Below are positions 1-64,000 of a DNA stretch of 64,000 nucleotides, in pieces. The notes beneath the pieces were generated by a model, which did no database searches, had not been told where the DNA came from, and was given only the letters and a program-made list of their open reading frames with translations. The number at the start of each line of letters is the position of its first letter. Positions within the stretch are counted from its first letter, which is position 1. The translations under genes and the position numbers were made by a program. This DNA comes from Anaerocolumna sedimenticola (lineage in GTDB: Bacteria; Bacillota; Clostridia; Lachnospirales; Lachnospiraceae). The DNA is taken from contig NZ_CP048000.1 of assembly GCF_009931695.1 (NCBI RefSeq), forward strand, positions 1,110,001 to 1,174,000, written 5' to 3'.

Positions 1-21
1 TCACTTAGCTTTTGCGGAAAT
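1..21 (-). repeat. Post-terminator repeat family A, core copy 1
   Basis: A 21-bp copy of a dispersed element, which may continue beyond the window edge. It lies directly 3' of the kdgK terminator. Other cores are at 4557-4577, 10716-10736, 12371-12391 and 19254-19274, always in the same orientation and next to a hairpin. Confidence 0.7.
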
Positions 22-57
22 AAAAAAGACAAAGGATAACTAATTTATCCCTTGTCT
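21..57 (-). terminator. Intrinsic terminator of kdgK
   Basis: On the minus strand a stem starting AGACAAGGGATAA pairs with TTATCCTTTGTCT and is followed by a run of T. It sits about 40 bases past the kdgK stop. Confidence 0.8.
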
Positions 58-98
58 CTATTAAATGTTCCTAGTTTTCTACTTGAATTTCAATAAAC

Positions 99-1133
99 TT
101 ATCGATTCATTTCACTCTGATAACCGGTTCCCTTATGGCTTTCTATAATCTTATCCATTTCCTTTATATCAGTTGAGGGTAAATCACCTAATACCGTATT
201 TTTAACGGCACATGCAGCATTACCATATTCAAGAGCTTTCTGGCAATCACCATAAGCAAGCAGACCAAATAATACACCGGATACATAAGCATCCCCGCTT
301 CCGATTCGGTCAATAACCTCAATATTTTCATACGGCTCTTCACGGTAGAATTTATCCTCTTCGGCATTATATATGGTTGAACCAAAGGTATGCTTTTTCG
401 GACTGATAATTTTACGCTCCGTGGAAGCCAGAACCCCTATATTATATTCTTTAGCAAATGATTTCAAGATTTCCTTTAAATCACCGGTTCTTCCAAAAGT
501 ACGCCTTGAGGTTTCTTCTGATATAAATAAAATATCAACGTATGGCAATATACGTTCAATATATTTCTTCGCATCTGCTTCCGTCCACAAATTAGCCCTG
601 AAATTCACATCAAAAGATATGAAAGCACCTGCTTCTTTAAATTTCCTGATTAAGGTTTCTGCAGTATTACGTGTCTGCTCTGAAAGTGCTAAAGATATAC
701 CGCTGGTATGGAACAGCCTTGTGGTATGATAAATACTCTCAGGAATCTCATCCAACTTAATGCTGTTTATTGATGCATTCTTTCTATCATATACTACGGT
801 AGGTTTTCTAGGGAATACTCCGTGTTCATAATAATAGATACCCAGTCTTGCTTCCGGACTTTCATCATAAACCAGCCATTCATCACTTACACCGCAAAAG
901 CGGACATTGTTTTTTATATAAGTACCTAATTCGTTTTTGGGAAGCTTTGATATAATTCCGGTATGCAATCCCATTAATGAAATCCCGGATACAACATTTA
1001 ATTCTGCTCCGCCTGCCCTTTTTTCAAATACGGCTCCGGATATCATTCTCTCGTTTAAAGGAGATGATAATCTTAATAATAATTCTCCAAAAGCAAGCGC
1101 ATCAAATTCTTTTTTTTCCTCTGAAAACTTCAT
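99..1133 (-). CDS. kdgK: 2-keto-3-deoxygluconate kinase (PfkB sugar kinase)
   Basis: This is a 344-aa cytoplasmic PfkB-family kinase. The family signature near the C-terminus is visible at residues 275-281 (DRIGSGD), with D281 as the expected catalytic base. The N-terminal GGAELNV segment is typical of the sugar-binding side. KDG kinases phosphorylate 2-keto-3-deoxygluconate to KDPG in uronate and pectin catabolism. The specific substrate is inferred mainly from the upstream KDPG aldolase gene, which would use the product. The start is supported by GGAGG five bases before the ATG. Another PfkB hexose substrate is possible but less likely in this context. A terminator follows the gene. Confidence 0.85.
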   Translation of the reverse strand: MKFSEEKKEFDALAFGELLLRLSSPLNERMISGAVFEKRAGGAELNVVSGISLMGLHTGIISKLPKNELGTYIKNNVRFCGVSDEWLVYDESPEARLGIYYYEHGVFPRKPTVVYDRKNASINSIKLDEIPESIYHTTRLFHTSGISLALSEQTRNTAETLIRKFKEAGAFISFDVNFRANLWTEADAKKYIERILPYVDILFISEETSRRTFGRTGDLKEILKSFAKEYNIGVLASTERKIISPKKHTFGSTIYNAEEDKFYREEPYENIEVIDRIGSGDAYVSGVLFGLLAYGDCQKALEYGNAACAVKNTVLGDLPSTDIKEMDKIIESHKGTGYQSEMNR

Positions 1134-1186
1134 ATATCCTCCATGTAATACGGCAAATATTTAAACTATAACCGTTTATAAAATAA

Positions 1187-1210
1187 CAGAAGTTGCTTCT
1201 CAAACTTCTG
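1187..1210 (-). terminator. Hairpin between eda and kdgK (possible attenuator)
   Basis: CAGAAGTT pairs with AACTTCTG around a short loop, about 30 bases past the eda stop. The following sequence is only partly T-rich, so partial termination or RNA processing within the operon is more likely than full termination. Confidence 0.4.
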
Positions 1211-1238
1211 ATAAAAGGCGATATTTTCCGCCGTATAT

Positions 1239-2204
1239 TTACTTCTTCTGAATCAGGTGTACCCCAAAGCCGCCAATTTCTTCTGCTATATATATGGCAG
1301 TCATGTTACCATTATTATCATATTTTACAGTATTCATATCAAAGGTGACACCTTGCAGCTCCAGATGATAAATGGCTCTATCGATATAATTGGTCTGGAT
1401 GGCGATATGTCCATTCTTTCCTAAATAAGGTGCTTTCATTACTTCAATTCCAAGTCCGGCAAAAACAGAACTTACACCTGAGTTCTTTGTAAAACCAAAT
1501 ATTTTCTCAAAGGAGGAAGCAATATGATCCGCTTCCGATTCGTCAGAAGCATTGATACCAACATGACATAATTCGAACCCTAACATTTTGGTTACCGCTT
1601 CTTTGGTTAATTGACTTATCTTATCAAATTCACCGGCTTTGATCATTTCATCATTAACCATCCAGCTTCCGCCGCATGCTATAATTTTAGGAAAATCCAG
1701 ATAAGTAATTAAATTTTTCTCGTTAATACCTCCGGTAGGCATAAATTTCATATTAACATATGGTGCAGACATTGCTTTAATCATATTTAACCCGCCTGCT
1801 GCTTCGGCAGGAAAGAACTTAACAACTTCAAGTCCTAATTCGATTGCCTGCTCAATATCGCTGGGGTTAGAACAGCCTGGTGTGATTGGTATTCCTTTGG
1901 AAACACAGTATTTTACGATTTTAGGATTTAAGCCGGGACTTACAATAAATGTTGCACCTGCGTTTATTGCTTTATCTACCTGTTCCGTTGTAAGTACCGT
2001 TCCTGCTCCCACCAACATGTCCGGGTATTTGGAAGTCATAATACGAATCGCTTCTTCTGCTGCATCTGTTCGAAAAGTTACTTCGGCACAAGGCAGTCCG
2101 CCTTCACATAGAGCCTTCGCCAAGGGTTCGGCATCTTCCACGCGGTCCAGTTTTACTACCGGTACGATACCCATTTTTTTTATGCTCTGTAAAACATTAT
2201 TCAT
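1239..2204 (-). CDS. eda: KDPG/KHG aldolase fused to a VOC-like domain
   Basis: Residues 1-207 are a class I KDPG aldolase: the EVTFRT segment with E41, the glycine-rich GAGTV motif, and the Schiff-base lysine K129 in VVKFFPAE. The enzyme cleaves 2-keto-3-deoxy-6-phosphogluconate to pyruvate and glyceraldehyde 3-phosphate. Ordinary Eda is about 205-215 aa; this protein has 321 aa. The extra C-terminal part (about 208-321) begins with FELCHVGINAS and resembles a glyoxalase/VOC module of unknown role. The longer reading frame could begin at 2267, but the ATG at 2204 has GAGGGAG seven bases upstream and matches the family N-terminus. It precedes kdgK in the same direction. Confidence 0.88.
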   Translation of the reverse strand: MNNVLQSIKKMGIVPVVKLDRVEDAEPLAKALCEGGLPCAEVTFRTDAAEEAIRIMTSKYPDMLVGAGTVLTTEQVDKAINAGATFIVSPGLNPKIVKYCVSKGIPITPGCSNPSDIEQAIELGLEVVKFFPAEAAGGLNMIKAMSAPYVNMKFMPTGGINEKNLITYLDFPKIIACGGSWMVNDEMIKAGEFDKISQLTKEAVTKMLGFELCHVGINASDESEADHIASSFEKIFGFTKNSGVSSVFAGLGIEVMKAPYLGKNGHIAIQTNYIDRAIYHLELQGVTFDMNTVKYDNNGNMTAIYIAEEIGGFGVHLIQKK

Positions 2205-2412
2205 TTTTTTCTCCCTCTTAATAGTATTTTCAATATGTCTTATAACAACCTTGGTTTTAGTATACACTTTTGGAAAAGTAAATTCAATGTTCCAGGCATT
2301 GCTTTTTTACACAATTTTTTCTATCAATCTATTCTCTTTTATTTATTCCAAAAACAAAATTGGGCTTTGCCGGGTTAATCTTTCTAATATAAGTGTCATA
2401 AGTCTCAAATAG

Positions 2413-3108
2413 TTAAAATAAAATCTTTCCCAAATTCATAATAAAGCTTAATAGTAAATTATTATTATAAATAGTACTTAAGAAAGTATTTTCATTTATC
2501 AGCTGAAAAACAACTTCTCCCCATTTTGTACTACTCAATATAGTTATAAAAATACATCCTATCCATATTACGATTATTCCTTGCAAAAGTCCTGCCAGTA
2601 ATCCGGCCGTCTTATTCAGACCGTTTATAAGGGGTAGTTTACTGATTATATCCAAGGTTTCACAAAGTAGTGCCAGTCCAATCGTTATAAAAAGTACTAC
2701 AAGGAGGAAAACGGCTGCATTTATAATAATTCTTGCTATGGAATTTATGATATAACCTTTAAAATTCTTTACTGCCATGGCAGTATAAACATCTTTTGTA
2801 TTATTTTCTATCAGAGTATGTTTCATTATCTTAGGAAGTGGAAGTTTATTAATGAAATTAACCTGATCGGGTTTTTTTTCACCCATGTCTTTAAACTCAA
2901 TCACCTTTGAAACTTTCTCGGTAACAAATCCCATAACTTTATCATTTTTCTGAAGTTCTTTACTAATAGCCGGGCTGACCCAACTTGTTACTATAAGTGC
3001 TATTATTGTTGAAAATAGAGTAAATACAGTCCGGATAAATCCTACTCGCCGCCCGTTTAATGCATACCCGGCTAAAACTACCAATACCAATATCACCAAC
3101 CAATTCAT
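2413..3108 (-). CDS. CvpA family membrane protein
   Basis: This is a 231-aa hydrophobic protein. The N-terminal pattern, two membrane segments followed by a Gly-Arg-Arg-x-Gly-Phe turn (residues 19-24), is characteristic of the CvpA/colicin V production family. About 70 polar residues follow, and then two or three more membrane helices in the C-terminal half. CvpA proteins are inner-membrane proteins linked to envelope homeostasis, but their biochemical role is not settled. An AGGAGG-like site (CAGGAGGATATC) precedes the start. It lies 80 bases downstream of the DUF5711 gene on the same strand and may share its transcript. Confidence 0.75.
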   Translation of the reverse strand: MNWLVILVLVVLAGYALNGRRVGFIRTVFTLFSTIIALIVTSWVSPAISKELQKNDKVMGFVTEKVSKVIEFKDMGEKKPDQVNFINKLPLPKIMKHTLIENNTKDVYTAMAVKNFKGYIINSIARIIINAAVFLLVVLFITIGLALLCETLDIISKLPLINGLNKTAGLLAGLLQGIIVIWIGCIFITILSSTKWGEVVFQLINENTFLSTIYNNNLLLSFIMNLGKILF

Positions 3109-3188
3109 GATATCCTCCTGTTTTATAGAGTTTTATTTATATTGTCAATTAAGGAATTTTCTTATGTAAAGGTGACCCAAAATAATTA

Positions 3189-4373
3189 TTATTTCTTAGC
3201 TTCACTTAGTTTTACTTCTTCTATATACTGATTATCGATAATTATGTAGCTATCAATATTATTGACCGGCAGAATATAGGAAATATCGCTGTCAAAGGTA
3301 TAATGGAATTTCTCCTCTCCGTCGTTATGTAAAATAGTCCATTCTAAATTGGAATAAAGAATGACTTCATCTCCGGATACATAGATATTGTCATAATTAT
3401 AATTAATAGCCTTATCAAGTATTACATTACCTTTTAAATCATATAGGAGAATAAGGTATTTATCTTCTTTATCACCATTATCCAATACAAATCCTACGTA
3501 TTTATCACTATGGAATATACTTTTGATTTCCGACTTAAAGGTTTCTTCATATACAACTTTTGGTGTCTGGTTCATGGAATACAGGCTAAATCGGTCATCG
3601 CCAAAGGTACATACTGTGTTATTATTGATAAATTCAATATTGGGTATAATTGTCTGTCCATAATCAAAACCACCTACCACATTATCAACATAGTTTTGAC
3701 CTACCCCGCCAAAATTATAAAAGGTAACTTTATTTTGTACTTTGCCGCTGCTTATGGATAAATAACTGGTAACCAGTTTTCTTCCGTCATTTGATAAGGA
3801 AAGGTCAATGGGGAATCCGTCTTTCTCATTAATCGTTCTGGTACTTACCAGTTCTTCCCCATCTTCACTGTAAATTTTTATGTAATTTACATCATCTCCA
3901 TCCATTAATACCGCAACCACTCCCTGATTGGCTATTTCACTTTTAATTATGGGATCTGGTACATTAATTGTGGTCATTCCCCCTTCTCCATTAAATACCT
4001 CCAGAGATTTATAACCCCGGTCGCTAATGACCACATATTTATCACAGACATCTGCAATGGGATCTTTCATTTCAAATGTACCATTCCAAAGGAGATTACC
4101 TGCTCCGTCCATAGCCATGGCCCCATCCCTGCTGTAACGGAGTACCCCTGTTCCATAGCTGTCATATTTAGCTGAACTGCTGTCACTCCTTTTCGTTTTA
4201 TGGATGACCTGGTAACTTGTATAATTTTTATGTAAAATTAAATTTGCTGCAAATATAATAAAACCGATACCAGCAATTACTGAGACTATCGTTATTATGG
4301 TTACTATTTGTTTATGTTTACGTTTTCTTAGTTCATAGCTTCTTAAATCCCGTTTTTCTAATTCTATCGCCAT
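3189..4373 (-). CDS. DUF5711-type membrane-anchored beta-propeller-like protein
   Basis: This 394-aa protein has a short basic cytoplasmic N-terminus (ELRKRKHKQ), one membrane helix at about residues 23-46, and a large predicted extracytoplasmic region. That region contains repeated beta-strand-rich units with hydrophobic/aromatic-Gly-Asp patterns, such as GYKSLEVFNGEGG and SLSNDGRKLV, as in WD/PQQ-like propellers. The overall plan matches proteins annotated DUF5711 in Clostridia, whose function is unknown. It starts with ATG preceded by GGAG. It is adjacent to cvpA and a LysM membrane protein, so an envelope role is plausible but unproven. Confidence 0.65.
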   Translation of the reverse strand: MAIELEKRDLRSYELRKRKHKQIVTIITIVSVIAGIGFIIFAANLILHKNYTSYQVIHKTKRSDSSSAKYDSYGTGVLRYSRDGAMAMDGAGNLLWNGTFEMKDPIADVCDKYVVISDRGYKSLEVFNGEGGMTTINVPDPIIKSEIANQGVVAVLMDGDDVNYIKIYSEDGEELVSTRTINEKDGFPIDLSLSNDGRKLVTSYLSISSGKVQNKVTFYNFGGVGQNYVDNVVGGFDYGQTIIPNIEFINNNTVCTFGDDRFSLYSMNQTPKVVYEETFKSEIKSIFHSDKYVGFVLDNGDKEDKYLILLYDLKGNVILDKAINYNYDNIYVSGDEVILYSNLEWTILHNDGEEKFHYTFDSDISYILPVNNIDSYIIIDNQYIEEVKLSEAKK

Positions 4374-4481
4374 GATTTCTCCTTTTTGCTTCCTTTTATC
4401 TTTATTAAACTCTTTTTGTACATGTATGTTAATTATACCTTATTTGCCTCATATTGACACTAACTTTTTTATATTTTTAAA

Positions 4482-4579
4482 CCAGAAGAAACACGCTTTG
4501 CGAATTTCTTCGGTTCACGTGTGCGTTCGAATTATTGCAAGCAAGCTTGCTAATTCTCACTTTGCTTTTGCGGAAATTA
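4482..4579 (-). repeat. Long copy (98 bp) of repeat family A
   Basis: By eye this aligns over 98 bp with 10641-10738, with about 12 mismatches. It contains an internal near-palindrome (GCAAGCAAGCTTGC) and a second inverted segment (GAAACACGCTTTGCGAATTTC). The core at 4557-4577 touches a terminator hairpin. A plus-strand reading frame over this stretch is not a gene. Confidence 0.75.
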
Positions 4580-4580
4580 G

Positions 4581-4629
4581 GAAAGCTGTCAACCTGAGCT
4601 TAGGTAACCAGGCTCAATTCGACAGCTTC
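4581..4629 (-). terminator. Terminator hairpin of the LysM gene
   Basis: AAGCTGTC at 4583-4590 pairs with GACAGCTT at 4621-4628, and TGAGC/GCTCA pair inside it. The T-tract on the minus strand is short (CTTTCCT), so efficiency is uncertain. Confidence 0.6.
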
Positions 4630-4698
4630 TAATATATTATGAAACAAACATATAAATAGGAAATACTACCTGATCCGTATTTTATGTCCTAACTAAGA

Positions 4699-6129
4699 CT
4701 AAGGTACGATTAATTTCTGACCCTCATAAATTTTATTTTCATCTTCTATTCCATTTAATTTTTTAATCTCATCCATGTAACTGAATGTATTATAAAGCTG
4801 ATGACTAATGGATGCAAGAGTATCTCCTGCGTGTACGATATAATATTTTACCGGAGCCGAAGTCTGTACGGTTTCATTATCGTCCTTATTAGAATTGGAA
4901 TTATCCGCTGCACTTGCAGAATTATCGTTCTGGTCATCGGCTTTTGCAGTATCCTTTTTATTACCTGTATTATCACTTTCGGAATTATCCCCGTTCGGAA
5001 TATTATCTCCATCCGCATCGTCCGCCGGCTTATTGTCATCCTCCTCTATGGTGTTTACATTACCCTCAATTGTTTCAACCGTTGTTTCCTGTCCGTTATC
5101 CGAGCCTTGTTCCTCTTCTGCATCAGATCCTTTACCTGGTTGATTGTCCACTATGTTCTTATCATTGTCACCGGTTTGGGAATCGGCATCGGCAACCTGG
5201 GAATTCTCTTTATTCCCATCTGCAACCTGGGTATTATCCCCGGTCTGCTCACCCGTCTCTGTATTTACTGCCTCATCTAAGGTATCACCGTCATTTTGAG
5301 CTATATTGAGACTTTTGGATATGGTATTGAGGGCTGTTTCCATACTCTTCATTTTATCATAATTATCTAACATAGTCGCGGCTATAACTAACACAATGAT
5401 TGCTAATAAAGTACTGGCAGCATACAGCAGCCGAATAATACTTCTATCATCTTTAATTTCTTTCTTTTCCTGAATTACATTGCGTATTTTTCTGGTGGTA
5501 TGATCGGTGTAATTTTTTTCTTCACTTACAGCCTCCTTATTTTCCACCATATAATTCTGCATTTCTTCATTTTTTTCATAATATATGTAATAGCCATTTA
5601 ATTTTACCAACTGATTATTTTCATTTACATAAAAAGCTTCTTCCTTCTCCATACTGTCCATCTTGAGGAAGACTTTATCTGATCCCGAGAAATTCTCCAT
5701 ATGAATTTTCCGAATTTTTTCTCCGCTTTCGATAAAAAATTCCGGACCTATCAGAGACCATCCTACAATTTCCACATCGCTGAAATATCTTTTTATATTT
5801 TCGTATATACTTGTCCAACCCTCGTCAGAAAAGGCAATTCCATTACCAAAGTCCGTATTCATCATTTCTATTGCACCTTTGATGAATATATTTTTGCTTT
5901 CTTCCGTTCTTATATAATATCCAAGTAAAACAGCAATTCTGCAGCCGGAATGTTCTTTATCTGATAATTGCTTTATATAAGTCATTACATAATCTTCTAC
6001 ATAAATCACCTTATTACGAGATCCCATACTTCCTACCTGTCTAACATTTTTAGGAATCTTAATGGGCATGGTGTTAACAGGCTCTGGCTGGTTATTTATA
6101 TTTCCGCCCTTACTGTTTAAGTTGTCCAT
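4699..6129 (-). CDS. Single-pass membrane protein: MPN-like cytoplasmic domain plus extracellular LysM
   Basis: The protein has 476 aa. The C-terminal 48 residues (about 429-476) form a clear LysM module (YIVHAGDTLASIS ... YEGQKLIVP), which binds peptidoglycan. A Glu/Asp/Asn-rich spacer of roughly 170 residues leads from one membrane helix at about 232-254. The N-terminal 200 residues are predicted cytoplasmic and resemble an MPN/JAB fold: VIYVEDYVMTYI, then RIAVLLGYY, then a strand ending VEIVGWS. The metalloprotease HxH...D residues are absent, so it would be catalytically dead. The ATG at 6129 is chosen because AGGAGGG lies eight bases upstream; a frame extension to 6150 has no such site. 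Function unknown; a link between cytoplasm and cell wall is inference. Confidence 0.72.
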   Translation of the reverse strand: MDNLNSKGGNINNQPEPVNTMPIKIPKNVRQVGSMGSRNKVIYVEDYVMTYIKQLSDKEHSGCRIAVLLGYYIRTEESKNIFIKGAIEMMNTDFGNGIAFSDEGWTSIYENIKRYFSDVEIVGWSLIGPEFFIESGEKIRKIHMENFSGSDKVFLKMDSMEKEEAFYVNENNQLVKLNGYYIYYEKNEEMQNYMVENKEAVSEEKNYTDHTTRKIRNVIQEKKEIKDDRSIIRLLYAASTLLAIIVLVIAATMLDNYDKMKSMETALNTISKSLNIAQNDGDTLDEAVNTETGEQTGDNTQVADGNKENSQVADADSQTGDNDKNIVDNQPGKGSDAEEEQGSDNGQETTVETIEGNVNTIEEDDNKPADDADGDNIPNGDNSESDNTGNKKDTAKADDQNDNSASAADNSNSNKDDNETVQTSAPVKYYIVHAGDTLASISHQLYNTFSYMDEIKKLNGIEDENKIYEGQKLIVP

Positions 6130-6150
6130 AACTTTTTCCCTCCTAACCAC

Positions 6151-6458
6151 AGTCTATTTTAGACAATGATATAAATATTACTGTTGTTAATCGTATCATA
6201 GCCGTCATAAATATTATGTCAAAAGAATAAAGCAAACCTAGATATCTTACTTATTTTATATTCTCTTATTCGCCTTTTATTTTCAGGTTCTGCAATTTTT
6301 TTGCTGTATTTAATATTACCGGATGAGATTTATTACTATTCTTGGTGGAATTTGGCTTTCAAAATATTGCTATAATCTGACTATTTTACTTTTTTAAGGT
6401 AATACTTTTGTTATTACAGAATATGGTTGTAGTGTACGAGTATTAATAGGAGGTTATA
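6151..6458. other. Intergenic region between divergent LysM and yyaC genes
   Basis: This AT-rich spacer of about 308 bases must carry both promoters. TGCTATAAT near 6368-6376 looks like an extended -10 toward yyaC. No other gene or strong structure is visible. Confidence 0.4.
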
Positions 6459-7028
6459 ATGAATAGAGAGTTAGAGGCTGAAAAGAAATTATATTATTTT
6501 AATACGAAAGATCGTTATTCTGTGTATGATTTTAGCAAGACTTTACAAGAATTGATACAGAAAAACATTTATAATAAAAAGCAAATAGTTTTCTTATGTA
6601 TTGGAACTGATAGGGCAACCGGCGACTGCCTTGGACCTATTGTTGGTTATAAATTATCAAAACTTCCTCATAATATCATATTATACGGAACATTGGAGCA
6701 GCCTGTGCATGCTAAAAATCTCGGAGAAACCATGAATTACATTTATGCACATCATCAAAATGCTTTTGTAATTGCAATAGATGCCTCTTTAGGCAAATCC
6801 GGCCATATCGGTTATATTACTCTGGGGGAGGGCCCTTTATTACCAGGTGCCGGAGTTGATAAAGCTCTACCGCCGGTGGGAGATATCTTTATCACAGGTA
6901 TTGTAAATTTTTCAGGAATGTTAGACCATATGCTGCTTCAGACTACACGGCTAAATGTAGTAATGATTTTAGCAGATTATATATGCACCGGTATTAATTA
7001 CTGCTTTTATAAATTAGCTGCGGATTGA
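6459..7028 (+). CDS. yyaC: Spore protease-like protein YyaC
   Basis: This 189-aa protein matches the YyaC (DUF1256) family, which is structurally related to the germination protease and hydrogenase maturation proteases. Visible family segments are FLCIGTDRATGDCLGP (about residues 48-63), GTLEQPVHAKNL, AIDASLG and PPVGDIFITGIVN. YyaC is a conserved sporulation-associated protein of uncertain substrate. The start has AGGAGG six bases upstream of the ATG. It is monocistronic, with a strong hairpin terminator directly behind it. Its presence supports a spore-forming host. Confidence 0.88.
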   Translation: MNRELEAEKKLYYFNTKDRYSVYDFSKTLQELIQKNIYNKKQIVFLCIGTDRATGDCLGPIVGYKLSKLPHNIILYGTLEQPVHAKNLGETMNYIYAHHQNAFVIAIDASLGKSGHIGYITLGEGPLLPGAGVDKALPPVGDIFITGIVNFSGMLDHMLLQTTRLNVVMILADYICTGINYCFYKLAAD

Positions 7029-7032
7029 GGAA

Positions 7033-7080
7033 AAGCCTGTGTAGGTTAAGTTTTAAATCTTACCTAGACAGGCTTATTTT
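7033..7080. terminator. Bidirectional terminator
   Basis: AAGCCTGT-TAGGTTAAG pairs with CTTACCTA-ACAGGCTT with a loop of about eight bases, followed by T-rich sequence on the plus strand. It serves yyaC and probably also the convergent minus-strand gene ending at 7080. Confidence 0.85.
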
Positions 7081-8177
7081 TAATAATTTCCCTCTTTATA
7101 ATAACCAAGCGCTTCCGAAATCGTTTTTAAATCATTCTCAATTATAATATCAGATAATATATTTAATTTGTCTACGGACATAAATTCTTTACCCAGATAG
7201 GCTTCATATTTATTAGCTATTTCCATGGATAACACTTTAATCTTTTCTTCCGTATCTTTTATTTTAACATATACTTCACCATATTCTTTCTTCAAAGAAT
7301 TTAATTCTTCCTGACTTCTGGCTCTAATTTCATCTCCGATAACCAAACGGGTATTATTTTCAAAGGTATTCAGAGCTTCTTTCTTTTGCTCCATTATTGA
7401 TTTCAACTCATAATCCAGTTCGGATAATTCCTGGTTAAAATTATCCAGTCCATATTGGCTTTCATCCTTATCCTTTAAAATTCTCTTTCTGATTTTCTCT
7501 CTTTTTTTCTTATTTTCACCGATTTGTAAACGTATATTATAAATCCGTTTAATCGTCTGCATATGCTTATCTTTGACATTATTATCAATAAGCATATAGG
7601 AGCCGCCGAAAAATATTACGGTAATAAAATAAATTAAAATCAAATAAATCATTTTTTCATCCGGAATTACATAAAAGTAAAAGAAACAGGGAATGATCAG
7701 CAGAATTATAATTAAGGACAGTAAGATGATTGCCATATCCCCCATACCTGTTGGAAGAAATAAAGCATAAAATAACTTGGTATTACAAAAAGCAGGCACT
7801 TTCTTTTGCTTTAGTATGGCTTTCGTTTCTAATACCATCTGCCTGTACTCTTCTTTAAGCTGAGACGTCTCTGTTTCAATACGTTCAGAGATTTTCGCAC
7901 TTTTTGATTTTTCTTTTTTATTACGGATTTTTTTCGCTCTTAAACGTGTTTTTTCAAGCTGATCGTCGTAAGTCGCTTCAATTTCATCTTTTCGTTTTTT
8001 TGTAGTACTTGCAATTTCTTCAGTTATTGCTTTTTCTTTATTTTTAATGGTTTTTTCCAAACGGGATTCTTCCGATGCCAAGGCATCATTACTATCCATG
8101 TAATCATTTAACTCGGACAATATGTCCTTTAATCTGTTTACATCATCTAATCCACCGGATAATATATTACTTTCCAT
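7080..8177 (-). CDS. Coiled-coil membrane protein of unknown function
   Basis: I do not recognise this 365-aa protein. It has a Lys/Glu-rich coiled-coil arm (about residues 20-120), two hydrophobic helices separated by a short loop (about 148-205), and a second long coiled-coil arm to residue 330. The helical hairpin would place both arms in the cytoplasm. The start is supported by a GGAGG-like site before the ATG. It faces yyaC convergently and appears to be a single-gene unit. A scaffold or trafficking role is only a guess from its shape. Confidence 0.6.
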   Translation of the reverse strand: MESNILSGGLDDVNRLKDILSELNDYMDSNDALASEESRLEKTIKNKEKAITEEIASTTKKRKDEIEATYDDQLEKTRLRAKKIRNKKEKSKSAKISERIETETSQLKEEYRQMVLETKAILKQKKVPAFCNTKLFYALFLPTGMGDMAIILLSLIIILLIIPCFFYFYVIPDEKMIYLILIYFITVIFFGGSYMLIDNNVKDKHMQTIKRIYNIRLQIGENKKKREKIRKRILKDKDESQYGLDNFNQELSELDYELKSIMEQKKEALNTFENNTRLVIGDEIRARSQEELNSLKKEYGEVYVKIKDTEEKIKVLSMEIANKYEAYLGKEFMSVDKLNILSDIIIENDLKTISEALGYYKEGNY

Positions 8178-8316
8178 ATACCTTTCCTCCTATGTATTAG
8201 TTAATAGGTAATATGTTTATCAACTGTTTTTTACAAAATATCTCTATAATCGATTTTACTAGATATGACAGGAAAGGTCAATGGATATTCCAATAATGCT
8301 CCTATTTGATTAACAC

Positions 8317-8362
8317 AAAAACAGGGCTAAAGAATAAAGTACATTCTCTTTAGTCCTGTTTT
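8317..8362 (-). terminator. Terminator of the 8421-10409 chemoreceptor gene
   Basis: On the minus strand AAAACAGGACTAAAGA pairs with TCTTTAGCCCTGTTTT and is followed by further T. It lies 60 bases past the stop codon. Confidence 0.8.
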
Positions 8363-8420
8363 AATATATATTAAGCTCCCCAGCTATTTATATAAAGCAA
8401 TTTAATACGAATGTTATTAT

Positions 8421-10409
8421 CTAGAATTTAAATCTATTTATGATTACCTGAAGGTCCTGAGCCATTGCAGCTAACCCTTCACTTGCTTTTGCTATCTCTT
8501 CAACCGATGCGGTCTCCTCTTCCAGAGAAGATGTTACCTGCTCCGTAGAAGCGGAATTTTCCTCTGCAATCGCAGATAGGTTCTGCAAGGTATCCAGGAT
8601 TTCATTTTTCATTTTCTCCATTTCCTGCCCGGATACATTTAATTTCTCAACTGCTTCTTTCGCATTTTTAATTGCTTCGGCAATCTCCATATATTTCTTT
8701 TTATTGATCTCTACACTATCTGTCTGTTCTTTGATAACGGATGAAATTTCTTCCATTGTATGGACAGCATTCTGAGAATTGCTTTGCAATTCCTTAACCA
8801 TTTCATCAATTTCTTTCGTGGAAGCAGTGGATTGTTCCGCCAGGCTTCGGATTTCTTCTGCCACAACAGCAAACCCTTTGCCTGCTTCCCCTGCTCTTGC
8901 TGCTTCTATTGCCGCATTTAAAGCTAAAAGGTTTGTCTGTTCGGCAATAGAGGAAATTACATTGCTTGCCTGTCCAATTTTATTAGAACTTTCGTTTGTT
9001 TTTAAAATAACTTCCTTAATATCACTTGATGCCTTATTATTTTCTTCTGTTTTCTTGATAAGGAAATCTATCTCTTTTAATCCTTCCTGAAGAACTTCCA
9101 CAACTTTTTGTGTTGCATCATTTAATCCTGCTAAATAATTCTGATCCTTTTCGATTGCTTCTCCCAGTGAATCGGCTTTCATGGAGCCTTCTTCGGTATG
9201 TTTCGCCTGATCCATTGCTCCCCTTGCAATTTCTTCTACGGTTGCTGATACTTCCTCAGATGCCATAGCCGATTGTTCCGTGGTTGCTGTTAATTCTTCG
9301 GAAGCGGCAGCCAACTGTTCCGAGGAATTATTAATGTCACCGATAATACCTCTTAAGCTGTCTGTTATACCTTGTAATGCCTTGGACAGAACTCCTATTT
9401 CATCTTTCTTATCCAGATACCTCTTATTAATGTTTTCAGTTATATCCAAAGCTGCTATTTTTTCAGCATGTCTGACCGTATTAATAATTGGCTTGGTAAT
9501 GGTATTTCCCATAATATAAACTATAATAATGCAAAGTATAAATATGAGGAAAGCTATAATGATGATAGTATTACGCAATACAGGAATTGCAGATAATACT
9601 TCACCTTTATCCGCTGTTATAACAAAAATCCAATCGGTTCCTTTAATTGCTGAATAACCTGCATACAAATCTTTTCCCTGATAAGAATATAAATCAACAC
9701 CATCTTTTTTATTGACTATCATCTGAAATAACCTGGAAAGGGAGGATAGGCTTGCATCCTTTTTGGATTCCTCGATAGGATTAAATTGATTTAAAACTTT
9801 ATCTTTCTCCGGATGTGCGATTACTGTTCCCTTACTGTTTATAAGATAACCATAACCATTTTTACCATACCCCGTATCAGATACGAGTTCACTTAGTGAA
9901 TTGCCATCCCTTCTTCCGATTATTGCTCCCACCACCTGATTATTTTTGCGGATTGGGGCTGCTATCATTATAACCGGCTCATTTGTTACCTTGCTTATTA
10001 ATACGTCCGATACTGCTGTTTCACCTTGAAGGGCTTTTTGGATATAATCTCTGTCAGCCAGATCGCTGGTAGTTCCATCCGTATATTTAGCAGTACCATC
10101 CATCCCTACAATGGCAATGGCAAGAAAATCGGTAGAACTCACCATAGATTTTAATAAACTCTCCTGATTAGTCCAATCCATACTTTGAATGACTTCATTA
10201 AGGGCAATTATCTCTAAAGTACGTTTTAGAATATCTACTCTGCTTTCTGTTAACTTAGCATCTTCCGCTGATAAGGAGGCCAGTGCTCTTTCTCCTTCCC
10301 CAGTTAAAGATTTACTGGAACTTTCAACTGAGATAATTCCCAATAGAATAGAAACCAATAAAATCAATACCGAAAAATTGAGTATTAATTTTGTTTTAAT
10401 GCTTTTCAT
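8421..10409 (-). CDS. Methyl-accepting chemotaxis protein with dCache-type sensor
   Basis: This 662-aa chemoreceptor has a first membrane helix at about residues 10-28, a periplasmic-type dCache region (about 38-275, with [14 protein letters not shown] and [16 protein letters not shown] strands), a second membrane helix near 283-303, HAMP, and a cytoplasmic signalling helix hairpin. The conserved tip is visible as [20 protein letters not shown]. It would bind small molecules outside the cell and control CheA. The C-terminus lacks an obvious CheR-binding pentapeptide. It is transcribed alone, with a terminator behind it. The upstream region is a repeat island rather than a gene. Confidence 0.93.
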
Positions 10410-10640
10410 TTCGAAAATAATTCCTCCGATTCTTTTTTCTATTTATGTATTGTCATAAAACAACAGAGTAAAGCGGACATGTCCGCACCAACTCCCTAAG
10501 TCCCTAACGAGTGAAATGCTTGAGCGTTTTGTGCGCCAAATGCAATCACGCCAGTGATTTCCACAAAAAGGTTATTATCCTTTTGCGCCTCCCCCGGAGG
10601 GCTTTAATTTTATAGGAACGTTCGGAGAACATCCCTATAA

Positions 10641-10738
10641 CCGGAAGAAACACGCTTTGCGAGTTTCTCTGGTTCGCATACGCATTCGAATTATTGCAAG
10701 CCAGCTTGCTAATTCTCACTTTGCTTTCACGGAAATTA
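10641..10738 (-). repeat. Long copy (98 bp) of repeat family A
   Basis: Aligns over 98 bp with 4482-4579 at about 88 percent by eye. It contains the 21-bp core at 10716-10736 and ends against a terminator-like hairpin. It carries no coding potential. Confidence 0.75.
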
Positions 10739-10780
10739 AAAAAACCCTTTTTCATAAGCAACAGAAAAAAAAGGGTTTTA
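10739..10780. terminator. Terminator-like hairpin beside repeat family A
   Basis: AAAACCCTTTTT pairs with AAAAAAGGGTTTT. No recognisable gene ends just before it on either strand, so it may mark a lost gene or an untranslated RNA. Confidence 0.5.
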
Positions 10781-11161
10781 TACCATATTTTGCAACCGGC
10801 TGCCATGTTCGTTAACTTAGGCCCTTGGCTTTGCGTCCTTATCTTTCGAGAAGTTTGCCCTTTTTAGTAATGCTTTCTATAAAAGAAATAAAAAAAAATT
10901 CGTTTTTTGTCGAATTACAAATTATATATTACATTACTTTATATTATTATGCAAGGATTAATAAATAAAAAAATTTTTTTGTCCGTTTCTAAGTACTTAT
11001 AACGGAAAATATGGCAATTATTAACTGATATGTTAAATATATGAAGTCAATGTTCACACTTTTTTCAAACTTCTAACATATTTTCTACACATTCACGCTA
11101 TATAATGTCATCAATCAAGGAAGTCCCTCTCCCTTGTTTATATAAATACCTTTTCATAACG

Positions 11162-11247
11162 GGCCTGTTGTAAAAATAAAATAATCTCAACTTACATTTA
11201 TAAAATATACTCTCCCGTAGATAATATAAATTTTTTTACAGCAGACC
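11162..11247. repeat. Inverted repeat abutting the Nudix pseudogene
   Basis: Arms GGCCTGTTGTAAAAA and TTTTTACAGCAGACC match at 13 of 15 positions and enclose about 56 bp of AT-rich DNA. It starts at the pseudogene stop and may be its terminator or the end of a small element. Confidence 0.45.
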
Positions 11248-11567
11248 TACTCCTCTAAACTTATCTCCCAATCCTGTAAAAGACACCAGTTCATAACCGG
11301 GTTATCTTCATCTGCACTTACAGTACCCACCAATACATCTTCGATTTTATCTTCAAACTCCATATATTATTCCTGTGTTATTCCTGTTTCCTCATATATT
11401 TCCCGGAGACAAGCCTCCTTGGGACTATTTAATTCTTCCGGTTCCAGGTGACCGCCCACACCTGCCCATAAACCTGGCGCCAGATTTCTGCCGGCTGCCC
11501 GCTTCATTAATAAAAACTCGTTTCTGTTCATTAAATAGGCTGTTGCCATATTTCTTAGTTTTATCAT
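11247..11567 (-). pseudogene. Nudix hydrolase remnant with internal deletion and in-frame stop
   Basis: The 5' part (ATG at 11567 with AAAGGAG upstream) encodes a Nudix N-terminus with the box segment GGHLEPEE ... REIYEETGIT. It then hits a TAA at 11367-11369. The same frame continues after the stop as MEFEDKIEDVLVGTVS and MNWCLLQDWE to a second stop at 11247. The tail resembles the C-terminus of 8-oxo-dGTP-type Nudix hydrolases of this group, but roughly 40-60 central residues are missing. I infer an in-frame deletion plus a nonsense change. The product, if made, would have the box but not a complete fold. The gene follows the alpha/beta hydrolase by 17 bases. Confidence 0.65.
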
Positions 11568-11584
11568 GATATCTCCTTTAAGTA

Positions 11585-12343
11585 TCAATCCTTGTAAGTA
11601 CATTCTATAAAATTCTTAATTAGATTTAGATATTTTTCATAATATTTCAGGCTGAGTTCCCCATGAGAACAGCCTTCTGCAAGATAAAACTTACTACTTG
11701 GAATAAGTTTATGAAGATAAGCCGCTGATTTTTTCATAATCTTTAATTCCTTTTCTCCGACTATAATCAAAATCTTTGCTGTATTGTCTTTAATAGAATC
11801 TTTTAAAATATAGTCTCCGTTGCTCAAAGTAATATTTATTAAAGATTCTTTTGTTATTTTCAAACTGTCTTCATAATACGTCGGGGACATATCCTCCGGT
11901 ACGGATAAAGTCTTTGCCTGCAATTTTGAAAACCATTTTTCCCTGATTAACCCATAAAATAATTTATAGCTTGGCACAGTAAGTAATTTAGTACCTTTTA
12001 TAGGATACAGCAGGGCACTTTCAATGATTCCAAAAGAACTTATATCTTTACGTATGGATAGAACCTCCGTTACTATTTGAGCTCCGATTGACAATCCTCC
12101 AAGTAAAAATACTTTTCCGTGAAATTCCTTATCTATATATGCAATTAGTTTCCCGGCTGAATCCTGAATACTTATAAAGGTCGTAACTCCATCTTCCCCG
12201 TGACCGTCTATAATGGGGGTAACTATATAATAATTGTCTTGTAATTTATCAATTATTTTTTGATATGACCACCAGGATAAACCACCCCCATGGAGCAGTA
12301 TAACTACGGGCCTCTTCCTATCACCGAATACTTTAAATTTCAT
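11585..12343 (-). CDS. Alpha/beta hydrolase
   Basis: This 252-aa soluble protein has the canonical oxyanion segment HGGGLSWWSY after strand 3 (residues 18-27) and the nucleophile elbow GLSIGA with S85. The late histidine lies in EGCSHGELS near residue 228. The acid residue appears to be Glu or Asp around VGEKEL (about 194). The family covers esterases, lipases and related enzymes, and the substrate cannot be told from sequence. An AAGGAGG site precedes the ATG. It is the first gene before the decayed Nudix gene. Confidence 0.8.
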   Translation of the reverse strand: MKFKVFGDRKRPVVILLHGGGLSWWSYQKIIDKLQDNYYIVTPIIDGHGEDGVTTFISIQDSAGKLIAYIDKEFHGKVFLLGGLSIGAQIVTEVLSIRKDISSFGIIESALLYPIKGTKLLTVPSYKLFYGLIREKWFSKLQAKTLSVPEDMSPTYYEDSLKITKESLINITLSNGDYILKDSIKDNTAKILIIVGEKELKIMKKSAAYLHKLIPSSKFYLAEGCSHGELSLKYYEKYLNLIKNFIECTYKD

Positions 12344-12370
12344 AAAACCTCCTTACTCCTATTAAAAACA

Positions 12371-12391
12371 TCACTTTGCTTTCGCGGAAAT
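12371..12391 (-). repeat. Repeat family A core copy
   Basis: A 21-bp core directly adjoining the terminator at 12397-12433, in the same orientation as the other copies. Confidence 0.7.
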
Positions 12392-12396
12392 ATAAA

Positions 12397-12433
12397 ACCA
12401 TGGTAAATGGGATTTTCCCCATTTTACCATGGT
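12397..12433 (-). terminator. Terminator of the dnaX-ybaB-recR-yvyF operon
   Basis: ACCATGGTAAAATGGGG pairs with CCCATTTACCATGGT around a four- to five-base loop, followed by TTTATA on the minus strand. This is a very stable hairpin 40 bases after the last stop. Confidence 0.85.
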
Positions 12434-12473
12434 CTCATGTTCAGGTGTTCTTTATGTTTGTATTATTTAGAAT

Positions 12474-12854
12474 TTATCTGCCTTTACAATGATTGCAGAA
12501 TCTTCCGCTTTTTATTTTAGTCCCGCACTTTTCACACACAAACCAGGCATATTTGGATTCCTCTGAAAATTCCAGCCTGTCTTCCCGAATCCACTCAAAC
12601 AGCTTTGTTGGTGTTATTTCATTGGCTTCCGCTATTTGTACAATGGTTGCTTTCGGATGTGCCATGATATAATCCTTAACCTGTTCAAATTTCTCTTCTT
12701 CCTCTTTCACCATAGGCCTTAAAGCTGAAGTCAGGCTTTTATTAACCGGTTCTGCTTTTTCTTTGGACACCAGTTTCGTGCATTCCGGGCATAACTCCGG
12801 TCCATAAATATATTGGAATAACCTTTTGCAGTTCTTGCATACTCTTACTTCCAT
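12474..12854 (-). CDS. YvyF-like zinc-ribbon protein (flagellar operon protein family)
   Basis: This 126-aa protein begins with a CxxC...CxxC zinc ribbon (VCKNCKRLF, LCPECTKLV; residues about 6-26). It has a central helix-turn-helix-like stretch (IVQIAEANEITPTKLFEWIRED) and ends in a second ribbon (FVCEKCGTKIKSGRFCNHC). The architecture matches the YvyF/TIGR03826 family, usually found in flagellar regulons of Bacilli and Clostridia. It lies 35 bases after recR in a conserved DNA-metabolism operon instead. The exact role is unknown; nucleic acid binding is plausible. Confidence 0.75.
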   Translation of the reverse strand: MEVRVCKNCKRLFQYIYGPELCPECTKLVSKEKAEPVNKSLTSALRPMVKEEEEKFEQVKDYIMAHPKATIVQIAEANEITPTKLFEWIREDRLEFSEESKYAWFVCEKCGTKIKSGRFCNHCKGR

Positions 12855-12889
12855 TCACATCTCCCATATATTGAATCGGAAAGGGTATC

Positions 12890-13486
12890 TTATAATTCCA
12901 CTCGTCCTTCCAGCGCACGAAGTAATGTCACTTCATCAATGTACTCCAAATCTCCCCCAACCGGTACACCGCTTGCAATACGGCTGACCTTAATTCCGGT
13001 AGGCTTAATCAGTTTACTGATATACATAGCGGTAGTTTCACCTTCCAGGCTGGAATTCGTTGCTATAATAACTTCCTCAACATCCCCTTGCAGACGTTGT
13101 ATTAATTCCTTTAATTTAATATCATCCGGACCAATACCTAACATCGGTGATATCGCTCCATGAAGTACATGATATACCCCATCAAACTTACCGGTCTTTT
13201 CATAGGCCGCTAAATCTCTTGGATTTTCAACTACCATAATGATATGTTGATTTCGTTTTTCACTGGAACAGATAGGACATAACTCACTATCCGTCAGGGT
13301 ATAACAATTGGAACAGTATCTGACATTTTGCTTTGCTGCCGTTATCGCCTGGGATAAGTTATTTACCTGATCCTGTGGCATGTTAATTATATGAAATGCC
13401 AGTCTTTGCGCAGTCTTAGCTCCAATCCCCGGCAGCCTGGATAACTCTTCAATTAATTTGCTGATCTGACTGCTGTAATAGTTCAT
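12890..13486 (-). CDS. recR: Recombination mediator RecR
   Basis: The 198-aa length is normal for RecR. It has an N-terminal helix-hairpin-helix ([18 protein letters not shown], residues about 15-32), a four-cysteine zinc finger (CSNC ... CPIC, about 57-72), a Toprim domain ([14 protein letters not shown]) and a C-terminal Walker-like region. RecR with RecO loads RecA on SSB-coated single-stranded DNA. It overlaps the ybaB stop by one base, indicating translational coupling in the dnaX-ybaB-recR order common in bacteria. Confidence 0.96.
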
Positions 13487-13839
13487 TAGAAAGGAAATCC
13501 TCCTAAACCACCAAGGCCTCCGGTGATTGAACTCATAGCCGCCTGAGATTCATCCTCCATTTTACGGAATGCTTCATTGACTGCTGCCATAATAAGATCC
13601 TGAAGCATCTCAATATCATCCGGATCTACTACGTCTTTGGAAAGAGTGACAGAGGTTATCTCTTTTTTACCGGAAACTTTAACCGTAACAGCACCGCCTC
13701 CAACAGAAGCTTCCCACTCTTTTTCTTCTATTTCTTTGGTTTTCTCTTCCATCTGCTTTTGCATTCTCTGAGCCTGTTTCATTAAATTATTCATATTGCC
13801 GGGCATAGCTCCTCCCGGAAATCCACCACGTTTTGCCAT
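13486..13839 (-). CDS. YbaB/EbfC family nucleoid-associated protein
   Basis: This 117-aa protein has the typical Gly/Met-rich start ([20 protein letters not shown]), a helical [16 protein letters not shown] segment, and the conserved core [16 protein letters not shown]. The family binds DNA as a dimer and is nearly always encoded between dnaX and recR, as here. It ends in another glycine-rich tail. The start has GGAG eight to nine bases upstream. Confidence 0.95.
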
Positions 13840-13859
13840 GTTTATTCTCCTTCCGATTA

Positions 13860-15428
13860 TTAATCCTCATATTCAATCGTTATATTTTTTATTAATTTAG
13901 TTAAATCCGGGATGTCTTCCATAGATTCTTTTCCCACGGTTAACAGCTTTGTCTGTACTTCTACTTCTTTATTAATAACTTTAGCTATGGCATCTTTTAG
14001 TTCTTCCATATGACTTTCCTGTGATATCAGTTCTTTATCCATGGATTCGGTAAATACCAGCAGAAGAGTATCATTATTTCCGATACTCGGTTTTGCATTC
14101 ATTAAAGAGGCTTTTGTCAAAAGGGATGTACCTGCAACAATATTATGCCAATTTTTCGCTACTTCCTTTAAGTCTTCTGAAATAGCCTTAGTCAGTACCT
14201 GCGGTACCTTTTCCTCCCTCTCCTGCTTTACCGGTTTGCTTATGTCTCTCTCAACCGGTGGGGCCATTATTGTTCCGTTTTCTAATTTGCCCTCAATTAT
14301 CTTAAGTCGATTAATAATATCTTCATAATTTGTTTCCATCTGAGGTTTACATAATTTAATCAGTGCCACCTCAACCATAACTCTTTTCTGGGATGCATAT
14401 TTAATCTGATTGGATAAATCTGAAAATATCCGGATATACCGTATTAAGGTTTCCATATCAAACTCTTCTGCCTGCTGCTTTAAAATAACCAGATTATCTG
14501 TTGATACTTCAATAATCTCATTTGCCTCATCCGATGTTTTTACTAAAAGAAGATTTCGTAAGTACCAGGTAAAGTCTACCGTAAACTGGGTTAATTCCTT
14601 ACCTTTTATTATAAGTTCTTCCAACAGAACCATGGCACCGGTCACATCACCTTTTCGTATGATAGCAAGTAGTCTGGCAAATATTTCAATATCCACTGCT
14701 CCCAAGACTTCCAAAACATTATCAAAGGTTAACTTCTGCCCGAAATAAAAAGCGATACATTGATCCAAAAGGCTCAGGGCATCACGCATGGAACCATCAC
14801 CCATTCTGGCGATATACCTGACTGCTTTTTCCTCGGCTTCAACACCCTCCCGCTGTATTAAATCGGTTAATCTGACTGCTATGGTGTCTATGGTAATTCT
14901 TTTAAAATCATACCGCTGGCACCTGGAAAGAATCGTAATGGGGATTTTATGTGCCTCCGTTGTCGCCAGTATAAAGATTACATAAGAAGGTGGTTCTTCC
15001 AGAGTTTTTAAAAGGGCATTAAAAGCTCCTGCCGAAAGCATATGAACCTCGTCAATAATGTATACCTTATATTTCCCCTCGGTGGGAGAATACCTTACTT
15101 CATCTATAATTTCACGGATGTTATCCACACCGTTATTGGAAGCAGCATCTATTTCAATCACATTCATTGAAGTCTGGTTATTTATGGATCTGCATATGGA
15201 GCATTGGTTACAGGGGTTACCATCCACCGGATGCTCGCAATTTACCGCTTTACCTAATATCTTGGCAATTGTAGTCTTACCCGTACCCCTGGTTCCGCAA
15301 AATAAATAGGCATGGCCTATCCTGTCCGCCTTCACCTGATTTTTTAAGGTGGTTACGATATGATCCTGACCTTTTACATCATTAAAATCACCCGGCCGGA
15401 ATTTTCTATAAAGAGCAGTATATGACAT
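13860..15428 (-). CDS. dnaX: DNA polymerase III subunit gamma/tau
   Basis: This 522-aa clamp-loader ATPase contains Walker A (GTRGTGKTT), the zinc module (four Cys between about residues 63 and 80), Walker B (IIDEVHML) and the sensor SRCQRY motif. The C-terminal 170 residues are tau-like. The ATG at 15428 is preferred: [12 protein letters not shown] is the universal start and GAGGAAG lies seven bases upstream. A longer frame starts at 15461 without a good site. It heads the operon ahead of ybaB and recR. I see no obvious slippery site for a programmed gamma form. Confidence 0.96.
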
Positions 15429-15541
15429 GCTTGCACTTCCTCTTATTAACATAAGCCGCAATAATAACAGCTTTGTCTATCTTACTTTCGTTATTATTTT
15501 ACCAATATCACGGCAGATTGTCAAAAGATTTATCTTATCCC

Positions 15542-16057
15542 TCAAGGTTCCGATAAATACTTTTTCTCTCTTAATGCTGCTTCAATATGATCTAAGATTT
15601 CTTCCGAGTCTGCTTCCACCGTATGCAAATGTACTCCATCTGTCAATTCTTTTAACGGAACCGTATTTTTAAATTTTACCTTTTTTACAAAATCATATAC
15701 ATCCTGACGGTTCTTTATAATTAAATCCGCAGCTATTTCTCCATAAAGATCATGGGCAACGATAACATTTAATACTTTTCCGCCATTATCCACTATGGTA
15801 CATAATTCATCTTCTATCTCCTCGGTAGTATGTTTAACCATAAAACAGCGGTTCACTTTCTGCTTTTCCTGCAGATATATCATATATCCCTTTGTAGTGG
15901 ATAGTATATTCTTATTTACTGCCCGCAGTAAGGCTATGTCCTGTACAATAACCTGCCTGCTGACACCCAGCTTTTTCGCTAGTTCAGTTCCGGAGATAGG
16001 CTCTTTGGCAGAATGCAGCAACTCTATTATTTTATCCCGGCGTTCCTGTCCTTCCAT
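15542..16057 (-). CDS. niaR: NiaR-type transcriptional repressor (HTH plus 3H domain)
   Basis: This 171-aa protein has an N-terminal winged helix (RRDKIIELLHSAKEPISGTE ... VSRQVIVQDI) and a C-terminal 3H domain. Conserved histidines lie in MVKHTTEE, VAHDLYGE and GVHLHTVEA. In Firmicutes, NiaR represses niacin uptake and NAD biosynthesis genes when nicotinic acid binds. No NAD gene lies next to it here, so its targets are presumably elsewhere. GGAGG precedes the start. The dnaX gene follows on the same strand after about 110 bases. Confidence 0.88.
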   Translation of the reverse strand: MEGQERRDKIIELLHSAKEPISGTELAKKLGVSRQVIVQDIALLRAVNKNILSTTKGYMIYLQEKQKVNRCFMVKHTTEEIEDELCTIVDNGGKVLNVIVAHDLYGEIAADLIIKNRQDVYDFVKKVKFKNTVPLKELTDGVHLHTVEADSEEILDHIEAALREKKYLSEP

Positions 16058-16339
16058 AACAACTCTCCTCCTTTCGATTTTAAAAGTTAGTAGGTAATTG
16101 CGAAACTAATTAATTATTTTATATATCCGTTATTAAGATAATTCTATAATATCTTTGCAGGAAATGCAAGGGATTCCCCATGTACGGGGTTGGTGCAGTT
16201 AAATAGACGGAACCCTTCATTTGTATAAATCCAGTATTCTTAATCCAGTATACTTATTATTGCATAATACTTTATAGCACTTCGTTTCCTAACACTAAAT
16301 TGGACTTTTACCCTCAGTCTTTACATTATATAAAAAAAG
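16058..16339. other. Gene-free stretch upstream of niaR
   Basis: AT-rich spacer. It holds one copy of the AGGTAATTGCGAAACTA motif (16092-16108), shared with the palindrome at 16687-16887 and with 46466-46489, and a small CCCC-ATGTAC-GGGG hairpin near 16176-16190. No gene is seen. Confidence 0.4.
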
Positions 16340-16375
16340 AAACCCGAATTGTATTCAAAGAATTATTCGGGCTTC
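16340..16375 (-). terminator. Terminator of the proline-rich small protein gene
   Basis: AAGCCCGAATAATTC pairs with GAATACAATTCGGGTT, followed by TTTCTTTTTTT on the minus strand. It lies about 30 bases past the stop. Confidence 0.8.
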
Positions 16376-16402
16376 ATTAATATCCTATCTAAAATTTCTA
16401 AT

Positions 16403-16669
16403 CTATGAGAATTCCACCGGCTGAATTGGAGAAATTTCCGGTACTGTGCTGGGAGTGGGGTTTTCTGCCGGTATTGGCTGTATTTCAGGTTTCGGGCTGT
16501 TTTCTATGGTATCAGGCTGAGGACTCGGTACGGAAGAAGGGTTGGGAGAAGGTATCTCGATACCCGGCTTAGGCGCAGGTACTTCTTTCTCCCCCGGTTT
16601 TGTATCTGCATCTGATTTCATAGAATTATTATACTCTATATCCGTTTCTTGTGGCTGGAATCCAATCAT
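16403..16669 (-). CDS. Small proline-rich acidic protein, function unknown
   Basis: This 88-aa protein has 20 or more prolines, mostly as repeats of the form P-x-P with Ser, Glu or Lys between (PAPKPGIEIPSPNPSS, PSPQPD, PKPEIQPIP). It has no signal peptide or membrane helix and is likely disordered. The ATG at 16669 has AAAGGAG eight bases upstream. The alternative ATG at 16687 lies inside the inverted-repeat arm. Its upstream region is a 200-bp palindrome, and a good terminator follows. This supports a real transcript, although no family is recognised. Confidence 0.6.
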   Translation of the reverse strand: MIGFQPQETDIEYNNSMKSDADTKPGEKEVPAPKPGIEIPSPNPSSVPSPQPDTIENSPKPEIQPIPAENPTPSTVPEISPIQPVEFS

Positions 16670-16686
16670 TACTTTTTCTCCTTTCA

Positions 16687-16887
16687 TTTATTTGCCATTA
16701 TTTAGATAATTGCGAAACTCACATATTGTATCTATATACCATGCAATTAATACAATTTAAGAGCTGAATTTTGCCCATAGGGCAACTGAAGCTCTGAAAT
16801 TCGTATCAATTGTATGGTATCTTCAGAAAACTATATAGTTTCGCAATTGCCTAATTTACCATTATTTTTTCCGATTGGCAAATAAAT
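16687..16887. repeat. 200-bp imperfect palindrome
   Basis: Nested inverted arms are visible from outside inward: ATTTATTTGCCA/TGGCAAATAAAT, AATTGCGAAACT/AGTTTCGCAATT, ATACCAT/ATGGTAT, AGAGCT/AGCTCT and GCCC/GGGC. The DNA could fold as one long hairpin. Its AATTGCGAAACT arm recurs at 16096-16107 and, changed at one position, at 46467-46478. It looks like a small palindromic element or a structured RNA. Confidence 0.7.
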
Positions 16888-16897
16888 TATGCTAGAA

Positions 16898-17611
16898 TTA
16901 AAAAAGCATTCTGATTCCATAATAAATAACAGGTATCAAAAGGGAAGGCAGCATATTAACTGTTTTAAATTTAATATCGGTCATTAGATTCAGACCAACG
17001 CATATTATCAAAGTAAAACCAACCATACAAACCTGGGTAAGCAGTTCACCAACTAAAATATTACTTAAAAAACCTGCAAATAAGCATATACTGCCCTGAT
17101 AAATAACCAGGGGTATACAGGAAAACATAACACCAAACCCTAAACTGGCAGCTAAAACGATAGTAATTACCAAGTCTAATATACTCTTAGTAATTAAAAT
17201 GCTGTTATCGCCTGTCAATCCACTGGTTAAAGAACCGATAATCCCCATGGCTCCTATACAGCATATACTGGAGGCGGTGATAAAACCGGCCGTAAATCCC
17301 TGGATTTTAAATTTATGTTCAATTTTACCACTGAAAGCATTTATTTTATCATCCAGCTTTAATATCTCCCCGGCCAATGTACCTATGGTAAAACTGATTA
17401 CCAATAAGAGTTCTCCGGATGAGAGCAGGGATCCGTCAGCCTGGGTACGGAACATATTCGATATGACTCCATTGATACCAATAATAATAACAACAAGTCC
17501 AAGCGCCTTATTCATGCTTTTTTCAATGCTTTCCGGAATGCCTTTTTTAAATAACAAACCGATAAAACCACCGAATAAAACAGCTGCACCATTAATTAAA
17601 ACACCTATCAT
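16898..17611 (-). CDS. DUF554 family membrane protein
   Basis: This 237-aa protein has about seven hydrophobic segments. It matches the DUF554 (YdfK-like) family by its start GVLINGAAVLFGGFIGLLF (residues 3-21), the central GIMGS/GAMGIIGS turn, and the LDLVITIVLAASLGFGV helix. These proteins are presumed transporters of unknown substrate. GGAGG precedes the ATG. It is divergent from the small gene at 17887. Confidence 0.85.
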   Translation of the reverse strand: MIGVLINGAAVLFGGFIGLLFKKGIPESIEKSMNKALGLVVIIIGINGVISNMFRTQADGSLLSSGELLLVISFTIGTLAGEILKLDDKINAFSGKIEHKFKIQGFTAGFITASSICCIGAMGIIGSLTSGLTGDNSILITKSILDLVITIVLAASLGFGVMFSCIPLVIYQGSICLFAGFLSNILVGELLTQVCMVGFTLIICVGLNLMTDIKFKTVNMLPSLLIPVIYYGIRMLF

Positions 17612-17800
17612 TCTGAATTCCTCCCTAATCCTATGTAGTCTATGGTTTCTATTAATTTAATATTAAATCTAACTATTAATTTGAAATAGATTTATTTTAT
17701 AAACATTACAATTATAATAGAATGTTCCGGAAATATACAGTTTTTTTTATAATTTTATAAGGGAAATAATATACCAACGCTATACATCTTTCATATAGTT

Positions 17801-17810
17801 ATGCTATAAT
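17801..17810 (+). promoter_or_regulatory. Extended -10 promoter element
   Basis: ATGCTATAAT combines a perfect -10 hexamer (17805-17810) with the TGn extension. The -35 is weak. It is placed about 75 bases before the gene starting at 17887. Confidence 0.5.
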
Positions 17811-17886
17811 AGGAACTTGTAAATGATACTTATTTTCACAGCTGCCACCATTATGGCATGCTGACCTTTCATGAATGGAGAATGTT

Positions 17887-18156
17887 ATGTTCCGATTATG
17901 GGCCAAAATATTTAAAGATAACCGCATGTTACATGATATGGTTGTCTGTAATGACAATAAAAATTTAAACCGTACTCAGAAAATATTTGCTGCAGTGGAT
18001 GAAATCTGTTACACATATGATTTATCCAAACCTATCTGGCTGGATTCCACCATTGCAGATTTTAAGAAACATGATAAAACCAGATTTACACAGGATAATT
18101 TTATAGATCGAATTGATTTTGATTATTTAGAAATTCATGTGATAGAGGAAGGTTAA
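17887..18156 (+). CDS. Small conserved hypothetical protein
   Basis: This 89-aa soluble protein starts MFRLWAKIFKDN and ends YLEIHVIEEG. It has no signal peptide, and I do not recognise a named family, though its compact mixed alpha/beta pattern looks like a real protein. The ATG at 17887 has GGAG six bases upstream and is preferred to the ATG at 17875, which overlaps that site. It is followed after 17 bases by the M15 peptidase gene, probably in the same transcript. Confidence 0.65.
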   Translation: MFRLWAKIFKDNRMLHDMVVCNDNKNLNRTQKIFAAVDEICYTYDLSKPIWLDSTIADFKKHDKTRFTQDNFIDRIDFDYLEIHVIEEG

Positions 18157-18173
18157 AGTAACGGTTACTGATT

Positions 18174-19175
18174 ATGAAGAGAAAATTAAATCTCCTGATA
18201 TTATCCATTCTTATCTTGCTTATAATATTTATGAGTCAGGTTATTCATAAATTAGATAAATTCTCTGTTAAACAGAATGCAAACAAGATACATGAAACCT
18301 CTGATAATGTAAAAAGCCATGAAAACTCTTCACAGTCGGATATTTCTGATGCTGGCAGATTAAACTCTGATAAAACGGGGAAAGAAAAAACCATAGAAGA
18401 AACAGCAGATTCAATATCTGCAAATGAAGAGAATAAACCCTCCAAAACAACATCAACTACATCTCATAAAATTAACCATACCGCTAATAAAACAAGTCAA
18501 GAGGCGATTACCGTGTTAAAGACTAAGGAAGCACTGCGGAAAGTATCTGCCGGTAGTGTTATAGAGGTAAAAGAACTAGGAGCTAACCTTATGAATAACT
18601 GTTTTTACTCAGAAAAAATTAAAGATGACATAAAGAAAAGAATCATGGGAAAATCCTACAAAGAAGACTGCACCGTTCCCTTTGAGGAATTAAGATATGT
18701 ACGGGTACTCTATTATGGCTTTGATAAGAAAACCCATATCGGTGAGTTAATTGTTAATAAAGCGATTGCTTCCGATATCGTTGCTATATTTACCGAATTA
18801 TATGAAAATAAATATCCCATTGAACAGATGGTACTGGTAGATGAATATGAGGCGGACGATAATGCATCTATGGCTGCTAATAATACTTCCTCCTTTAATT
18901 ACCGTGTAGTGCCGGGATCCAACCATTTATCCAAGCATGCACTTGGGCTGGCGATTGATATTAATCCTTTATATAACCCTTATATCCAGTATACGGAGGA
19001 GGGAACCATTATACTGCCCGAGGAGGGAAGTAAATATGCAGACCGCACTTTGGACTGCCCTTATTACATAAATGAGGATGATTTATGTTACAAAGCTTTT
19101 ACCAAGAGAGGTTTTACCTGGGGCGGTTTTTGGGAGACAGAACCTGATTTTCAGCATTTTCAAAAAAGTTTCTGA
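18174..19175 (+). CDS. M15 family D-alanyl-D-alanine carboxypeptidase-like protein
   Basis: This 333-aa protein has an N-terminal membrane anchor (about residues 5-23) and a Ser/Thr/Lys-rich spacer to residue 115. Its extracellular zinc peptidase domain shows HALGLAIDINPLYNP, with the zinc-binding His and Asp, and the final PDFQHFQKS containing the third zinc ligand. This matches the M15C VanY/endolysin-like group, which trims peptidoglycan stem peptides. It is likely cotranscribed with the small gene upstream. The exact bond cleaved cannot be told. Confidence 0.85.
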   Translation: MKRKLNLLILSILILLIIFMSQVIHKLDKFSVKQNANKIHETSDNVKSHENSSQSDISDAGRLNSDKTGKEKTIEETADSISANEENKPSKTTSTTSHKINHTANKTSQEAITVLKTKEALRKVSAGSVIEVKELGANLMNNCFYSEKIKDDIKKRIMGKSYKEDCTVPFEELRYVRVLYYGFDKKTHIGELIVNKAIASDIVAIFTELYENKYPIEQMVLVDEYEADDNASMAANNTSSFNYRVVPGSNHLSKHALGLAIDINPLYNPYIQYTEEGTIILPEEGSKYADRTLDCPYYINEDDLCYKAFTKRGFTWGGFWETEPDFQHFQKSF

Positions 19176-19253
19176 TTTTGGGTAACAATATACTTCCTTT
19201 CCCAAGATGCTCATCCCGCAGGCCATACTCTTTCATGTTTTAAAACAAATTTC

Positions 19254-19274
19254 TCACTATGCTTTCACGGAAAT
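19254..19274 (-). repeat. Repeat family A core copy
   Basis: A core copy (TCACTATGCTTTCACGGAAAT on the plus strand shows one change from the consensus) directly adjoining the pgi terminator. Confidence 0.6.
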
Positions 19275-19276
19275 CA

Positions 19277-19336
19277 AAAGCGATACCATGAAATATTTAG
19301 GTTAAAATTTAACTTTATATATCATGTTATCGCTTT
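19277..19336 (-). terminator. Terminator of pgi
   Basis: AAAGCGATAACATGATA pairs with TCATGGTATCGCTTT with AT-rich sequence in the loop, followed by TGATTTCC on the minus strand. Confidence 0.65.
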
Positions 19337-19356
19337 ATTATATAATAAATATTTTA

Positions 19357-20712
19357 TTATGATTCTAATCTCTTTAATAATTCTTCTCTTTGTTTTTCAA
19401 ATCCCGGTTTACCAAGAAGTGCAAACATATTCTTCTTATAACTTTCTACACCCGGTTGATCAAATGGATTAACTCCCAGGATATAACCGCTGATGCCGCA
19501 GGCAAATTCAAAGAAATAGAATAATTCACCTAAGAAGAATTCATTCTGTTCCGGAAGATTAACCAATAAATTAGGTACATGTCCGTCGGTATGAGCCAGT
19601 CTGGTTCCGTTCATGGCACTCTTATTGATAAAGTCCACACTCTTACCGGCTAAATAATTTAAGCCGTCTAAGTCCACCTCTTCCTCTTCCATAATAATCT
19701 CAACAGGAGATTTTTCAAGGTTAATAACTGTCTCAAACATAGTTCTCTGCCCGTCCTGTATAAACTGTCCCATGGAGTGAAGATCAGTTGTTAAATCAAC
19801 TGCCGCAGGGAAAATTCCTTTCTGGTCTTTTCCTTCGCTTTCACCGTATAATTGCTTCCACCATTCAGAAACATAATGAAGGAAAGGTTCGTAGTTAGCA
19901 ACGATTTCGATGTTCTTACCTTTTCTTAAAAGGATGTTACGTACGGCCGCATACAGCATGGCATCATTAGAGGCAAAAGGATTGTTAAGACAGCGTTCCC
20001 TCATGCTCTGCGCACCTTCCATTAATTTTGTTATGTCGGCACCGCTGACAGCAATCGGAAGTAAACCTACTGCGGTTAATACGGAATAACGTCCGCCTAC
20101 ATCATCCGGAACTACGAAGCTTTCATATCCCTCTTCTGTTGCCAGATTCTTTAAAGCTCCCTTAGCTTTATCCGTAGTTGCATAAATTCTCTTAGCTGCT
20201 TCTGCTTTTCCGTATTTTTCAATCAATAACTTTTTGAACACACGGAATGCAATCGCCGGTTCCGTGGTTGTACCGGATTTACTTATAATATTAATAGAGA
20301 AATCCCTGTCTCCGATTACTTCTATTAAGTGGCTGATATAGGTACTGCTGATATTATTACCTACAAAATAAATCTCCGGTGTCTTTCTGATTTCTTTTGA
20401 TACGGAATTATAAAAACTATGTCTTAAGAACTCGATTGCTGCTCTGGCACCCAAATAAGATCCGCCAATTCCTATTACTAATAATACTTCAGAATCTTCT
20501 TTAATCTTTCCGGCAGCTTCCTGTATGCGTCTGAATTCTTCCTTGTCATAGTCTACCGGTAAGTCAATCCATCCTAAAAAATCATTTCCTGCGCCTGTTT
20601 TATTCAGTAACTCTGCTTTTGCATATTCTGCAATTTTTTCTATCATCTTTATTTCAGATTCGGTGATAAACCCTTTTGCTGCTGAATAATCAAATGTTAC
20701 ATATTTGCTCAT
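19357..20712 (-). CDS. pgi: Glucose-6-phosphate isomerase
   Basis: The 451-aa length is typical of the short bacterial PGI. Visible signatures are the SIS-fold segment [19 protein letters not shown] (about 73-91), [10 protein letters not shown], and the conserved [14 protein letters not shown] and [11 protein letters not shown] near the C-terminus. It interconverts glucose 6-phosphate and fructose 6-phosphate in glycolysis. The ATG at 20712 is chosen because AAAGGAG lies eight bases upstream; an extension to 20736 lacks a site. It is a single gene with its own terminator. Confidence 0.96.
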
Positions 20713-20954
20713 TTCATGCACTCCTTTATTAGTCATTTATAGGGTTATTATTACATATTCCTATTTATTCTATCAAAGTGGTGCTGGTTAATCAATATCT
20801 TTTTTTGTATAAGAGATGTATTATATTTTGTAACTATTCATGCCACCCGAGATATTCTTAGAAATTCTAGTTATTCGGCGTAAAGTAATGAGAAACACTA
20901 GAAATATACATATATATGCATACTTTGTGCACATAAACGCATATAAACGTTGTT

Positions 20955-20981
20955 CGTCAGAACCGCAGTGACTGAATAGTC
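20955..20981 (-). repeat. Repeat family B, copy 1
   Basis: On the minus strand GACTATTCAGTCACTGCGG and following bases match 38795-38821 at 26 of 27 positions. Both copies lie just 3' of a gene, in gene orientation. Confidence 0.65.
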
Positions 20982-20986
20982 ACTGC
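20965..20986 (-). terminator. Perfect hairpin just after the 20990 gene
   Basis: GCAGTGACT pairs with AGTCACTGC around a four-base loop, three bases past the stop. There is no T-tract, so it may be a processing or stabilising structure instead of a true terminator. It overlaps repeat family B. Confidence 0.5.
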
Positions 20987-20989
20987 ATT

Positions 20990-22441
20990 TTACGCTAAAA
21001 ATTCCTTCAAAATATCTTCAATCAGCTTATCATCGGCAGTAGAAGCTTGCTTTGCTTTTTTAGCAGCCGGTTTTACTTTTTCTTCTTTGGCTGCGCTGGT
21101 TTTAATAATTTGTCCTTTTTCTACCTTTGGTTTTTCTACATGAGCTAATTCAACATTTACTTTTTCTACCGCAGCTTTTTCCATATGTAATTTTTCAGAA
21201 CTATTAACCGCAGCCATCTTATCTTCTTTTTTGTTTTCAACTGCCGGTTTTTCATCCATTAATGTTGCTGCTATTTTATCCTCCCTGCTATACAAAATAA
21301 CATCCTTTTCATCCTCATGGGTTTCTATATGCCTGCGTTCTCTGATTTCTCTCTTTAAACTTTCTTTTCTTTCCTGGGCTATGGTTTTATATTCAATAGG
21401 CTGCGCTTTGCGTTTTTCCTCTTTTACCGCTTTCTTTTCTAAAATTAATGCTTTCTTAATTTCTTCCTGTTTCCGCTTTTCTTCTTTTTTACGTTCTTCA
21501 TTGGCTTTTACTTCAGATTTAATTCGTTCTATTTCAGCTCTTTCCGCTTCTCTTTTTCTTTCTAACGCGAGTTTGGTCTCCCTCTTAATACGTTCTTCTT
21601 CTTCACGAGCCTTTTGCCTATTCTGAACTTTAAGCATTTTCTTCTTTTCTTTATCCAGCCGTTTTGCTTCTTTTTTATTTAAAGCATCTGCTTTCTTTAC
21701 TTCTTTATTATTTATTTTTTCAGCCCGTTTTGCTTCTTTTAGCCGCATCTTCTCTCTGATTTTTTCGGCTTTAGCTTTGGAGAGCTTGTCCTTCTTTTCT
21801 TTTCTGGTCAGTTTTCCTGTTTTCTCACTTGCTGCTGCCAGAAGTTCGGAACTATTGAAAGCCTGTTCTTCTTCATGAAGATATTCTTTTTTGTATTGTT
21901 CAATTAATTCAGGTGAAACCTGTTCCTGTTCTAATCGAACTTTTAAAATATTTTCCAGATAGTCTTTCATATTCAGACGGATTAATTCTTTTCTGCCGGA
22001 GAGATTAATTAACCCTTCTAAAAATATCAACAACCCGCTTGTTAAAATACCCACAGAAAATGTACTTAAAATCTGTTGTTTTCCACATTCATAAATAAGC
22101 CCTACAATCGTACTGATTGAACCAATCAAGATGCATAACATTAAAATTTGTCCACCGATGTTTTCCCATGTTGATAAAAGAATTCCACAAAATCTATGGC
22201 GAAAAACATACTTATCCACAAAAATATCCACATTATTCACACCTATTTTAAGTTTATAGCAGGTTTCAAACTTTTTCTTCATCATTTGAGTCAATTTATT
22301 CTTTGACTTTGCCATATTATCAGAAGCTTTAATCAGCCTTGAATAAACCAGATTTAATATTAACTTTAATAATATTCCGCATGCGCAAAGAGCTAACATT
22401 ATGTATGAAAAAATATTTTTGTCAAATAACTCTTGTACCAC
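20990..22441 (-). CDS. Membrane-anchored charged coiled-coil protein, unknown function
   Basis: This 483-aa protein has hydrophobic segments at about residues 10-33, 95-117 and 128-150. A cytoplasmic tail of about 300 residues follows, made almost only of Lys, Glu, Arg and Ala (for example KKEAKRLDKEKKKML), a long single helix or coiled coil. The last 60 residues are Lys/Val/Glu-rich. No enzyme motif is visible. The first 160 residues, with conserved-looking Cys and aromatic residues, may be the functional part. It is a single gene. I cannot assign a family. Confidence 0.6.
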   Translation of the reverse strand: MVQELFDKNIFSYIMLALCACGILLKLILNLVYSRLIKASDNMAKSKNKLTQMMKKKFETCYKLKIGVNNVDIFVDKYVFRHRFCGILLSTWENIGGQILMLCILIGSISTIVGLIYECGKQQILSTFSVGILTSGLLIFLEGLINLSGRKELIRLNMKDYLENILKVRLEQEQVSPELIEQYKKEYLHEEEQAFNSSELLAAASEKTGKLTRKEKKDKLSKAKAEKIREKMRLKEAKRAEKINNKEVKKADALNKKEAKRLDKEKKKMLKVQNRQKAREEEERIKRETKLALERKREAERAEIERIKSEVKANEERKKEEKRKQEEIKKALILEKKAVKEEKRKAQPIEYKTIAQERKESLKREIRERRHIETHEDEKDVILYSREDKIAATLMDEKPAVENKKEDKMAAVNSSEKLHMEKAAVEKVNVELAHVEKPKVEKGQIIKTSAAKEEKVKPAAKKAKQASTADDKLIEDILKEFLA

Positions 22442-22688
22442 AAAAAGGTCCCCTTTCTTCCCATTAATTTACAGTTATTATAACGAATAACTTTCCATTT
22501 GAAAAGAGAGGAGACCTATAAATCGGTTGACAAATCCGGTCACGGGTACACATGAGCCTGTTTCGTTCACCATTATTTTTATGGGATTTTATTCTATTAT
22601 TGTATATTTTGGCATATCCTGTCAGATAGTGTCTACGAAAAGTTGTCTTATCCCATAACCTTTTCCTAATAATATATAATTACGTGCT

Positions 22689-23387
22689 TTATAAATCCTT
22701 AACCAGAGCGGTTATAAATTTCACCGTATGAGCTATGGCACCGGCTTCAAACTGGCCATAATCCATATGTGCACTGTCATCCGCTTTATCGGATATGGCA
22801 CGTACAATTAAAAAAGGAACCTTATTTAAGTAAGCTGTCTGAGCGATAGCCGCACCTTCCATCTCCGTACAATACCCTTCGAATTGTGCCGCTATCCAGG
22901 TTTTTTTATCCTTATCCCCTATAAATTGGTCACCGCTTACAATTCTGCCAAGAAATACGGATATATCCGGATTAACCTGGCTGCATACGGCCTGTGCCTT
23001 TTTCGCAAGTTTTTCATCCGCTTTAAACACAGAGGTATCCATTCTGGGAATTACTCCGTAAGCATAACCAAACCCGGTTGCATCCACATCATGATGGAGG
23101 GTATCCGTAGAAATTACCATATCTCCTATATTTATCTCAGCTTTTAAAGAACCGGCGATACCTGTATTAAAAACCATATCTATATGAAATTCATCTACCA
23201 GAATCTGAGTACAAACAGCTGCATTAACTTTTCCTATACCGGAACGTACGATTACAACATCCCGGTCTTCTAATTTACCCGAATAAAAATCCATCCCTGC
23301 TTTACTTATAACCAGCACTCCGGTCATCTTTTCTTTTAACTGATTTACTTCCTCGTCCATTGCACCTATAATGCCGATTTTATCCAT
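22689..23387 (-). CDS. mtnN: 5'-methylthioadenosine/S-adenosylhomocysteine nucleosidase
   Basis: This 232-aa protein starts KIGIIGAMDEEV, the family hallmark with the catalytic Glu. It has VIVRSGIGKVNAA, FNTGIAGSL, the ME(M)EGAAIAQ substrate-binding stretch, and RAISDKADD, with the catalytic Asp near residue 197. It hydrolyses MTA and SAH to adenine and thioribose derivatives, in methionine salvage and the activated methyl cycle. A GGAG site lies just upstream. It is a single gene. Confidence 0.95.
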   Translation of the reverse strand: MDKIGIIGAMDEEVNQLKEKMTGVLVISKAGMDFYSGKLEDRDVVIVRSGIGKVNAAVCTQILVDEFHIDMVFNTGIAGSLKAEINIGDMVISTDTLHHDVDATGFGYAYGVIPRMDTSVFKADEKLAKKAQAVCSQVNPDISVFLGRIVSGDQFIGDKDKKTWIAAQFEGYCTEMEGAAIAQTAYLNKVPFLIVRAISDKADDSAHMDYGQFEAGAIAHTVKFITALVKDL

Positions 23388-23474
23388 TATTTATCTCCTT
23401 AAAAATACCATATTTTTATATTGAAGTATTATAGCGGAATTCTTATAATCCTGCAAGGCTATTCACTTTTATCA

Positions 23475-25211
23475 CTATAAATTTATTTTAAAGTTTTGAA
23501 TCAGTCCTTTTAACTTTTGAGACATTCCTTTTACTGCATCACTTACTTCATTAATAACAGTCATGGTTGCAAGTATTTCCTGTGTAGAAGCAGAGGTTTC
23601 TTCGGTACTGGCTGCATTTTCTTCAGCAATTGCTGATAAAGTATGTACAATATCTACAATCCTTGAGCGGCTCTGTTCCATTTTATTGCTTACCGTATCA
23701 AGAGCTTCAATTTCATGGTCAATGGTTTTTATATTATCCATAATAGATATATATTTGACTTTAGTTTCATTAACACTTTCTGACTGAAGCTTAACGGCAG
23801 TTTTTACTGCTTCGCTTTGATTATCCGCATTCCGGACATTATTATTCAGATCCTCTAACATACTGTCAATCACATTGGTAGAAATTGTGGACTGCTCAGC
23901 TAACTGGCGGATTTCATCTGCTACAACGGCAAACCCTTTCCCGGCCTCTCCAGCCCTTGCCGCTTCGATTGCAGCATTTAAAGCCAGTAAGTTGGTTTTG
24001 TGGGCAATTTCTGTAATCATGCTGCTGGCCTCACCAATTTTAGCAGCACTTTCACTGGTTTTATCTATTATATCAAATATAGCGTGAAAGGAAACCTGGT
24101 TATTTTCCGTTATTTCCGTTAACTCATTTACCACCTTAAGGCCATCGCTGCTTACTTCATCAATCTGGCGGCTGGCAACGGACAAACCTTTACAGCTTTT
24201 AGCATTTTGAATGATTACTTCACCCAAAAGATCAATTTCTTTTACTACATTTTCTGTATCTAGAGCCTGTTGTCCGGCGCTTTTGGCTATCTCTCCCACC
24301 GTACTTGCTATTTCATTAATAGAATCCGTAACTTCGCCTGCACCGGTACTCATGGAAGATGAAGTAGCTTCCAGTTCCAGGGAGGTATTATTAATTAACG
24401 TAATAATATTACGCAAAGAATCAATCATAGTAATTACCGATGCTGACAGAGTACCAAGCTCATCTCTGGCTGTTAGCCTGTGAGGCTCAAAAGACAGGTC
24501 GTTATTAGTTAACTGATTCATATCCTTTGTAATATTAAGGATGTTTTTTCTTAAATATTTGATAATTAAAATAGCTAATATAAATAAAAACAGAATTACG
24601 GCAATAATTACAGGAACTGATATGATTATGCTGGTCATTACATCCTTTTGTATATCGGAAGATATTTTTTCTCCATATTCCTCCAGCAGTTCAGTCATAA
24701 TATTAATATTTTCCCTTGCAGCATCAAAAGCTTCTGCTTGCACTTTTATATCACCTGTTCCATCTTCCGGGTGATACGCCTCTTTCCAGGTATTAAAATC
24801 TGCATTAAATTGTTTTTCAAGCTTCGCTAAGGTTTGATCTGTTCCTGAATGTGTAAATTGATTAAAAAGTTTTTTATTACCTTTCAGGTTATCAAGTGCA
24901 GTTATTATTCTTTCTAAGGTCTGGTTTATATTATCATTATAATCTGCGATAAGCGTTTCCTTTTTATCAGGCGTTAAAGAATCTCCGCCAAGGAGTAGCT
25001 CTTTCTCTGATAAGGAAGCCTGGTAAAAATCCCTGTCCGCATTTAAAATTAGGGCAGTACTGACAAAAACTTCATCGTATAATGCTTTTTTAGAAATTTT
25101 GCTTATATCCACAGAACGAATAATGAATATTGCCAATAGCACTACCATAGCGATAACAGCAGGAAGTATTAATAACCACAATTTTTTAGATACTTTTAAA
25201 TTTTTAATCAT
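23475..25211 (-). CDS. Methyl-accepting chemotaxis protein with helical sensor domain
   Basis: This 578-aa chemoreceptor has a first membrane helix (about 11-33), an extracellular helical region of about 155 residues rich in Lys/Glu/Asn (four-helix-bundle type), a second helix (about 188-212), HAMP, and the cytoplasmic hairpin with the tip [20 protein letters not shown]. The C-terminal part has the [13 protein letters not shown] adaptation segment. The start at 25211 is used because GAGG lies eight bases before this ATG. A much longer frame to 25316 lacks support and would spoil the N-terminal anchor. It is a single gene. Confidence 0.92.
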
Positions 25212-25417
25212 ATTCATTACCTCTCTCCGGATTTTTGTATGGGCTGAATACCCAAACCATTTGTATTTCTTCTGGTATTTCAACAACATTCTACTATATC
25301 CATTATAATTTGACAAGAAAATATAATTGTATCTTCACACCTACTTAATACCCATATGAATTATCAAAAGATAATGTATGATATAAAATCGGTTTACTAT
25401 TTGTCACAAATTCATTC

Positions 25418-25445
25418 TTGCACCGTCTCTAAAAAATGATATAAT
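25418..25445 (+). promoter_or_regulatory. Sigma-A-type promoter before the TSCPD-murG pair
   Basis: TTGCAC (25418-25423) and a perfect TATAAT (25440-25445) are separated by 16 bases. The start codon at 25522 is about 70 bases downstream. Confidence 0.55.
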
Positions 25446-25521
25446 AAGAAAGAACTTGGGCATATCAGGTTTTATAGAGAGTTAATGAATTATTTTATAC
25501 ATAAAGAAAGGACTGACGATT

Positions 25522-25761
25522 ATGGTATATAAAGCTTCCGGTGTATGCTGCACCGAAATTACTTTTGAGGTAGAAGATAATATAATTAAAAATGTTAATT
25601 TTAAAGGAGGCTGCTCCGGTAATGCAGCCGGCATCTCTAAATTAGTAGTAGGTATGCCCGTCGATGAGGTAATTGCTAAGTTAGAAGGAACAAAATGCGG
25701 GTATAAATCTACCTCTTGTCCGGATCAGTTAACGAAAGCCCTAAAGGAATGGAGGAAATAA
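25522..25761 (+). CDS. TSCPD domain protein (TIGR03905 family)
   Basis: This 79-aa protein carries GVCCTEITFEVE at residues 6-17, GGCSGNAAGISKLV, and the C-terminal TSCPDQLTKAL motif that names the domain. The conserved cysteines suggest metal or cofactor binding, as in the related C-terminal part of class II ribonucleotide reductases. The free-standing form has no established function. GAAAGGA precedes the ATG, and murG starts three bases after the stop. Confidence 0.85.
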   Translation: MVYKASGVCCTEITFEVEDNIIKNVNFKGGCSGNAAGISKLVVGMPVDEVIAKLEGTKCGYKSTSCPDQLTKALKEWRK

Positions 25762-25764
25762 AAA

Positions 25765-26829
25765 ATGAAACGTATTGTCTTAACCGGTGGTGGAACTGCC
25801 GGACATGTAACACCTAACATAGCCCTGCTGCCTGCACTTAAGAGAGAAGGATATGAAGTTAATTACATCGGATCCTATGATGGAATTGAGAAAAAGTTAA
25901 TTGAGGAACTTAATATTCCTTACTATGGCATTTCCTCCGGTAAATTAAGACGATATTTTGATCCTAAAAATTTCAGTGATCCCTTTAAGGTAATGAAAGG
26001 TTATCTTGAAGCAGTTAAATTAATGAAACAATTAAAACCTGATGTTGTGTTTTCAAAAGGAGGTTTTGTTGCTGTTCCGGTCGTACTGGCCGCAAAAAGA
26101 AAAGGTATTCCGGTGATTATCCATGAATCGGATATGACACCGGGACTGGCCAATAAAATTTGTATCCCGTCTGCTAAAAGAGTATGTGCTAACTTCCCGG
26201 AAACGGTAAAATATTTGCCGGAAGGGAAAGCGATATTAACCGGTACGCCCATAAGGCAGGAACTGTTTTCCGGTAATAAGATGATGGGGCTTGACTTCTG
26301 CGGCTTTAACCGGAATAAGCCGGTTCTACTAGTGGTGGGAGGCAGTACCGGTTCCGTAATTGTGAATGAAGCGGTAAGAGCAATTCTTCCTGCCTTATTG
26401 GAGAAATATCAGGTCGTTCATTTGTGCGGTAAGGATAAGGTAGATGAAAAGTTTAATAAAACTCCCGGTTATGTTCAGTATGAATATATCAAAAAAGAAC
26501 TGAGTGATCTTTTGGATGCGGCTGATGTTGTAATCTCAAGAGCCGGTGCCAATGCTATCTGCGAACTACTGGCACTTAGAAAACCTCATATCCTGATTCC
26601 ATTATCCGCTGCTTCCAGCCGCGGTGATCAGATTTTAAATGCAGAATCTTTTGAACGGCAGGGTTACAGCTATGTTTTAAAGGAAGAGGTTTTGACCGGG
26701 GTATCATTATTAAATGCAATTGAAACCGTATATAGTAATAGAAAGACATATACAGAAGCCATGAGTCAGAGTAAATTAAATAACTCCATTGAGACAATTA
26801 TCCAGTTAATTAAAGAAGTTTCTAAATAA
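25765..26829 (+). CDS. murG: UDP-GlcNAc:lipid I N-acetylglucosaminyltransferase MurG
   Basis: This 354-aa GT28 glycosyltransferase has the N-terminal GGGTAGHVTPN loop (residues 7-17), the lipid I side segment FSKGGFVAVPVVLAA, the ESDMTPGLANK motif, and the C-terminal UDP-GlcNAc site (VVGGSTGS, SRAGANAICELLAL, QILNAESF). It converts lipid I to lipid II on the inner membrane face in peptidoglycan synthesis. It lies outside the usual division cluster, beside a TSCPD gene, so a second murG elsewhere is possible. It is followed by a two-component system after 20 bases. Confidence 0.94.
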   Translation: MKRIVLTGGGTAGHVTPNIALLPALKREGYEVNYIGSYDGIEKKLIEELNIPYYGISSGKLRRYFDPKNFSDPFKVMKGYLEAVKLMKQLKPDVVFSKGGFVAVPVVLAAKRKGIPVIIHESDMTPGLANKICIPSAKRVCANFPETVKYLPEGKAILTGTPIRQELFSGNKMMGLDFCGFNRNKPVLLVVGGSTGSVIVNEAVRAILPALLEKYQVVHLCGKDKVDEKFNKTPGYVQYEYIKKELSDLLDAADVVISRAGANAICELLALRKPHILIPLSAASSRGDQILNAESFERQGYSYVLKEEVLTGVSLLNAIETVYSNRKTYTEAMSQSKLNNSIETIIQLIKEVSK

Positions 26830-26849
26830 ATGGACAGACAGAGGGTACT

Positions 26850-28649
26850 ATGGAAAAACTACATGTAGTTAAAATGATGAAGCAACAATTTAAAAACATG
26901 CCTATCCGTAATAAATTCACTGCAGTATGTATTTCCATCATGCTTGCTTTGGTTGTCTTAATTCTAGTAATTTCCAATATCATCCTGTACAATTCCGATA
27001 TAAAGAAAACAAAGGAAATTGCACAGGATGAATGCGAAATCATTAAAGTGCGCTTAAATTCCATGCGGGATAACCTGGTTATCTGTACTAATATGCTGAC
27101 TCAGGATATTAACCGTATTTATCGGGATACGAATATGCGGAATATAAACGATGTGTCCTTTGTATCCATAAAAAAGAACATTAATGCGGCATTGGATTAT
27201 GATAAAAGGAGCTTTGCGGATATTCATTCCATTCTTTTTGTTGATGCCAGAAGAAATATGGTTTCCGTAGGTCTTACTTCCAATCCGGATTACAAGATAG
27301 TGAAAGAGGAGCTGCTTTCTCAAATTGCAGATTTTGGTCTGGCCAAAAACGTGCAGTTACCAATAAAATACAGGACTTACTTTAACTCAGATGAACCTGT
27401 TTTAACTTTCGGAAAACGCATTATCAGTATGGATACCGGGGAAATTATCGGTTACATTTTTATTAATATAAAAGAAAGCACCATATCTTCCATATTTCCC
27501 GGAACTAAGGGTGAAGTTTTTAAACGTTCCTATTATCTGGCTGATGAATCCGGTATTATCAGGTCATCTTCGGAGAAATCCGCACTATTAAAAGGCATTC
27601 AGGAAAAGAATCTATTGGAATATGTCAAAGAATTTAAAGATGACAGTAAGAAACTTTTTATCCAAAGGGAAGCATATCTGGTGACCAAAAAACCGGTTAC
27701 TGTTTTATCTTTTAATTTAGTAAGCCAAATTTCCATTCGTGATTTGACACAAAATATCCGAACCACATCCAAAATTATTATAATATTAGGTATTACCGGG
27801 ATTATCATAGCGGTTATCCTTATTTTTATCATGTCTAATTTTATCACCACTCCCATTCATATACTAACCGATGCGGCAGAAAAAATCCAGGAAGGCGATT
27901 TTACGGTACATTGTGAGAGTAATACGGAAGATGAGGTTGGTATTCTTTCAAGAGCTTTTAATACCATGACCGTAAAAATCGACAGACTGTTAAACCAGAT
28001 TAAAGCAGAACAAAAAAGGAAAAGAGAATACGAACTGGCTTTAATCCAGTCACAGGTAAAACCTCATTTTTTATATAACACACTGGATTTAATCTATGTC
28101 TTATGTGAAAGCGGTATGCCGAAAGAAGGTGCAAAAGTCACAAAATCCCTGGCTGATTATTATAGGACAAGTTTAAGCAGCGGCAAAGAGATTATTTCCA
28201 TTGGAGAAGAAATAAAAAATATTGAAAATTATTTATATATCCAGAGGGAACGTTATTGTGATTTAATTGAATTTGAAATTAAGTCAGATAAAAAAGCAGA
28301 AAATTACTCCATACTGAAAATGACTTTACAGCCAATTGTAGAAAATGCCATTTATCATGGCTTAAAGGAGAAAGGTTCAAAAGGTAAGATTTTGGTTACT
28401 GTAAATATGGAGGAATCCGCGATTTTACTGTCTGTAGAAGATGATGGGGTTGGAATGAGTATAGAGCGTATGGATGAAGTGTTAAAGGAAAATAAGCAGG
28501 AATACAAGCAGCATTTTGGACTCCGCAGTGTAGACGAAAGGATTAAGCTATATTACGGTGAATCCTTCGGCATACGGACCCAAAGTACGTCAGGCAAAGG
28601 TACAAAAGTGTTTATACGGATTCCGAAAAAGATGGAGGATGAACTATGA
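26850..28649 (+). CDS. YesM-type sensor histidine kinase
   Basis: This 599-aa protein has a membrane helix at about 30-52, an extracellular sensor region of 250 residues, a second helix near 305-330, and a HAMP domain (about 330-385). Its His_kinase domain includes QSQVKPHFLYNTLDLIY with the phosphorylated His, and the HATPase follows (QPIVENAIYHGLKEKG, DDGVGM, GLRSVDERI). YesM-type kinases sense carbohydrate signals and control adjacent uptake genes through a YesN regulator. The start has AGAGGG upstream. Its last four bases overlap the next gene, giving translational coupling. Confidence 0.93.
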   Translation: MEKLHVVKMMKQQFKNMPIRNKFTAVCISIMLALVVLILVISNIILYNSDIKKTKEIAQDECEIIKVRLNSMRDNLVICTNMLTQDINRIYRDTNMRNINDVSFVSIKKNINAALDYDKRSFADIHSILFVDARRNMVSVGLTSNPDYKIVKEELLSQIADFGLAKNVQLPIKYRTYFNSDEPVLTFGKRIISMDTGEIIGYIFINIKESTISSIFPGTKGEVFKRSYYLADESGIIRSSSEKSALLKGIQEKNLLEYVKEFKDDSKKLFIQREAYLVTKKPVTVLSFNLVSQISIRDLTQNIRTTSKIIIILGITGIIIAVILIFIMSNFITTPIHILTDAAEKIQEGDFTVHCESNTEDEVGILSRAFNTMTVKIDRLLNQIKAEQKRKREYELALIQSQVKPHFLYNTLDLIYVLCESGMPKEGAKVTKSLADYYRTSLSSGKEIISIGEEIKNIENYLYIQRERYCDLIEFEIKSDKKAENYSILKMTLQPIVENAIYHGLKEKGSKGKILVTVNMEESAILLSVEDDGVGMSIERMDEVLKENKQEYKQHFGLRSVDERIKLYYGESFGIRTQSTSGKGTKVFIRIPKKMEDEL

Positions 28650-30241
28650 TAAGAGTACTCATAGCAGATGATGAACCCCACTTTCGTAATTATATGGAAC
28701 GGGTTATAGCCTGGGAGGAATTAGGATTTAAAATCTGCGGTATCTGTAAAAACGGAGAAGAAGCTTTAGAAACCACCAAGGAGACGTTTCCTGATATTGT
28801 ACTTCTTGATATTAATATGCCCGGTATGGATGGAATTTCTCTTGCCAGGATATTAAAACAGATGAATCCTAATCTTTACATCGTATTTGTTACAGGTTAT
28901 TCCGAATTTGAATACGCCCGAAAAGCGGTTCAGATAGGGGTGGATGAATACATCCTCAAACCTTTTACCAAAGAAGAACTTACCAATATCATGATTAAGC
29001 TTAAACTTAAGATACAGAAGCAGACTGCTTCCCTGTTTAATCAGAAAGCGGATAAAGAAATAGTAAAAGAGGAATTATTAAAACAGTTGATCCGTGGAAT
29101 TTCCCCAAATCGATTGGAAGAATTCCTGGAGAAATTAGAACGGGTGGATATACAGTTATCCGGTACTAATTATCTGGTCAGTGTGATAGAAATCGATAAT
29201 ATCTCAAATATGTGGAAGCAGTCGGATGAAATTGACTTATGGAAATTCGGTATTTCAAACGTTACACAGGAAGTGCTTAATTTAGAGGGTATAAGACATT
29301 TAATATTTAACGGGTTTGAAGACCGGATTGTATCCATATTAATTAATAATTCAGATATTGATCTTCATGAATTTACTAAACCTTATTACGAAAGCATTAA
29401 TTTATTAATAAAAGAATATTTTAGCTTTACCATATCTATTGGCATCGGAACTGTTATCAAAAAAGCAGACGATATTGCAGAATCTTACCGGCACGCCATG
29501 GCTGCGCTGGAAGAAAAGTTCTTATTAGGGCCGGATCGGGTGATTTGTTATGATGATGTTGCCAGACAGAACAGGGAAGCTAATTTTTACCGCCTTGATT
29601 TAAATGAATCTTTACTAAATTGCTTAAGAAAACATGAAAAGGATGAATTATTAAGTATTATTGATGAAGCAAGACAGGTTATTATGGATAAAAATCTAAC
29701 CGTAGATTATGCTTATATGATAATAAGCGGTATGATGTCTATCTGCCTTTCCTATATAACTGAAATGAACGGTAATATAAGTGAAATATATGGTTCGGAA
29801 TTCTCGCCCTATTCCGAATTGTATGCGAAAGGATCTTTAGATGAGTGTTTTTCCCTGCTGAAAGAAATTTTCTTAAAAGCTATGGATGCGTTTAAAGTAA
29901 CTTATTCTAAAAGAGGAATTGAAATTGTACAGCAGGTACAGCAGTATATTGAAAATAATTATAAAGATCCGGAATTAACGGTGGAAAAGATAGCTGCAGG
30001 AGTTTTTCTGGACAGCAGTTACATCAGACGGGTAATTTCAAGGCAAATTGGCTGTACGGTATCTGACCTGGTAACCAATATCCGTATGAAAGAGGCGATA
30101 AGGCTGATGGAGCACCAGGAACTTAGTATTGGGGATATTGCAGAACAGATCGGGTATAATGAACCAGGGTACTTCAGCAAATGTTTTAAAAAATGTTATG
30201 GAATTACCCCAAAACAATATTATAACCAACGTAAAAGTTAG
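28646..30241 (+). CDS. YesN-type response regulator (receiver plus AraC)
   Basis: This 531-aa protein has a receiver domain with acidic pocket DDE (8-10), phosphoacceptor D55 in LLDINMPG and a conserved Lys in YILKPFTKEE. The middle region of about 280 residues resembles the unnamed spacer of YesN proteins. The C-terminal AraC HTH pair (about 430-531) has LTVEKIAAGVFLDSSYIRR and the second motif DIAEQIGYNEPGYFSKCFKK. It likely activates the ABC transporter and glycosidase genes downstream. A strong terminator follows. Confidence 0.93.
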   Translation: MIRVLIADDEPHFRNYMERVIAWEELGFKICGICKNGEEALETTKETFPDIVLLDINMPGMDGISLARILKQMNPNLYIVFVTGYSEFEYARKAVQIGVDEYILKPFTKEELTNIMIKLKLKIQKQTASLFNQKADKEIVKEELLKQLIRGISPNRLEEFLEKLERVDIQLSGTNYLVSVIEIDNISNMWKQSDEIDLWKFGISNVTQEVLNLEGIRHLIFNGFEDRIVSILINNSDIDLHEFTKPYYESINLLIKEYFSFTISIGIGTVIKKADDIAESYRHAMAALEEKFLLGPDRVICYDDVARQNREANFYRLDLNESLLNCLRKHEKDELLSIIDEARQVIMDKNLTVDYAYMIISGMMSICLSYITEMNGNISEIYGSEFSPYSELYAKGSLDECFSLLKEIFLKAMDAFKVTYSKRGIEIVQQVQQYIENNYKDPELTVEKIAAGVFLDSSYIRRVISRQIGCTVSDLVTNIRMKEAIRLMEHQELSIGDIAEQIGYNEPGYFSKCFKKCYGITPKQYYNQRKS

Positions 30242-30249
30242 AGTTGAAG

Positions 30250-30274
30250 CAGGACACTTGTGTCCTGTTTTTTT
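30250..30274 (+). terminator. Terminator of the two-component operon
   Basis: CAGGACAC pairs with GTGTCCTG around two bases, followed by seven T. It starts nine bases past the stop. Confidence 0.92.
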
Positions 30275-30361
30275 CATAAACAGACACGTATATTACTTCA
30301 TCTTCCAGAGATTGAGATGTTATACTTTAGTTACAAAACTTAATGAATTGGAGGAATTTTT

Positions 30362-31747
30362 ATGAAACTAAGAAAATTATTAAGCATTACCTTAGTGGCA
30401 GCCATGGTTCTTGGCTTAACCGCTTGCGGGGGAAAAGGCAGTTCAACGGAATCACCGGAAAAAACCGGCAGTGAATCTGTAAATACCGATACGGGTAATG
30501 CTGAAACCGGCAGTATGGATTCAGCTTCAACGGACGCTGCCAACACGAAAGAAATAACCTATAAAGTATGTACTTATTACGGCGGTGACAGTACCGTATT
30601 TGCTGAATTTGCAGCAGAAAAAATTAAAGAAAAATATCCAAATGTAACATTAGAATTTGAAACTCTTCCATCCGACGGTGGTTTAACCATTAAAACCAGA
30701 GCTGCAACAGGTGATTTACCGGATATCTTATTAGTAGATTCCGGATCCATCGATGTACTTGCAAAAAGCGGCAGTATCATTACTTTAGATGAATATGTAG
30801 ATAAATTAAATATCAAAGATTATTACACTCCTGCTATTATGGAAAACTGCCTGTATTCACCGGACGGTCATGTATATCAATTCCCTATGGGAAGTATATC
30901 ACCGATTCTTTGGTATTATAACAAACAGATCTTTGCTGATAACAACGTAAAAGTACCTACGAATTTTGATGAATTAATGACGGCTGTTACTGCTTTTAAA
31001 GAAAAAGGTATCATTCCAATGGCAATGTTCGGTAAAGAACCATGGCCTCTTGGGGCATTTTTTGATACTTTTGCAGTAAAAGAAAATCCGGGCGGAAATT
31101 ATGCTTTATCAAAGGGTGAAGCAAAAGCTTCCGATGAATCTTATTCTAAGATTATAGGAAAAATGGAACAGGCTATTAAGGCCGGAATCTTCCAGGATGG
31201 TGCGACCAATACAGATTTTGATACCGCATCCGCATTATTTAAAGAGGGAAAATCAGCTATGTTTTTAAACGGAAGCTGGTATACTGCCGATGCTATAACC
31301 GGTTTAGGAGACAAAGCAGATGTTATTTTATCCTATCCTACTGCAGATGCAGGTAAGGAAACTGTGAACCAGTATAGTATGACCGGCGGCGGCGATACCA
31401 GCGGTATGGCAGTCACAGCCAATGCCGAGGATAAGGAATTAGCAGCTAACATAGCATTTTTATTTGCTTATTACCGTGAAGTAGCTCAATATGAGAAGAA
31501 CTCTTTAGTTACAACTCCTCTTCAGACAGACGGTTTAACATTGGAAAATGAACTGGATCCGATTTCCGCTAAATTACTGGAAACCATACCTCAATTTTCT
31601 TACAATACCAAGTTCCTTCATACCTTGCCAAATACCAAGTTTGCAACAACCTTTACTGAAGAAATGCAGAAACTTCTGGTTGGTGAAACTAAAGATGATT
31701 TTATTAAAAATGTAGATAAGAGTATTGAAGATACAGTTCAGAAATAA
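30362..31747 (+). CDS. ABC transporter sugar-binding lipoprotein
   Basis: This 461-aa family 1 extracellular solute-binding protein has a signal peptide with the lipobox LTAC (C22 is the lipidated residue). A Ser/Thr/Glu-rich linker follows. The binding fold includes FAAEKIKEKYPNVTLEFE, TGDLPDILLVDSGS, GKSAMFLNGSWYTA and the late hinge. It would present oligosaccharides to the two permeases encoded next. GGAGG lies before the ATG. The ligand is unknown; the GH95 and CE7 genes hint at fucosylated or acetylated plant or host glycans. Confidence 0.92.
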   Translation: MKLRKLLSITLVAAMVLGLTACGGKGSSTESPEKTGSESVNTDTGNAETGSMDSASTDAANTKEITYKVCTYYGGDSTVFAEFAAEKIKEKYPNVTLEFETLPSDGGLTIKTRAATGDLPDILLVDSGSIDVLAKSGSIITLDEYVDKLNIKDYYTPAIMENCLYSPDGHVYQFPMGSISPILWYYNKQIFADNNVKVPTNFDELMTAVTAFKEKGIIPMAMFGKEPWPLGAFFDTFAVKENPGGNYALSKGEAKASDESYSKIIGKMEQAIKAGIFQDGATNTDFDTASALFKEGKSAMFLNGSWYTADAITGLGDKADVILSYPTADAGKETVNQYSMTGGGDTSGMAVTANAEDKELAANIAFLFAYYREVAQYEKNSLVTTPLQTDGLTLENELDPISAKLLETIPQFSYNTKFLHTLPNTKFATTFTEEMQKLLVGETKDDFIKNVDKSIEDTVQK

Positions 31748-31780
31748 AAAGTCGAACTAATAATTTAATTTTATAAAACC

Positions 31781-31831
31781 GGGCGTAAGTTGAAAATTCA
31801 TCCAATGGATTTGACCATTTCAATTACGCCC
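31781..31831 (+). terminator. Hairpin between binding protein and permease genes
   Basis: GGGCGTAAGTTGAAA pairs with TTTCAATTACGCCC. The T-tract is short, so this probably lets most transcripts stop after the abundant binding protein while some read into the permeases. Confidence 0.65.
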
Positions 31832-31905
31832 ATTTATATCACTTATTTTGTGAATCATACAATTATGTTTACAAGTTAAGCTTTAAGAAAATATTTCAAA
31901 GAAAG

Positions 31906-32835
31906 GTGGCTGTATCGCAGGCGGTACTGCGGTATGTTAATGGTATAAGCATGAACAGAATGTTAGGTAACAAAAAAGCAATATTAATTTTTACAATGCC
32001 TACTTTAATTGTATTTACTGTTTTTGTATTTTATCCGGTATTTCAAACATTCTATCGCAGTTTTTTTGAATGGGACGGAATTACGGATGCAGTTTTTACC
32101 GGACTTAATAATTATAAAGAACTATTTCAGGATGACCTGTTTTATGAATCCCTGAGAAACGGTATGATTTTTGCCGGAATCTTATTGACGGTTCAGGTAG
32201 GTTTGGCTACTTTGCTTACTTTTGCTTTAATGAATCATAAAATACGGGGAAAACGTTTTTTCCGTACTGCTTTTTTTATTCCGGTTGTATTATCTGTAAC
32301 CGTAGTGTGCCAGTTATGGGCCGCTATTTATAATCCGGAATTCGGGCTGATCAATCACGTTTTTGAACTTCTTGGAATGAGTTATCGGCAAAACTGGCTT
32401 TCGGACATGAAATTGGCGATTATCGCAGTTACTTTTGTAAATGTATGGCAATATACCGGTTATCAGTTTGCAATTATATATGCCGGTGCCAAATCAATTC
32501 CGGAAGATTATCTGGAAGCAGCTAGGATTGACGGTGCTTCCAATTGGAAAATCAATACCCGGATTATTCTGCCTCTATTAAAGGATACTTACCGTATGTG
32601 TTTTATCTTTGCGGCTACCGGGGGATTAAATGCATTTGCTCATATGAATTTACTGACAAAAGGCGGTCCCGGAACTTCTACTTACACCCTCACATATATG
32701 ACTTTCCGCAGTGCTTTTACGGTAAGTGAATTTGGTTACGGCTGCACTTCCGCGGTTATTTTAGTATTGCAATGTCTGATTGCAACAATTCTTGTAAATA
32801 AAATCTTTTCACTAAAAGAAAGTGCAACATATTAA
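31906..32835 (+). CDS. ABC sugar transporter permease 1
   Basis: This protein of up to 309 aa has six membrane helices. The start is uncertain: a GTG at 31906 opens the frame, while the ATG at 31951 gives a protein beginning MNRMLGNKKAIL, closer to family length, but lacks a clear ribosome site. The permease EAA loop is visible as YLEAARIDGASNWKINTRI (about 205-225), where the ATPase docks. No ATPase gene is encoded nearby, so a shared MsmX-type ATPase elsewhere is expected. It is followed closely by permease 2. Confidence 0.88.
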   Translation: MAVSQAVLRYVNGISMNRMLGNKKAILIFTMPTLIVFTVFVFYPVFQTFYRSFFEWDGITDAVFTGLNNYKELFQDDLFYESLRNGMIFAGILLTVQVGLATLLTFALMNHKIRGKRFFRTAFFIPVVLSVTVVCQLWAAIYNPEFGLINHVFELLGMSYRQNWLSDMKLAIIAVTFVNVWQYTGYQFAIIYAGAKSIPEDYLEAARIDGASNWKINTRIILPLLKDTYRMCFIFAATGGLNAFAHMNLLTKGGPGTSTYTLTYMTFRSAFTVSEFGYGCTSAVILVLQCLIATILVNKIFSLKESATY

Positions 32836-32851
32836 TAAGGAGGCTGGTTTC

Positions 32852-33679
32852 ATGAAAAATATTAAAACGGTATTGTTAACAATTGCACTTTTCCTGTTTG
32901 GCTGCATATGTATCTATCCGCTTATTTATCTGTTATTTTATTCTCTGAAAACAAATGAAGAGATTTTCTATATCAATCCTTTTGGATTCCCGGAAAATCC
33001 TCAGTTTAATAATTATATAGACGCAATTAATGCCTTTAATATACCGGGTTTCTTTAAAAACAGTATTCTGGTATCAGCATTTTCCATTATTGGAGTTATG
33101 ATATTAGCACTTCCTTTTGCCTATGCAACTACAAGAATGAAGTGGAAAATGAAAAATGCGGCAGCAACCTATCTGACTTTGGGATTGTTCATACCCATCC
33201 AGGTTATCGTTCTTCCCCTTGCAATTCTGGTACGTCAAATGCATTTGTCCAATACGTACTTAGCATTAATCATTCCTTATATTGCATTTAACGTATCCTT
33301 TTCCAGTATGATTCTGGCTACTTCTTTTCGTGCACTTCCGAAAGAAATGGAGGAATCTGCGTTTATGGACGGAGCTTCCATCTACCGTACTTTCCTGCAT
33401 ATCATCATGCCTCTTGCAAAACCTGCCATTGCAACAGCCATAATATTTGTATTTCTTGGGGTCTGGAATGAATATACGGTAGCCTCCATATTTATAACAG
33501 ATAATGCAATTAAGACCTTACCGGTCGGGCTGGCCTCTTTTACAGGAGAACATTCCACGGATTGGGGGGCTATGGGTGCCAGCCTTATGATAGCAAGTAT
33601 ACCAACTATTATTATCTACATCATTTTCAGTGAACAGATAGAAAAGGCGCTTACTATAGGCGGTGCTGTGAAAGGGTAA
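32852..33679 (+). CDS. ABC sugar transporter permease 2
   Basis: This 275-aa inner-membrane permease has six helices and an EAA loop (KEMEESAFMDGASIYRTF) in the second half. The ATG at 32852 has AAGGAGG eight bases before it; the frame itself could extend to 32822 into the preceding gene. It pairs with permease 1 to form the channel of a CUT1-type sugar importer. Its C-terminus QIEKALTIGGAVKG is typical of the family. Confidence 0.93.
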   Translation: MKNIKTVLLTIALFLFGCICIYPLIYLLFYSLKTNEEIFYINPFGFPENPQFNNYIDAINAFNIPGFFKNSILVSAFSIIGVMILALPFAYATTRMKWKMKNAAATYLTLGLFIPIQVIVLPLAILVRQMHLSNTYLALIIPYIAFNVSFSSMILATSFRALPKEMEESAFMDGASIYRTFLHIIMPLAKPAIATAIIFVFLGVWNEYTVASIFITDNAIKTLPVGLASFTGEHSTDWGAMGASLMIASIPTIIIYIIFSEQIEKALTIGGAVKG

Positions 33680-33839
33680 TAAGATAGATTAAATATAATG
33701 AAAGACTGTAAAATGGTTTAAATATGTGATTTGCAATCATCTTATTTTAACATATAAAGTTTCCATTCTTATAAATATTAATTAAACCAGCTATATATGC
33801 AAGTTGTTAGAGTATTAAGAATGAAATAAGGAGAGTCTT

Positions 33840-36073
33840 ATGAAAAATTTACTAATGTATGATAAACCGGCAGAAGCATGGGAAAAAGGTATGGCTCTGG
33901 GAAACGGCAGAGTGGGGCCATGCTTTTGGGTGAACCTTTAAAGGAAAGAATCTGGCTCAATGAAGACACTTTATGGTCCGGTTTTCCGACAGATTATAAT
34001 GATGTGAATACTTCTTATTATCTGGAGGAAGTTCGTAATCTTATCTTCCAAAAGAAATACAAAGAAGCCGGTGACATCATCAACCATCATATGGTTGGAG
34101 TATGGAATGAATCCTATCTGCCAATGGCTGACCTGTTTATGGATATAAACGGGATATCAAATAATACGAATGAGTATTACAGGGAGTTGGATTTAAGTAA
34201 AGGAGTCAGTACCGTGCGCTTCAAATCCGACGGCGTCAAATATGAACGTTATGCTTTTTGTTCTTTTCCCGATCAGGTTCTGGTTATCCGTTTGAAAGCA
34301 ACCGGTAAGCTAAAAGATTCGGTTAAGGTTCGGTTAGGCAGTCAATTAAATCATTGGCTTACTTATGAAAACAATGACATTATATTAAACGGCTGGAGTC
34401 CTTCCGTTGTAGAACCGGATTATTATCCAGCCGAAAATCCAATTATTTATGAGCCATATGATAATACAAATGCAATTAAATTTCAGGTACGGTTAAGGTT
34501 AATTACTGATGGTACTGTTACAGCAGATAATAAACAGCTTATTGTTACAGATGGCAGCGAAATACTTCTTCTATTAACAAGTGCTAATAGTTTTCAAGGT
34601 TATGACAAAAATTCTGATAGTGAATATAAAACAAGGATCATAAAGTGTTTAGAGGATGCAGCCAATAAAACTTATTCTGAATTGCTGGATCGGCATATAA
34701 AAGACTTTAATAATTTGTTTCATAGAGTTGACTTAGATTTAGGACATACGGATAATGAAAAGCTCCCGATGGATAAACGTATAGAACAATTCTATCTTGG
34801 CAAATCCGACCCGGAACTGATTGCATCTGCTTTTCAATTCGGACGTTATCTTCTGATATCCAGTTCCAGAGAAGGCACACAGCCTGCTAATCTTCAGGGA
34901 ATTTGGAACAATGCCCTCAGAGCCCCATGGAGTTCTAATTATACGGTAAATATTAATACCCAGATGAATTACTGGCCTGTAGAAAACTGCAATTTGTCAG
35001 AATGTGCAGAGCCTTTAATTCAACTTATTAAGGATATCTCTGTTACCGGTGAGAAAACGGCCAAATCAAACTATAACTGCCGGGGTTTCGTTGCTCATCA
35101 TAATATCGATTTATGGCGCAAAACAACAGCTGTAGGTTCCAGGAGTAAGGAAGTTGATACTCTTCCCTGGTCTTTCTGGCCAATGTCCGGAGGATGGTTA
35201 TGCAGACATTTATGGGATCATTATACCTACACCATGGATGAGAAATTTCTAAGAGAAACTGCTCTTCCGGTGATGGATAAAGCTGCACTGTTTTATTTGG
35301 ACTGGCTGGTTGAATATAATGGGGAACTTGTAACAAATCCCTCCACCTCACCTGAAAATCTCTTCCAGGATAATGGTACAACTTTTGGAGTAACCTATGG
35401 TTCAACCATGGATATTTCTATAATTAAAGAATTATTCCAAAACTGTATCAAAGCAATGGATATATTAAAAATAACAGAAGATAACGAATTATACGAGGAA
35501 ATAAAAAATTCCCTGGCAAAACTGCCGCCCTTTAAAATAGGCAGATACGGTCAATTACAGGAATGGTATGAGGACTTTGAGGAAAATGATCCGGAGCACA
35601 GACATCTTTCCCTGCTGTATGGTTTATATCCATCGGATTTAATTGACGAAAACCAAAACCCTGAAGTTTGTGAAGCCTGTAAAGTTACCCTGAAACGCAG
35701 GGGAGAAGATGGGGTCCCCTGGAGCAGAGCCTGGAAGATTGGAATATGGGCACGGTTAAAAGACGGAGAAAAGGCATATACCGAGGTGAAGCGGTTTTTG
35801 CAGCCGGCTAATTCCAATGAGATTTCCTATACCGATGGCGGTGTATATAATAATCTGTTCTGTGCAAGGCCACTTGAAGTAGACGGAAACTTTGGATTTA
35901 CCGCTGGTTTAGCTGAGATGCTGGTACAGAACCACACAGGCAAGACGGAATTTTTACCAGCCATACCCTCCAGTTGGAAAAACGGTTATGTAAAAGGTCT
36001 TAAAATACGGGGTAATAAAGAAATTGAGATCGAGTGGAAAGATGGTAAGATCGTAAAATCTAATATAATTTAA
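33840..36073 (+). pseudogene. GH95 alpha-L-fucosidase-like gene, frameshifted near the start
   Basis: The ATG at 33840 (AAGGAG upstream) starts MKNLLMYDKPAEAWEKGMAL, a standard GH95 N-terminus, up to GNGRVG. Translation then runs into a stop after about 34 codons. Adding one G to the GGGG run at 33914-33917 joins it to the downstream frame (AMLLGEPLKERIWLNEDT) and gives about 744 aa, the normal family length. The rest is intact, including NLQGIWNN, NYTVNINTQMNYWPVE, NPSTSPEN and VDGNFGFTAGLAEML. GH95 enzymes remove alpha-1,2-fucose or L-galactose from xyloglucan and other glycans. It could be a true pseudogene or a homopolymer sequencing error. Confidence 0.85.
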
Positions 36074-36244
36074 AATAAAGAAAATGTTTAACTTTTTATG
36101 ATTTAGTAACTTTTTTTAAAAATACCTATAGTTTAACAATACCTGTTATCAGAACCAAATTAATAGCGATTTAATAATATATATTTTTAATATTATTCAT
36201 TTTAGTGATTTTAAGATAAATACAGAGAAGAGGAGATTGATGAT

Positions 36245-37204
36245 ATGCCAATGTTGGATATGCCTTTACAGGAGCTGAAAAAATATTCGGGCAGCTCACC
36301 GAAACCGGACGATTTTGATGAATATTGGGCCCGGGCATTAAAAGAGATGAATGAAGTAAAAGCAGAACCGGAGTTTATAAAATCCGATTTCGAAACACCT
36401 TATGCTTACTGTTATGACCTGTTTTACCGCGGAGTAAAAGGTGCCAGAATTCATGCTAAATTATTAATACCTAAAAAAATCGAAGGATCAGCACCGGCCG
36501 TATTAAATTTTCACGGGTATACCGGTAATTGCGGCAACTGGTTTGATAAACTCCCCTTTGCGGCGGCCGGTTTTGTAGTTGCAGCCCTGGATTGCAGAGG
36601 TCAGGGCGGTTTATCGGAGGATGTGGGAGGTATTAAAGGTAATACCATGGAAGGTCACATTATCAGAGGATTAGACGGAGACCCTGATAATATGCTTATG
36701 CGCAATATTTTCCTTGATACCGCACAGCTTGCTAAAATTATAATGGAAATGCCCAAGGTTGATGAAAACAGAGTAGGTGTATACGGCGTATCCCAGGGAG
36801 GCGGGCTCTCCCTCGCCTGCGCTTCCTTAGAACCGCGAATTGCAAAGGTTACCATACAGTATCCTTTCTTATGTGATTATAAAAGAGTCTGGGAAATGGA
36901 TTTAGCAAAGGATGCATATAAAGAACTGCAATCCTATTTTCGCTTTTTTGATCCCCTTCATGAAAGAGAAGATGAGGTATTTAACCGCCTTGGTTACATA
37001 GACGTGCAAAACTTAGTTCCAAGAATTAAAGGTCAGGTTCAGATGGCAATTACATTAATGGATAATATTTGCCCGCCTTCTACTCAGTTTGCAGCATATA
37101 ATAAGATTACCGCCCCAAAAGAAGCTAACATCTATCCGGATTTTGGGCATGATTTTTTACCTGGTAATGAAGACAGGATGTTTCGGTTCCTAATGCAATT
37201 ATAA
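36245..37204 (+). CDS. CE7 family acetyl xylan esterase / cephalosporin-C deacetylase
   Basis: The 319-aa alpha/beta hydrolase has the CE7 signatures RGQ (118-120) and GVSQGG with nucleophile S183, plus the acid Asp in LMDNICPPST and the His in DFGHDF near the C-terminus. CE7 esterases remove O-acetyl groups from xylo-oligosaccharides. No signal peptide is present, so it acts inside the cell on imported oligosaccharides. That fits the adjacent importer and GH95 gene. GAGGAG lies before the ATG. A hairpin separates it from the convergent HIT gene. Confidence 0.93.
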   Translation: MPMLDMPLQELKKYSGSSPKPDDFDEYWARALKEMNEVKAEPEFIKSDFETPYAYCYDLFYRGVKGARIHAKLLIPKKIEGSAPAVLNFHGYTGNCGNWFDKLPFAAAGFVVAALDCRGQGGLSEDVGGIKGNTMEGHIIRGLDGDPDNMLMRNIFLDTAQLAKIIMEMPKVDENRVGVYGVSQGGGLSLACASLEPRIAKVTIQYPFLCDYKRVWEMDLAKDAYKELQSYFRFFDPLHEREDEVFNRLGYIDVQNLVPRIKGQVQMAITLMDNICPPSTQFAAYNKITAPKEANIYPDFGHDFLPGNEDRMFRFLMQL

Positions 37205-37207
37205 TAC

Positions 37208-37300
37208 AAAAACTGCCCCTATAAATCGATGGGCCGTAATCCCTTTTGTTAGAAAAAATCTAATGGAAAGACTTTGCTTCACCGATTGGGGGCAGTTTAT
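37208..37300. terminator. Long-armed hairpin between convergent genes
   Basis: AAAACTGCCCC and AATCG on the left pair with CGATT and GGGGCAGTTT on the right, enclosing about 50 bases. It lies between the CE7 stop and the HIT stop and probably terminates both. The long insert in the loop is unusual. Confidence 0.6.
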
Positions 37301-37334
37301 GATCATAAGCTTTTTTATAATAAAATTTGAATTT

Positions 37335-37748
37335 TTAGATTCGTTTATTTATCGCAGCAGCTATCATTTCTGCTTCTCCTGCTTTATAACTGTCATGAGC
37401 CCAGGTAATACGCACGGAATCGCCTATATATCTGGGGATGAGATGGATGTGAAAATGGAATACTGTCTGACCTGCTGCATCTCCATTGTTTTGCAGAATG
37501 TTCAAACCATCACACTTTAGCTCTTCCTGCATGGCTTTTGCTACTTTAGCCGCAACAACGAAAATTTTAGATGCGGTATCCTCATCCATCTCAAAAATGT
37601 TGGCAATGTGTTTCTTCGGTATTAAGACGGCATGTCCCTTGACTGCGGGAGAAATATCCATTATTACCTTAAAATCGTCATCTTCATACAGCGTAACAGA
37701 AGAAATTTCATTCCCAATAATCTTACAAAATATACAATTATTATTCAT
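37335..37748 (-). CDS. HIT family nucleotide-binding protein
   Basis: This 137-aa protein starts with NCIFCKIIGNEI and ends its core with the histidine triad HFHIHLIPR (H98, H100, H102). Members hydrolyse nucleotide phosphoramidates or dinucleoside polyphosphates; the physiological substrate is unclear. The N-terminal CxxC pair is common in bacterial Hint-like proteins. GGAGG lies upstream of the ATG. It is a single gene. Confidence 0.93.
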   Translation of the reverse strand: MNNNCIFCKIIGNEISSVTLYEDDDFKVIMDISPAVKGHAVLIPKKHIANIFEMDEDTASKIFVVAAKVAKAMQEELKCDGLNILQNNGDAAGQTVFHFHIHLIPRYIGDSVRITWAHDSYKAGEAEMIAAAINKRI

Positions 37749-37910
37749 ATTTCTGCCTCCAAAATCTTATAATTTATAATTCTACAATTTTTGTTTCATT
37801 TATAGCCTCTTATTAAGTATTTTAAAAGTGTTTACTGTCGTTTCTTGTAAACGAGATTTTATTGTATAATGTACCATATTCTGCTAATATTAGCTCAGGA
37901 GGTGAACAAA

Positions 37911-38654
37911 ATGTTTACGAAGGAAGAACAACAAAAGCTAACGGAATTAATGAATTCCAACAACGATTTTGCTTATTATTTTAACAAAGTTTCAAATGAA
38001 TGTAAGCTTCTTACCTCACAAATCTCTCATGAGTTACGTAACCCCCTAACCCTAATTAAAAGTACTGCACAATTAATTGAAACCGTAAATCCCGAAGTTA
38101 AGAACTTTAAATACTGGGATCAGTTAAAAGAAGATATTGACGGATTAGAAACTTTATTAATAGAGGTTAGTAAATTTAATCACAGTGAGTCAGTTAACAA
38201 GCAAAAGCAAAATTTCTTTCTTTTACTCAAATCGATAGTAAGCACCTTTCGACCCCTTGCCGAGCAAAACGGTATTGAATTGTCATTAACAATAGCAGAA
38301 GCTGATATCCCCTATTATATCAGCTATTCCTTAGACTCAGTTAAAATTAGCCAGGTCTTTACGAACTTGATTCGTAACGCTTTTGAAGCAACGGAAAGCG
38401 GCTGCTATATTAACATAGTATGCAAAGTATTTGCACCATCATATCTGACAATTGAAGTCCAAAATAACGGTAGAATGATACCCCCTGATGAATTGCCCAC
38501 TATTTTTAGACCATTTGTAACCTATAAGTCTGGTGGTTCCGGTCTTGGACTAGCGATTTCTTCCAATATCATTGCAGCTCATAACGGCACGATCGAAGTG
38601 ACCTCTTCTGAGGAGAAAACAAGCTTTATTATCCAATTGCCACTATTTGAATAA
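37911..38654 (+). CDS. Soluble sensor histidine kinase
   Basis: This 247-aa kinase has no membrane helix or recognisable sensor domain. The HisKA dimerisation helix carries H40 in SQISHELRNPLTLIK. The ATP-binding domain has the N box (FTNLIRNAFEAT) and the G2 box (KSGGSGLGLAISSNII). The G1 box is reduced to VQNNGRMIP. It resembles sporulation-type or cytosolic kinases of Clostridia, but no response regulator gene is adjacent. The start at 37911 has a perfect AGGAGG; the frame opens earlier at 37869 without one. Confidence 0.85.
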   Translation: MFTKEEQQKLTELMNSNNDFAYYFNKVSNECKLLTSQISHELRNPLTLIKSTAQLIETVNPEVKNFKYWDQLKEDIDGLETLLIEVSKFNHSESVNKQKQNFFLLLKSIVSTFRPLAEQNGIELSLTIAEADIPYYISYSLDSVKISQVFTNLIRNAFEATESGCYINIVCKVFAPSYLTIEVQNNGRMIPPDELPTIFRPFVTYKSGGSGLGLAISSNIIAAHNGTIEVTSSEEKTSFIIQLPLFE

Positions 38655-38751
38655 CAACTGTTTAAACAATATGGGAACTCCCCCCATACTGCTTATTCTG
38701 ACGTTCAGGACATAATTACACTTTACATAATTTTGACCCCAAATACCTGTT

Positions 38752-38791
38752 AATTTCAAAGGATTAGCTTAATAGCTAATCCTTTGAAATT
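38752..38791 (+). terminator. Perfect 18-bp hairpin after the kinase gene
   Basis: AATTTCAAAGGATTAGCT and its exact reverse complement enclose a TAAT loop. It ends in ATTTCCG, the same bases that follow the terminators carrying repeat family A. Confidence 0.7.
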
Positions 38792-38794
38792 TCC

Positions 38795-38821
38795 GACTAT
38801 TCAGTCACTGCGGTTCTAACG
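38795..38821 (+). repeat. Repeat family B, copy 2
   Basis: GACTATTCAGTCACTGCGG and the following bases match the minus strand of 20955-20981 at 26 of 27 positions. It lies just after a gene terminator, in gene orientation. Confidence 0.65.
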
Positions 38822-38973
38822 ATCAAAGCACAAGTGTACTTCGGCTTACAAAATATATAAAAATATAAATATTTCATAAGATGCATACTTTGGGCATGTT
38901 CTTCAATGCTGCGAAACAATCCGAAATTCCACATACAAAGTTAGTATAGTTCAATGATAGTATATATCTATAT

Positions 38974-39972
38974 TTATAAAATATTAAACTGAAATACCTG
39001 GTCAAAAGTTCGTAATGTTTTAAAATTCCCTTTTGCCGTAAGATCACCGGACATAAAAGCTCTCTGCATCGTCATACGGCCGTTTATTATTTTATTTATA
39101 ATATCATACGTGGTTCTAGCGTTAACATCCGCGTCTTCTTTTTCTCCATAAAAACAATTCAAGTTTATACCGTCTACTTCAATAACCATAGTCCTGTCAG
39201 TATCCGTCATAGTAATAGCATAAATGGCTTTAAAATCATTCAGAGGATGGAAATTTTCTTTCAGATTTCGTATAAACTCCTGATGATTTTCATTTTCCTG
39301 TGTACCAAGCATTCCCTTAAATATTTGAGCCAATTCCTCAATATCCTCTTTCTGTTTTTTAACATAAGTATCATCCGATACATACATGGATAATTGTTCA
39401 CTTTCCTGAGGTGTTAAATCAATGGAAGCAGACCTTAAAACATTGTTTCGAATGACTGAATTGCTTACCGGGAGCATTTTTGTTTTCTGATTAATTATCT
39501 TGTAGAATAATTCTGCCTGTTTCTCAATAATCTGCCCATATGCAGAATTAGTCTCAAAGTCTACGTGATCCTCAACATAAGCACGCAGACCATTGCAGGC
39601 AATTCCTCCCAGCATTTCCCAGGCTTTAATTAAATACAGCTCTGCTTCTCTTTCTCCATAAGAATTCGCCATAACCACAGGAAGCATATATAATTTACTG
39701 ATATGTTCCTTATCTGCATAAAGCCAGCAGGCATCCAGGAATTGCTGCATATACCCTCCAATACCCAGCCATTCCACTGTAGTAGCCAATATAACACCGT
39801 CAGCTTCTTTTAAGGTTTTAGGCAAAACAGCAATCGCATTTTTTTCTTCATATAAGTTATACCTGACAACATTAACACGAATTTCATTTAAGACCTCGGT
39901 TAATTTATTAATAACGTATAAAGTAGGATCCTCTATAAGTCCCCTTCCGCCATAATAAATATTTACATTCAT
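38974..39972 (-). CDS. Flavodoxin-like plus SCP2 sterol-carrier domain protein
   Basis: In this 332-aa protein residues 1-165 resemble an NADPH-dependent FMN reductase/flavodoxin fold (NVNIYYGGRGLIED, then ADGVILATTVEWLGIGGYMQQFLDACW). Residues about 230-332 look like an SCP2 domain (MTDTDRTMVIEVDG, TTYDIINKIINGRMTMQRAFMSGDLTAKGN), a lipid-binding fold. The combination suggests redox chemistry on a hydrophobic ligand, but this is not established. Its ATG lies four bases after the rhomboid gene stop, so it is the third gene of the glpK operon. Confidence 0.75.
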   Translation of the reverse strand: MNVNIYYGGRGLIEDPTLYVINKLTEVLNEIRVNVVRYNLYEEKNAIAVLPKTLKEADGVILATTVEWLGIGGYMQQFLDACWLYADKEHISKLYMLPVVMANSYGEREAELYLIKAWEMLGGIACNGLRAYVEDHVDFETNSAYGQIIEKQAELFYKIINQKTKMLPVSNSVIRNNVLRSASIDLTPQESEQLSMYVSDDTYVKKQKEDIEELAQIFKGMLGTQENENHQEFIRNLKENFHPLNDFKAIYAITMTDTDRTMVIEVDGINLNCFYGEKEDADVNARTTYDIINKIINGRMTMQRAFMSGDLTAKGNFKTLRTFDQVFQFNIL

Positions 39973-39975
39973 GTT

Positions 39976-41052
39976 TTAACCCCTTTCCGGTTCCTTTTTC
40001 TTATGTTTACGATACAAGATGGCTGCAAGTACAATACCCGCTAACAGTCCTCCGATATGAGCGGCATTATCCACACCCTGACTTGTCAGGCCTCCATATA
40101 AGCTGAATATTACGAATAGAATAATCTGCCTTGTACTAATATCCTCCAGCCGGCCTTTATTTACTGCAACAATATAAGCCATAGCGCCTACCACTCCGAA
40201 TATAGCACCGGAAGCACCTATAGAAATGGTATTTAAATTATTTACCATATTATAACTCATGGATGCAATCCCTGCAATAATTCCTGAACCAAAATAGATT
40301 AATAAATACCTCCACTTACCGGAAGCCCTTTCCACATTATCACCAATAATAAGCAGTACAATCATGTTATTGGCTAGATGTTCCATACCTCCATGCAAAA
40401 ACATGTAAGTAAATAAACGGTAATATTCATCCTTATATTTTATCGCAGGCCAATATAATGCTCCCGCATCTACAATACCATTATTTAAAAAGGGTATATA
40501 ACCTCTTTCTATGATAAAAAATACAAGTATATTCAAAAGCACCAGAAAGGTATTGCATTTTGCAAAATATTTTGTCCAAAAAGAACCGGTTACTGCATTT
40601 TCCCTGAATTCGTCAGGAGAATTAAGAAATGGTTCTGCCCCCGAACCGGAAATCTGCAAACTTAATAAAATATCCTCTAATTCACTTCGAGTACCCACAA
40701 AATCAGGGTTCTGGTCCTCATAAATAATCAACCTTACATGAAGAGTATCGATAATCCATACATTCCTTCCGCTTAACGTAAGATTACGCACAGCTTCTAC
40801 GTGATCGGTACAGATAATAGCCTGAATATGGATAGAAGTAAATCCCTTCTCCGAATAATTCTTATATAGCTGTGCTTGAATATTTTTAAACTGGTCATAA
40901 GTAAATTCAGTACCTGCCTTAAAATCAAAAATTGCAAATATATTAATTTCATTATCAAAAGTATGATAAAGAAGATAAATGCCTTTGACATTTACCTCCA
41001 CCTTTTGAAATCCCTTTTCAACTAGTTTGGTTCTGATTTTCTCAATGATCAT
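39976..41052 (-). CDS. Rhomboid family intramembrane serine protease
   Basis: This 358-aa protein has a soluble N-terminal domain of about 160 residues, then six or seven membrane helices. The catalytic serine S281 lies in GASGAIFG and the histidine H332 in AHIGGLLAG. The HGGMEHLANNM motif provides the oxyanion His/Asn. Rhomboids cleave transmembrane substrates within the membrane. The N-terminal domain is of the type seen in Gram-positive YqgP-like proteins. It starts six bases after glpK. Confidence 0.9.
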   Translation of the reverse strand: MIIEKIRTKLVEKGFQKVEVNVKGIYLLYHTFDNEINIFAIFDFKAGTEFTYDQFKNIQAQLYKNYSEKGFTSIHIQAIICTDHVEAVRNLTLSGRNVWIIDTLHVRLIIYEDQNPDFVGTRSELEDILLSLQISGSGAEPFLNSPDEFRENAVTGSFWTKYFAKCNTFLVLLNILVFFIIERGYIPFLNNGIVDAGALYWPAIKYKDEYYRLFTYMFLHGGMEHLANNMIVLLIIGDNVERASGKWRYLLIYFGSGIIAGIASMSYNMVNNLNTISIGASGAIFGVVGAMAYIVAVNKGRLEDISTRQIILFVIFSLYGGLTSQGVDNAAHIGGLLAGIVLAAILYRKHKKKEPERG

Positions 41053-41058
41053 ATAAAT

Positions 41059-42549
41059 TTATTCCGTCCATTCAAAAGATCGCTGTACAGCCCTCTTCCA
41101 ACCATGTATTAATTTGTCTCTCTGCTCTTTTATCATATCTGATGTAAAGGTCCTGGATAAGGCCCAATTTTCTTTAATTTCGGTTTTATCTTTCCAATAT
41201 CCTGTAGCCAGCCCTGCAAGATAAGCTGCTCCCAGAGCCGTAGTTTCAATACAGGACGGTCTATGTACAACTACATCCAGTATATCTGCCTGAAACTGCA
41301 TGAGAAAATTATTTGCAGACGCACCGCCATCTACTTTTAAGGTTTTTAAAGTATTTCCTGCATCCTGTTCCATGGCTTTTAATACATCATACGTCTGATA
41401 AGCAATAGATTCTAACGTTGCGCGTACTAAATGCTCTTTATTAAAACCTCTCGTTATACCTACTATGGTACCTCTTGCATACTGATCCCAATACGGTGCA
41501 CCAAGACCTGAAAAAGCAGGAACCACATACACACCACTGCTGTCTTTTACTGCCGCAGCCAATTCTTCCGATTCAGCTGCCGACTTTATGATACCCAGCT
41601 CGTCTCGCAGCCATTGGATTGCTGCTCCCGCCACAAATACACTGCCCTCTAAGGCATACTGCACCTTATCCTTTTCACTTGCTGCTATAGTAGTTAATAA
41701 TCCATTTTGGGATGAAATAGCCTCTTCCCCGGTATTCATAAGTAAAAAGCAACCTGTTCCATAGGTATTCTTAACTTCTCCCCGTTCGAAACAGCATTGT
41801 CCAAAAAGAGCCGCCTGCTGATCTCCGGCGACACCAGCAATAGGTATTGTACCTCCTAACAGCCCGGAATCCGTATGACCGTAGATATAGCTGGATGGTT
41901 TAACATCCGGAAGCATGGACCTTGGAATATTTAATTTATTTAATATCTCTTCATCCCATTGTAATTTATGAATGTCAAATAACATCGTTCTGGAGGCGTT
42001 GGTATAGTCAGTGACAAAAACCCTTCCATTAGTAAGATTCCATATTAACCAGGTATCAACCGTACCAAATAATAAATTACCTGCTTCTGCTTCTTTTCTT
42101 GCACCCTCTACATGATCTAATATCCATTTAATTTTCGTACCGGAAAAGTATGCATCAGGTATTAATCCGGTTTTGTTTCGTATAATCTTGTCGAATCCGG
42201 ACTTCTTTAATTCCTGTATCATATCCGAGGTTCTTCTGCATTGCCATACAATTGCATTGTAAACAGGCTCACCGGTATATTTATTCCATACAATGGTTGT
42301 TTCCCTTTGGTTTGTAATTCCGATAGACGCTATTTCATCTGCGTTTGCTCCTACTTTAGCCATAGCCTCTGCCGCTACACTAATCTGTGATGACCAAATC
42401 TCCATAGGATTATGTTCCACCCAGCCGGCAACCGGATAGATCTGTTCAAATTCTTTCTGAGCAATACTAAGAATTTGCCCCCTTTTATCAAATAATATAC
42501 ATCTGGAACTGGTAGTTCCCTGGTCCAACGCCATTACATATTTTTTCAC
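41059..42549 (-). CDS. glpK: Glycerol kinase
   Basis: The 496-aa FGGY-family kinase begins [18 protein letters not shown]. It shows [25 protein letters not shown], and the second FGGY signature near [17 protein letters not shown]. It phosphorylates glycerol to glycerol 3-phosphate. The start is a GTG at 42549, preceded by GGAGGG at six-base spacing; the frame could open at 42564 but would overlap that site. No glpF or glpD is beside it. It is followed tightly by rhomboid and flavodoxin/SCP2 genes. Confidence 0.95.
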
Positions 42550-42576
42550 GTAAATTCCCTCCACATTATCGTTTTT

Positions 42577-42615
42577 TACTAATAAAAAAGCTATGGAATA
42601 AACGATTCCTTATGG
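42577..42615 (-). terminator. Terminator of the Tad/DUF6382 operon
   Basis: On the minus strand ATAAGGAAT pairs with ATTCCAT (one bulge), followed by TTTTTTATTAG. It sits between the FHA reading frame and glpK. Confidence 0.65.
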
Positions 42616-42695
42616 TAGATTATACTATTCTTTCGCTTTTAATACAAGGGAACTTCTATTTAACTTATGTATATAACTGACTACTATTAATTGTT

Positions 42696-44361
42696 CTATT
42701 TTTCACTGTTAACTGACCATACGTATTTTGTTTGTGATAACATTATTTCATCTTTATCAGCTAAAAGGTAGGGTTTATTCTCCGTTAATTTAATTCCATT
42801 TAAATAGGAACCGTTGGTTGAGTTTAAATCAGTTAGAAAAATACTCTCTCCTTCTTTTGTAATTCTTGCATGGCGGCGGCTTACGGAGGTACTTTCAGCG
42901 ACAAGGTCTGACCCTTTTGTTTGCTTACCTATTACAAACGGAAAATGATCTACTTTTATCTTCTTATTATCCGATTCAACAGAAATTAAAAAATAAGTTA
43001 TATTGGGTACTATTTTTGACAGAATTACTGTTTTATTTTGTTCCGGATCATCCTTCTCTCTCCATAAAACTTGAGTTTTATCATATTTCAAATTATTTAT
43101 ATAATTTTTTCTGAAACTATTATATTATTATTGGATTCCGTTTGACTAGATTGATAATGTGTATCCGGTTGATAATCTGTATCTGGTTGATAATCTGTAT
43201 CTAACTGATAATCTGTATCCGGTTGTTGAGTCCCCGCCTTTTGCCGATTTTCATACGGTTCCACATAATCCACGTCTTTTTTCAACCGGGTTCGTTTATT
43301 GTTTTTATCAAATAACTTAATAAGAATAAATATTTCTATAGCACAAATAATTATTATACAACAAATGAGTTTAATCATATCAATATGAGTTCCAAAAGTG
43401 TTATGCAGTAATTTCAATTGTAAGGCCAATATAAAAACCAGAAGCCCTATGAATATAGAAGCCGAAGCCAGGATATATATTTTCCATCCAAAATAATAGA
43501 TTTCCCTTTCCACTTCCACTTCTTCCAGTACGGCATATGTATTAACTTTTCTTTATCCATAATACTGTTCCCAAACCAGTTTCTTATAAAGTTATTCAAG
43601 GACTTTTGGATCTTTTTCGATCGAGAATCCTGATTTAAATCCTCCATAATTTTTTTGGAAATTGAATTGTATTTTTTTATCGGGTTATTATTTTGTATTT
43701 TGTTTTTATTTGGAATTTTGTTATGATTCTGAATTTTATTGTCAGTATTTTGGGTGTTACCCTGTTCGTTTATTTTATTTACATTATCCATACTGATTTT
43801 TCTAACTTTGGGTTCCTTGCATTTATTATCTAATTCCTTTAATAATTTCTCAAATGTACAGCCTACCTCTTTACTTTCTTTATACATTGCATAAATCAGT
43901 AATACGGCTGCTTCCTCCTTATAATCTACTTTGTTCATAAGATATTCCATAAATTTGCTTAATTGTTCCCGGATATCCACCTGCTGCCCTATCAGATGGC
44001 ATAATTCTATTTTATTTGATGTATCATCCATAAAGATATAATTGGGCTCTATAATAAAGTCATTTTCAGATAGTAAATACTCGCCGCTGTTTTTTATTGT
44101 TTCAATTATTTGGCTAAGTATCATTTTAATATCATTATAATTATAGGATTTGTTTTGAAACGTGTCCCATATGGAAGTTTTAGCAGTTATGTCATAATAA
44201 AATAAATCCATATGATCAATACATCTTACTTCTGTTTTTAAAATACCAGGAATGGAATTGTTTAACAGCATTTTTACTCCAAAAGTGGATACTATACCCT
44301 CCATACCTTTTAAAACCAAATAATTATTGTGCATATCTCTTACATATTCTGCCTGTATCAT
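42696..44361 (-). pseudogene. DUF6382-TM-FHA domain protein, split by two frameshifts
   Basis: Three consecutive frames together match one known architecture of about 555 aa. The DUF6382 domain (residues 1-180) is followed by an Asn/Lys-rich linker, two membrane helices (YYFGWKIYILASASIF...), a linker with DTDYQP repeats, and an FHA domain with SRRHARI and DLNSTNGSYLNG. One extra A in the T4 run at 43547-43550 (plus strand) joins frames 1 and 2 (KVNTYAVLEEVEVEREIYY). One extra A in the T6 run at 43105-43110 joins frames 2 and 3. FHA domains bind phosphothreonine. It is the last gene of the Tad operon, beginning shortly after a TadE gene. It may be a real pseudogene or the result of homopolymer errors. 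Confidence 0.8.
43151..43222 (-). repeat. Four tandem 18-bp units inside the DUF6382-FHA gene
   Basis: Units of TTGATAATCTGTATCYRG type (plus strand) encode Asp-Thr-Asp/His-Tyr-Gln-Pro/Leu repeats in the linker before the FHA domain. Units differ at one to three positions. Confidence 0.85.
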
Positions 44362-44374
44362 AAAATACCTCCAT

Positions 44375-44956
44375 TTAATTACTGAATTTATTTAATATCT
44401 CTTGCAGCTTTTTTAATGACTCACTCAATACTGGTATTTTATCAGCAACACTGAAAAAGATATCAAAGATACGTATAAATTCTGCATTATTTTCAATCGG
44501 TACTTTATTTTGGGCTGTTATTGATGTACCGCTTTCTGCAAATAAAGGCATCAGCCCAATAAACGGCAGTCCCATCTCAGCTTTTATTTGCAGATTAATA
44601 TGAGTATGGCTGGCTTCTACATTAATTGAATTTACTTTGGCAATAAATAATCCGTTAGTTAATTGCAGTTGTATATCATTGCAGATCTTCTGTTCTTTTT
44701 CCTTAAGATTATCTTCTAAGGAATATAATAAACCTCTTTTATAATATTTATCATAATTAATAACCCCCGTTTGCATATCTGCCTCATATTGAATGAAATC
44801 TCTGCCTTTTATTAAGTATTCATCCAGAATAGCTTCTAATTTATCCTGATCATGCAGATAAAAACCTAAATAGATTAGACTGGTTATTATGAATAAAATT
44901 GTTGGGAATATCAGTGCGGCTTCAATGGTATAACTTCCTTTTACCATTTTTAACAT
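44375..44956 (-). CDS. TadE-like pilus assembly protein
   Basis: This 193-aa protein has the class III/TadE-like N-terminus KGSYTIEAALIFPTILFII (about residues 6-24): a Glu at the fifth position of the hydrophobic stretch, then one membrane helix and an extracellular domain. TadE pseudopilins are processed by the prepilin peptidase and assist Flp pilus assembly. It overlaps the upstream small prepilin peptidase gene by seven bases. GGGGGTGA lies seven bases before the ATG at 44956. It ends 13 bases before the DUF6382 gene. Confidence 0.82.
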   Translation of the reverse strand: MLKMVKGSYTIEAALIFPTILFIITSLIYLGFYLHDQDKLEAILDEYLIKGRDFIQYEADMQTGVINYDKYYKRGLLYSLEDNLKEKEQKICNDIQLQLTNGLFIAKVNSINVEASHTHINLQIKAEMGLPFIGLMPLFAESGTSITAQNKVPIENNAEFIRIFDIFFSVADKIPVLSESLKKLQEILNKFSN

Positions 44957-45381
44957 ATCAAAATCACCCCCAAATACCCTATAAATATAAATGGGATAAA
45001 TGGAATCGTTGCTTTTTTATTAACTTTTTTAATGAGTATTAATCCAATTGAAAATATGGCAGAGACAAATAACCCATAGGTAAGTGTAAATGCTGCTACA
45101 GGAAAACCTAATCCAATTCCGATTATACTTACAATAAGCCCATCTCCAATCCCTATTTGCCCCCTTGTTACCAGGGTCAGTAAAAACAACAGCAATCCTA
45201 AACCTAATCCGGCAACCCGGCTCCAAACTGTAATCTCCCCTGTTATGAAAGAGCAGATACATATAATTAAGCATCCTATACCTATTAAAACCACATGCAC
45301 TCTCTTCTTTTTTATATCCTGCCAGCTGCAAATCACAAGCCAGATACAAACAAAAAGAGTGATTAAATAATCCATATTCAC
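44950..45381 (-). CDS. Small A24 prepilin peptidase (TadV/CpaA type)
   Basis: This 143-aa protein has four or more membrane helices. The two catalytic aspartates are visible as CSWQDIKKKRVH (first Asp near residue 22) and GIGDGL. TadV-type peptidases cleave the leader of Flp pilins and TadE/F pseudopilins at the membrane. This is the second such gene in the locus; the other is at 54303-55016. It overlaps the next TadE gene. Confidence 0.85.
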   Translation of the reverse strand: MNMDYLITLFVCIWLVICSWQDIKKKRVHVVLIGIGCLIICICSFITGEITVWSRVAGLGLGLLLFLLTLVTRGQIGIGDGLIVSIIGIGLGFPVAAFTLTYGLFVSAIFSIGLILIKKVNKKATIPFIPFIFIGYLGVILIC

Positions 45382-45463
45382 TATTCTAATACCATACCTT
45401 TCCGGTTCTTTAGTCTTTAATGAACAAGTTGAATATATAATATAAATTTATCTTAATATTGTC

Positions 45464-46415
45464 CTATTTTTCCTTTGCATTACATCTGGTACATAAACTT
45501 CGATTGCCTGTCTCTGATATAGGAATTGTTATTATTGTCCGCTTCAGACCACTGCAGTTTAAATCATTGTGATAACGGTCCCCTGAATCAGTTATATACA
45601 CGCTTGTTACTCCTATGCTTTTTCCCCCGCATATACTGCATTTTTTATATTTACCGCCGGAATTATTTCGTAATATATCAATCTGTTCAAAATCAACTTC
45701 ATGAATGGATAAATCCAGGTATGTACAGTCTTTAAACAAGTGGTATACGGTTCCTGTTTCGGTTATATAAACCATTTTCTCATTACCCTTATCAGAATCA
45801 GCAGGCGGTGTATTTTTAACAGCAACTTCATGTCCGTTCCATCCACGCATACGTACTCTTTGAATAACAGGTATATCCTTAATTGATATAAAAAGCAAAG
45901 GAAGTTTGATATTATATGACAATATAATGTCAATCGTATCGTCTTCTTTCATAAAGCTTGACAGATAGGTATGTATACCATCAAAACCATTCCTAATGCA
46001 GAAACGGTCAATTTTATTTTTATCAAGATAATCCTGTATTTTAATTTTGTAATAAGTGCTGTCAATACTTTTAGCTATGGCTGCCTCTAGGCTTGTTTTA
46101 AGCTTATTATTTTTATTTTCAGTCTGCTCTTCCTGTGATTTTTTGTTCGTTGCTTCTTCTAAGCTATTTTCTTTCTCTTTATCCTTATTATTTTCTTCTT
46201 CCTTTTTCTCATATTCTTTGATGGAATCATATACATAGGCATATTTAGCAGTATAAAATCCTGTTTCGGTAATTGCATACTGAAGATTTTCCTGAATTCT
46301 TATAATTTGTAAAAAATAAGCGAAAGCAATAATTATATAAATAAAAATTGGTAATACCAGGGCTGCTTCTATGGTCAGGGAACCGATTGCACCTTGATTT
46401 GGCTTTTTTTTTTCA
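45464..46415 (-). pseudogene. TadE-like protein with duplicated Cys/His motif, frameshift at the start
   Basis: A frame ending at 45464 can be read back to about 46404 without a stop, but it lacks a start. The ATG at 46415 (AAAGGA upstream) is one frame off, because the following A run is nine long (46404-46412). Eight would give M-K-K-K-P-N-Q-G-A-I-G-S followed by LTIEAALVLPIFIYIIIAF, a classic TadE N-terminus, and about 316 aa. The middle is Lys/Glu-rich. The C-terminal 100 residues hold two repeats of VYITxTG-x-x-YH-x4-C-x-x-L followed by CxxC, a likely metal-binding unit. Indel error or slippage is equally possible. Confidence 0.7.
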
Positions 46416-46419
46416 TTTT

Positions 46420-46682
46420 ATTGTATTTCCTTTCAACCTTTACCTCATTTTAGGTAACTATTATCTAGTTTCGTAATTACCTATTTACCTTATTACAAAA
46501 ACCAGTGGTTATTTAGTTAATTTAGAATGGATAGGGATATCCGTTCAAGAAAAAGTGTTTTGGATGATGTTTTCTTGGAGAGAGAAATTGTTGATTTAAT
46601 AGTTATTTTTAAGATATTTAGATAAGAACGGATATCCCAATCCATTCTAAATAAGATACATTCGATATAAAATGAAACAGTT
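46420..46682. other. Structured spacer in the tad operon
   Basis: This 263-bp region has no gene. It holds the GTTTCGTAATTACCTA motif (46467-46483) and the large inverted repeat at 46520-46652. Confidence 0.55.
46520..46652. repeat. 133-bp inverted repeat with 27-bp arms
   Basis: ATTTAGAATGGATAGGGATA and the rest of the left arm (46520-46546) match the reverse complement of 46626-46652 at 26 of 27 positions. A smaller CAAGAAAA/TTTTCTTG pair lies within. The structure lies between the DUF5702 and TadE genes. Confidence 0.8.
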
Positions 46683-49148
46683 TTAATATGCATTTTCTAT
46701 AACAGAATAAAAAATATATAGATAATCATCTTTTTTGTCTGGTTGCTTATGAATGAACGGAAAATTAATAAATTTAGAATCCATCCCAAACTCTGCCGCT
46801 GCCTGAAAACCTAAGATACAGTTTTTTATGTAAAAGGTATCCTCATACTTTAGCTGGATATTTTCCTGTATAAGATCCATTGCTCTAAAACTTTTATTTT
46901 TCTGACTTTCCATTAATAAAAATAATTTGATATATTCTTGATAGCTAAGAGTCATTAAAGATTGATTTTCCTTAAATTTTTTTGCCTTTGAACGGATTAA
47001 TGATTTATTTAAAGTAAATATTTCATTTAGTGCAATTTGTAACTCACTTCCTTTCTTTAAAAGAGGTATAGATTTACCTAAAAGTAAAATGTTTATATCA
47101 ACTATGGATTCTGCAAAAGCCCATACCGTTAAAATAATCATTTTTGTTATTTCCATTAATGCCGGAAGACCTGTAAAACCGACAAAACCAATTGCTAAAA
47201 CCCGCGCTTCTTCGTTGCTTTTCTTATCGCTTAATAAGGTTATCATATTCATTATGGTACGTGTTAATAAAATACGCATAAGAACTGCTCTTAAGTTTTC
47301 ATAATCGGAACTCTTTCCCATAATGATGTATTCCAATTCATAGTTAAGTGCTTTTATCTCATTCGCCTGATCAGACTCACAGAAGCTGCTAAAATGGTCT
47401 AATAAATACTCCTGTAATAAAAGAAAATTACCAACACTGTCCACCCCATTTAAAGCTGCTTCCTTAAAATCAGCACCTTTAATGAAATCTCCCATAATAT
47501 TAGAAAACAACCCCACCCCACCCGATAAATTCATCTTAGAAATGGAAGACGTAATATCCGTGGGTTCCTCACTCTGCTTAATCTTTAGCAGCGTGGATGG
47601 CAATTCATTGCTGCTTAATTCTTTGTCCGAAATTTTGTCCGTATCATCAATCATAAGGCTCATTATTCCGTCCTCCAGCAAAGACTGAACGCCAGAAAAA
47701 AATGAATCACTTTCTATGGGTTTTACTAAAGTACTATAATCAAATTGAAGCTTATCATAACTATAATTTCTAATAATACTCTTGATATTGGTAAGTGCCG
47801 AACTATAATCAATCCAGGATTCTTTACTGGTTGTTATTTTTTCTTCAGTATATGGCTTAATCTGTTTTAATATGGTTTCATCAATATTAAGTGTCCCTTT
47901 CATACCCCTAAAATCGTATTGGTCAAAGGAACCATTGCTATCTTCCGATCCTTTATATCTTTCCATAATGGTTAAATCATCTAATAAACTCTGATAAAAT
48001 TCCTCATTTATCAGTTCCTTGTTCTCTGTAAGGTATTTTTCGTAATCCTGTATTTTTAAACCGGCATCCCTCTGCAAGGGTATTAATTCATCGATTACAC
48101 CTTTCGCACTATTAATAACCGGCAGAATCCCATTCACTAGTTGGTTCAATTCATTTATTGCATCATTTAAAGACTGAATTAACTCTTTCTCTATTTTCTT
48201 ATACTGATCCAATTTCTTTTTAGCTTTTGATATGGATTTTTTAAGCGCTGAAAGCTCTTTAGGATTTTTAATTTTACTTTGATCAATGGATTTTAAGCGC
48301 TGGTAGTTTTCTTCTGCTGAGTCCTTTTTATCTCTATTTTTATATAGTGATTCCAGATCACTTTCAGCTGAATCAATGATTTGAATAGGGTCTGTTAAAT
48401 ATCCTTTTAATGAATGAAATACTAAATCATTTTGAGTTCCTATATTTTCTTTTGTGGCAGGTAATATAAAAATCTCTTTTACAAAGTTATCCTGGATTTC
48501 TATTTTACCGTCTTTATTTATTTTCACTCCTTTCTCGCTTATATTAATCCCATCAATTAATTTCATTAAACTTAAAACTCTTTCATCTATTTTGAATAGA
48601 CTTTCTTCTGTTTTCTGCTTTTCTTCCAGAACCTCCTGAGCTTTTACCGATTCTTTCGTACCGGTAATCTTAGGTAAAAAATTTTCTAATCCTTCCCCTA
48701 ATTCGTTATACTTCATATAGGAAGCTGCCTGATTAATAAATAATTCCCCGTCAAAATCCATCAGAGTATTAACCCTATTAATATTAATCGAAGTTGTATC
48801 AATACCATATAGGTTGAAGTATTCATTAGGTGATCCTCTTAAATCTTCCAAACCTTTTCCCGGGTGAAAGGTATAATCCATATATTCCGTTAGCTTTTCG
48901 GATATACTATCCATATTCAGGCTGTCCGTGCCGAAACTTCCATCCAGCCCGAATATATGATATTCTTTAAACAGTGGCAGATAATATTCTCCTAGTACAG
49001 AATCCATCGCTGCTCTAAGAGCCCGCTCAGATTGTACCTTAGCACCGTTTACCCTTGCTGATTCAACCGTACTCATAATAACCGCCAGAATCAGTAGTAG
49101 TATAAGGCTTAAGAACACTGTAATGGATCCCTCTTTCTCTTTCCTCAT
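46683..49148 (-). CDS. DUF5702 (TadG-like) membrane protein
   Basis: This 821-aa protein starts with MRKEKEGSITVFLSLILLLI, a TadE/G-like hydrophobic N-terminus (about 8-30), and continues with the conserved ALRAAMDSVLGEYYLPLFKEYHIFGL region. The middle is helical and coiled (about 190-420). The C-terminal 250 residues contain hydrophobic helices near WAFAESIVDINILLLGK. In Tad loci, TadG-like proteins are minor pilus or envelope components. The ATG at 49148 has GGAGGG upstream; the frame runs back to 49226 without a comparable site. It follows the Flp pilin gene. Confidence 0.78.
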   Translation of the reverse strand: MRKEKEGSITVFLSLILLLILAVIMSTVESARVNGAKVQSERALRAAMDSVLGEYYLPLFKEYHIFGLDGSFGTDSLNMDSISEKLTEYMDYTFHPGKGLEDLRGSPNEYFNLYGIDTTSININRVNTLMDFDGELFINQAASYMKYNELGEGLENFLPKITGTKESVKAQEVLEEKQKTEESLFKIDERVLSLMKLIDGINISEKGVKINKDGKIEIQDNFVKEIFILPATKENIGTQNDLVFHSLKGYLTDPIQIIDSAESDLESLYKNRDKKDSAEENYQRLKSIDQSKIKNPKELSALKKSISKAKKKLDQYKKIEKELIQSLNDAINELNQLVNGILPVINSAKGVIDELIPLQRDAGLKIQDYEKYLTENKELINEEFYQSLLDDLTIMERYKGSEDSNGSFDQYDFRGMKGTLNIDETILKQIKPYTEEKITTSKESWIDYSSALTNIKSIIRNYSYDKLQFDYSTLVKPIESDSFFSGVQSLLEDGIMSLMIDDTDKISDKELSSNELPSTLLKIKQSEEPTDITSSISKMNLSGGVGLFSNIMGDFIKGADFKEAALNGVDSVGNFLLLQEYLLDHFSSFCESDQANEIKALNYELEYIIMGKSSDYENLRAVLMRILLTRTIMNMITLLSDKKSNEEARVLAIGFVGFTGLPALMEITKMIILTVWAFAESIVDINILLLGKSIPLLKKGSELQIALNEIFTLNKSLIRSKAKKFKENQSLMTLSYQEYIKLFLLMESQKNKSFRAMDLIQENIQLKYEDTFYIKNCILGFQAAAEFGMDSKFINFPFIHKQPDKKDDYLYIFYSVIENAY

Positions 49149-49235
49149 ATCCGCCCTCCATCTGCCTGTTTTCAACGGCGTGTAATTAAGATATCTATAG
49201 ATATACTGTAAATCAAAGTAATTCATATTATTCAG

Positions 49236-49415
49236 TTACGATTCAGGATTAATATTATTCATATCAGCTGTAATTGAATTTATGATTTTTTCTGTTAAAT
49301 CCACAATCTTATCTCTAAATATAACGACCAGACCGATTAATAATACTAATATTAATATAATTTCCACAATTGCTATTCCATCTTCCTCATTAATAAATTC
49401 TTTAATTTTATTCAT
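49236..49415 (-). CDS. Flp/type IVb pilin (59 aa)
   Basis: This short gene has AGGAGG seven bases before its ATG. The protein begins MNKIKEFINEEDGIAIVEII, then a hydrophobic helix LILVLLIGLVVIF and a short polar tail ending NINPES. The Gly-Ile-Ala-x-x-Glu pattern marks the prepilin cleavage site and pilin helix of Flp1-like pilins (cleavage after the Gly, with Glu at +5). It is very probably the major pilin of the locus. It lies between tadC and DUF5702, and a small hairpin is present near 49528-49550. Confidence 0.85.
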   Translation of the reverse strand: MNKIKEFINEEDGIAIVEIILILVLLIGLVVIFRDKIVDLTEKIINSITADMNNINPES

Positions 49416-49595
49416 GGGTAAACCTCCTATTTATTCTTTTTATTTTTTAACCTTGCTTATACTTAATAATGTAAAGCAACCTTATTATTTTTCCATTTAA
49501 ACGCACAGAAGTATAAGTTATTAGTCAAAGCAGATATTCTTTGGTCTGCATTTACGCTTTATAAGCTGCAGACTTACTTGCAGGTTAATTAACAA

Positions 49596-51062
49596 TTATA
49601 GCTGTAAAGATATAAATGCCGGAATTAAAATAATAACTAATACAATAATAAGCATTAACATCATGGGAACCAGCAGCTTGGTTCCGGCTTCTTCTCCCAT
49701 TCTTTTGGCCAATTCCTTTCTTTCTTCGAATGCTTCAGCTGCTTCCAGTTCCAATTGCCTTAGTAACTCTGATGACCCTTTTTTTACATTTTGTGCAAGG
49801 AGCGAACTGAATCTGAGATAAGGAATTAATTTTACCCTTCTACCGAATCTTTCATATGCGGTAATTTCAGAAGTTCCCAGCGTTAACTCTCCATAGGTGA
49901 TATTCATCTCCTCATAAGCATACCTTGTTTTTGCACCTTTTTCCTTATAATCCCTGGTTATTTTACTCCATGCATTGGATAAAGACATACCCGCACCAAC
50001 CAAAAGGGTAAATTTATTAATTATTTCCGGATAATCCAGCAGCATTTCCCTGTTTCTTTTTTCCACTTTATCGTACAGATCCCGATCCATTAATTTGAAC
50101 ATGATATATGCCAAAACGATTCCGAAGGGCAAAAGCAGCCAGCCTGTTTTATCTTCTCTTTCTGCCCAGGAAATATGAAGTTTATTTATAGAATCCGGAA
50201 GGGTAAGCCTGTCTTTCGTTTTAGATTGTTCGTTTGCTTCATTAAGTGCATCAGTAAGTTTTTTCCTTGTTAATTCTTCCCTGGTATACTGTTTCGGTAA
50301 AACCTTAAAATATCTGGTATACTCTTCTGAATAGTTTTCATAGGATATATGAGCCGTGACCCATATTAATAATTCTTCGTCTAACACTTCGTTATGTAAT
50401 GTACCCTTTGCATCAATAATATTATTATCACCGGTAGTCCACGTAACAGCTAATCCGGTATCCGGTATCCTGGAAATAAAATTGAGATCTGATATTATTT
50501 TTTCAGATGATTCATTTTTATTTAATATACGGTTATCAATGTATTTTTTCGCATATTCAAATTTCTGATTTAATTCCTTTTTGGTATAATGCTTTTCTTC
50601 CAGGTCAAGTTCCATATCCTCTTCCAGGATTGTCGAATCCTTATCTGAAACATTTACTTTTAACTCAACCGATTTACTTCCATTCTCATATCCCGGCCTT
50701 TGAAGATATTTTCCGTCCAATAATTGTTTATTTGTTATGGCTTGAAAATTACTTAGAAGTGCAAAAAAGTTAGCTAAAAAAATGATAAGAACTGTAATAA
50801 CCACTTTATTGCACAAATACATTTTTTTTATATAATCCAGTTGATTCCCCACGTATAAGGCTCTAAGCGGCTCCTCCAGATGATGGGAATCTTTATTTTT
50901 ATCTATCCGTAACTTATCCATCAGAAATAAACCAAGAGGATAGAAAGCTACCAGTTTATGCTCATTTTTATTTAGTTTTTGTATGTCATCTTTGTTATAA
51001 TTTTTAGAAATAATCCAGACTATAACAAAGAAGATTAAAATTAAAATATTTAATAAAATCAT
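49596..51062 (-). CDS. TadC-like type II/IV secretion F protein with extracytoplasmic insertion
   Basis: This 488-aa protein has the C-terminal T2SF domain: EKRNREMLLDYPEIINKFTL, the GAGMSLSNAW turn, and two terminal membrane helices. Residues 1-95 hold the first helices. Between about 105 and 300 is an insertion not found in typical TadC. Part of it (SRIPDTGLAVTWTTGDNNII ... YFKVLP) resembles an atrophied bacterial Ig-like domain. It would lie outside the cytoplasm, between two helices. TadC with TadB forms the inner-membrane platform of the pilus. Confidence 0.82.
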   Translation of the reverse strand: MILLNILILIFFVIVWIISKNYNKDDIQKLNKNEHKLVAFYPLGLFLMDKLRIDKNKDSHHLEEPLRALYVGNQLDYIKKMYLCNKVVITVLIIFLANFFALLSNFQAITNKQLLDGKYLQRPGYENGSKSVELKVNVSDKDSTILEEDMELDLEEKHYTKKELNQKFEYAKKYIDNRILNKNESSEKIISDLNFISRIPDTGLAVTWTTGDNNIIDAKGTLHNEVLDEELLIWVTAHISYENYSEEYTRYFKVLPKQYTREELTRKKLTDALNEANEQSKTKDRLTLPDSINKLHISWAEREDKTGWLLLPFGIVLAYIMFKLMDRDLYDKVEKRNREMLLDYPEIINKFTLLVGAGMSLSNAWSKITRDYKEKGAKTRYAYEEMNITYGELTLGTSEITAYERFGRRVKLIPYLRFSSLLAQNVKKGSSELLRQLELEAAEAFEERKELAKRMGEEAGTKLLVPMMLMLIIVLVIILIPAFISLQL

Positions 51063-51118
51063 TCCCGGCTAAAACCTCTCTCTTTTGATGTACTATAGTT
51101 AAATCATAGTAATTTTTC

Positions 51119-51859
51119 TTATACTTCAATACTTATGATTTTCTGTGTTAATTGATAGACTCCATAATATAAAATCAGTACGGCTGACATAAACAGAAAC
51201 CCAAATGGATTATGATAAAGCGGATTCAAAAATCCTGAGGAAAAAAACCTTAAATATAAAATTATACCGATTGGTATTAAGCTCATTATATCTGCTTCAA
51301 GCTTTTTACCTGAAATTAGTGTAACAATTTCTCTTCTGACTTCGATTTTATCACTGATCGTATTGCCTGTACTTCGGATGATTTTAATAATGTCCCCACC
51401 GGTCCTTTTGGCTGTTATAAACACCTCTGCAAAATTTTTAATATCATCTAATCCGCTTCTCTCTGCAAAGTCGCTTAATGCATCTTCTACAGGTCTATTC
51501 ATATCCAGTTTATTCACAATTCCCTCGAATTCCTTTACTATCAAAGCATCGGGAGAGTATAAAAGCTTCAGATCCGTCACTGCCTGGCTGAATGCATTTT
51601 CTACGGAGTAACCTGCATTCAGTGCTGCCGACAAGCTGGCAAGCCCATCTCTGAATTCTAAGTTTAACTGCCACTTTCTTTTTTCTACTAATTGCTTTTT
51701 TTTACTATGCACATGAATAAACGCGTAAGGCATTAGTAATAAGATTCCAAGCAGATTTGAATAAAATAAAATTCCTAACCCAGTTCCTATCAGGATTCCC
51801 TGGATAAAATATCTTATCTGTTCTTTTTTTGTTGTTTGGTAATTGTTATAATCCATCAC
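51119..51859 (-). CDS. TadB-like type II/IV secretion F protein
   Basis: This 246-aa inner-membrane protein has the T2SF core EFRDGLASLSAALNAGYSVE and TAKRTGGDIIKIIRSTGNTI, with flanking hydrophobic helices at both ends. It would form the platform with the TadC-like protein for the CpaF ATPase. Its ATG overlaps the CpaF stop by four bases. About 55 bases separate it from tadC. Confidence 0.88.
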   Translation of the reverse strand: MMDYNNYQTTKKEQIRYFIQGILIGTGLGILFYSNLLGILLLMPYAFIHVHSKKKQLVEKRKWQLNLEFRDGLASLSAALNAGYSVENAFSQAVTDLKLLYSPDALIVKEFEGIVNKLDMNRPVEDALSDFAERSGLDDIKNFAEVFITAKRTGGDIIKIIRSTGNTISDKIEVRREIVTLISGKKLEADIMSLIPIGIILYLRFFSSGFLNPLYHNPFGFLFMSAVLILYYGVYQLTQKIISIEV

Positions 51860-53070
51860 AGAATCCCCGCTTTACTTAATTTTGCTAAATTAATTAATTC
51901 GTTATTGGTCTTTTGTAGCTCTCCCAGAACTTTACCATTATCATCTTCTCCCGATTCCTTAAAAACATAAAGTTTATTTACTTCAATTTCACCGTCTACA
52001 CAATCTAAAACTTCCGATACTTCAAGTACTTTTCTGCTCTTATCTCTTAATCTTCCCAGATGAACAATAACATCAATAGCGGAAGCAATTTGTTTTCTTA
52101 CCGCCATTAAAGGTATATCTGCCCCCATTAAAACTAATGTCTCCAAGCGGTTTAACATATCTACCGTAGAATTTGCGTGGCCTGTTGACAAAGATCCGTC
52201 ATGACCGCTGTTCATAGCCTGAAGCATGTCAATCGCAGCTGCATCTCTTACTTCGCCCACCACGATTCGATCCGGGCGCATTCGAAGGCTTGATTTTATA
52301 AGATCCCTAATGGTTACAGCATTTTTACCCTCCACATTTGCATTACGGGCTTCTAATTTAACCAGATTGGGAATCGACTTGATTTGAAGTTCTGCTGAAT
52401 CTTCTATGGTGATTACTCTTTCATCTTTGGGAATAAAGTTAGAAAGAACATTAAGAAATGTTGTTTTACCGGAACCGGTACCGCCGCTTATGAATATGTT
52501 GTAACCTGCTATTACTAATTTTTCTAAAAATTTTGCAACTTCATCTGTAACAGCACCAATTTCGATTAATCTTTTAATGGTAATGGGATTATCAGGGAAT
52601 TTTCTAATGGTAACTATGGGGCCTTCCAAAGCTACCGGTGGGAGAACAATATTAACTCTGGAACCATCTGATAATCTTGCATCTACTATAGGGCTTGCCT
52701 CATTAATAATCCTGTTTGATTTAGATACAATCTGCTGAACCACATCTTCCAGCTTTTTTACTGATTCAAATTGTTTATTCCAGGAACGGATTGCCCCATT
52801 TTGTTCTATAAATATATTATTGGCACCATTAATCATGATTTCCGTTATGGAACTGTCTTCAATCAGCTCCTGTAATATATCCAATCTACGGATAGAATTA
52901 AATATATCTTTCCTAAGCTGCCTTTTATCCTGCAAACTTATGTAATTATTTTTACTTTCCTTTAGTAAAATATCGTCTATTATCTCCAGAATTTCATCAT
53001 CTTGTAATTCTTTCGATAAATCTATCTGTTTAATTACCAAGTCCTGGAGTTCTTGCTTTTTTATATCCAT
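51856..53070 (-). CDS. CpaF/TadA secretion ATPase
   Basis: The 404-aa cytoplasmic GspE-superfamily ATPase has Walker A GGTGSGKTTF, the Asp box (ERVITIEDSAEL), Walker B (RPDRIVVGEVRD) and the His box (GHDGSLSTGHANS). The N-terminal helical domain (1-120) is typical of CpaF. It powers Flp pilus assembly. GGAGG precedes the start. It leads a gene string with tadB, tadC and flp. Confidence 0.95.
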   Translation of the reverse strand: MDIKKQELQDLVIKQIDLSKELQDDEILEIIDDILLKESKNNYISLQDKRQLRKDIFNSIRRLDILQELIEDSSITEIMINGANNIFIEQNGAIRSWNKQFESVKKLEDVVQQIVSKSNRIINEASPIVDARLSDGSRVNIVLPPVALEGPIVTIRKFPDNPITIKRLIEIGAVTDEVAKFLEKLVIAGYNIFISGGTGSGKTTFLNVLSNFIPKDERVITIEDSAELQIKSIPNLVKLEARNANVEGKNAVTIRDLIKSSLRMRPDRIVVGEVRDAAAIDMLQAMNSGHDGSLSTGHANSTVDMLNRLETLVLMGADIPLMAVRKQIASAIDVIVHLGRLRDKSRKVLEVSEVLDCVDGEIEVNKLYVFKESGEDDNGKVLGELQKTNNELINLAKLSKAGIL

Positions 53071-53154
53071 CTTACCTCCTATCCGGTTAGTTTCGTTATT
53101 TTATATAAGTATTATTAAATATTGGATCTTATGGTAAACCATTATCTATTTTTG

Positions 53155-54153
53155 TTATTTCGTATACTCAGAAATAAAATTAAAATTACCGGTTTCAATA
53201 TCAAAGTGTTGATACATCCTATTTTCCAGTACCCCTCTTACTTCTTCCGTAACAGGAACCTTTTTTATCTTTTCTAATACGTCGGTATAACCGGACCAGC
53301 TCAGTTGGTTCTTAAATACATTGTATCTTACCTCATCCCAGCCGTTTTCTTCTAAAAATACCAATACCTGGCTGCTATTACGAAATAGTTCTAACACCGT
53401 ATGAAAATAACAGCCGACATCAAACAAAATAACATCATAATCCGCATTCAATTGTAATTCACCTAACCATAGAACAATATCTTCTGGCGTTAACTCAAAC
53501 AAATCCGGTCCAAAAGATACACCCTCTATATAATCAAGGTTTTTTCTTTTCGTAATAATTCCTCTTATTTTGTTACTTAAATTGGATGGATTTTGTTTTA
53601 GAAAATAAATTAACTCAGACAAGCCTTTATCCGGTTTATAACCCAGAAGTTCTGATAATGCCGGATAGGTATCCAGATTGATGTATAATGTTTTTTTAAC
53701 TGACGCATATTGCTCCGCCAGGGAAAACGCAAAAGCCTGCCGCATAACGTCTGCTTGCATGGAAAAAATACTGATTATTTTAGTTTTGCCGCCATATGAA
53801 TTCTTAATATTACTTTGATGTAATTGTTCCGGAAAGTATGAAAAAAGTTCTTTCATAATAATTTCCGCTGACTGATATTTATAAATTACCGGATAATTAT
53901 GATGATTAGATACTGTATTTTCTTCTGATAAGATGCAGATATTTTTTATATTATCCATATTTATTTCATCGAGTGGTAAGCTTTCATTGATTACTAGTAT
54001 AGGAATGGAGTTTTCCCCCATATATTCCTTTAGACTTTGCAAATTTGTGAAAACACGTATCTGCGTTAATTTTTTCTGATTACGTTTTAAATAATCCATC
54101 AAATGATTAGCATAATCACTTTCCGAATCATAAATAGCCAACGTACAGCTCAA
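53155..54153 (-). CDS. TadZ/CpaE-like protein
   Basis: In this 332-aa protein the N-terminal 110 residues resemble a degenerate receiver domain (LAIYDSESDYANHLMDYL). The remainder is a ParA/MinD-like fold with a degenerate P loop (GGKTKIISIFSMQAD). LYINLDTYPALSELLGYK and DVILFDVGCY correspond to the Walker A' and B regions. CpaE/TadZ proteins place the pilus machine in the cell and often lack strong ATPase motifs. It starts 85 bases upstream of cpaF. Confidence 0.78.
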   Translation of the reverse strand: MSCTLAIYDSESDYANHLMDYLKRNQKKLTQIRVFTNLQSLKEYMGENSIPILVINESLPLDEINMDNIKNICILSEENTVSNHHNYPVIYKYQSAEIIMKELFSYFPEQLHQSNIKNSYGGKTKIISIFSMQADVMRQAFAFSLAEQYASVKKTLYINLDTYPALSELLGYKPDKGLSELIYFLKQNPSNLSNKIRGIITKRKNLDYIEGVSFGPDLFELTPEDIVLWLGELQLNADYDVILFDVGCYFHTVLELFRNSSQVLVFLEENGWDEVRYNVFKNQLSWSGYTDVLEKIKKVPVTEEVRGVLENRMYQHFDIETGNFNFISEYTK

Positions 54154-54302
54154 TTTACATTCCCCCTTATTTTATCTAAATAACTTAATACTAACTCCCA
54201 AGCTTTTTCTAGTATAATTCCTGAGGAATAGACTCTTTTCCTTTTTTCCCCAAACCTCGTATCCTGGGCTTTTGCCTCGAATTTATTGTGAGACTATTCA
54301 AA

Positions 54303-55016
54303 CTAATAAATCTGAAAGATATGAATTAGTACGGCTATTAAAATTGCCGGTGAAAAATGAATGACTCCCTGCTTACTGCCTTTTCTTCTCTCACAATATT
54401 TTCTAATAGCCGGTAAAGTCTTTTTCTTTTCTTCCTCCCTAACTTCTTGATATATAATTATTCCAGGGTAATAACCGCTTTCTGTTCTCCTTTCCATACT
54501 TTTTGTTTGTTTTTGAGGATAACTTTGGAATCTAAAGACAAAATATTCTATTTCATATTTTACCTTATAAAAACTTTTCGGTAATTTATTAATTATTAAA
54601 TGAATGGATTTTGAAATTTGAAAAATGCTCTGAAAGAAATTCAATCCAGATACAACATACCTGTGCTTAATAAGATGTAACATAGATAAAAATGCAGCTA
54701 TAACAAACGCAGCTCCGATAGAATGATACACATTGGCCGCACCGCAAAAACAGCCCACTACAGAAAAAAGCTTTATATCTCCTGCTCCCAAGGCTTTCAT
54801 CAGAAAAAGCGGAAATAGGAGAAGTACTGGTAATAACATACCGAAAAAACATAAACTTAGGCTCGTCCATCCCTGTTCACTGTAGTTCATTATAAATCCT
54901 AGAATTAATCCGAACGTGATTATAAGATTACTGATTTTATAAGATTTTAAGTCCATTATAACAGCAACTAGAAGCAGACAGACAAGGCAAGTCATCTTAA
55001 AACTAATAGGCCTCAC
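54303..55016 (-). CDS. A24 prepilin peptidase with cytoplasmic extension
   Basis: This 237-aa protein has four to five membrane helices in the first 125 residues. Catalytic Asp residues appear in VIMDLKSYKISN and KALGAGDIKLFS. A basic tail of about 100 residues, rich in Lys/Arg (KEEKKKTLPAIRKYCERRKG), is extra relative to family members. The GTG at 55016 gives the longest form; the ATG at 54995 is also possible, and neither spacing to TGAGGTGAGG is ideal. It is the 5'-most Tad gene seen here. Confidence 0.82.
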   Translation of the reverse strand: MRPISFKMTCLVCLLLVAVIMDLKSYKISNLIITFGLILGFIMNYSEQGWTSLSLCFFGMLLPVLLLFPLFLMKALGAGDIKLFSVVGCFCGAANVYHSIGAAFVIAAFLSMLHLIKHRYVVSGLNFFQSIFQISKSIHLIINKLPKSFYKVKYEIEYFVFRFQSYPQKQTKSMERRTESGYYPGIIIYQEVREEEKKKTLPAIRKYCERRKGSKQGVIHFSPAILIAVLIHIFQIY

Positions 55017-55160
55017 CTCACAGACTTTTTAGATAATGTATATCTTACACTCATTTTATGAGTTTTTCAACCAAAATAATGTAAAATATGTAAATTCATT
55101 ACATGTTACAATTTTTTTATAATTTTTTATCTATATTTATATACAAATTAATTATAAAAC

Positions 55161-55198
55161 AACCCTTTTCGTTAAACTTTTGTCTAACAAAAGGGGTT
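55161..55198 (-). terminator. Terminator of bofA
   Basis: AACCCCTTTTGTTA pairs with TAACGAAAAGGGTT and is followed by TTGTTTTAT on the minus strand. Confidence 0.8.
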
Positions 55199-55235
55199 CC
55201 CTTCATTAAGCAAGGGTTTTTATAAATTTTTGATT

Positions 55236-55508
55236 TCATGTAAAATAATAAAAAGCAGTTATACCATAAACCAGCAGGAACCCGGGAATGCCTAATAATC
55301 CTATTACTAGGGCATTAAAAGCATTAGTGCCCGCCGTTAATGATAAATGCAAACTGAGTAATAAACTATTTAAAAGATAAATTCCTAGTAACCCTGAAAA
55401 AATTCGCAGGCCGAAATTTACCAATAAATCAAAGCGGTGTTTAATTAAACCAAATAAAATTAATGCAACGCATATTATAATTATTATAACAAAAATCTGG
55501 CTTTCCAT
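55236..55508 (-). CDS. bofA: BofA family sigma-K processing inhibitor
   Basis: This 90-aa hydrophobic protein has two or three helices. It matches BofA by NFGLRIFSGLLGIYLLN, the central GTNAFNALVIGLLGIPGF and length. In Bacillus, BofA holds SpoIVFB inactive until the forespore signal; the family is widespread in Clostridia. It is divergent from the yaaL-like gene, whereas in Bacillus the two are codirectional. It starts with a GGAGG-preceded ATG. Confidence 0.9.
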   Translation of the reverse strand: MESQIFVIIIIICVALILFGLIKHRFDLLVNFGLRIFSGLLGIYLLNSLLLSLHLSLTAGTNAFNALVIGLLGIPGFLLVYGITAFYYFT

Positions 55509-55634
55509 AATTTCCTCCTTTTATTAAATTAGGTAAATTTTTCTATATTTTAGTATATTCTAGATATAGCCTGACTATACTATAATTATAATAATTATTT
55601 ATAACCCTGTTAATCAGGTAGAAATGGAGCATGA

Positions 55635-55856
55635 ATGAAATTGTTTTCAAAAATAAAAAAGCAGCAAACGAATGCTTTGCTAGGTGAAATTGAAAAGACA
55701 AAGCTTGCTCTGGAATCCGCATATTCGAATTTTGAAAACGTAATTGATCCTGATTTAATTGATTGTTATATCTATGAAGTGAATGCGATTCAAAAAAGAT
55801 ATAAATTTCTCCTAAAGCAAGCGAAAGAGATGGATAATGATTATTCAACTATATAA
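55635..55856 (+). CDS. DUF2508 family protein (YaaL-like)
   Basis: This 73-aa helical protein has ETTKLALESAYSNFENVIDP and DCYIYEVNAIQKRYKFLLKQ-like segments typical of YaaL/DUF2508. Its function is unknown. It is linked to bofA in many Firmicutes, supporting the assignment. A palindromic terminator follows directly. Confidence 0.82.
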   Translation: MKLFSKIKKQQTNALLGEIEKTKLALESAYSNFENVIDPDLIDCYIYEVNAIQKRYKFLLKQAKEMDNDYSTI

Positions 55857-55870
55857 TTAGATCAATAGTA

Positions 55871-55920
55871 AAGGACATACATAAATCGTAAAGTAAAACT
55901 TAAGATTTATATATGTCCCT
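55871..55920. terminator. Bidirectional terminator between yaaL-like gene and fliS
   Basis: AAGGGACATATATAAATC pairs with GATTTATGTATGTCCTT (near-perfect), with a loop of about 16 bases. It serves convergent genes. Confidence 0.85.
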
Positions 55921-55938
55921 TATTATTTAATACAATTT

Positions 55939-56418
55939 TTACGCTCTGAATCCTCTGCTCTGCTCATTGGGATTTAAATAGGTTTCATTTAACACACCTT
56001 TGCCATAAGTCAGACCCGCATAAAGTTGCTGGGTATTCTGCATAACAGGCCCGGACTTATCTTCTTTAATAATTCCTTTAAACCCATCCATTAATATTTT
56101 AAGAATAGCTTCCGCATCTGTTAAATTATCGCTTTTCTTTTGATATATAGCAGTTATGATAGATTTATTAATGAAAATATACAGGCTCATTAACTGGTAG
56201 GAAAGTTCATACCGGTAATCAAGAGTTGCCATTAATTCATTAAGAAAACGCTGGGCATGTTTTAATTCACGTGTATAGGAATCAGATTCACCGGCTTCGA
56301 AATATTTTTTAGCAGAATCTATGTCTGATAATATAATCTCATACATAATTACCACTAACTCACTTTTGGATGCCTGAGAAATTCTGGCTGTATAAGCTTT
56401 TATCAAATCGTTTTCCAT
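55939..56418 (-). CDS. fliS: Flagellin export chaperone FliS
   Basis: This 159-aa helical protein starts with NDLIKAYTARISQASKSELV and has LMATLDYRYELSYQLMSLYI, matching FliS. It binds the flagellin C-terminus and prevents early polymerisation. It is about 30 residues longer than the classic chaperone, with a C-terminal extension ending EQSRGFRA. It lies 45 bases after the flagellin gene. The start has no strong Shine-Dalgarno, only GGAACAT. Confidence 0.9.
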   Translation of the reverse strand: MENDLIKAYTARISQASKSELVVIMYEIILSDIDSAKKYFEAGESDSYTRELKHAQRFLNELMATLDYRYELSYQLMSLYIFINKSIITAIYQKKSDNLTDAEAILKILMDGFKGIIKEDKSGPVMQNTQQLYAGLTYGKGVLNETYLNPNEQSRGFRA

Positions 56419-56463
56419 TTATGTTCCTATTGCCTTTCTCAAATCAATTCTTACCATAGGCTA

Positions 56464-57962
56464 TTAGCCTTGCAGTAAGGATAAAATTGCCTGGGGTCTC
56501 TCATTCGCCTGTGCTAACATAGAAGTACCTGCCTGGGATAATACATTTTTCTGTGTATAATTAGCCATTTCCTTAGCCATATCAACATCTTCGATACGGG
56601 ATAATGCTTCCGTCATATTTTCAGAGGTGGTATCCAGATTGGAAATAGAATGTTCCAAACGGTTCTGATATGCTCCTAATTTAGCACGGATAGCGGTTAC
56701 TTTCGTATTGGCATTATCGAATGTTGTAATTGCGGCTTGCGCGCCCTCTTCCGTACAAAGATTAACATTATCAATTCCTAAGGTAACGGGATCTACCTTG
56801 GGAATCCTTACGTCCATGGTCTGATGTTCATTGGCACCGATTTGCAATTCCATAGGGCCAGCATCTAATACTGTTATATTAGTAATACTTTCGTCTACGG
56901 TAGTTGTAGCAGCATTATCCACACGTTTAGAACCCGGTCCCGCATTAATAATCATTTCAAAATCGCTGTTATCCGTTACTTTTATTAAATTACCATCAGC
57001 CGAAACGGTTGCTGTTGTAGAAAAACCTGATGTCAGGGTTGCTTTTGCATCTGTTCCGCTTGTAGAAGTTATAGTTGCAAGGCCTAAAGCAGCTTTTAAG
57101 CTGTCATTATCACACTGAATTTCAATTTTTTGATCACTGCCGTATTCTTCTGATATAAACACAAGCGCTGTTCCATCGGCAAGATCAACCGCATGATACC
57201 CTGCTGTGTCCGGAGAGGCTGCGATTTCCGCCGCCGTTGGTGCTGGAGCAGCAACATCATCACTGGTTATTACTTTAATATTAGCCGTATCGCAGGTATT
57301 ACGTATCTTTTCAAATACTTCTTCCATGGTGTCTCCTGCTTCGATTTTCACTTCATTACCGTTAATATTAATCGTTCCTGCCTGGCTGGAGCTGATTACC
57401 AAATCTTTATCCAGGGAAGCCGTACCGGTTGCTACTGCTTTGGTTGCTTCCGAATCAATTCTTATTCCATAACTTCCGCTTTGAACTGCATCAGATAAAG
57501 AAATTAAATCAACGGAGGTATTATCGGAATACGACATACTATCAATGCTTCCGTCCAATATTTTTTTGTATTAAATTCTGTCGTATCGGAAATTCTCTGT
57601 ATTTCTTCCTGCAGTTCGTTAATTTCGTTTTGTATGGATTTTCTGTCCTCTGTTGTATTAGTTCCATTGGCAGCCTGTACGGCTAATTCTCTCATTCTTT
57701 GCAGCATAGAATTGACTTCGGTTAAGGCACCCTCTGCTGTCTGTATAATGGAGATACCGTCTGAAGCGTTTCTGGAAGCCTGGTCAAGACCTGCGATCTG
57801 CGTCTTCATTTTTTGGGAAATGGCCATACCTGCTGCGTCGTCCGCAGCACGGTTAATACGAAATCCGGAGGATAGTTTCTCTAAACTTTTGTCCAGGGCG
57901 TTATTGGTTTTTACTAATTGATTATTTGCTTTTAATGCTGAAATATTATGATTAATTCTCAT
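56464..57962 (-). pseudogene. hag: Flagellin, interrupted by a one-base frameshift
   Basis: The N-terminal frame (57962 to about 57560) holds the D0/D1 region [19 protein letters not shown] to FNTKK. The C-terminal frame holds a variable middle and the conserved end AKEMANYTQKNVLSQAGTS ... ILSLLQG. One extra A in the A7 run at 57561-57567 joins them as [16 protein letters not shown], the normal family sequence, giving about 499 aa. Flagellin polymerises into the filament after export. In the given sequence the product would be truncated at about 152 aa and nonfunctional. Sequencing error is likely, but slippage-based phase variation is possible. Downstream is FliS. Confidence 0.9.
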
Positions 57963-57984
57963 ATCTTGCTCCCATCTGTGATTC

Positions 57985-60900
57985 TCACGTGTTTTTTAAA
58001 TTAATTTCAATTTCTTTTATATGTACCAAAAATGTTTTCGCAAGGTTGTATAAGGTATCCGTTTTAACCCCTGTATTATCCGGACTCTCTTCCTTTTGGT
58101 TTTCGCTGTCCGAATTATAATTTGTATATCGGTAAGAATCTTCCTTTTGATTACCTATTCCATAATTTAATTGTTTGATTTCAATTCCTGTCTGATTAAC
58201 CGCATAAATTAATTCATCCCTGTTTTGTTTGATTGTATCAAGGCCTTCGCGGTTATCACAGGTAATCAGGGCGTTTATTCCTTGTTCTTTTACCGTTATA
58301 CTGGCAGTAACCCTGCCCAATGTATCGGACTCCATATTAATACTTACCTTACCGGTTTCTCCCGTATTTCTGACAACCGTCACATTTACATTAGTAATAT
58401 CATCACCAATCGGAAGCGGTATCTCATAAATCTCTTTACTGGCAAGTTTTCCGATAAATGACATTCCATAATTGATTCGTTGAAGTGTTGCAATATCCTG
58501 AGAAGTAATAACCGGATTTTCATATGCCTGGCTTAACAGTTTATTAACATTCTGTTCTAAAACCTGGTATTGGTTTTTCATACTGGACGGGCTTTTTAAA
58601 GCTTCAATCATATCCTCAGAAACTTCTTCCAAATCCAATGCAGCCTCTTCCCTATCTGTATCGGATGTTTCTGTTTCCTCTGTTTTACAGTTATCCCTTA
58701 ATATTTTAGTTAACTGTTTATAGAGTGTATGGTCATTGCTGATCAAATCCTTTGCGGCCTGTATATTAGCAATACTGGTTGGCATTTCATAATTATTTAG
58801 TAACTTAACTGCATCTTCTGATTGAGATAATATTTCATGATAATCTTCTAATTTTTTATTCCAATAATCGTTTTCTTCTTCTCCGTTTGGGATGTTAAGC
58901 AGTTCTTCCTTTAATTTTTCCATGGATATATTTAAAATTTCATCGGTATTCTTATAAGTCTGCAATTTCTCGGGGGATATTTCATCAATAACACTTCTAA
59001 CCAAATGGCTGGCATACTTAATATTTTCATTTAGAACATTGGCCGTATCATCTGTTCGATCCGATTGACTTGTTTTCTTAGATTGTTCTTCCTGGTGGAA
59101 AGAAGTATTAATCTGCTCCGTAATGCTTTCTCTGGTAAAATTAAGTTGTGTTAAAGCTCCGAAGCTGTCATCCACTGTCGTATCCAGACCGCCGCTTTTC
59201 ATCGTTCTAACAGCAGTCAGAAGATTTTGCATGGTAACCTCCTGCCCCGCTTTTATCACTGAACCCAATGCTGCGCCATCTGTTTTATCAACCGTATTCA
59301 GCAAGCGGTAGATACCAATATAAGATTTTTTCTCCTCTTGTGTAATTCCTTTGTTTTTTTCCAGCTTCCAGAGATATTTACCGTATTTCTCTTCTTGGGT
59401 TATACCCAATTCATTCTGAATACTTTCAATCTGCTGATTTAATTCTTCTATGGGTATATTGAGAGGATTCACATCTTTTTTAATCAGTTCCACTGCAACT
59501 GCAGGCTGAAAATTTTTCATCATCCTGTTTACCTGTTCATCATAAGACTTAACATTTAAAATATTTTCCTCGGTTATTTGAATCCCATTATACCCCAAGA
59601 TTCGGACGGCCCTTTCGTTAGCCTGGGTAGTCTCCAGTTTCATATCCTTCAGGATATCATCCACATTCTGAAAGGCTTTTGAAATGGAATCTCCCATGTC
59701 AGAACGGGGTTTTGTCATTAGTGCTTCATAAGTTTCCCCTGCTTTAAGGGAATTTTTGCATTCAATTCCCGCCGATAACAGTCCGTCCACTGTTTCAATG
59801 CTGCGGCTTAATAATGTACTGCCAAGGAGGTAGCTTGGCATAGCTTTTAGTTCTTCTACGCTTTGAATACTGCTCTTTAATGTCTGGACATTTTCTGAAG
59901 TTACGGCTGCATTACCTTCTTTTAGAAGATTTTTATAATACTTATCCTCTATTTCTCTTAAGCCGTCTACGATTTTACTTAGGGAATCCGTATCCAGATG
60001 AAAGCCGTTTTTGATTAATTGCCGACCGGAATCCAGTGTCATTTTAAGCCGGATTTCTTCCAATTGTCTTCTGACGGTAATGGTTTTAATATCGAAGTCA
60101 TCTGTTACTGTCCCACTTAGATCATTTTTGCTTATATTTTCATCAGCTTTTTTAAGTTCGCGGCAATTTATCTGACTGGTTTCCAGTTTACTGTTTTTAA
60201 CAACCTCTGTAATAGCCTCTTCACTGATAGACCAGAAAGTACTTATGGCCTGTCCCGCTCTTATACTATCTGCCGTACCTAAAGAAGCTGATTCCGGAGC
60301 TTTACCTAAGGAGTAAGCTTCCACTGCTTTATTTAATATGGTCTCTTCCTCCGTATTATCCTTTAACTGATTCAGTTCACGGTAAGCCCATAGTGTTTTA
60401 TCCGTTACCGGCAGCCCATTATTTAATAACCATTTAGCAGAAAGTAAATTCTCCTCATTTACTTCTAAACCGGAATTCTCAATAATATCATTTATCTGCT
60501 CCTGTAAGTTTCCAAAAACCTGGTCGCTTATTCCTTTATTTTGCGAGAAGCTGCCGCTATATTGGGCTTTATATATATTTTCAATGGTTGGTTCCAGGTT
60601 GTTTTTTATTAAATAACTGATTCCTTTATCCGTTAAAGAAAGGGCTGATGATGCCATTTCCATCGCTGCTGCAACTTTAGCAATATTGGCTTGTGTTACC
60701 GGCATATCGGATGCTATTAATTTCTCCACAATCTTTTTTGTCGTACCGCTGTAATTTATCATATTTTCAACGGCTTCCATTTTTTGTTCTAAATTCTCTT
60801 TTTGATCCGTCAGATTTTCTTCTTTTACAATTCTTTGTGCCTTAACCCGCTGCAAAGCCTGATTAAGTCTTTCGCTGTTATATTCATCAAGAGAGATTCC

Positions 60901-61188
60901 TTCTTCACTGATTGCTTTATAATCTTCTTTTGTCATTCGCTCTTTCGGATTGCTTTGCTGTTCTTCCCCGGTACTTTTCTCTTCCTGCGTCTTTTCACTG
61001 TTTTTATTCTGCAAGGCATTTTCGTTATAAGTCGGATATTCCGTATCTGCTGTTGCCAATGCGGGTTCCGCAGTTATATTATTACTGGCCTGTTTCACCT
61101 CTGCCGATTCTTCTTTCGGTGCCGTATTTGCCGCATTTTCCTGTACACAAGGACTGGTAATCCCATATACTCCATTTATCATCATCAA
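57985..61188 (-). CDS. Very large DUF6240-type protein with FliK-like C-terminus
   Basis: The protein has 1067 aa, mostly helical and polar, with no signal peptide or membrane helix. It contains many repeated units in which LLKNGLPVTxENI-like sentences recur (for example [34 protein letters not shown]). The plan matches DUF6240 proteins of flagellated Clostridia. About residues 965-1035 ([17 protein letters not shown] ... [19 protein letters not shown]) resemble the hook-length-control (FliK) C-terminal domain. It lies 22 bases upstream of flagellin. A hook-related role is inference. The usual FliK is 350-450 aa, so this is unusually long. Confidence 0.7.
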
Positions 61189-61280
61189 CTTCTCACTCTC
61201 TTTTGACTATATTACATTTACGTGATACAACATATTTCGGCAATTTGGCAGGAAAGCTTTAATGAATATTTCGATACAGA

Positions 61281-61325
61281 AAAACACCCTGGACCAAACA
61301 GAATCTGGTTGGTCCAGGGTGTTTT
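61281..61325 (-). terminator. Terminator of the agrBD unit
   Basis: AAAACACCCTGGACCAA pairs exactly with TTGGTCCAGGGTGTTTT around ten bases, followed by T on the minus strand. It lies 44 bases past the agrD stop. Confidence 0.93.
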
Positions 61326-61368
61326 AGATATTGTGATATACTCCCCAGTAATCATCAATTTGCCTTAG

Positions 61369-61518
61369 CTATGCATTCTTCTTATTTCTGACTTCGGAAA
61401 CTGCTTTTGGTTCTTTGGCTTGATATACACCATACTGAGATGCAGTTCCCCCTGCGTTCATAGCACTTTTGTAACCTAATCTGGCAATAGCTCTTAATAG
61501 GTAACTTTTAACCTTCAT
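61369..61518 (-). CDS. agrD: Cysteine-free AgrD-like autoinducer precursor (49 aa)
   Basis: This short gene starts at the ATG next to the agrB stop, with AAAGGAGC upstream. The N-terminus MKVKSYLLRAIARLGYKSAM is an amphipathic leader. Then comes NAGGTASQYGVYQ and an acidic-basic tail beginning AKEPKA, the AgrD C-terminal recognition motif (usually PKEPxxL). The core has no cysteine; serine S27 in ASQYGVY is the likely ring residue. The cleavage points are uncertain, so the ring could contain five or six residues. The terminator lies right after it. The assignment rests on position, size and tail. Confidence 0.8.
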   Translation of the reverse strand: MKVKSYLLRAIARLGYKSAMNAGGTASQYGVYQAKEPKAVSEVRNKKNA

Positions 61519-62097
61519 TTAATACAGCTCCTTTCTTTTATTTACCTCAATTAACATTAACATGGCAACAAAAACCAATGTAAACGTTAATGTAGCAGCA
61601 TATTCTCTTGCTATAAAATATAATGCAACGACAAATGCCGTCCAGCATAAACTGATTACGATGCTGATTTTCCTGTACTTAAGTTTATCCAATTCCAATA
61701 ACGGTTTATTGCTATTTTCAATTGGTGCATATTCAAATATGCATCCTATGTAAATAGCTATAAATACAAGTAAATAGACCAGTGATATTGTAGGAAGTAG
61801 TAATCTGGACATAAACATTGTTACTAAAAAAATGGAAGCAAATGCAATATGGCATTTTAAATAAGTACTTGCATGATAGCCGCCAGAATACGATCTGGTT
61901 ACTACAAAAGCTATATAAAACAGCATCGCATGATAAAAAAGATTCAGCAAATAGCCTAAAACTACCACGATGGTAAAATTTATTAAGTTAGAAAGAAAAA
62001 TTTCAAATCCGTATATATAAATGTCCTTATCTTTATTCCGAATTGTATTATTTTTGCATAAAAAATCAGCTATCTTCACAGCAACTCGATTGGCCAA
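61519..62097 (-). CDS. agrB: AgrB autoinducer-processing membrane protease
   Basis: This 192-aa protein has six hydrophobic segments. The catalytic pair is visible: H75 in GGYHAS and C82 in YLKCHIAF. AgrB removes the AgrD C-terminus and closes the ring to make the autoinducing peptide. The start is a TTG at 62097 (MANRVAVKIADF) with AGGAGG seven bases upstream. It abuts agrD. A promoter with LytTR-like operator precedes it. Confidence 0.93.
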   Translation of the reverse strand: MANRVAVKIADFLCKNNTIRNKDKDIYIYGFEIFLSNLINFTIVVVLGYLLNLFYHAMLFYIAFVVTRSYSGGYHASTYLKCHIAFASIFLVTMFMSRLLLPTISLVYLLVFIAIYIGCIFEYAPIENSNKPLLELDKLKYRKISIVISLCWTAFVVALYFIAREYAATLTFTLVFVAMLMLIEVNKRKELY

Positions 62098-62148
62098 AAT
62101 ACCCCCTCCTAATGCATCAGCATTATTGATTGCCCTAAGTTCACTTTG

Positions 62149-62177
62149 ATGATAACTGATTCTAACTCTATTTTCAA
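62149..62177 (-). promoter_or_regulatory. agrBD promoter
   Basis: On the minus strand -35 TTGAAA (62177-62172) and -10 TATCAT (62154-62149) are separated by 17 bases. Both are one base off consensus. The start point would be near 62142, about 45 bases before agrB. Confidence 0.6.
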
Positions 62178-62186
62178 TAGCCCGTA

Positions 62187-62217
62187 CACGTTTGGTTAAG
62201 TATCAAGCACGTTTGGT
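62187..62217. promoter_or_regulatory. LytTR-type operator: two direct repeats
   Basis: CACGTTTGGT occurs twice (62187-62196 and 62208-62217), with starts 21 bp apart. This is the two-helical-turn spacing known for AgrA-type LytTR sites. It lies nine bases upstream of the agrBD -35 box. Confidence 0.65.
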
Positions 62218-62253
62218 ATAACTATGTATCCGGTTTCAATTAAGGATTCATTT

Positions 62254-63552
62254 TTAGCCAGACGTCAGCATAAAAATACCGTTCTTTTCATAGAAACTTA
62301 TCATACCATTATGTTTATTTACTATATCTTTAATACTTAAGCTACCCACACCATGCTGCAATTTATCTTTTTTCGTAGTACGCAGATGAGGGTTTTTATC
62401 CAGTACCGACTCTGCTATGTAATTATTAATTAGAATAACAAGATAATTACGTTCATTGTATATTTTTAAATTTATTTCCCTGTTATTTTTAATTCTGTTA
62501 CTCGCCTCTATGGCATTATCAAACAGATTTGCAAGTAAGATGCTAAGATCCAGCTCCGGTATTTTTTCAACACTGCCGGTTATTTCGTAATGGAATATAA
62601 TGTTGTGTCTTTGGCATAATGAGGCTTTGGAACTGATTACCGCATTTATGGCATCACTTATCGTAAGAACAAGCTGAGTTCCAAAAGTTATTTTATTTTC
62701 TAATAAGGTGCTTAAATAAGTTTTCGCTTCCGTGTCTTTTCCGTTATGGAGAAGCGTGGCAGCACATTCCACATAGTTTTTCATATCATGGCGGATCTTT
62801 CGGATTTCTTCGTAGGATTGTTTCATCTCAACCAGATTTTTTTCTTGTTCTTTCAGACGTAATTCCATTAAGGAGTATTGAAGCCGTTCTTTATTTTTGG
62901 CACTTATATTTACAAAAATGTAATAACATAAAACATTTATCAAGATTAAACTGATCATGATTAATACGGCAAAGAAGCCGTTTTGCCTGGTATTCGGGCT
63001 GGTGATCAGAATTTCAAAAACCAGTACTCCTGCTGCAAAAGACGTAATAAATACGCTTAAAATCGCAATCCATTCCATAATAGATAGTGCAAATTTGTTA
63101 TTCCTCTGCAGTCTTAATATCATTCGTGTCAGAAAGAAATAGCTGGATTGAGCCATAGCCAGAACAATAAACCGCTCAATTCCCTGCTGGGTAATGAGGT
63201 TTGTCACTTCATATGGGGAAATATAACTTATCAAAGTTAAAACAGATATTCCGGTTATCATTTTCAGTCCGTTATCTATGCAGGCAATAATTATTTTTTC
63301 AAATATGGAACCATTTAAAAAGAAAATTCCGTATATCACTACAATTCCCGGATAAATAAGACCTGCTACCCCCTCAAATATAGTAATCTTATTCATAATT
63401 AATGTTGCTGTAACCTGTGCTATAAAAGCCGTTATAAAACCTATATATTTCTTATAGCTGTCATTCTTAAAACCTAAATACCTGGTAACAAACTCCGTTG
63501 AAACGAAACATTGGATTAGTGTTGCAGAGTATTCTATTACTGTCCATATCAT
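62254..63552 (-). CDS. agrC: AgrC-like sensor histidine kinase
   Basis: This 432-aa protein has six to seven hydrophobic segments in residues 1-215 (the peptide-sensing part). The cytoplasmic GHKL kinase includes RKIRHDMKNY with phospho-H255, and an N box (LLANLFDNAIEAS) in the HATPase. This matches HPK10-type kinases. It ends 155 bases before agrB, with the promoter between. It starts three bases after the response regulator stop, so the two are cotranscribed. The C-terminus (EKNGIFMLTSG) is slightly short but acceptable. Confidence 0.9.
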   Translation of the reverse strand: MIWTVIEYSATLIQCFVSTEFVTRYLGFKNDSYKKYIGFITAFIAQVTATLIMNKITIFEGVAGLIYPGIVVIYGIFFLNGSIFEKIIIACIDNGLKMITGISVLTLISYISPYEVTNLITQQGIERFIVLAMAQSSYFFLTRMILRLQRNNKFALSIMEWIAILSVFITSFAAGVLVFEILITSPNTRQNGFFAVLIMISLILINVLCYYIFVNISAKNKERLQYSLMELRLKEQEKNLVEMKQSYEEIRKIRHDMKNYVECAATLLHNGKDTEAKTYLSTLLENKITFGTQLVLTISDAINAVISSKASLCQRHNIIFHYEITGSVEKIPELDLSILLANLFDNAIEASNRIKNNREINLKIYNERNYLVILINNYIAESVLDKNPHLRTTKKDKLQHGVGSLSIKDIVNKHNGMISFYEKNGIFMLTSG

Positions 63553-63555
63553 CTT

Positions 63556-64000
63556 TTAAGTACCTCTCGTAAATAATTGCAGCTTTTGTTTGACCGTTTC
63601 TATGCGGTAACGGCTTAATGGGACCATATCTTTATTGTTTAAAATCACCTTTGTTTTATCTATGGAATAAATATATCGGTAATTTACAAGAAAACCACTG
63701 TGAACCCGGATAAAACCGTAAACTTCAAATTCTTTCTCCATTTTATGAAGATTACTTTTAATGCGGTGCTTTTCGTCCTCCGTATAAAGAAAGATATCAT
63801 GCTTATAACTTTCAATGTACATAATATCGGTTATCCGAATCTGCATGGTAGAATTATTGAAACTTACCGTATAATATTGGTTATCATCTTTGATTTTTTT
63901 AATTATTGCTTCCGTTGCTTCAGGCAACTCTTCTTTCAGCCAATGCTTTCTTATAAAACGGAAAGGCCTGTAACGGATAGATTGAAATACAAGATCATCT
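63556..64000 (-). CDS. LytTR response regulator, AgrA-like (partial at window edge)
   Basis: The C-terminal 123 residues visible as a complete frame are a LytTR DNA-binding domain (MQIRITDIMYIESYKHDIFL, FIRVHSGFLVNYRYI). The same frame continues upstream to the window edge and reads VFQSIRYRPFRFIRKHWL, typical of the end of a receiver domain. So the gene is cut by the window, not short. It would bind the direct repeats before agrB. It is cotranscribed with the kinase downstream. Confidence 0.9.
   Translation of the reverse strand, partial: DDLVFQSIRYRPFRFIRKHWLKEELPEATEAIIKKIKDDNQYYTVSFNNSTMQIRITDIMYIESYKHDIFLYTEDEKHRIKSNLHKMEKEFEVYGFIRVHSGFLVNYRYIYSIDKTKVILNNKDMVPLSRYRIETVKQKLQLFTRGT

Follow-up and report, generated by a model that had tools for sequence, protein, structure and literature searches.

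A complete agr locus with a cysteine-free signal precursor

The window, the 64,000-nucleotide stretch of Anaerocolumna sedimenticola DNA that we analysed, carries at its right end, all on the minus strand, the genes agrA, agrC, agrB and agrD in that order, an agr locus that is complete in the genome. The response regulator gene agrA (63556..64000, -) is cut by the window edge; in the genome it is whole, encodes 236 aa and extends to about position 64266 in window numbering (L003, 8557-9267). It is followed by agrC (62254..63552, -), encoding a membrane sensor kinase of 432 aa, and by agrB (61519..62097, -), encoding a membrane peptidase/cyclase of 192 aa from a TTG start. The sequence-only reading of this DNA had proposed an AgrB with catalytic H75 and C82 beside an AgrC-type kinase and a LytTR regulator, and domain searches bear this out. 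AgrB matches PF04647 at 7.3e-41 and has both residues, whose columns are invariant across 110 aligned AgrBs; AgrC has a GHKL ATPase domain (PF14501, 9.7e-21) and AgrA a LytTR domain (PF04397, 1.7e-18), giving the locus both the kinase and the LytTR regulator of a complete agr system. A search of PDB sequences with AgrB returned four chance-level matches (E ~1), none of them related. This agrB was found in two named isolates, Anaerocolumna sp. MB42-C2 and AGMB13025; in the locus of MB42-C2 (L035) the AgrD ring is SQYGT. Ten of the 15 genus genomes, the own genome included, have an AgrC orthologue, and over its final few residues the window's AgrC departs from these orthologues.

Directly 3' of agrB on the same strand, an arrangement repeated across the nine same-genus loci, lies agrD (61369..61518, -). 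Its 49-aa product, MKVKSYLLRAIARLGYKSAMNAGGTASQYGVYQAKEPKAVSEVRNKKNA, contains no cysteine, the residue that a thiolactone has in the mature peptide. The peptide had been taken for an AgrD, and it does pass the NCBIfam model TIGR04223 ('AgrD family cyclic lactone autoinducer peptide'), if only just, at 19.5 bits against a cut-off of 19.0; eight of nine other Ser-ring AgrDs tried on this model also pass. The protein collection holds 14 homologues of agrD, three of which JGI annotates as 'cyclic lactone autoinducer peptide', contrary to the earlier suggestion that the peptide is too short for ordinary gene finding. Against five orthologues, the dN/dS of agrD is 0.08-0.18, indicating purifying selection, a range that is only rough because dS exceeds 1 in three of the five comparisons. 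Changes at codon positions 1, 2 and 3 number 41, 38 and 110, an excess at the third position (110 of 189), and an RBS-like AAAGGAG ahead of the gene (61528..61534, -) is present in all six orthologues compared. Judged by these homologues, the purifying selection, the third-position excess and the shared AAAGGAG, agrD is a real coding gene. Behind it lies a probable terminator (61281..61325, -), an inverted repeat with perfect 17-bp arms, flanked by A/T runs; the motif scan picked up no more than a shorter part of this repeat, on the plus strand, and the arms were checked separately.

A conserved repeat and predicted promoter upstream of agrB

LytTR sites typically consist of two direct repeats about 21 bases apart. 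Between agrC and agrB, we found a repeat of this type, ACCAAACGTG-N11-ACCAAACGTG (62187..62217, -), a predicted AgrA site whose 21-base spacing is conserved in the orthologues. It is followed after seven bases by TATTGAAA, and TATCAT lies 17 bases past TTGAAA. The predicted agrBD promoter formed in this way (TTGAAA-17-TATCAT, 62149..62177, -) is kept in the orthologues and, with a 10/12 match, ranks above every other promoter-like site of the stretch; in total, the scan returned 8 sites, versus 15.2 in shuffles.

A search of 15 genus genomes for the composite of repeat and -35 box, allowing up to three mismatches, gave 12 sites in 10 genomes. Nine of these sites stand at agrB, one for every genome that carries this agrB; G004 has one behind agrC, and G003 and G005 each have one upstream of alaS. 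Presence at agrB is partly built in because the pattern was drawn from the orthologues, and the informative part is absence elsewhere: the composite was not found in the five genomes without an AgrC orthologue, and the reversed pattern was found in none of the 15. The repeat alone, without the -35 box, is not specific, since with one mismatch it occurs once each in G009 and G013, both lacking an AgrC orthologue, and G002, G005 and G010 also have it at additional places. Within the window's own genome, only the agrB site matches the repeat with no or one mismatch. A second AgrA target in this genome was considered, at three sites with two mismatches and one with three, and was dropped when the composite search returned none; the three-mismatch site falls in a coding frame. 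We likewise rejected, as part of the locus, a structured element that lies 5' of alaS behind the composite site in G003 and G005: searches of the 13 other genus genomes gave either nothing or matches of at most 26 bases at E 0.01 or weaker.

Given the conserved repeat and predicted promoter upstream of agrB and the lack of a second close match in the genome, AgrA probably switches on agrBD from the promoter of agrBD itself. In G007, a transposase-like ORF (HTH_38 domain, 8.4e-9), presumably IS30-like, sits between agrC and the repeat, and the repeat, promoter and agrBD behind it are intact.

The chromosomal slot across the genus

Five genomes (G000, which is this genome, G007, G001, G010 and G008) share a slot in which agrACBD lies between an M18 aminopeptidase gene and a DUF6240/FliK gene. 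In G009, G011, G012 and G014 the flanking genes are about 0.5-0.9 kb apart, and a search of this stretch for all four Agr proteins gave no match. These nine genomes and G004 are the ones compared at both flanks; the stretch available for G013 has no M18 gene. The slot of G004 contains agrA, agrC and the promoter; agrB and agrD are absent, and an opposite-strand capsule-synthesis (PGA_cap) gene is in their place. The three other AgrBs of G004 are non-orthologous, with a best E of 1.3e-16 versus 2.8e-62 or better for orthologues. By its gene content, G004 resembles a strain that receives the signal but sends none, although at 91% completeness an assembly gap elsewhere is possible.

Ser27 occupies the position of the ring cysteine

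In most agrB-adjacent AgrDs the ring residue stands ten residues before a conserved Pro in the tail, with some one residue earlier or later. The window's AgrD has this layout, with S27 ten residues ahead of P37, and the codons of the predicted ring, Ser27-Gln28-Tyr29-Gly30-Val31, lie at 61426..61440 (-). When TA[SQYGV]YQAKEP of the window is set against NSA[CVFFG]YQPKLP of a second agr locus in the same genome, Ser27 aligns with the ring Cys. An alignment of AgrDs adjacent to agrB in relatives, which the sequence-only reading had suggested, supports the choice of serine: all 14 database homologues and all nine same-genus loci (the window's included) have S27, and among the 14, Y29 and G30 are invariant as well. 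The same reading had named two genomic findings that would speak against it, the lack of a conserved small ORF and a product with Cys; in fact the small ORF is conserved in relatives, and all nine same-genus loci have a ring of the form S-x-Y-G-[V/T/I] in a region free of Cys. Ring residues 2 and 5, which vary among these loci, may mark separate signal groups.

Ring residues across Clostridia

To set the locus in context, AgrB genes were paired with adjacent AgrD ORFs in several samples. Among relatives (all 64 matches) we counted 26 Cys, 22 Ser (nine of them the window locus and its orthologues), two ambiguous cases and 14 loci with no AgrD found. The class-wide sample (97 of 99 non-own matches) gave 37 Cys, 22 Ser, two Thr, one ambiguous and one unclear case, and 34 with none found. 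The rarity of Ser lactones that had been implied earlier does not fit this second sample, with Ser or Thr in 24 of 63 AgrDs, though two later samples had Ser in seven of 64 AgrDs (87 loci) and one of 16 (26 loci), together 8/80; these consist almost wholly of the strongest Pfam matches, and the Ser fraction therefore depends strongly on sampling. From the first two samples together, 45 Ser/Thr AgrDs were parsed, and 32 of them have no Cys anywhere. Viral contigs yielded six AgrB loci and one usable AgrB-AgrD pair (L324, Ser). Rows with an ambiguous (L029, L091 and L157) or unclear (L187) ring call were dropped. For eighteen loci the outcome of the automatic ring rule was compared with a reading by hand, and L232, L233 and L237 were hand-labelled.

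On an AgrB tree (n = 110, built by a quick method, with L066 left out for its broken AgrB), the division into Cys and Ser/Thr needs 11 changes, with 47 of 107 inner branches weakly supported; shuffled labels need a mean of 36 changes for the Cys group. The starred branches of the tree alone force 8 changes (Cys group) or 6 (Ser group), and switches also separate close sisters, as in L165 (Ser) beside L192 (Cys) and L179 (Ser) beside L190 (Cys). Together, these data are evidence that the ring residue has switched repeatedly in AgrB lineages.

A scan of AgrB columns against the ring residue singled out Tyr79 (HxxxYxxC), present in 30 of 43 Ser, none of two Thr and four of 62 Cys loci, or in 27/36 Ser and 5/64 Cys under one automatic labelling rule. 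In seven phylogenetically independent pairs, Tyr79 went the same way as the ring residue in 1.9 and the other way in 0.4 on average, which is not significant. For a first hold-out of 87 loci (64 with AgrD, 62 used, L325 and L329 left out), AgrD labels were set by hand before the AgrB loops were seen, and the numbers agree with the automatic rule: Tyr79 was found in one of seven Ser and three of 55 Cys loci (p=0.39). A second hold-out (26 loci, 16 with AgrD) had it in neither the one Ser nor the 15 Cys loci. Both hold-outs are poor in Ser, as nearly all their loci are the strongest Pfam matches of new genomes. We rejected Tyr79 as an AgrB signature of Ser rings, since it was replicated in neither hold-out, and regard it as a lead at most.

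A broader picture can be drawn from these results, in which the ring-closing atom in Clostridia would be an evolvable switch: AgrB lineages would have gone from Cys thiolactone to Ser (even Thr) lactone or back on at least six to eight occasions, one genome could run chemically separate channels, and the active-site loop of AgrB (position 79, occupied in this locus by a Tyr that lies between the two catalytic residues, His and Cys) would help to set the product. As a whole we consider this picture doubtful.

The predicted signal and its alternatives

With the locus complete, we think it quite likely that AgrD is cut after Val31 and closed by AgrB to a Ser27-Val31 lactone that activates AgrC and AgrA. 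In the mechanism that we infer from sequence, Cys82 of AgrB would attack the bond between Val31 and Tyr32, so that YQAKEP... departs and an acyl-enzyme remains, and the hydroxyl of Ser27, in place of the usual Cys thiol, would accept the acyl group to give the ester. Once the leader is removed, the ring would carry either a short tail, such as A, TA or GGTA, or none at all, and the exported peptide would bind the membrane half of AgrC. AgrC would then phosphorylate AgrA, and binding of AgrA to ACCAAACGTG-N11-ACCAAACGTG would turn on agrBD, so that the signal genes feed back positively on themselves; agrAC are presumably driven by another promoter. The computed [M+H]+ of the predicted SQYGV lactone is m/z 535.251 without a tail and 606.288, 707.336, 764.357 and 821.379 with an exotail of A, TA, GTA and GGTA, respectively. 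The earlier proposal of a Ser lactone with a Tyr-rich core is well supported in its first part, where conservation, the ring-Cys position and the C. thermocellum layout described below all favour the predicted Ser27 lactone; its second part is not, as the predicted ring has one Tyr (Y29) and Y32 lies outside it, in the part predicted to be cut off.

The closure itself might involve another residue, Thr25, Ser18 or the phenol of Tyr29, all three of which are as invariant as Ser27 in the 14 database homologues. Thr25 is replaced by Ala in L007, L008, L012 and L013, however, and Ser18 by Met in L011 and Ala in L012; closure on Tyr29 would make a three-residue ring, for which we know of no precedent, and Ser27 alone occupies the ring-Cys position. 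We regard closure elsewhere as extremely improbable. Only slightly less remote is the idea that the locus is a decaying agr relic in which a Cys-less AgrD yields a linear peptide or nothing. The divergent end of AgrC and the absence of agrBD from the slot in G004 are what one might expect of decay, but agrD is under purifying selection with S27 invariant, the catalytic residues of AgrB, the promoter and the repeat are all kept, and Ser-ring AgrDs are also found in other lineages of Clostridia.

A less remote alternative, which we still think unlikely, accepts the Ser lactone but makes it transient: if the peptide has no exotail, an O-to-N acyl shift would convert it, and the real signal would be head-to-tail cyclo(SQYGV). 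Excerpts of PMC11297923 describe exotail-free thiolactones as rapidly rearranging and report that a lactone analogue of the Listeria AIP did so in vitro: after 22 h at pH 7.0, hydrolysis had reached 36% and the O-to-N shift 48%; a title cited there speaks of 'autoinducing cyclopeptides in clostridia'. In C. thermocellum AgrD, moreover, the leader cut is predicted immediately ahead of the ring Ser (excerpts of PMC5322536). Because exotail-free peptides can rearrange, what persists may be a peptide cyclised head to tail. On the other hand, 48% in 22 h is a slow shift, and a single retained exotail residue would be expected to block it. The Ser27-Val31 lactone remains our preferred reading of the product.

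Comparison with known systems

The agr system is usually described as a cysteine system, and a signal of the kind predicted here would probably escape methods based on trapping thiolactones; whether it is a lactone or a thiolactone matters for its stability. The Ser locus, its Cys-type sister in the same cell and the empty or receiver-only slots of relatives would form a natural test series, in which one could ask what leads a bacterium to a lactone and how AgrB copes with a nucleophile weaker than usual. In titles and the starts of abstracts, mostly of non-subscription papers, we found no census of Ser versus Cys in AgrD, and 'Anaerocolumna' did not appear among the matches listed.

One comparison is at hand in the same genome. 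The second agr locus (G000, 4121365-4121874) has an AgrB of the same family and a peptide of the same layout up to YQxKxP; unlike the window locus, it has a Cys ring, [CVFFG], and a predicted thiolactone. In Clostridium (Acetivibrio) thermocellum, the Ser25-Phe29 lactone of Clo1313_2818 was confirmed by LC-MS/MS with a synthetic standard, and its precursor resembles the window's in having Ser at P-10, a five-residue ring, Tyr right after the ring and the conserved Pro (Ser25-Phe29/Tyr30/Pro35); that study identified no agr operon or cognate AgrB, AgrC or AgrA, whereas the window has a complete locus with a predicted feedback promoter (PMC5322536). Clostridioides difficile Agr2, also from Clostridia, has all four agr genes and Ser at the ring position, being given as NSA[SSWVA] in Table 1 of PMC12312760, but its ring sequence is unrelated to the window's. 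One source has its gene order as opposite to that of S. aureus (PMC8534292), which would place the regulator genes first, as in the window (agrA-agrC-agrB-agrD); another, at odds with this, writes agrB2D2C2A2 (PMC12312760).

Outside Clostridia, RIPT[STGFF] of Staphylococcus pseudintermedius is likewise a serine lactone with a five-residue ring, although it belongs to the class Bacilli, to a locus of the order agrBDCA and to a different ring (excerpts of PMC12312760 and PMC3673130). GBAP of the Enterococcus faecalis Fsr system is a serine lactone, as predicted here, but with a nine-residue ring (PMC12312760), and fsrD lies inside the fsrB sequence, unlike the window's agrD (PMC3673130). Since Ser lactones have been published for S. 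pseudintermedius, GBAP, C. difficile Agr2 (as listed) and C. thermocellum, the chemistry proposed for this locus is already known in kind. What the locus adds is its four-gene context, a predicted feedback promoter, a coexisting Cys-type locus and evidence of repeated switching of the ring residue.

Variant forms of the agr locus and its predicted products

At the chromosomal slot between the M18 aminopeptidase and DUF6240/FliK genes, the genus relative G004 carries agrA and agrC with a predicted composite AgrA-type promoter (L094, G004:C73:20000-32000, 3425-7164), though agrB and agrD are absent from that slot. The G004 slot may hold a receiver that lacks its sender. In another relative, G007, a transposase-like ORF (HTH_38; L242, 8402-9706) lies between agrC and the agrBD promoter, and beyond it both agrBD and this predicted promoter are intact.

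The last few residues of AgrC in the window (62254-62290) were unlike those of the nine orthologues compared, and there are longer AgrC copies among relatives. This ending looks like the result of a shift in reading frame close to where the gene stops. The divergence could be a sequencing error.

Further AgrD and AgrB forms were observed in other genomes. Two AgrD-like peptides without cysteine have Thr at the ring position, TNTIS in G131 (L189, 2217-2357) and TNGIG in G108 (L202, 1313-1435), and from their sequences possibly yield Thr lactones. In G002, a second AgrC relative (36% identity; L066, G002:C37:88800-92400) adjoins an agrB broken by several stops, alongside a Ser-ring AgrD (SLYLM). 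An AgrB N-terminal part is fused in one open frame to an AgrD-like C-terminal part in L237 (G123:C5, 236-607). Tyr at AgrB residue 79, between the catalytic His and Cys (codon at window 61861-61863), was strongly enriched among Ser-ring systems in the discovery set; this enrichment was not reproduced in either of two hold-outs.

A composite site and 94-nt element upstream of alaS

The LytTR-type repeat and -35 were also found 5' of alaS, the alanyl-tRNA synthetase gene, in G003 (L095, about 2900-3130) and G005 (L096, about 4070-4250), in each case ahead of a 94-nt element whose G003 and G005 copies share 95% identity. The G003 copy had a good predicted fold (z -5.2) with a hairpin next after it, and alaS seems to have a separate promoter of its own. 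In the element region of G003 and G005, no match to an Rfam family scored as high as the gathering threshold, and a search of the remaining 13 genomes of the genus turned up very short matches only. In staphylococci, AgrA drives the small RNA RNAIII; by analogy, the 94-nt element may possibly be a comparable AgrA-driven small RNA.
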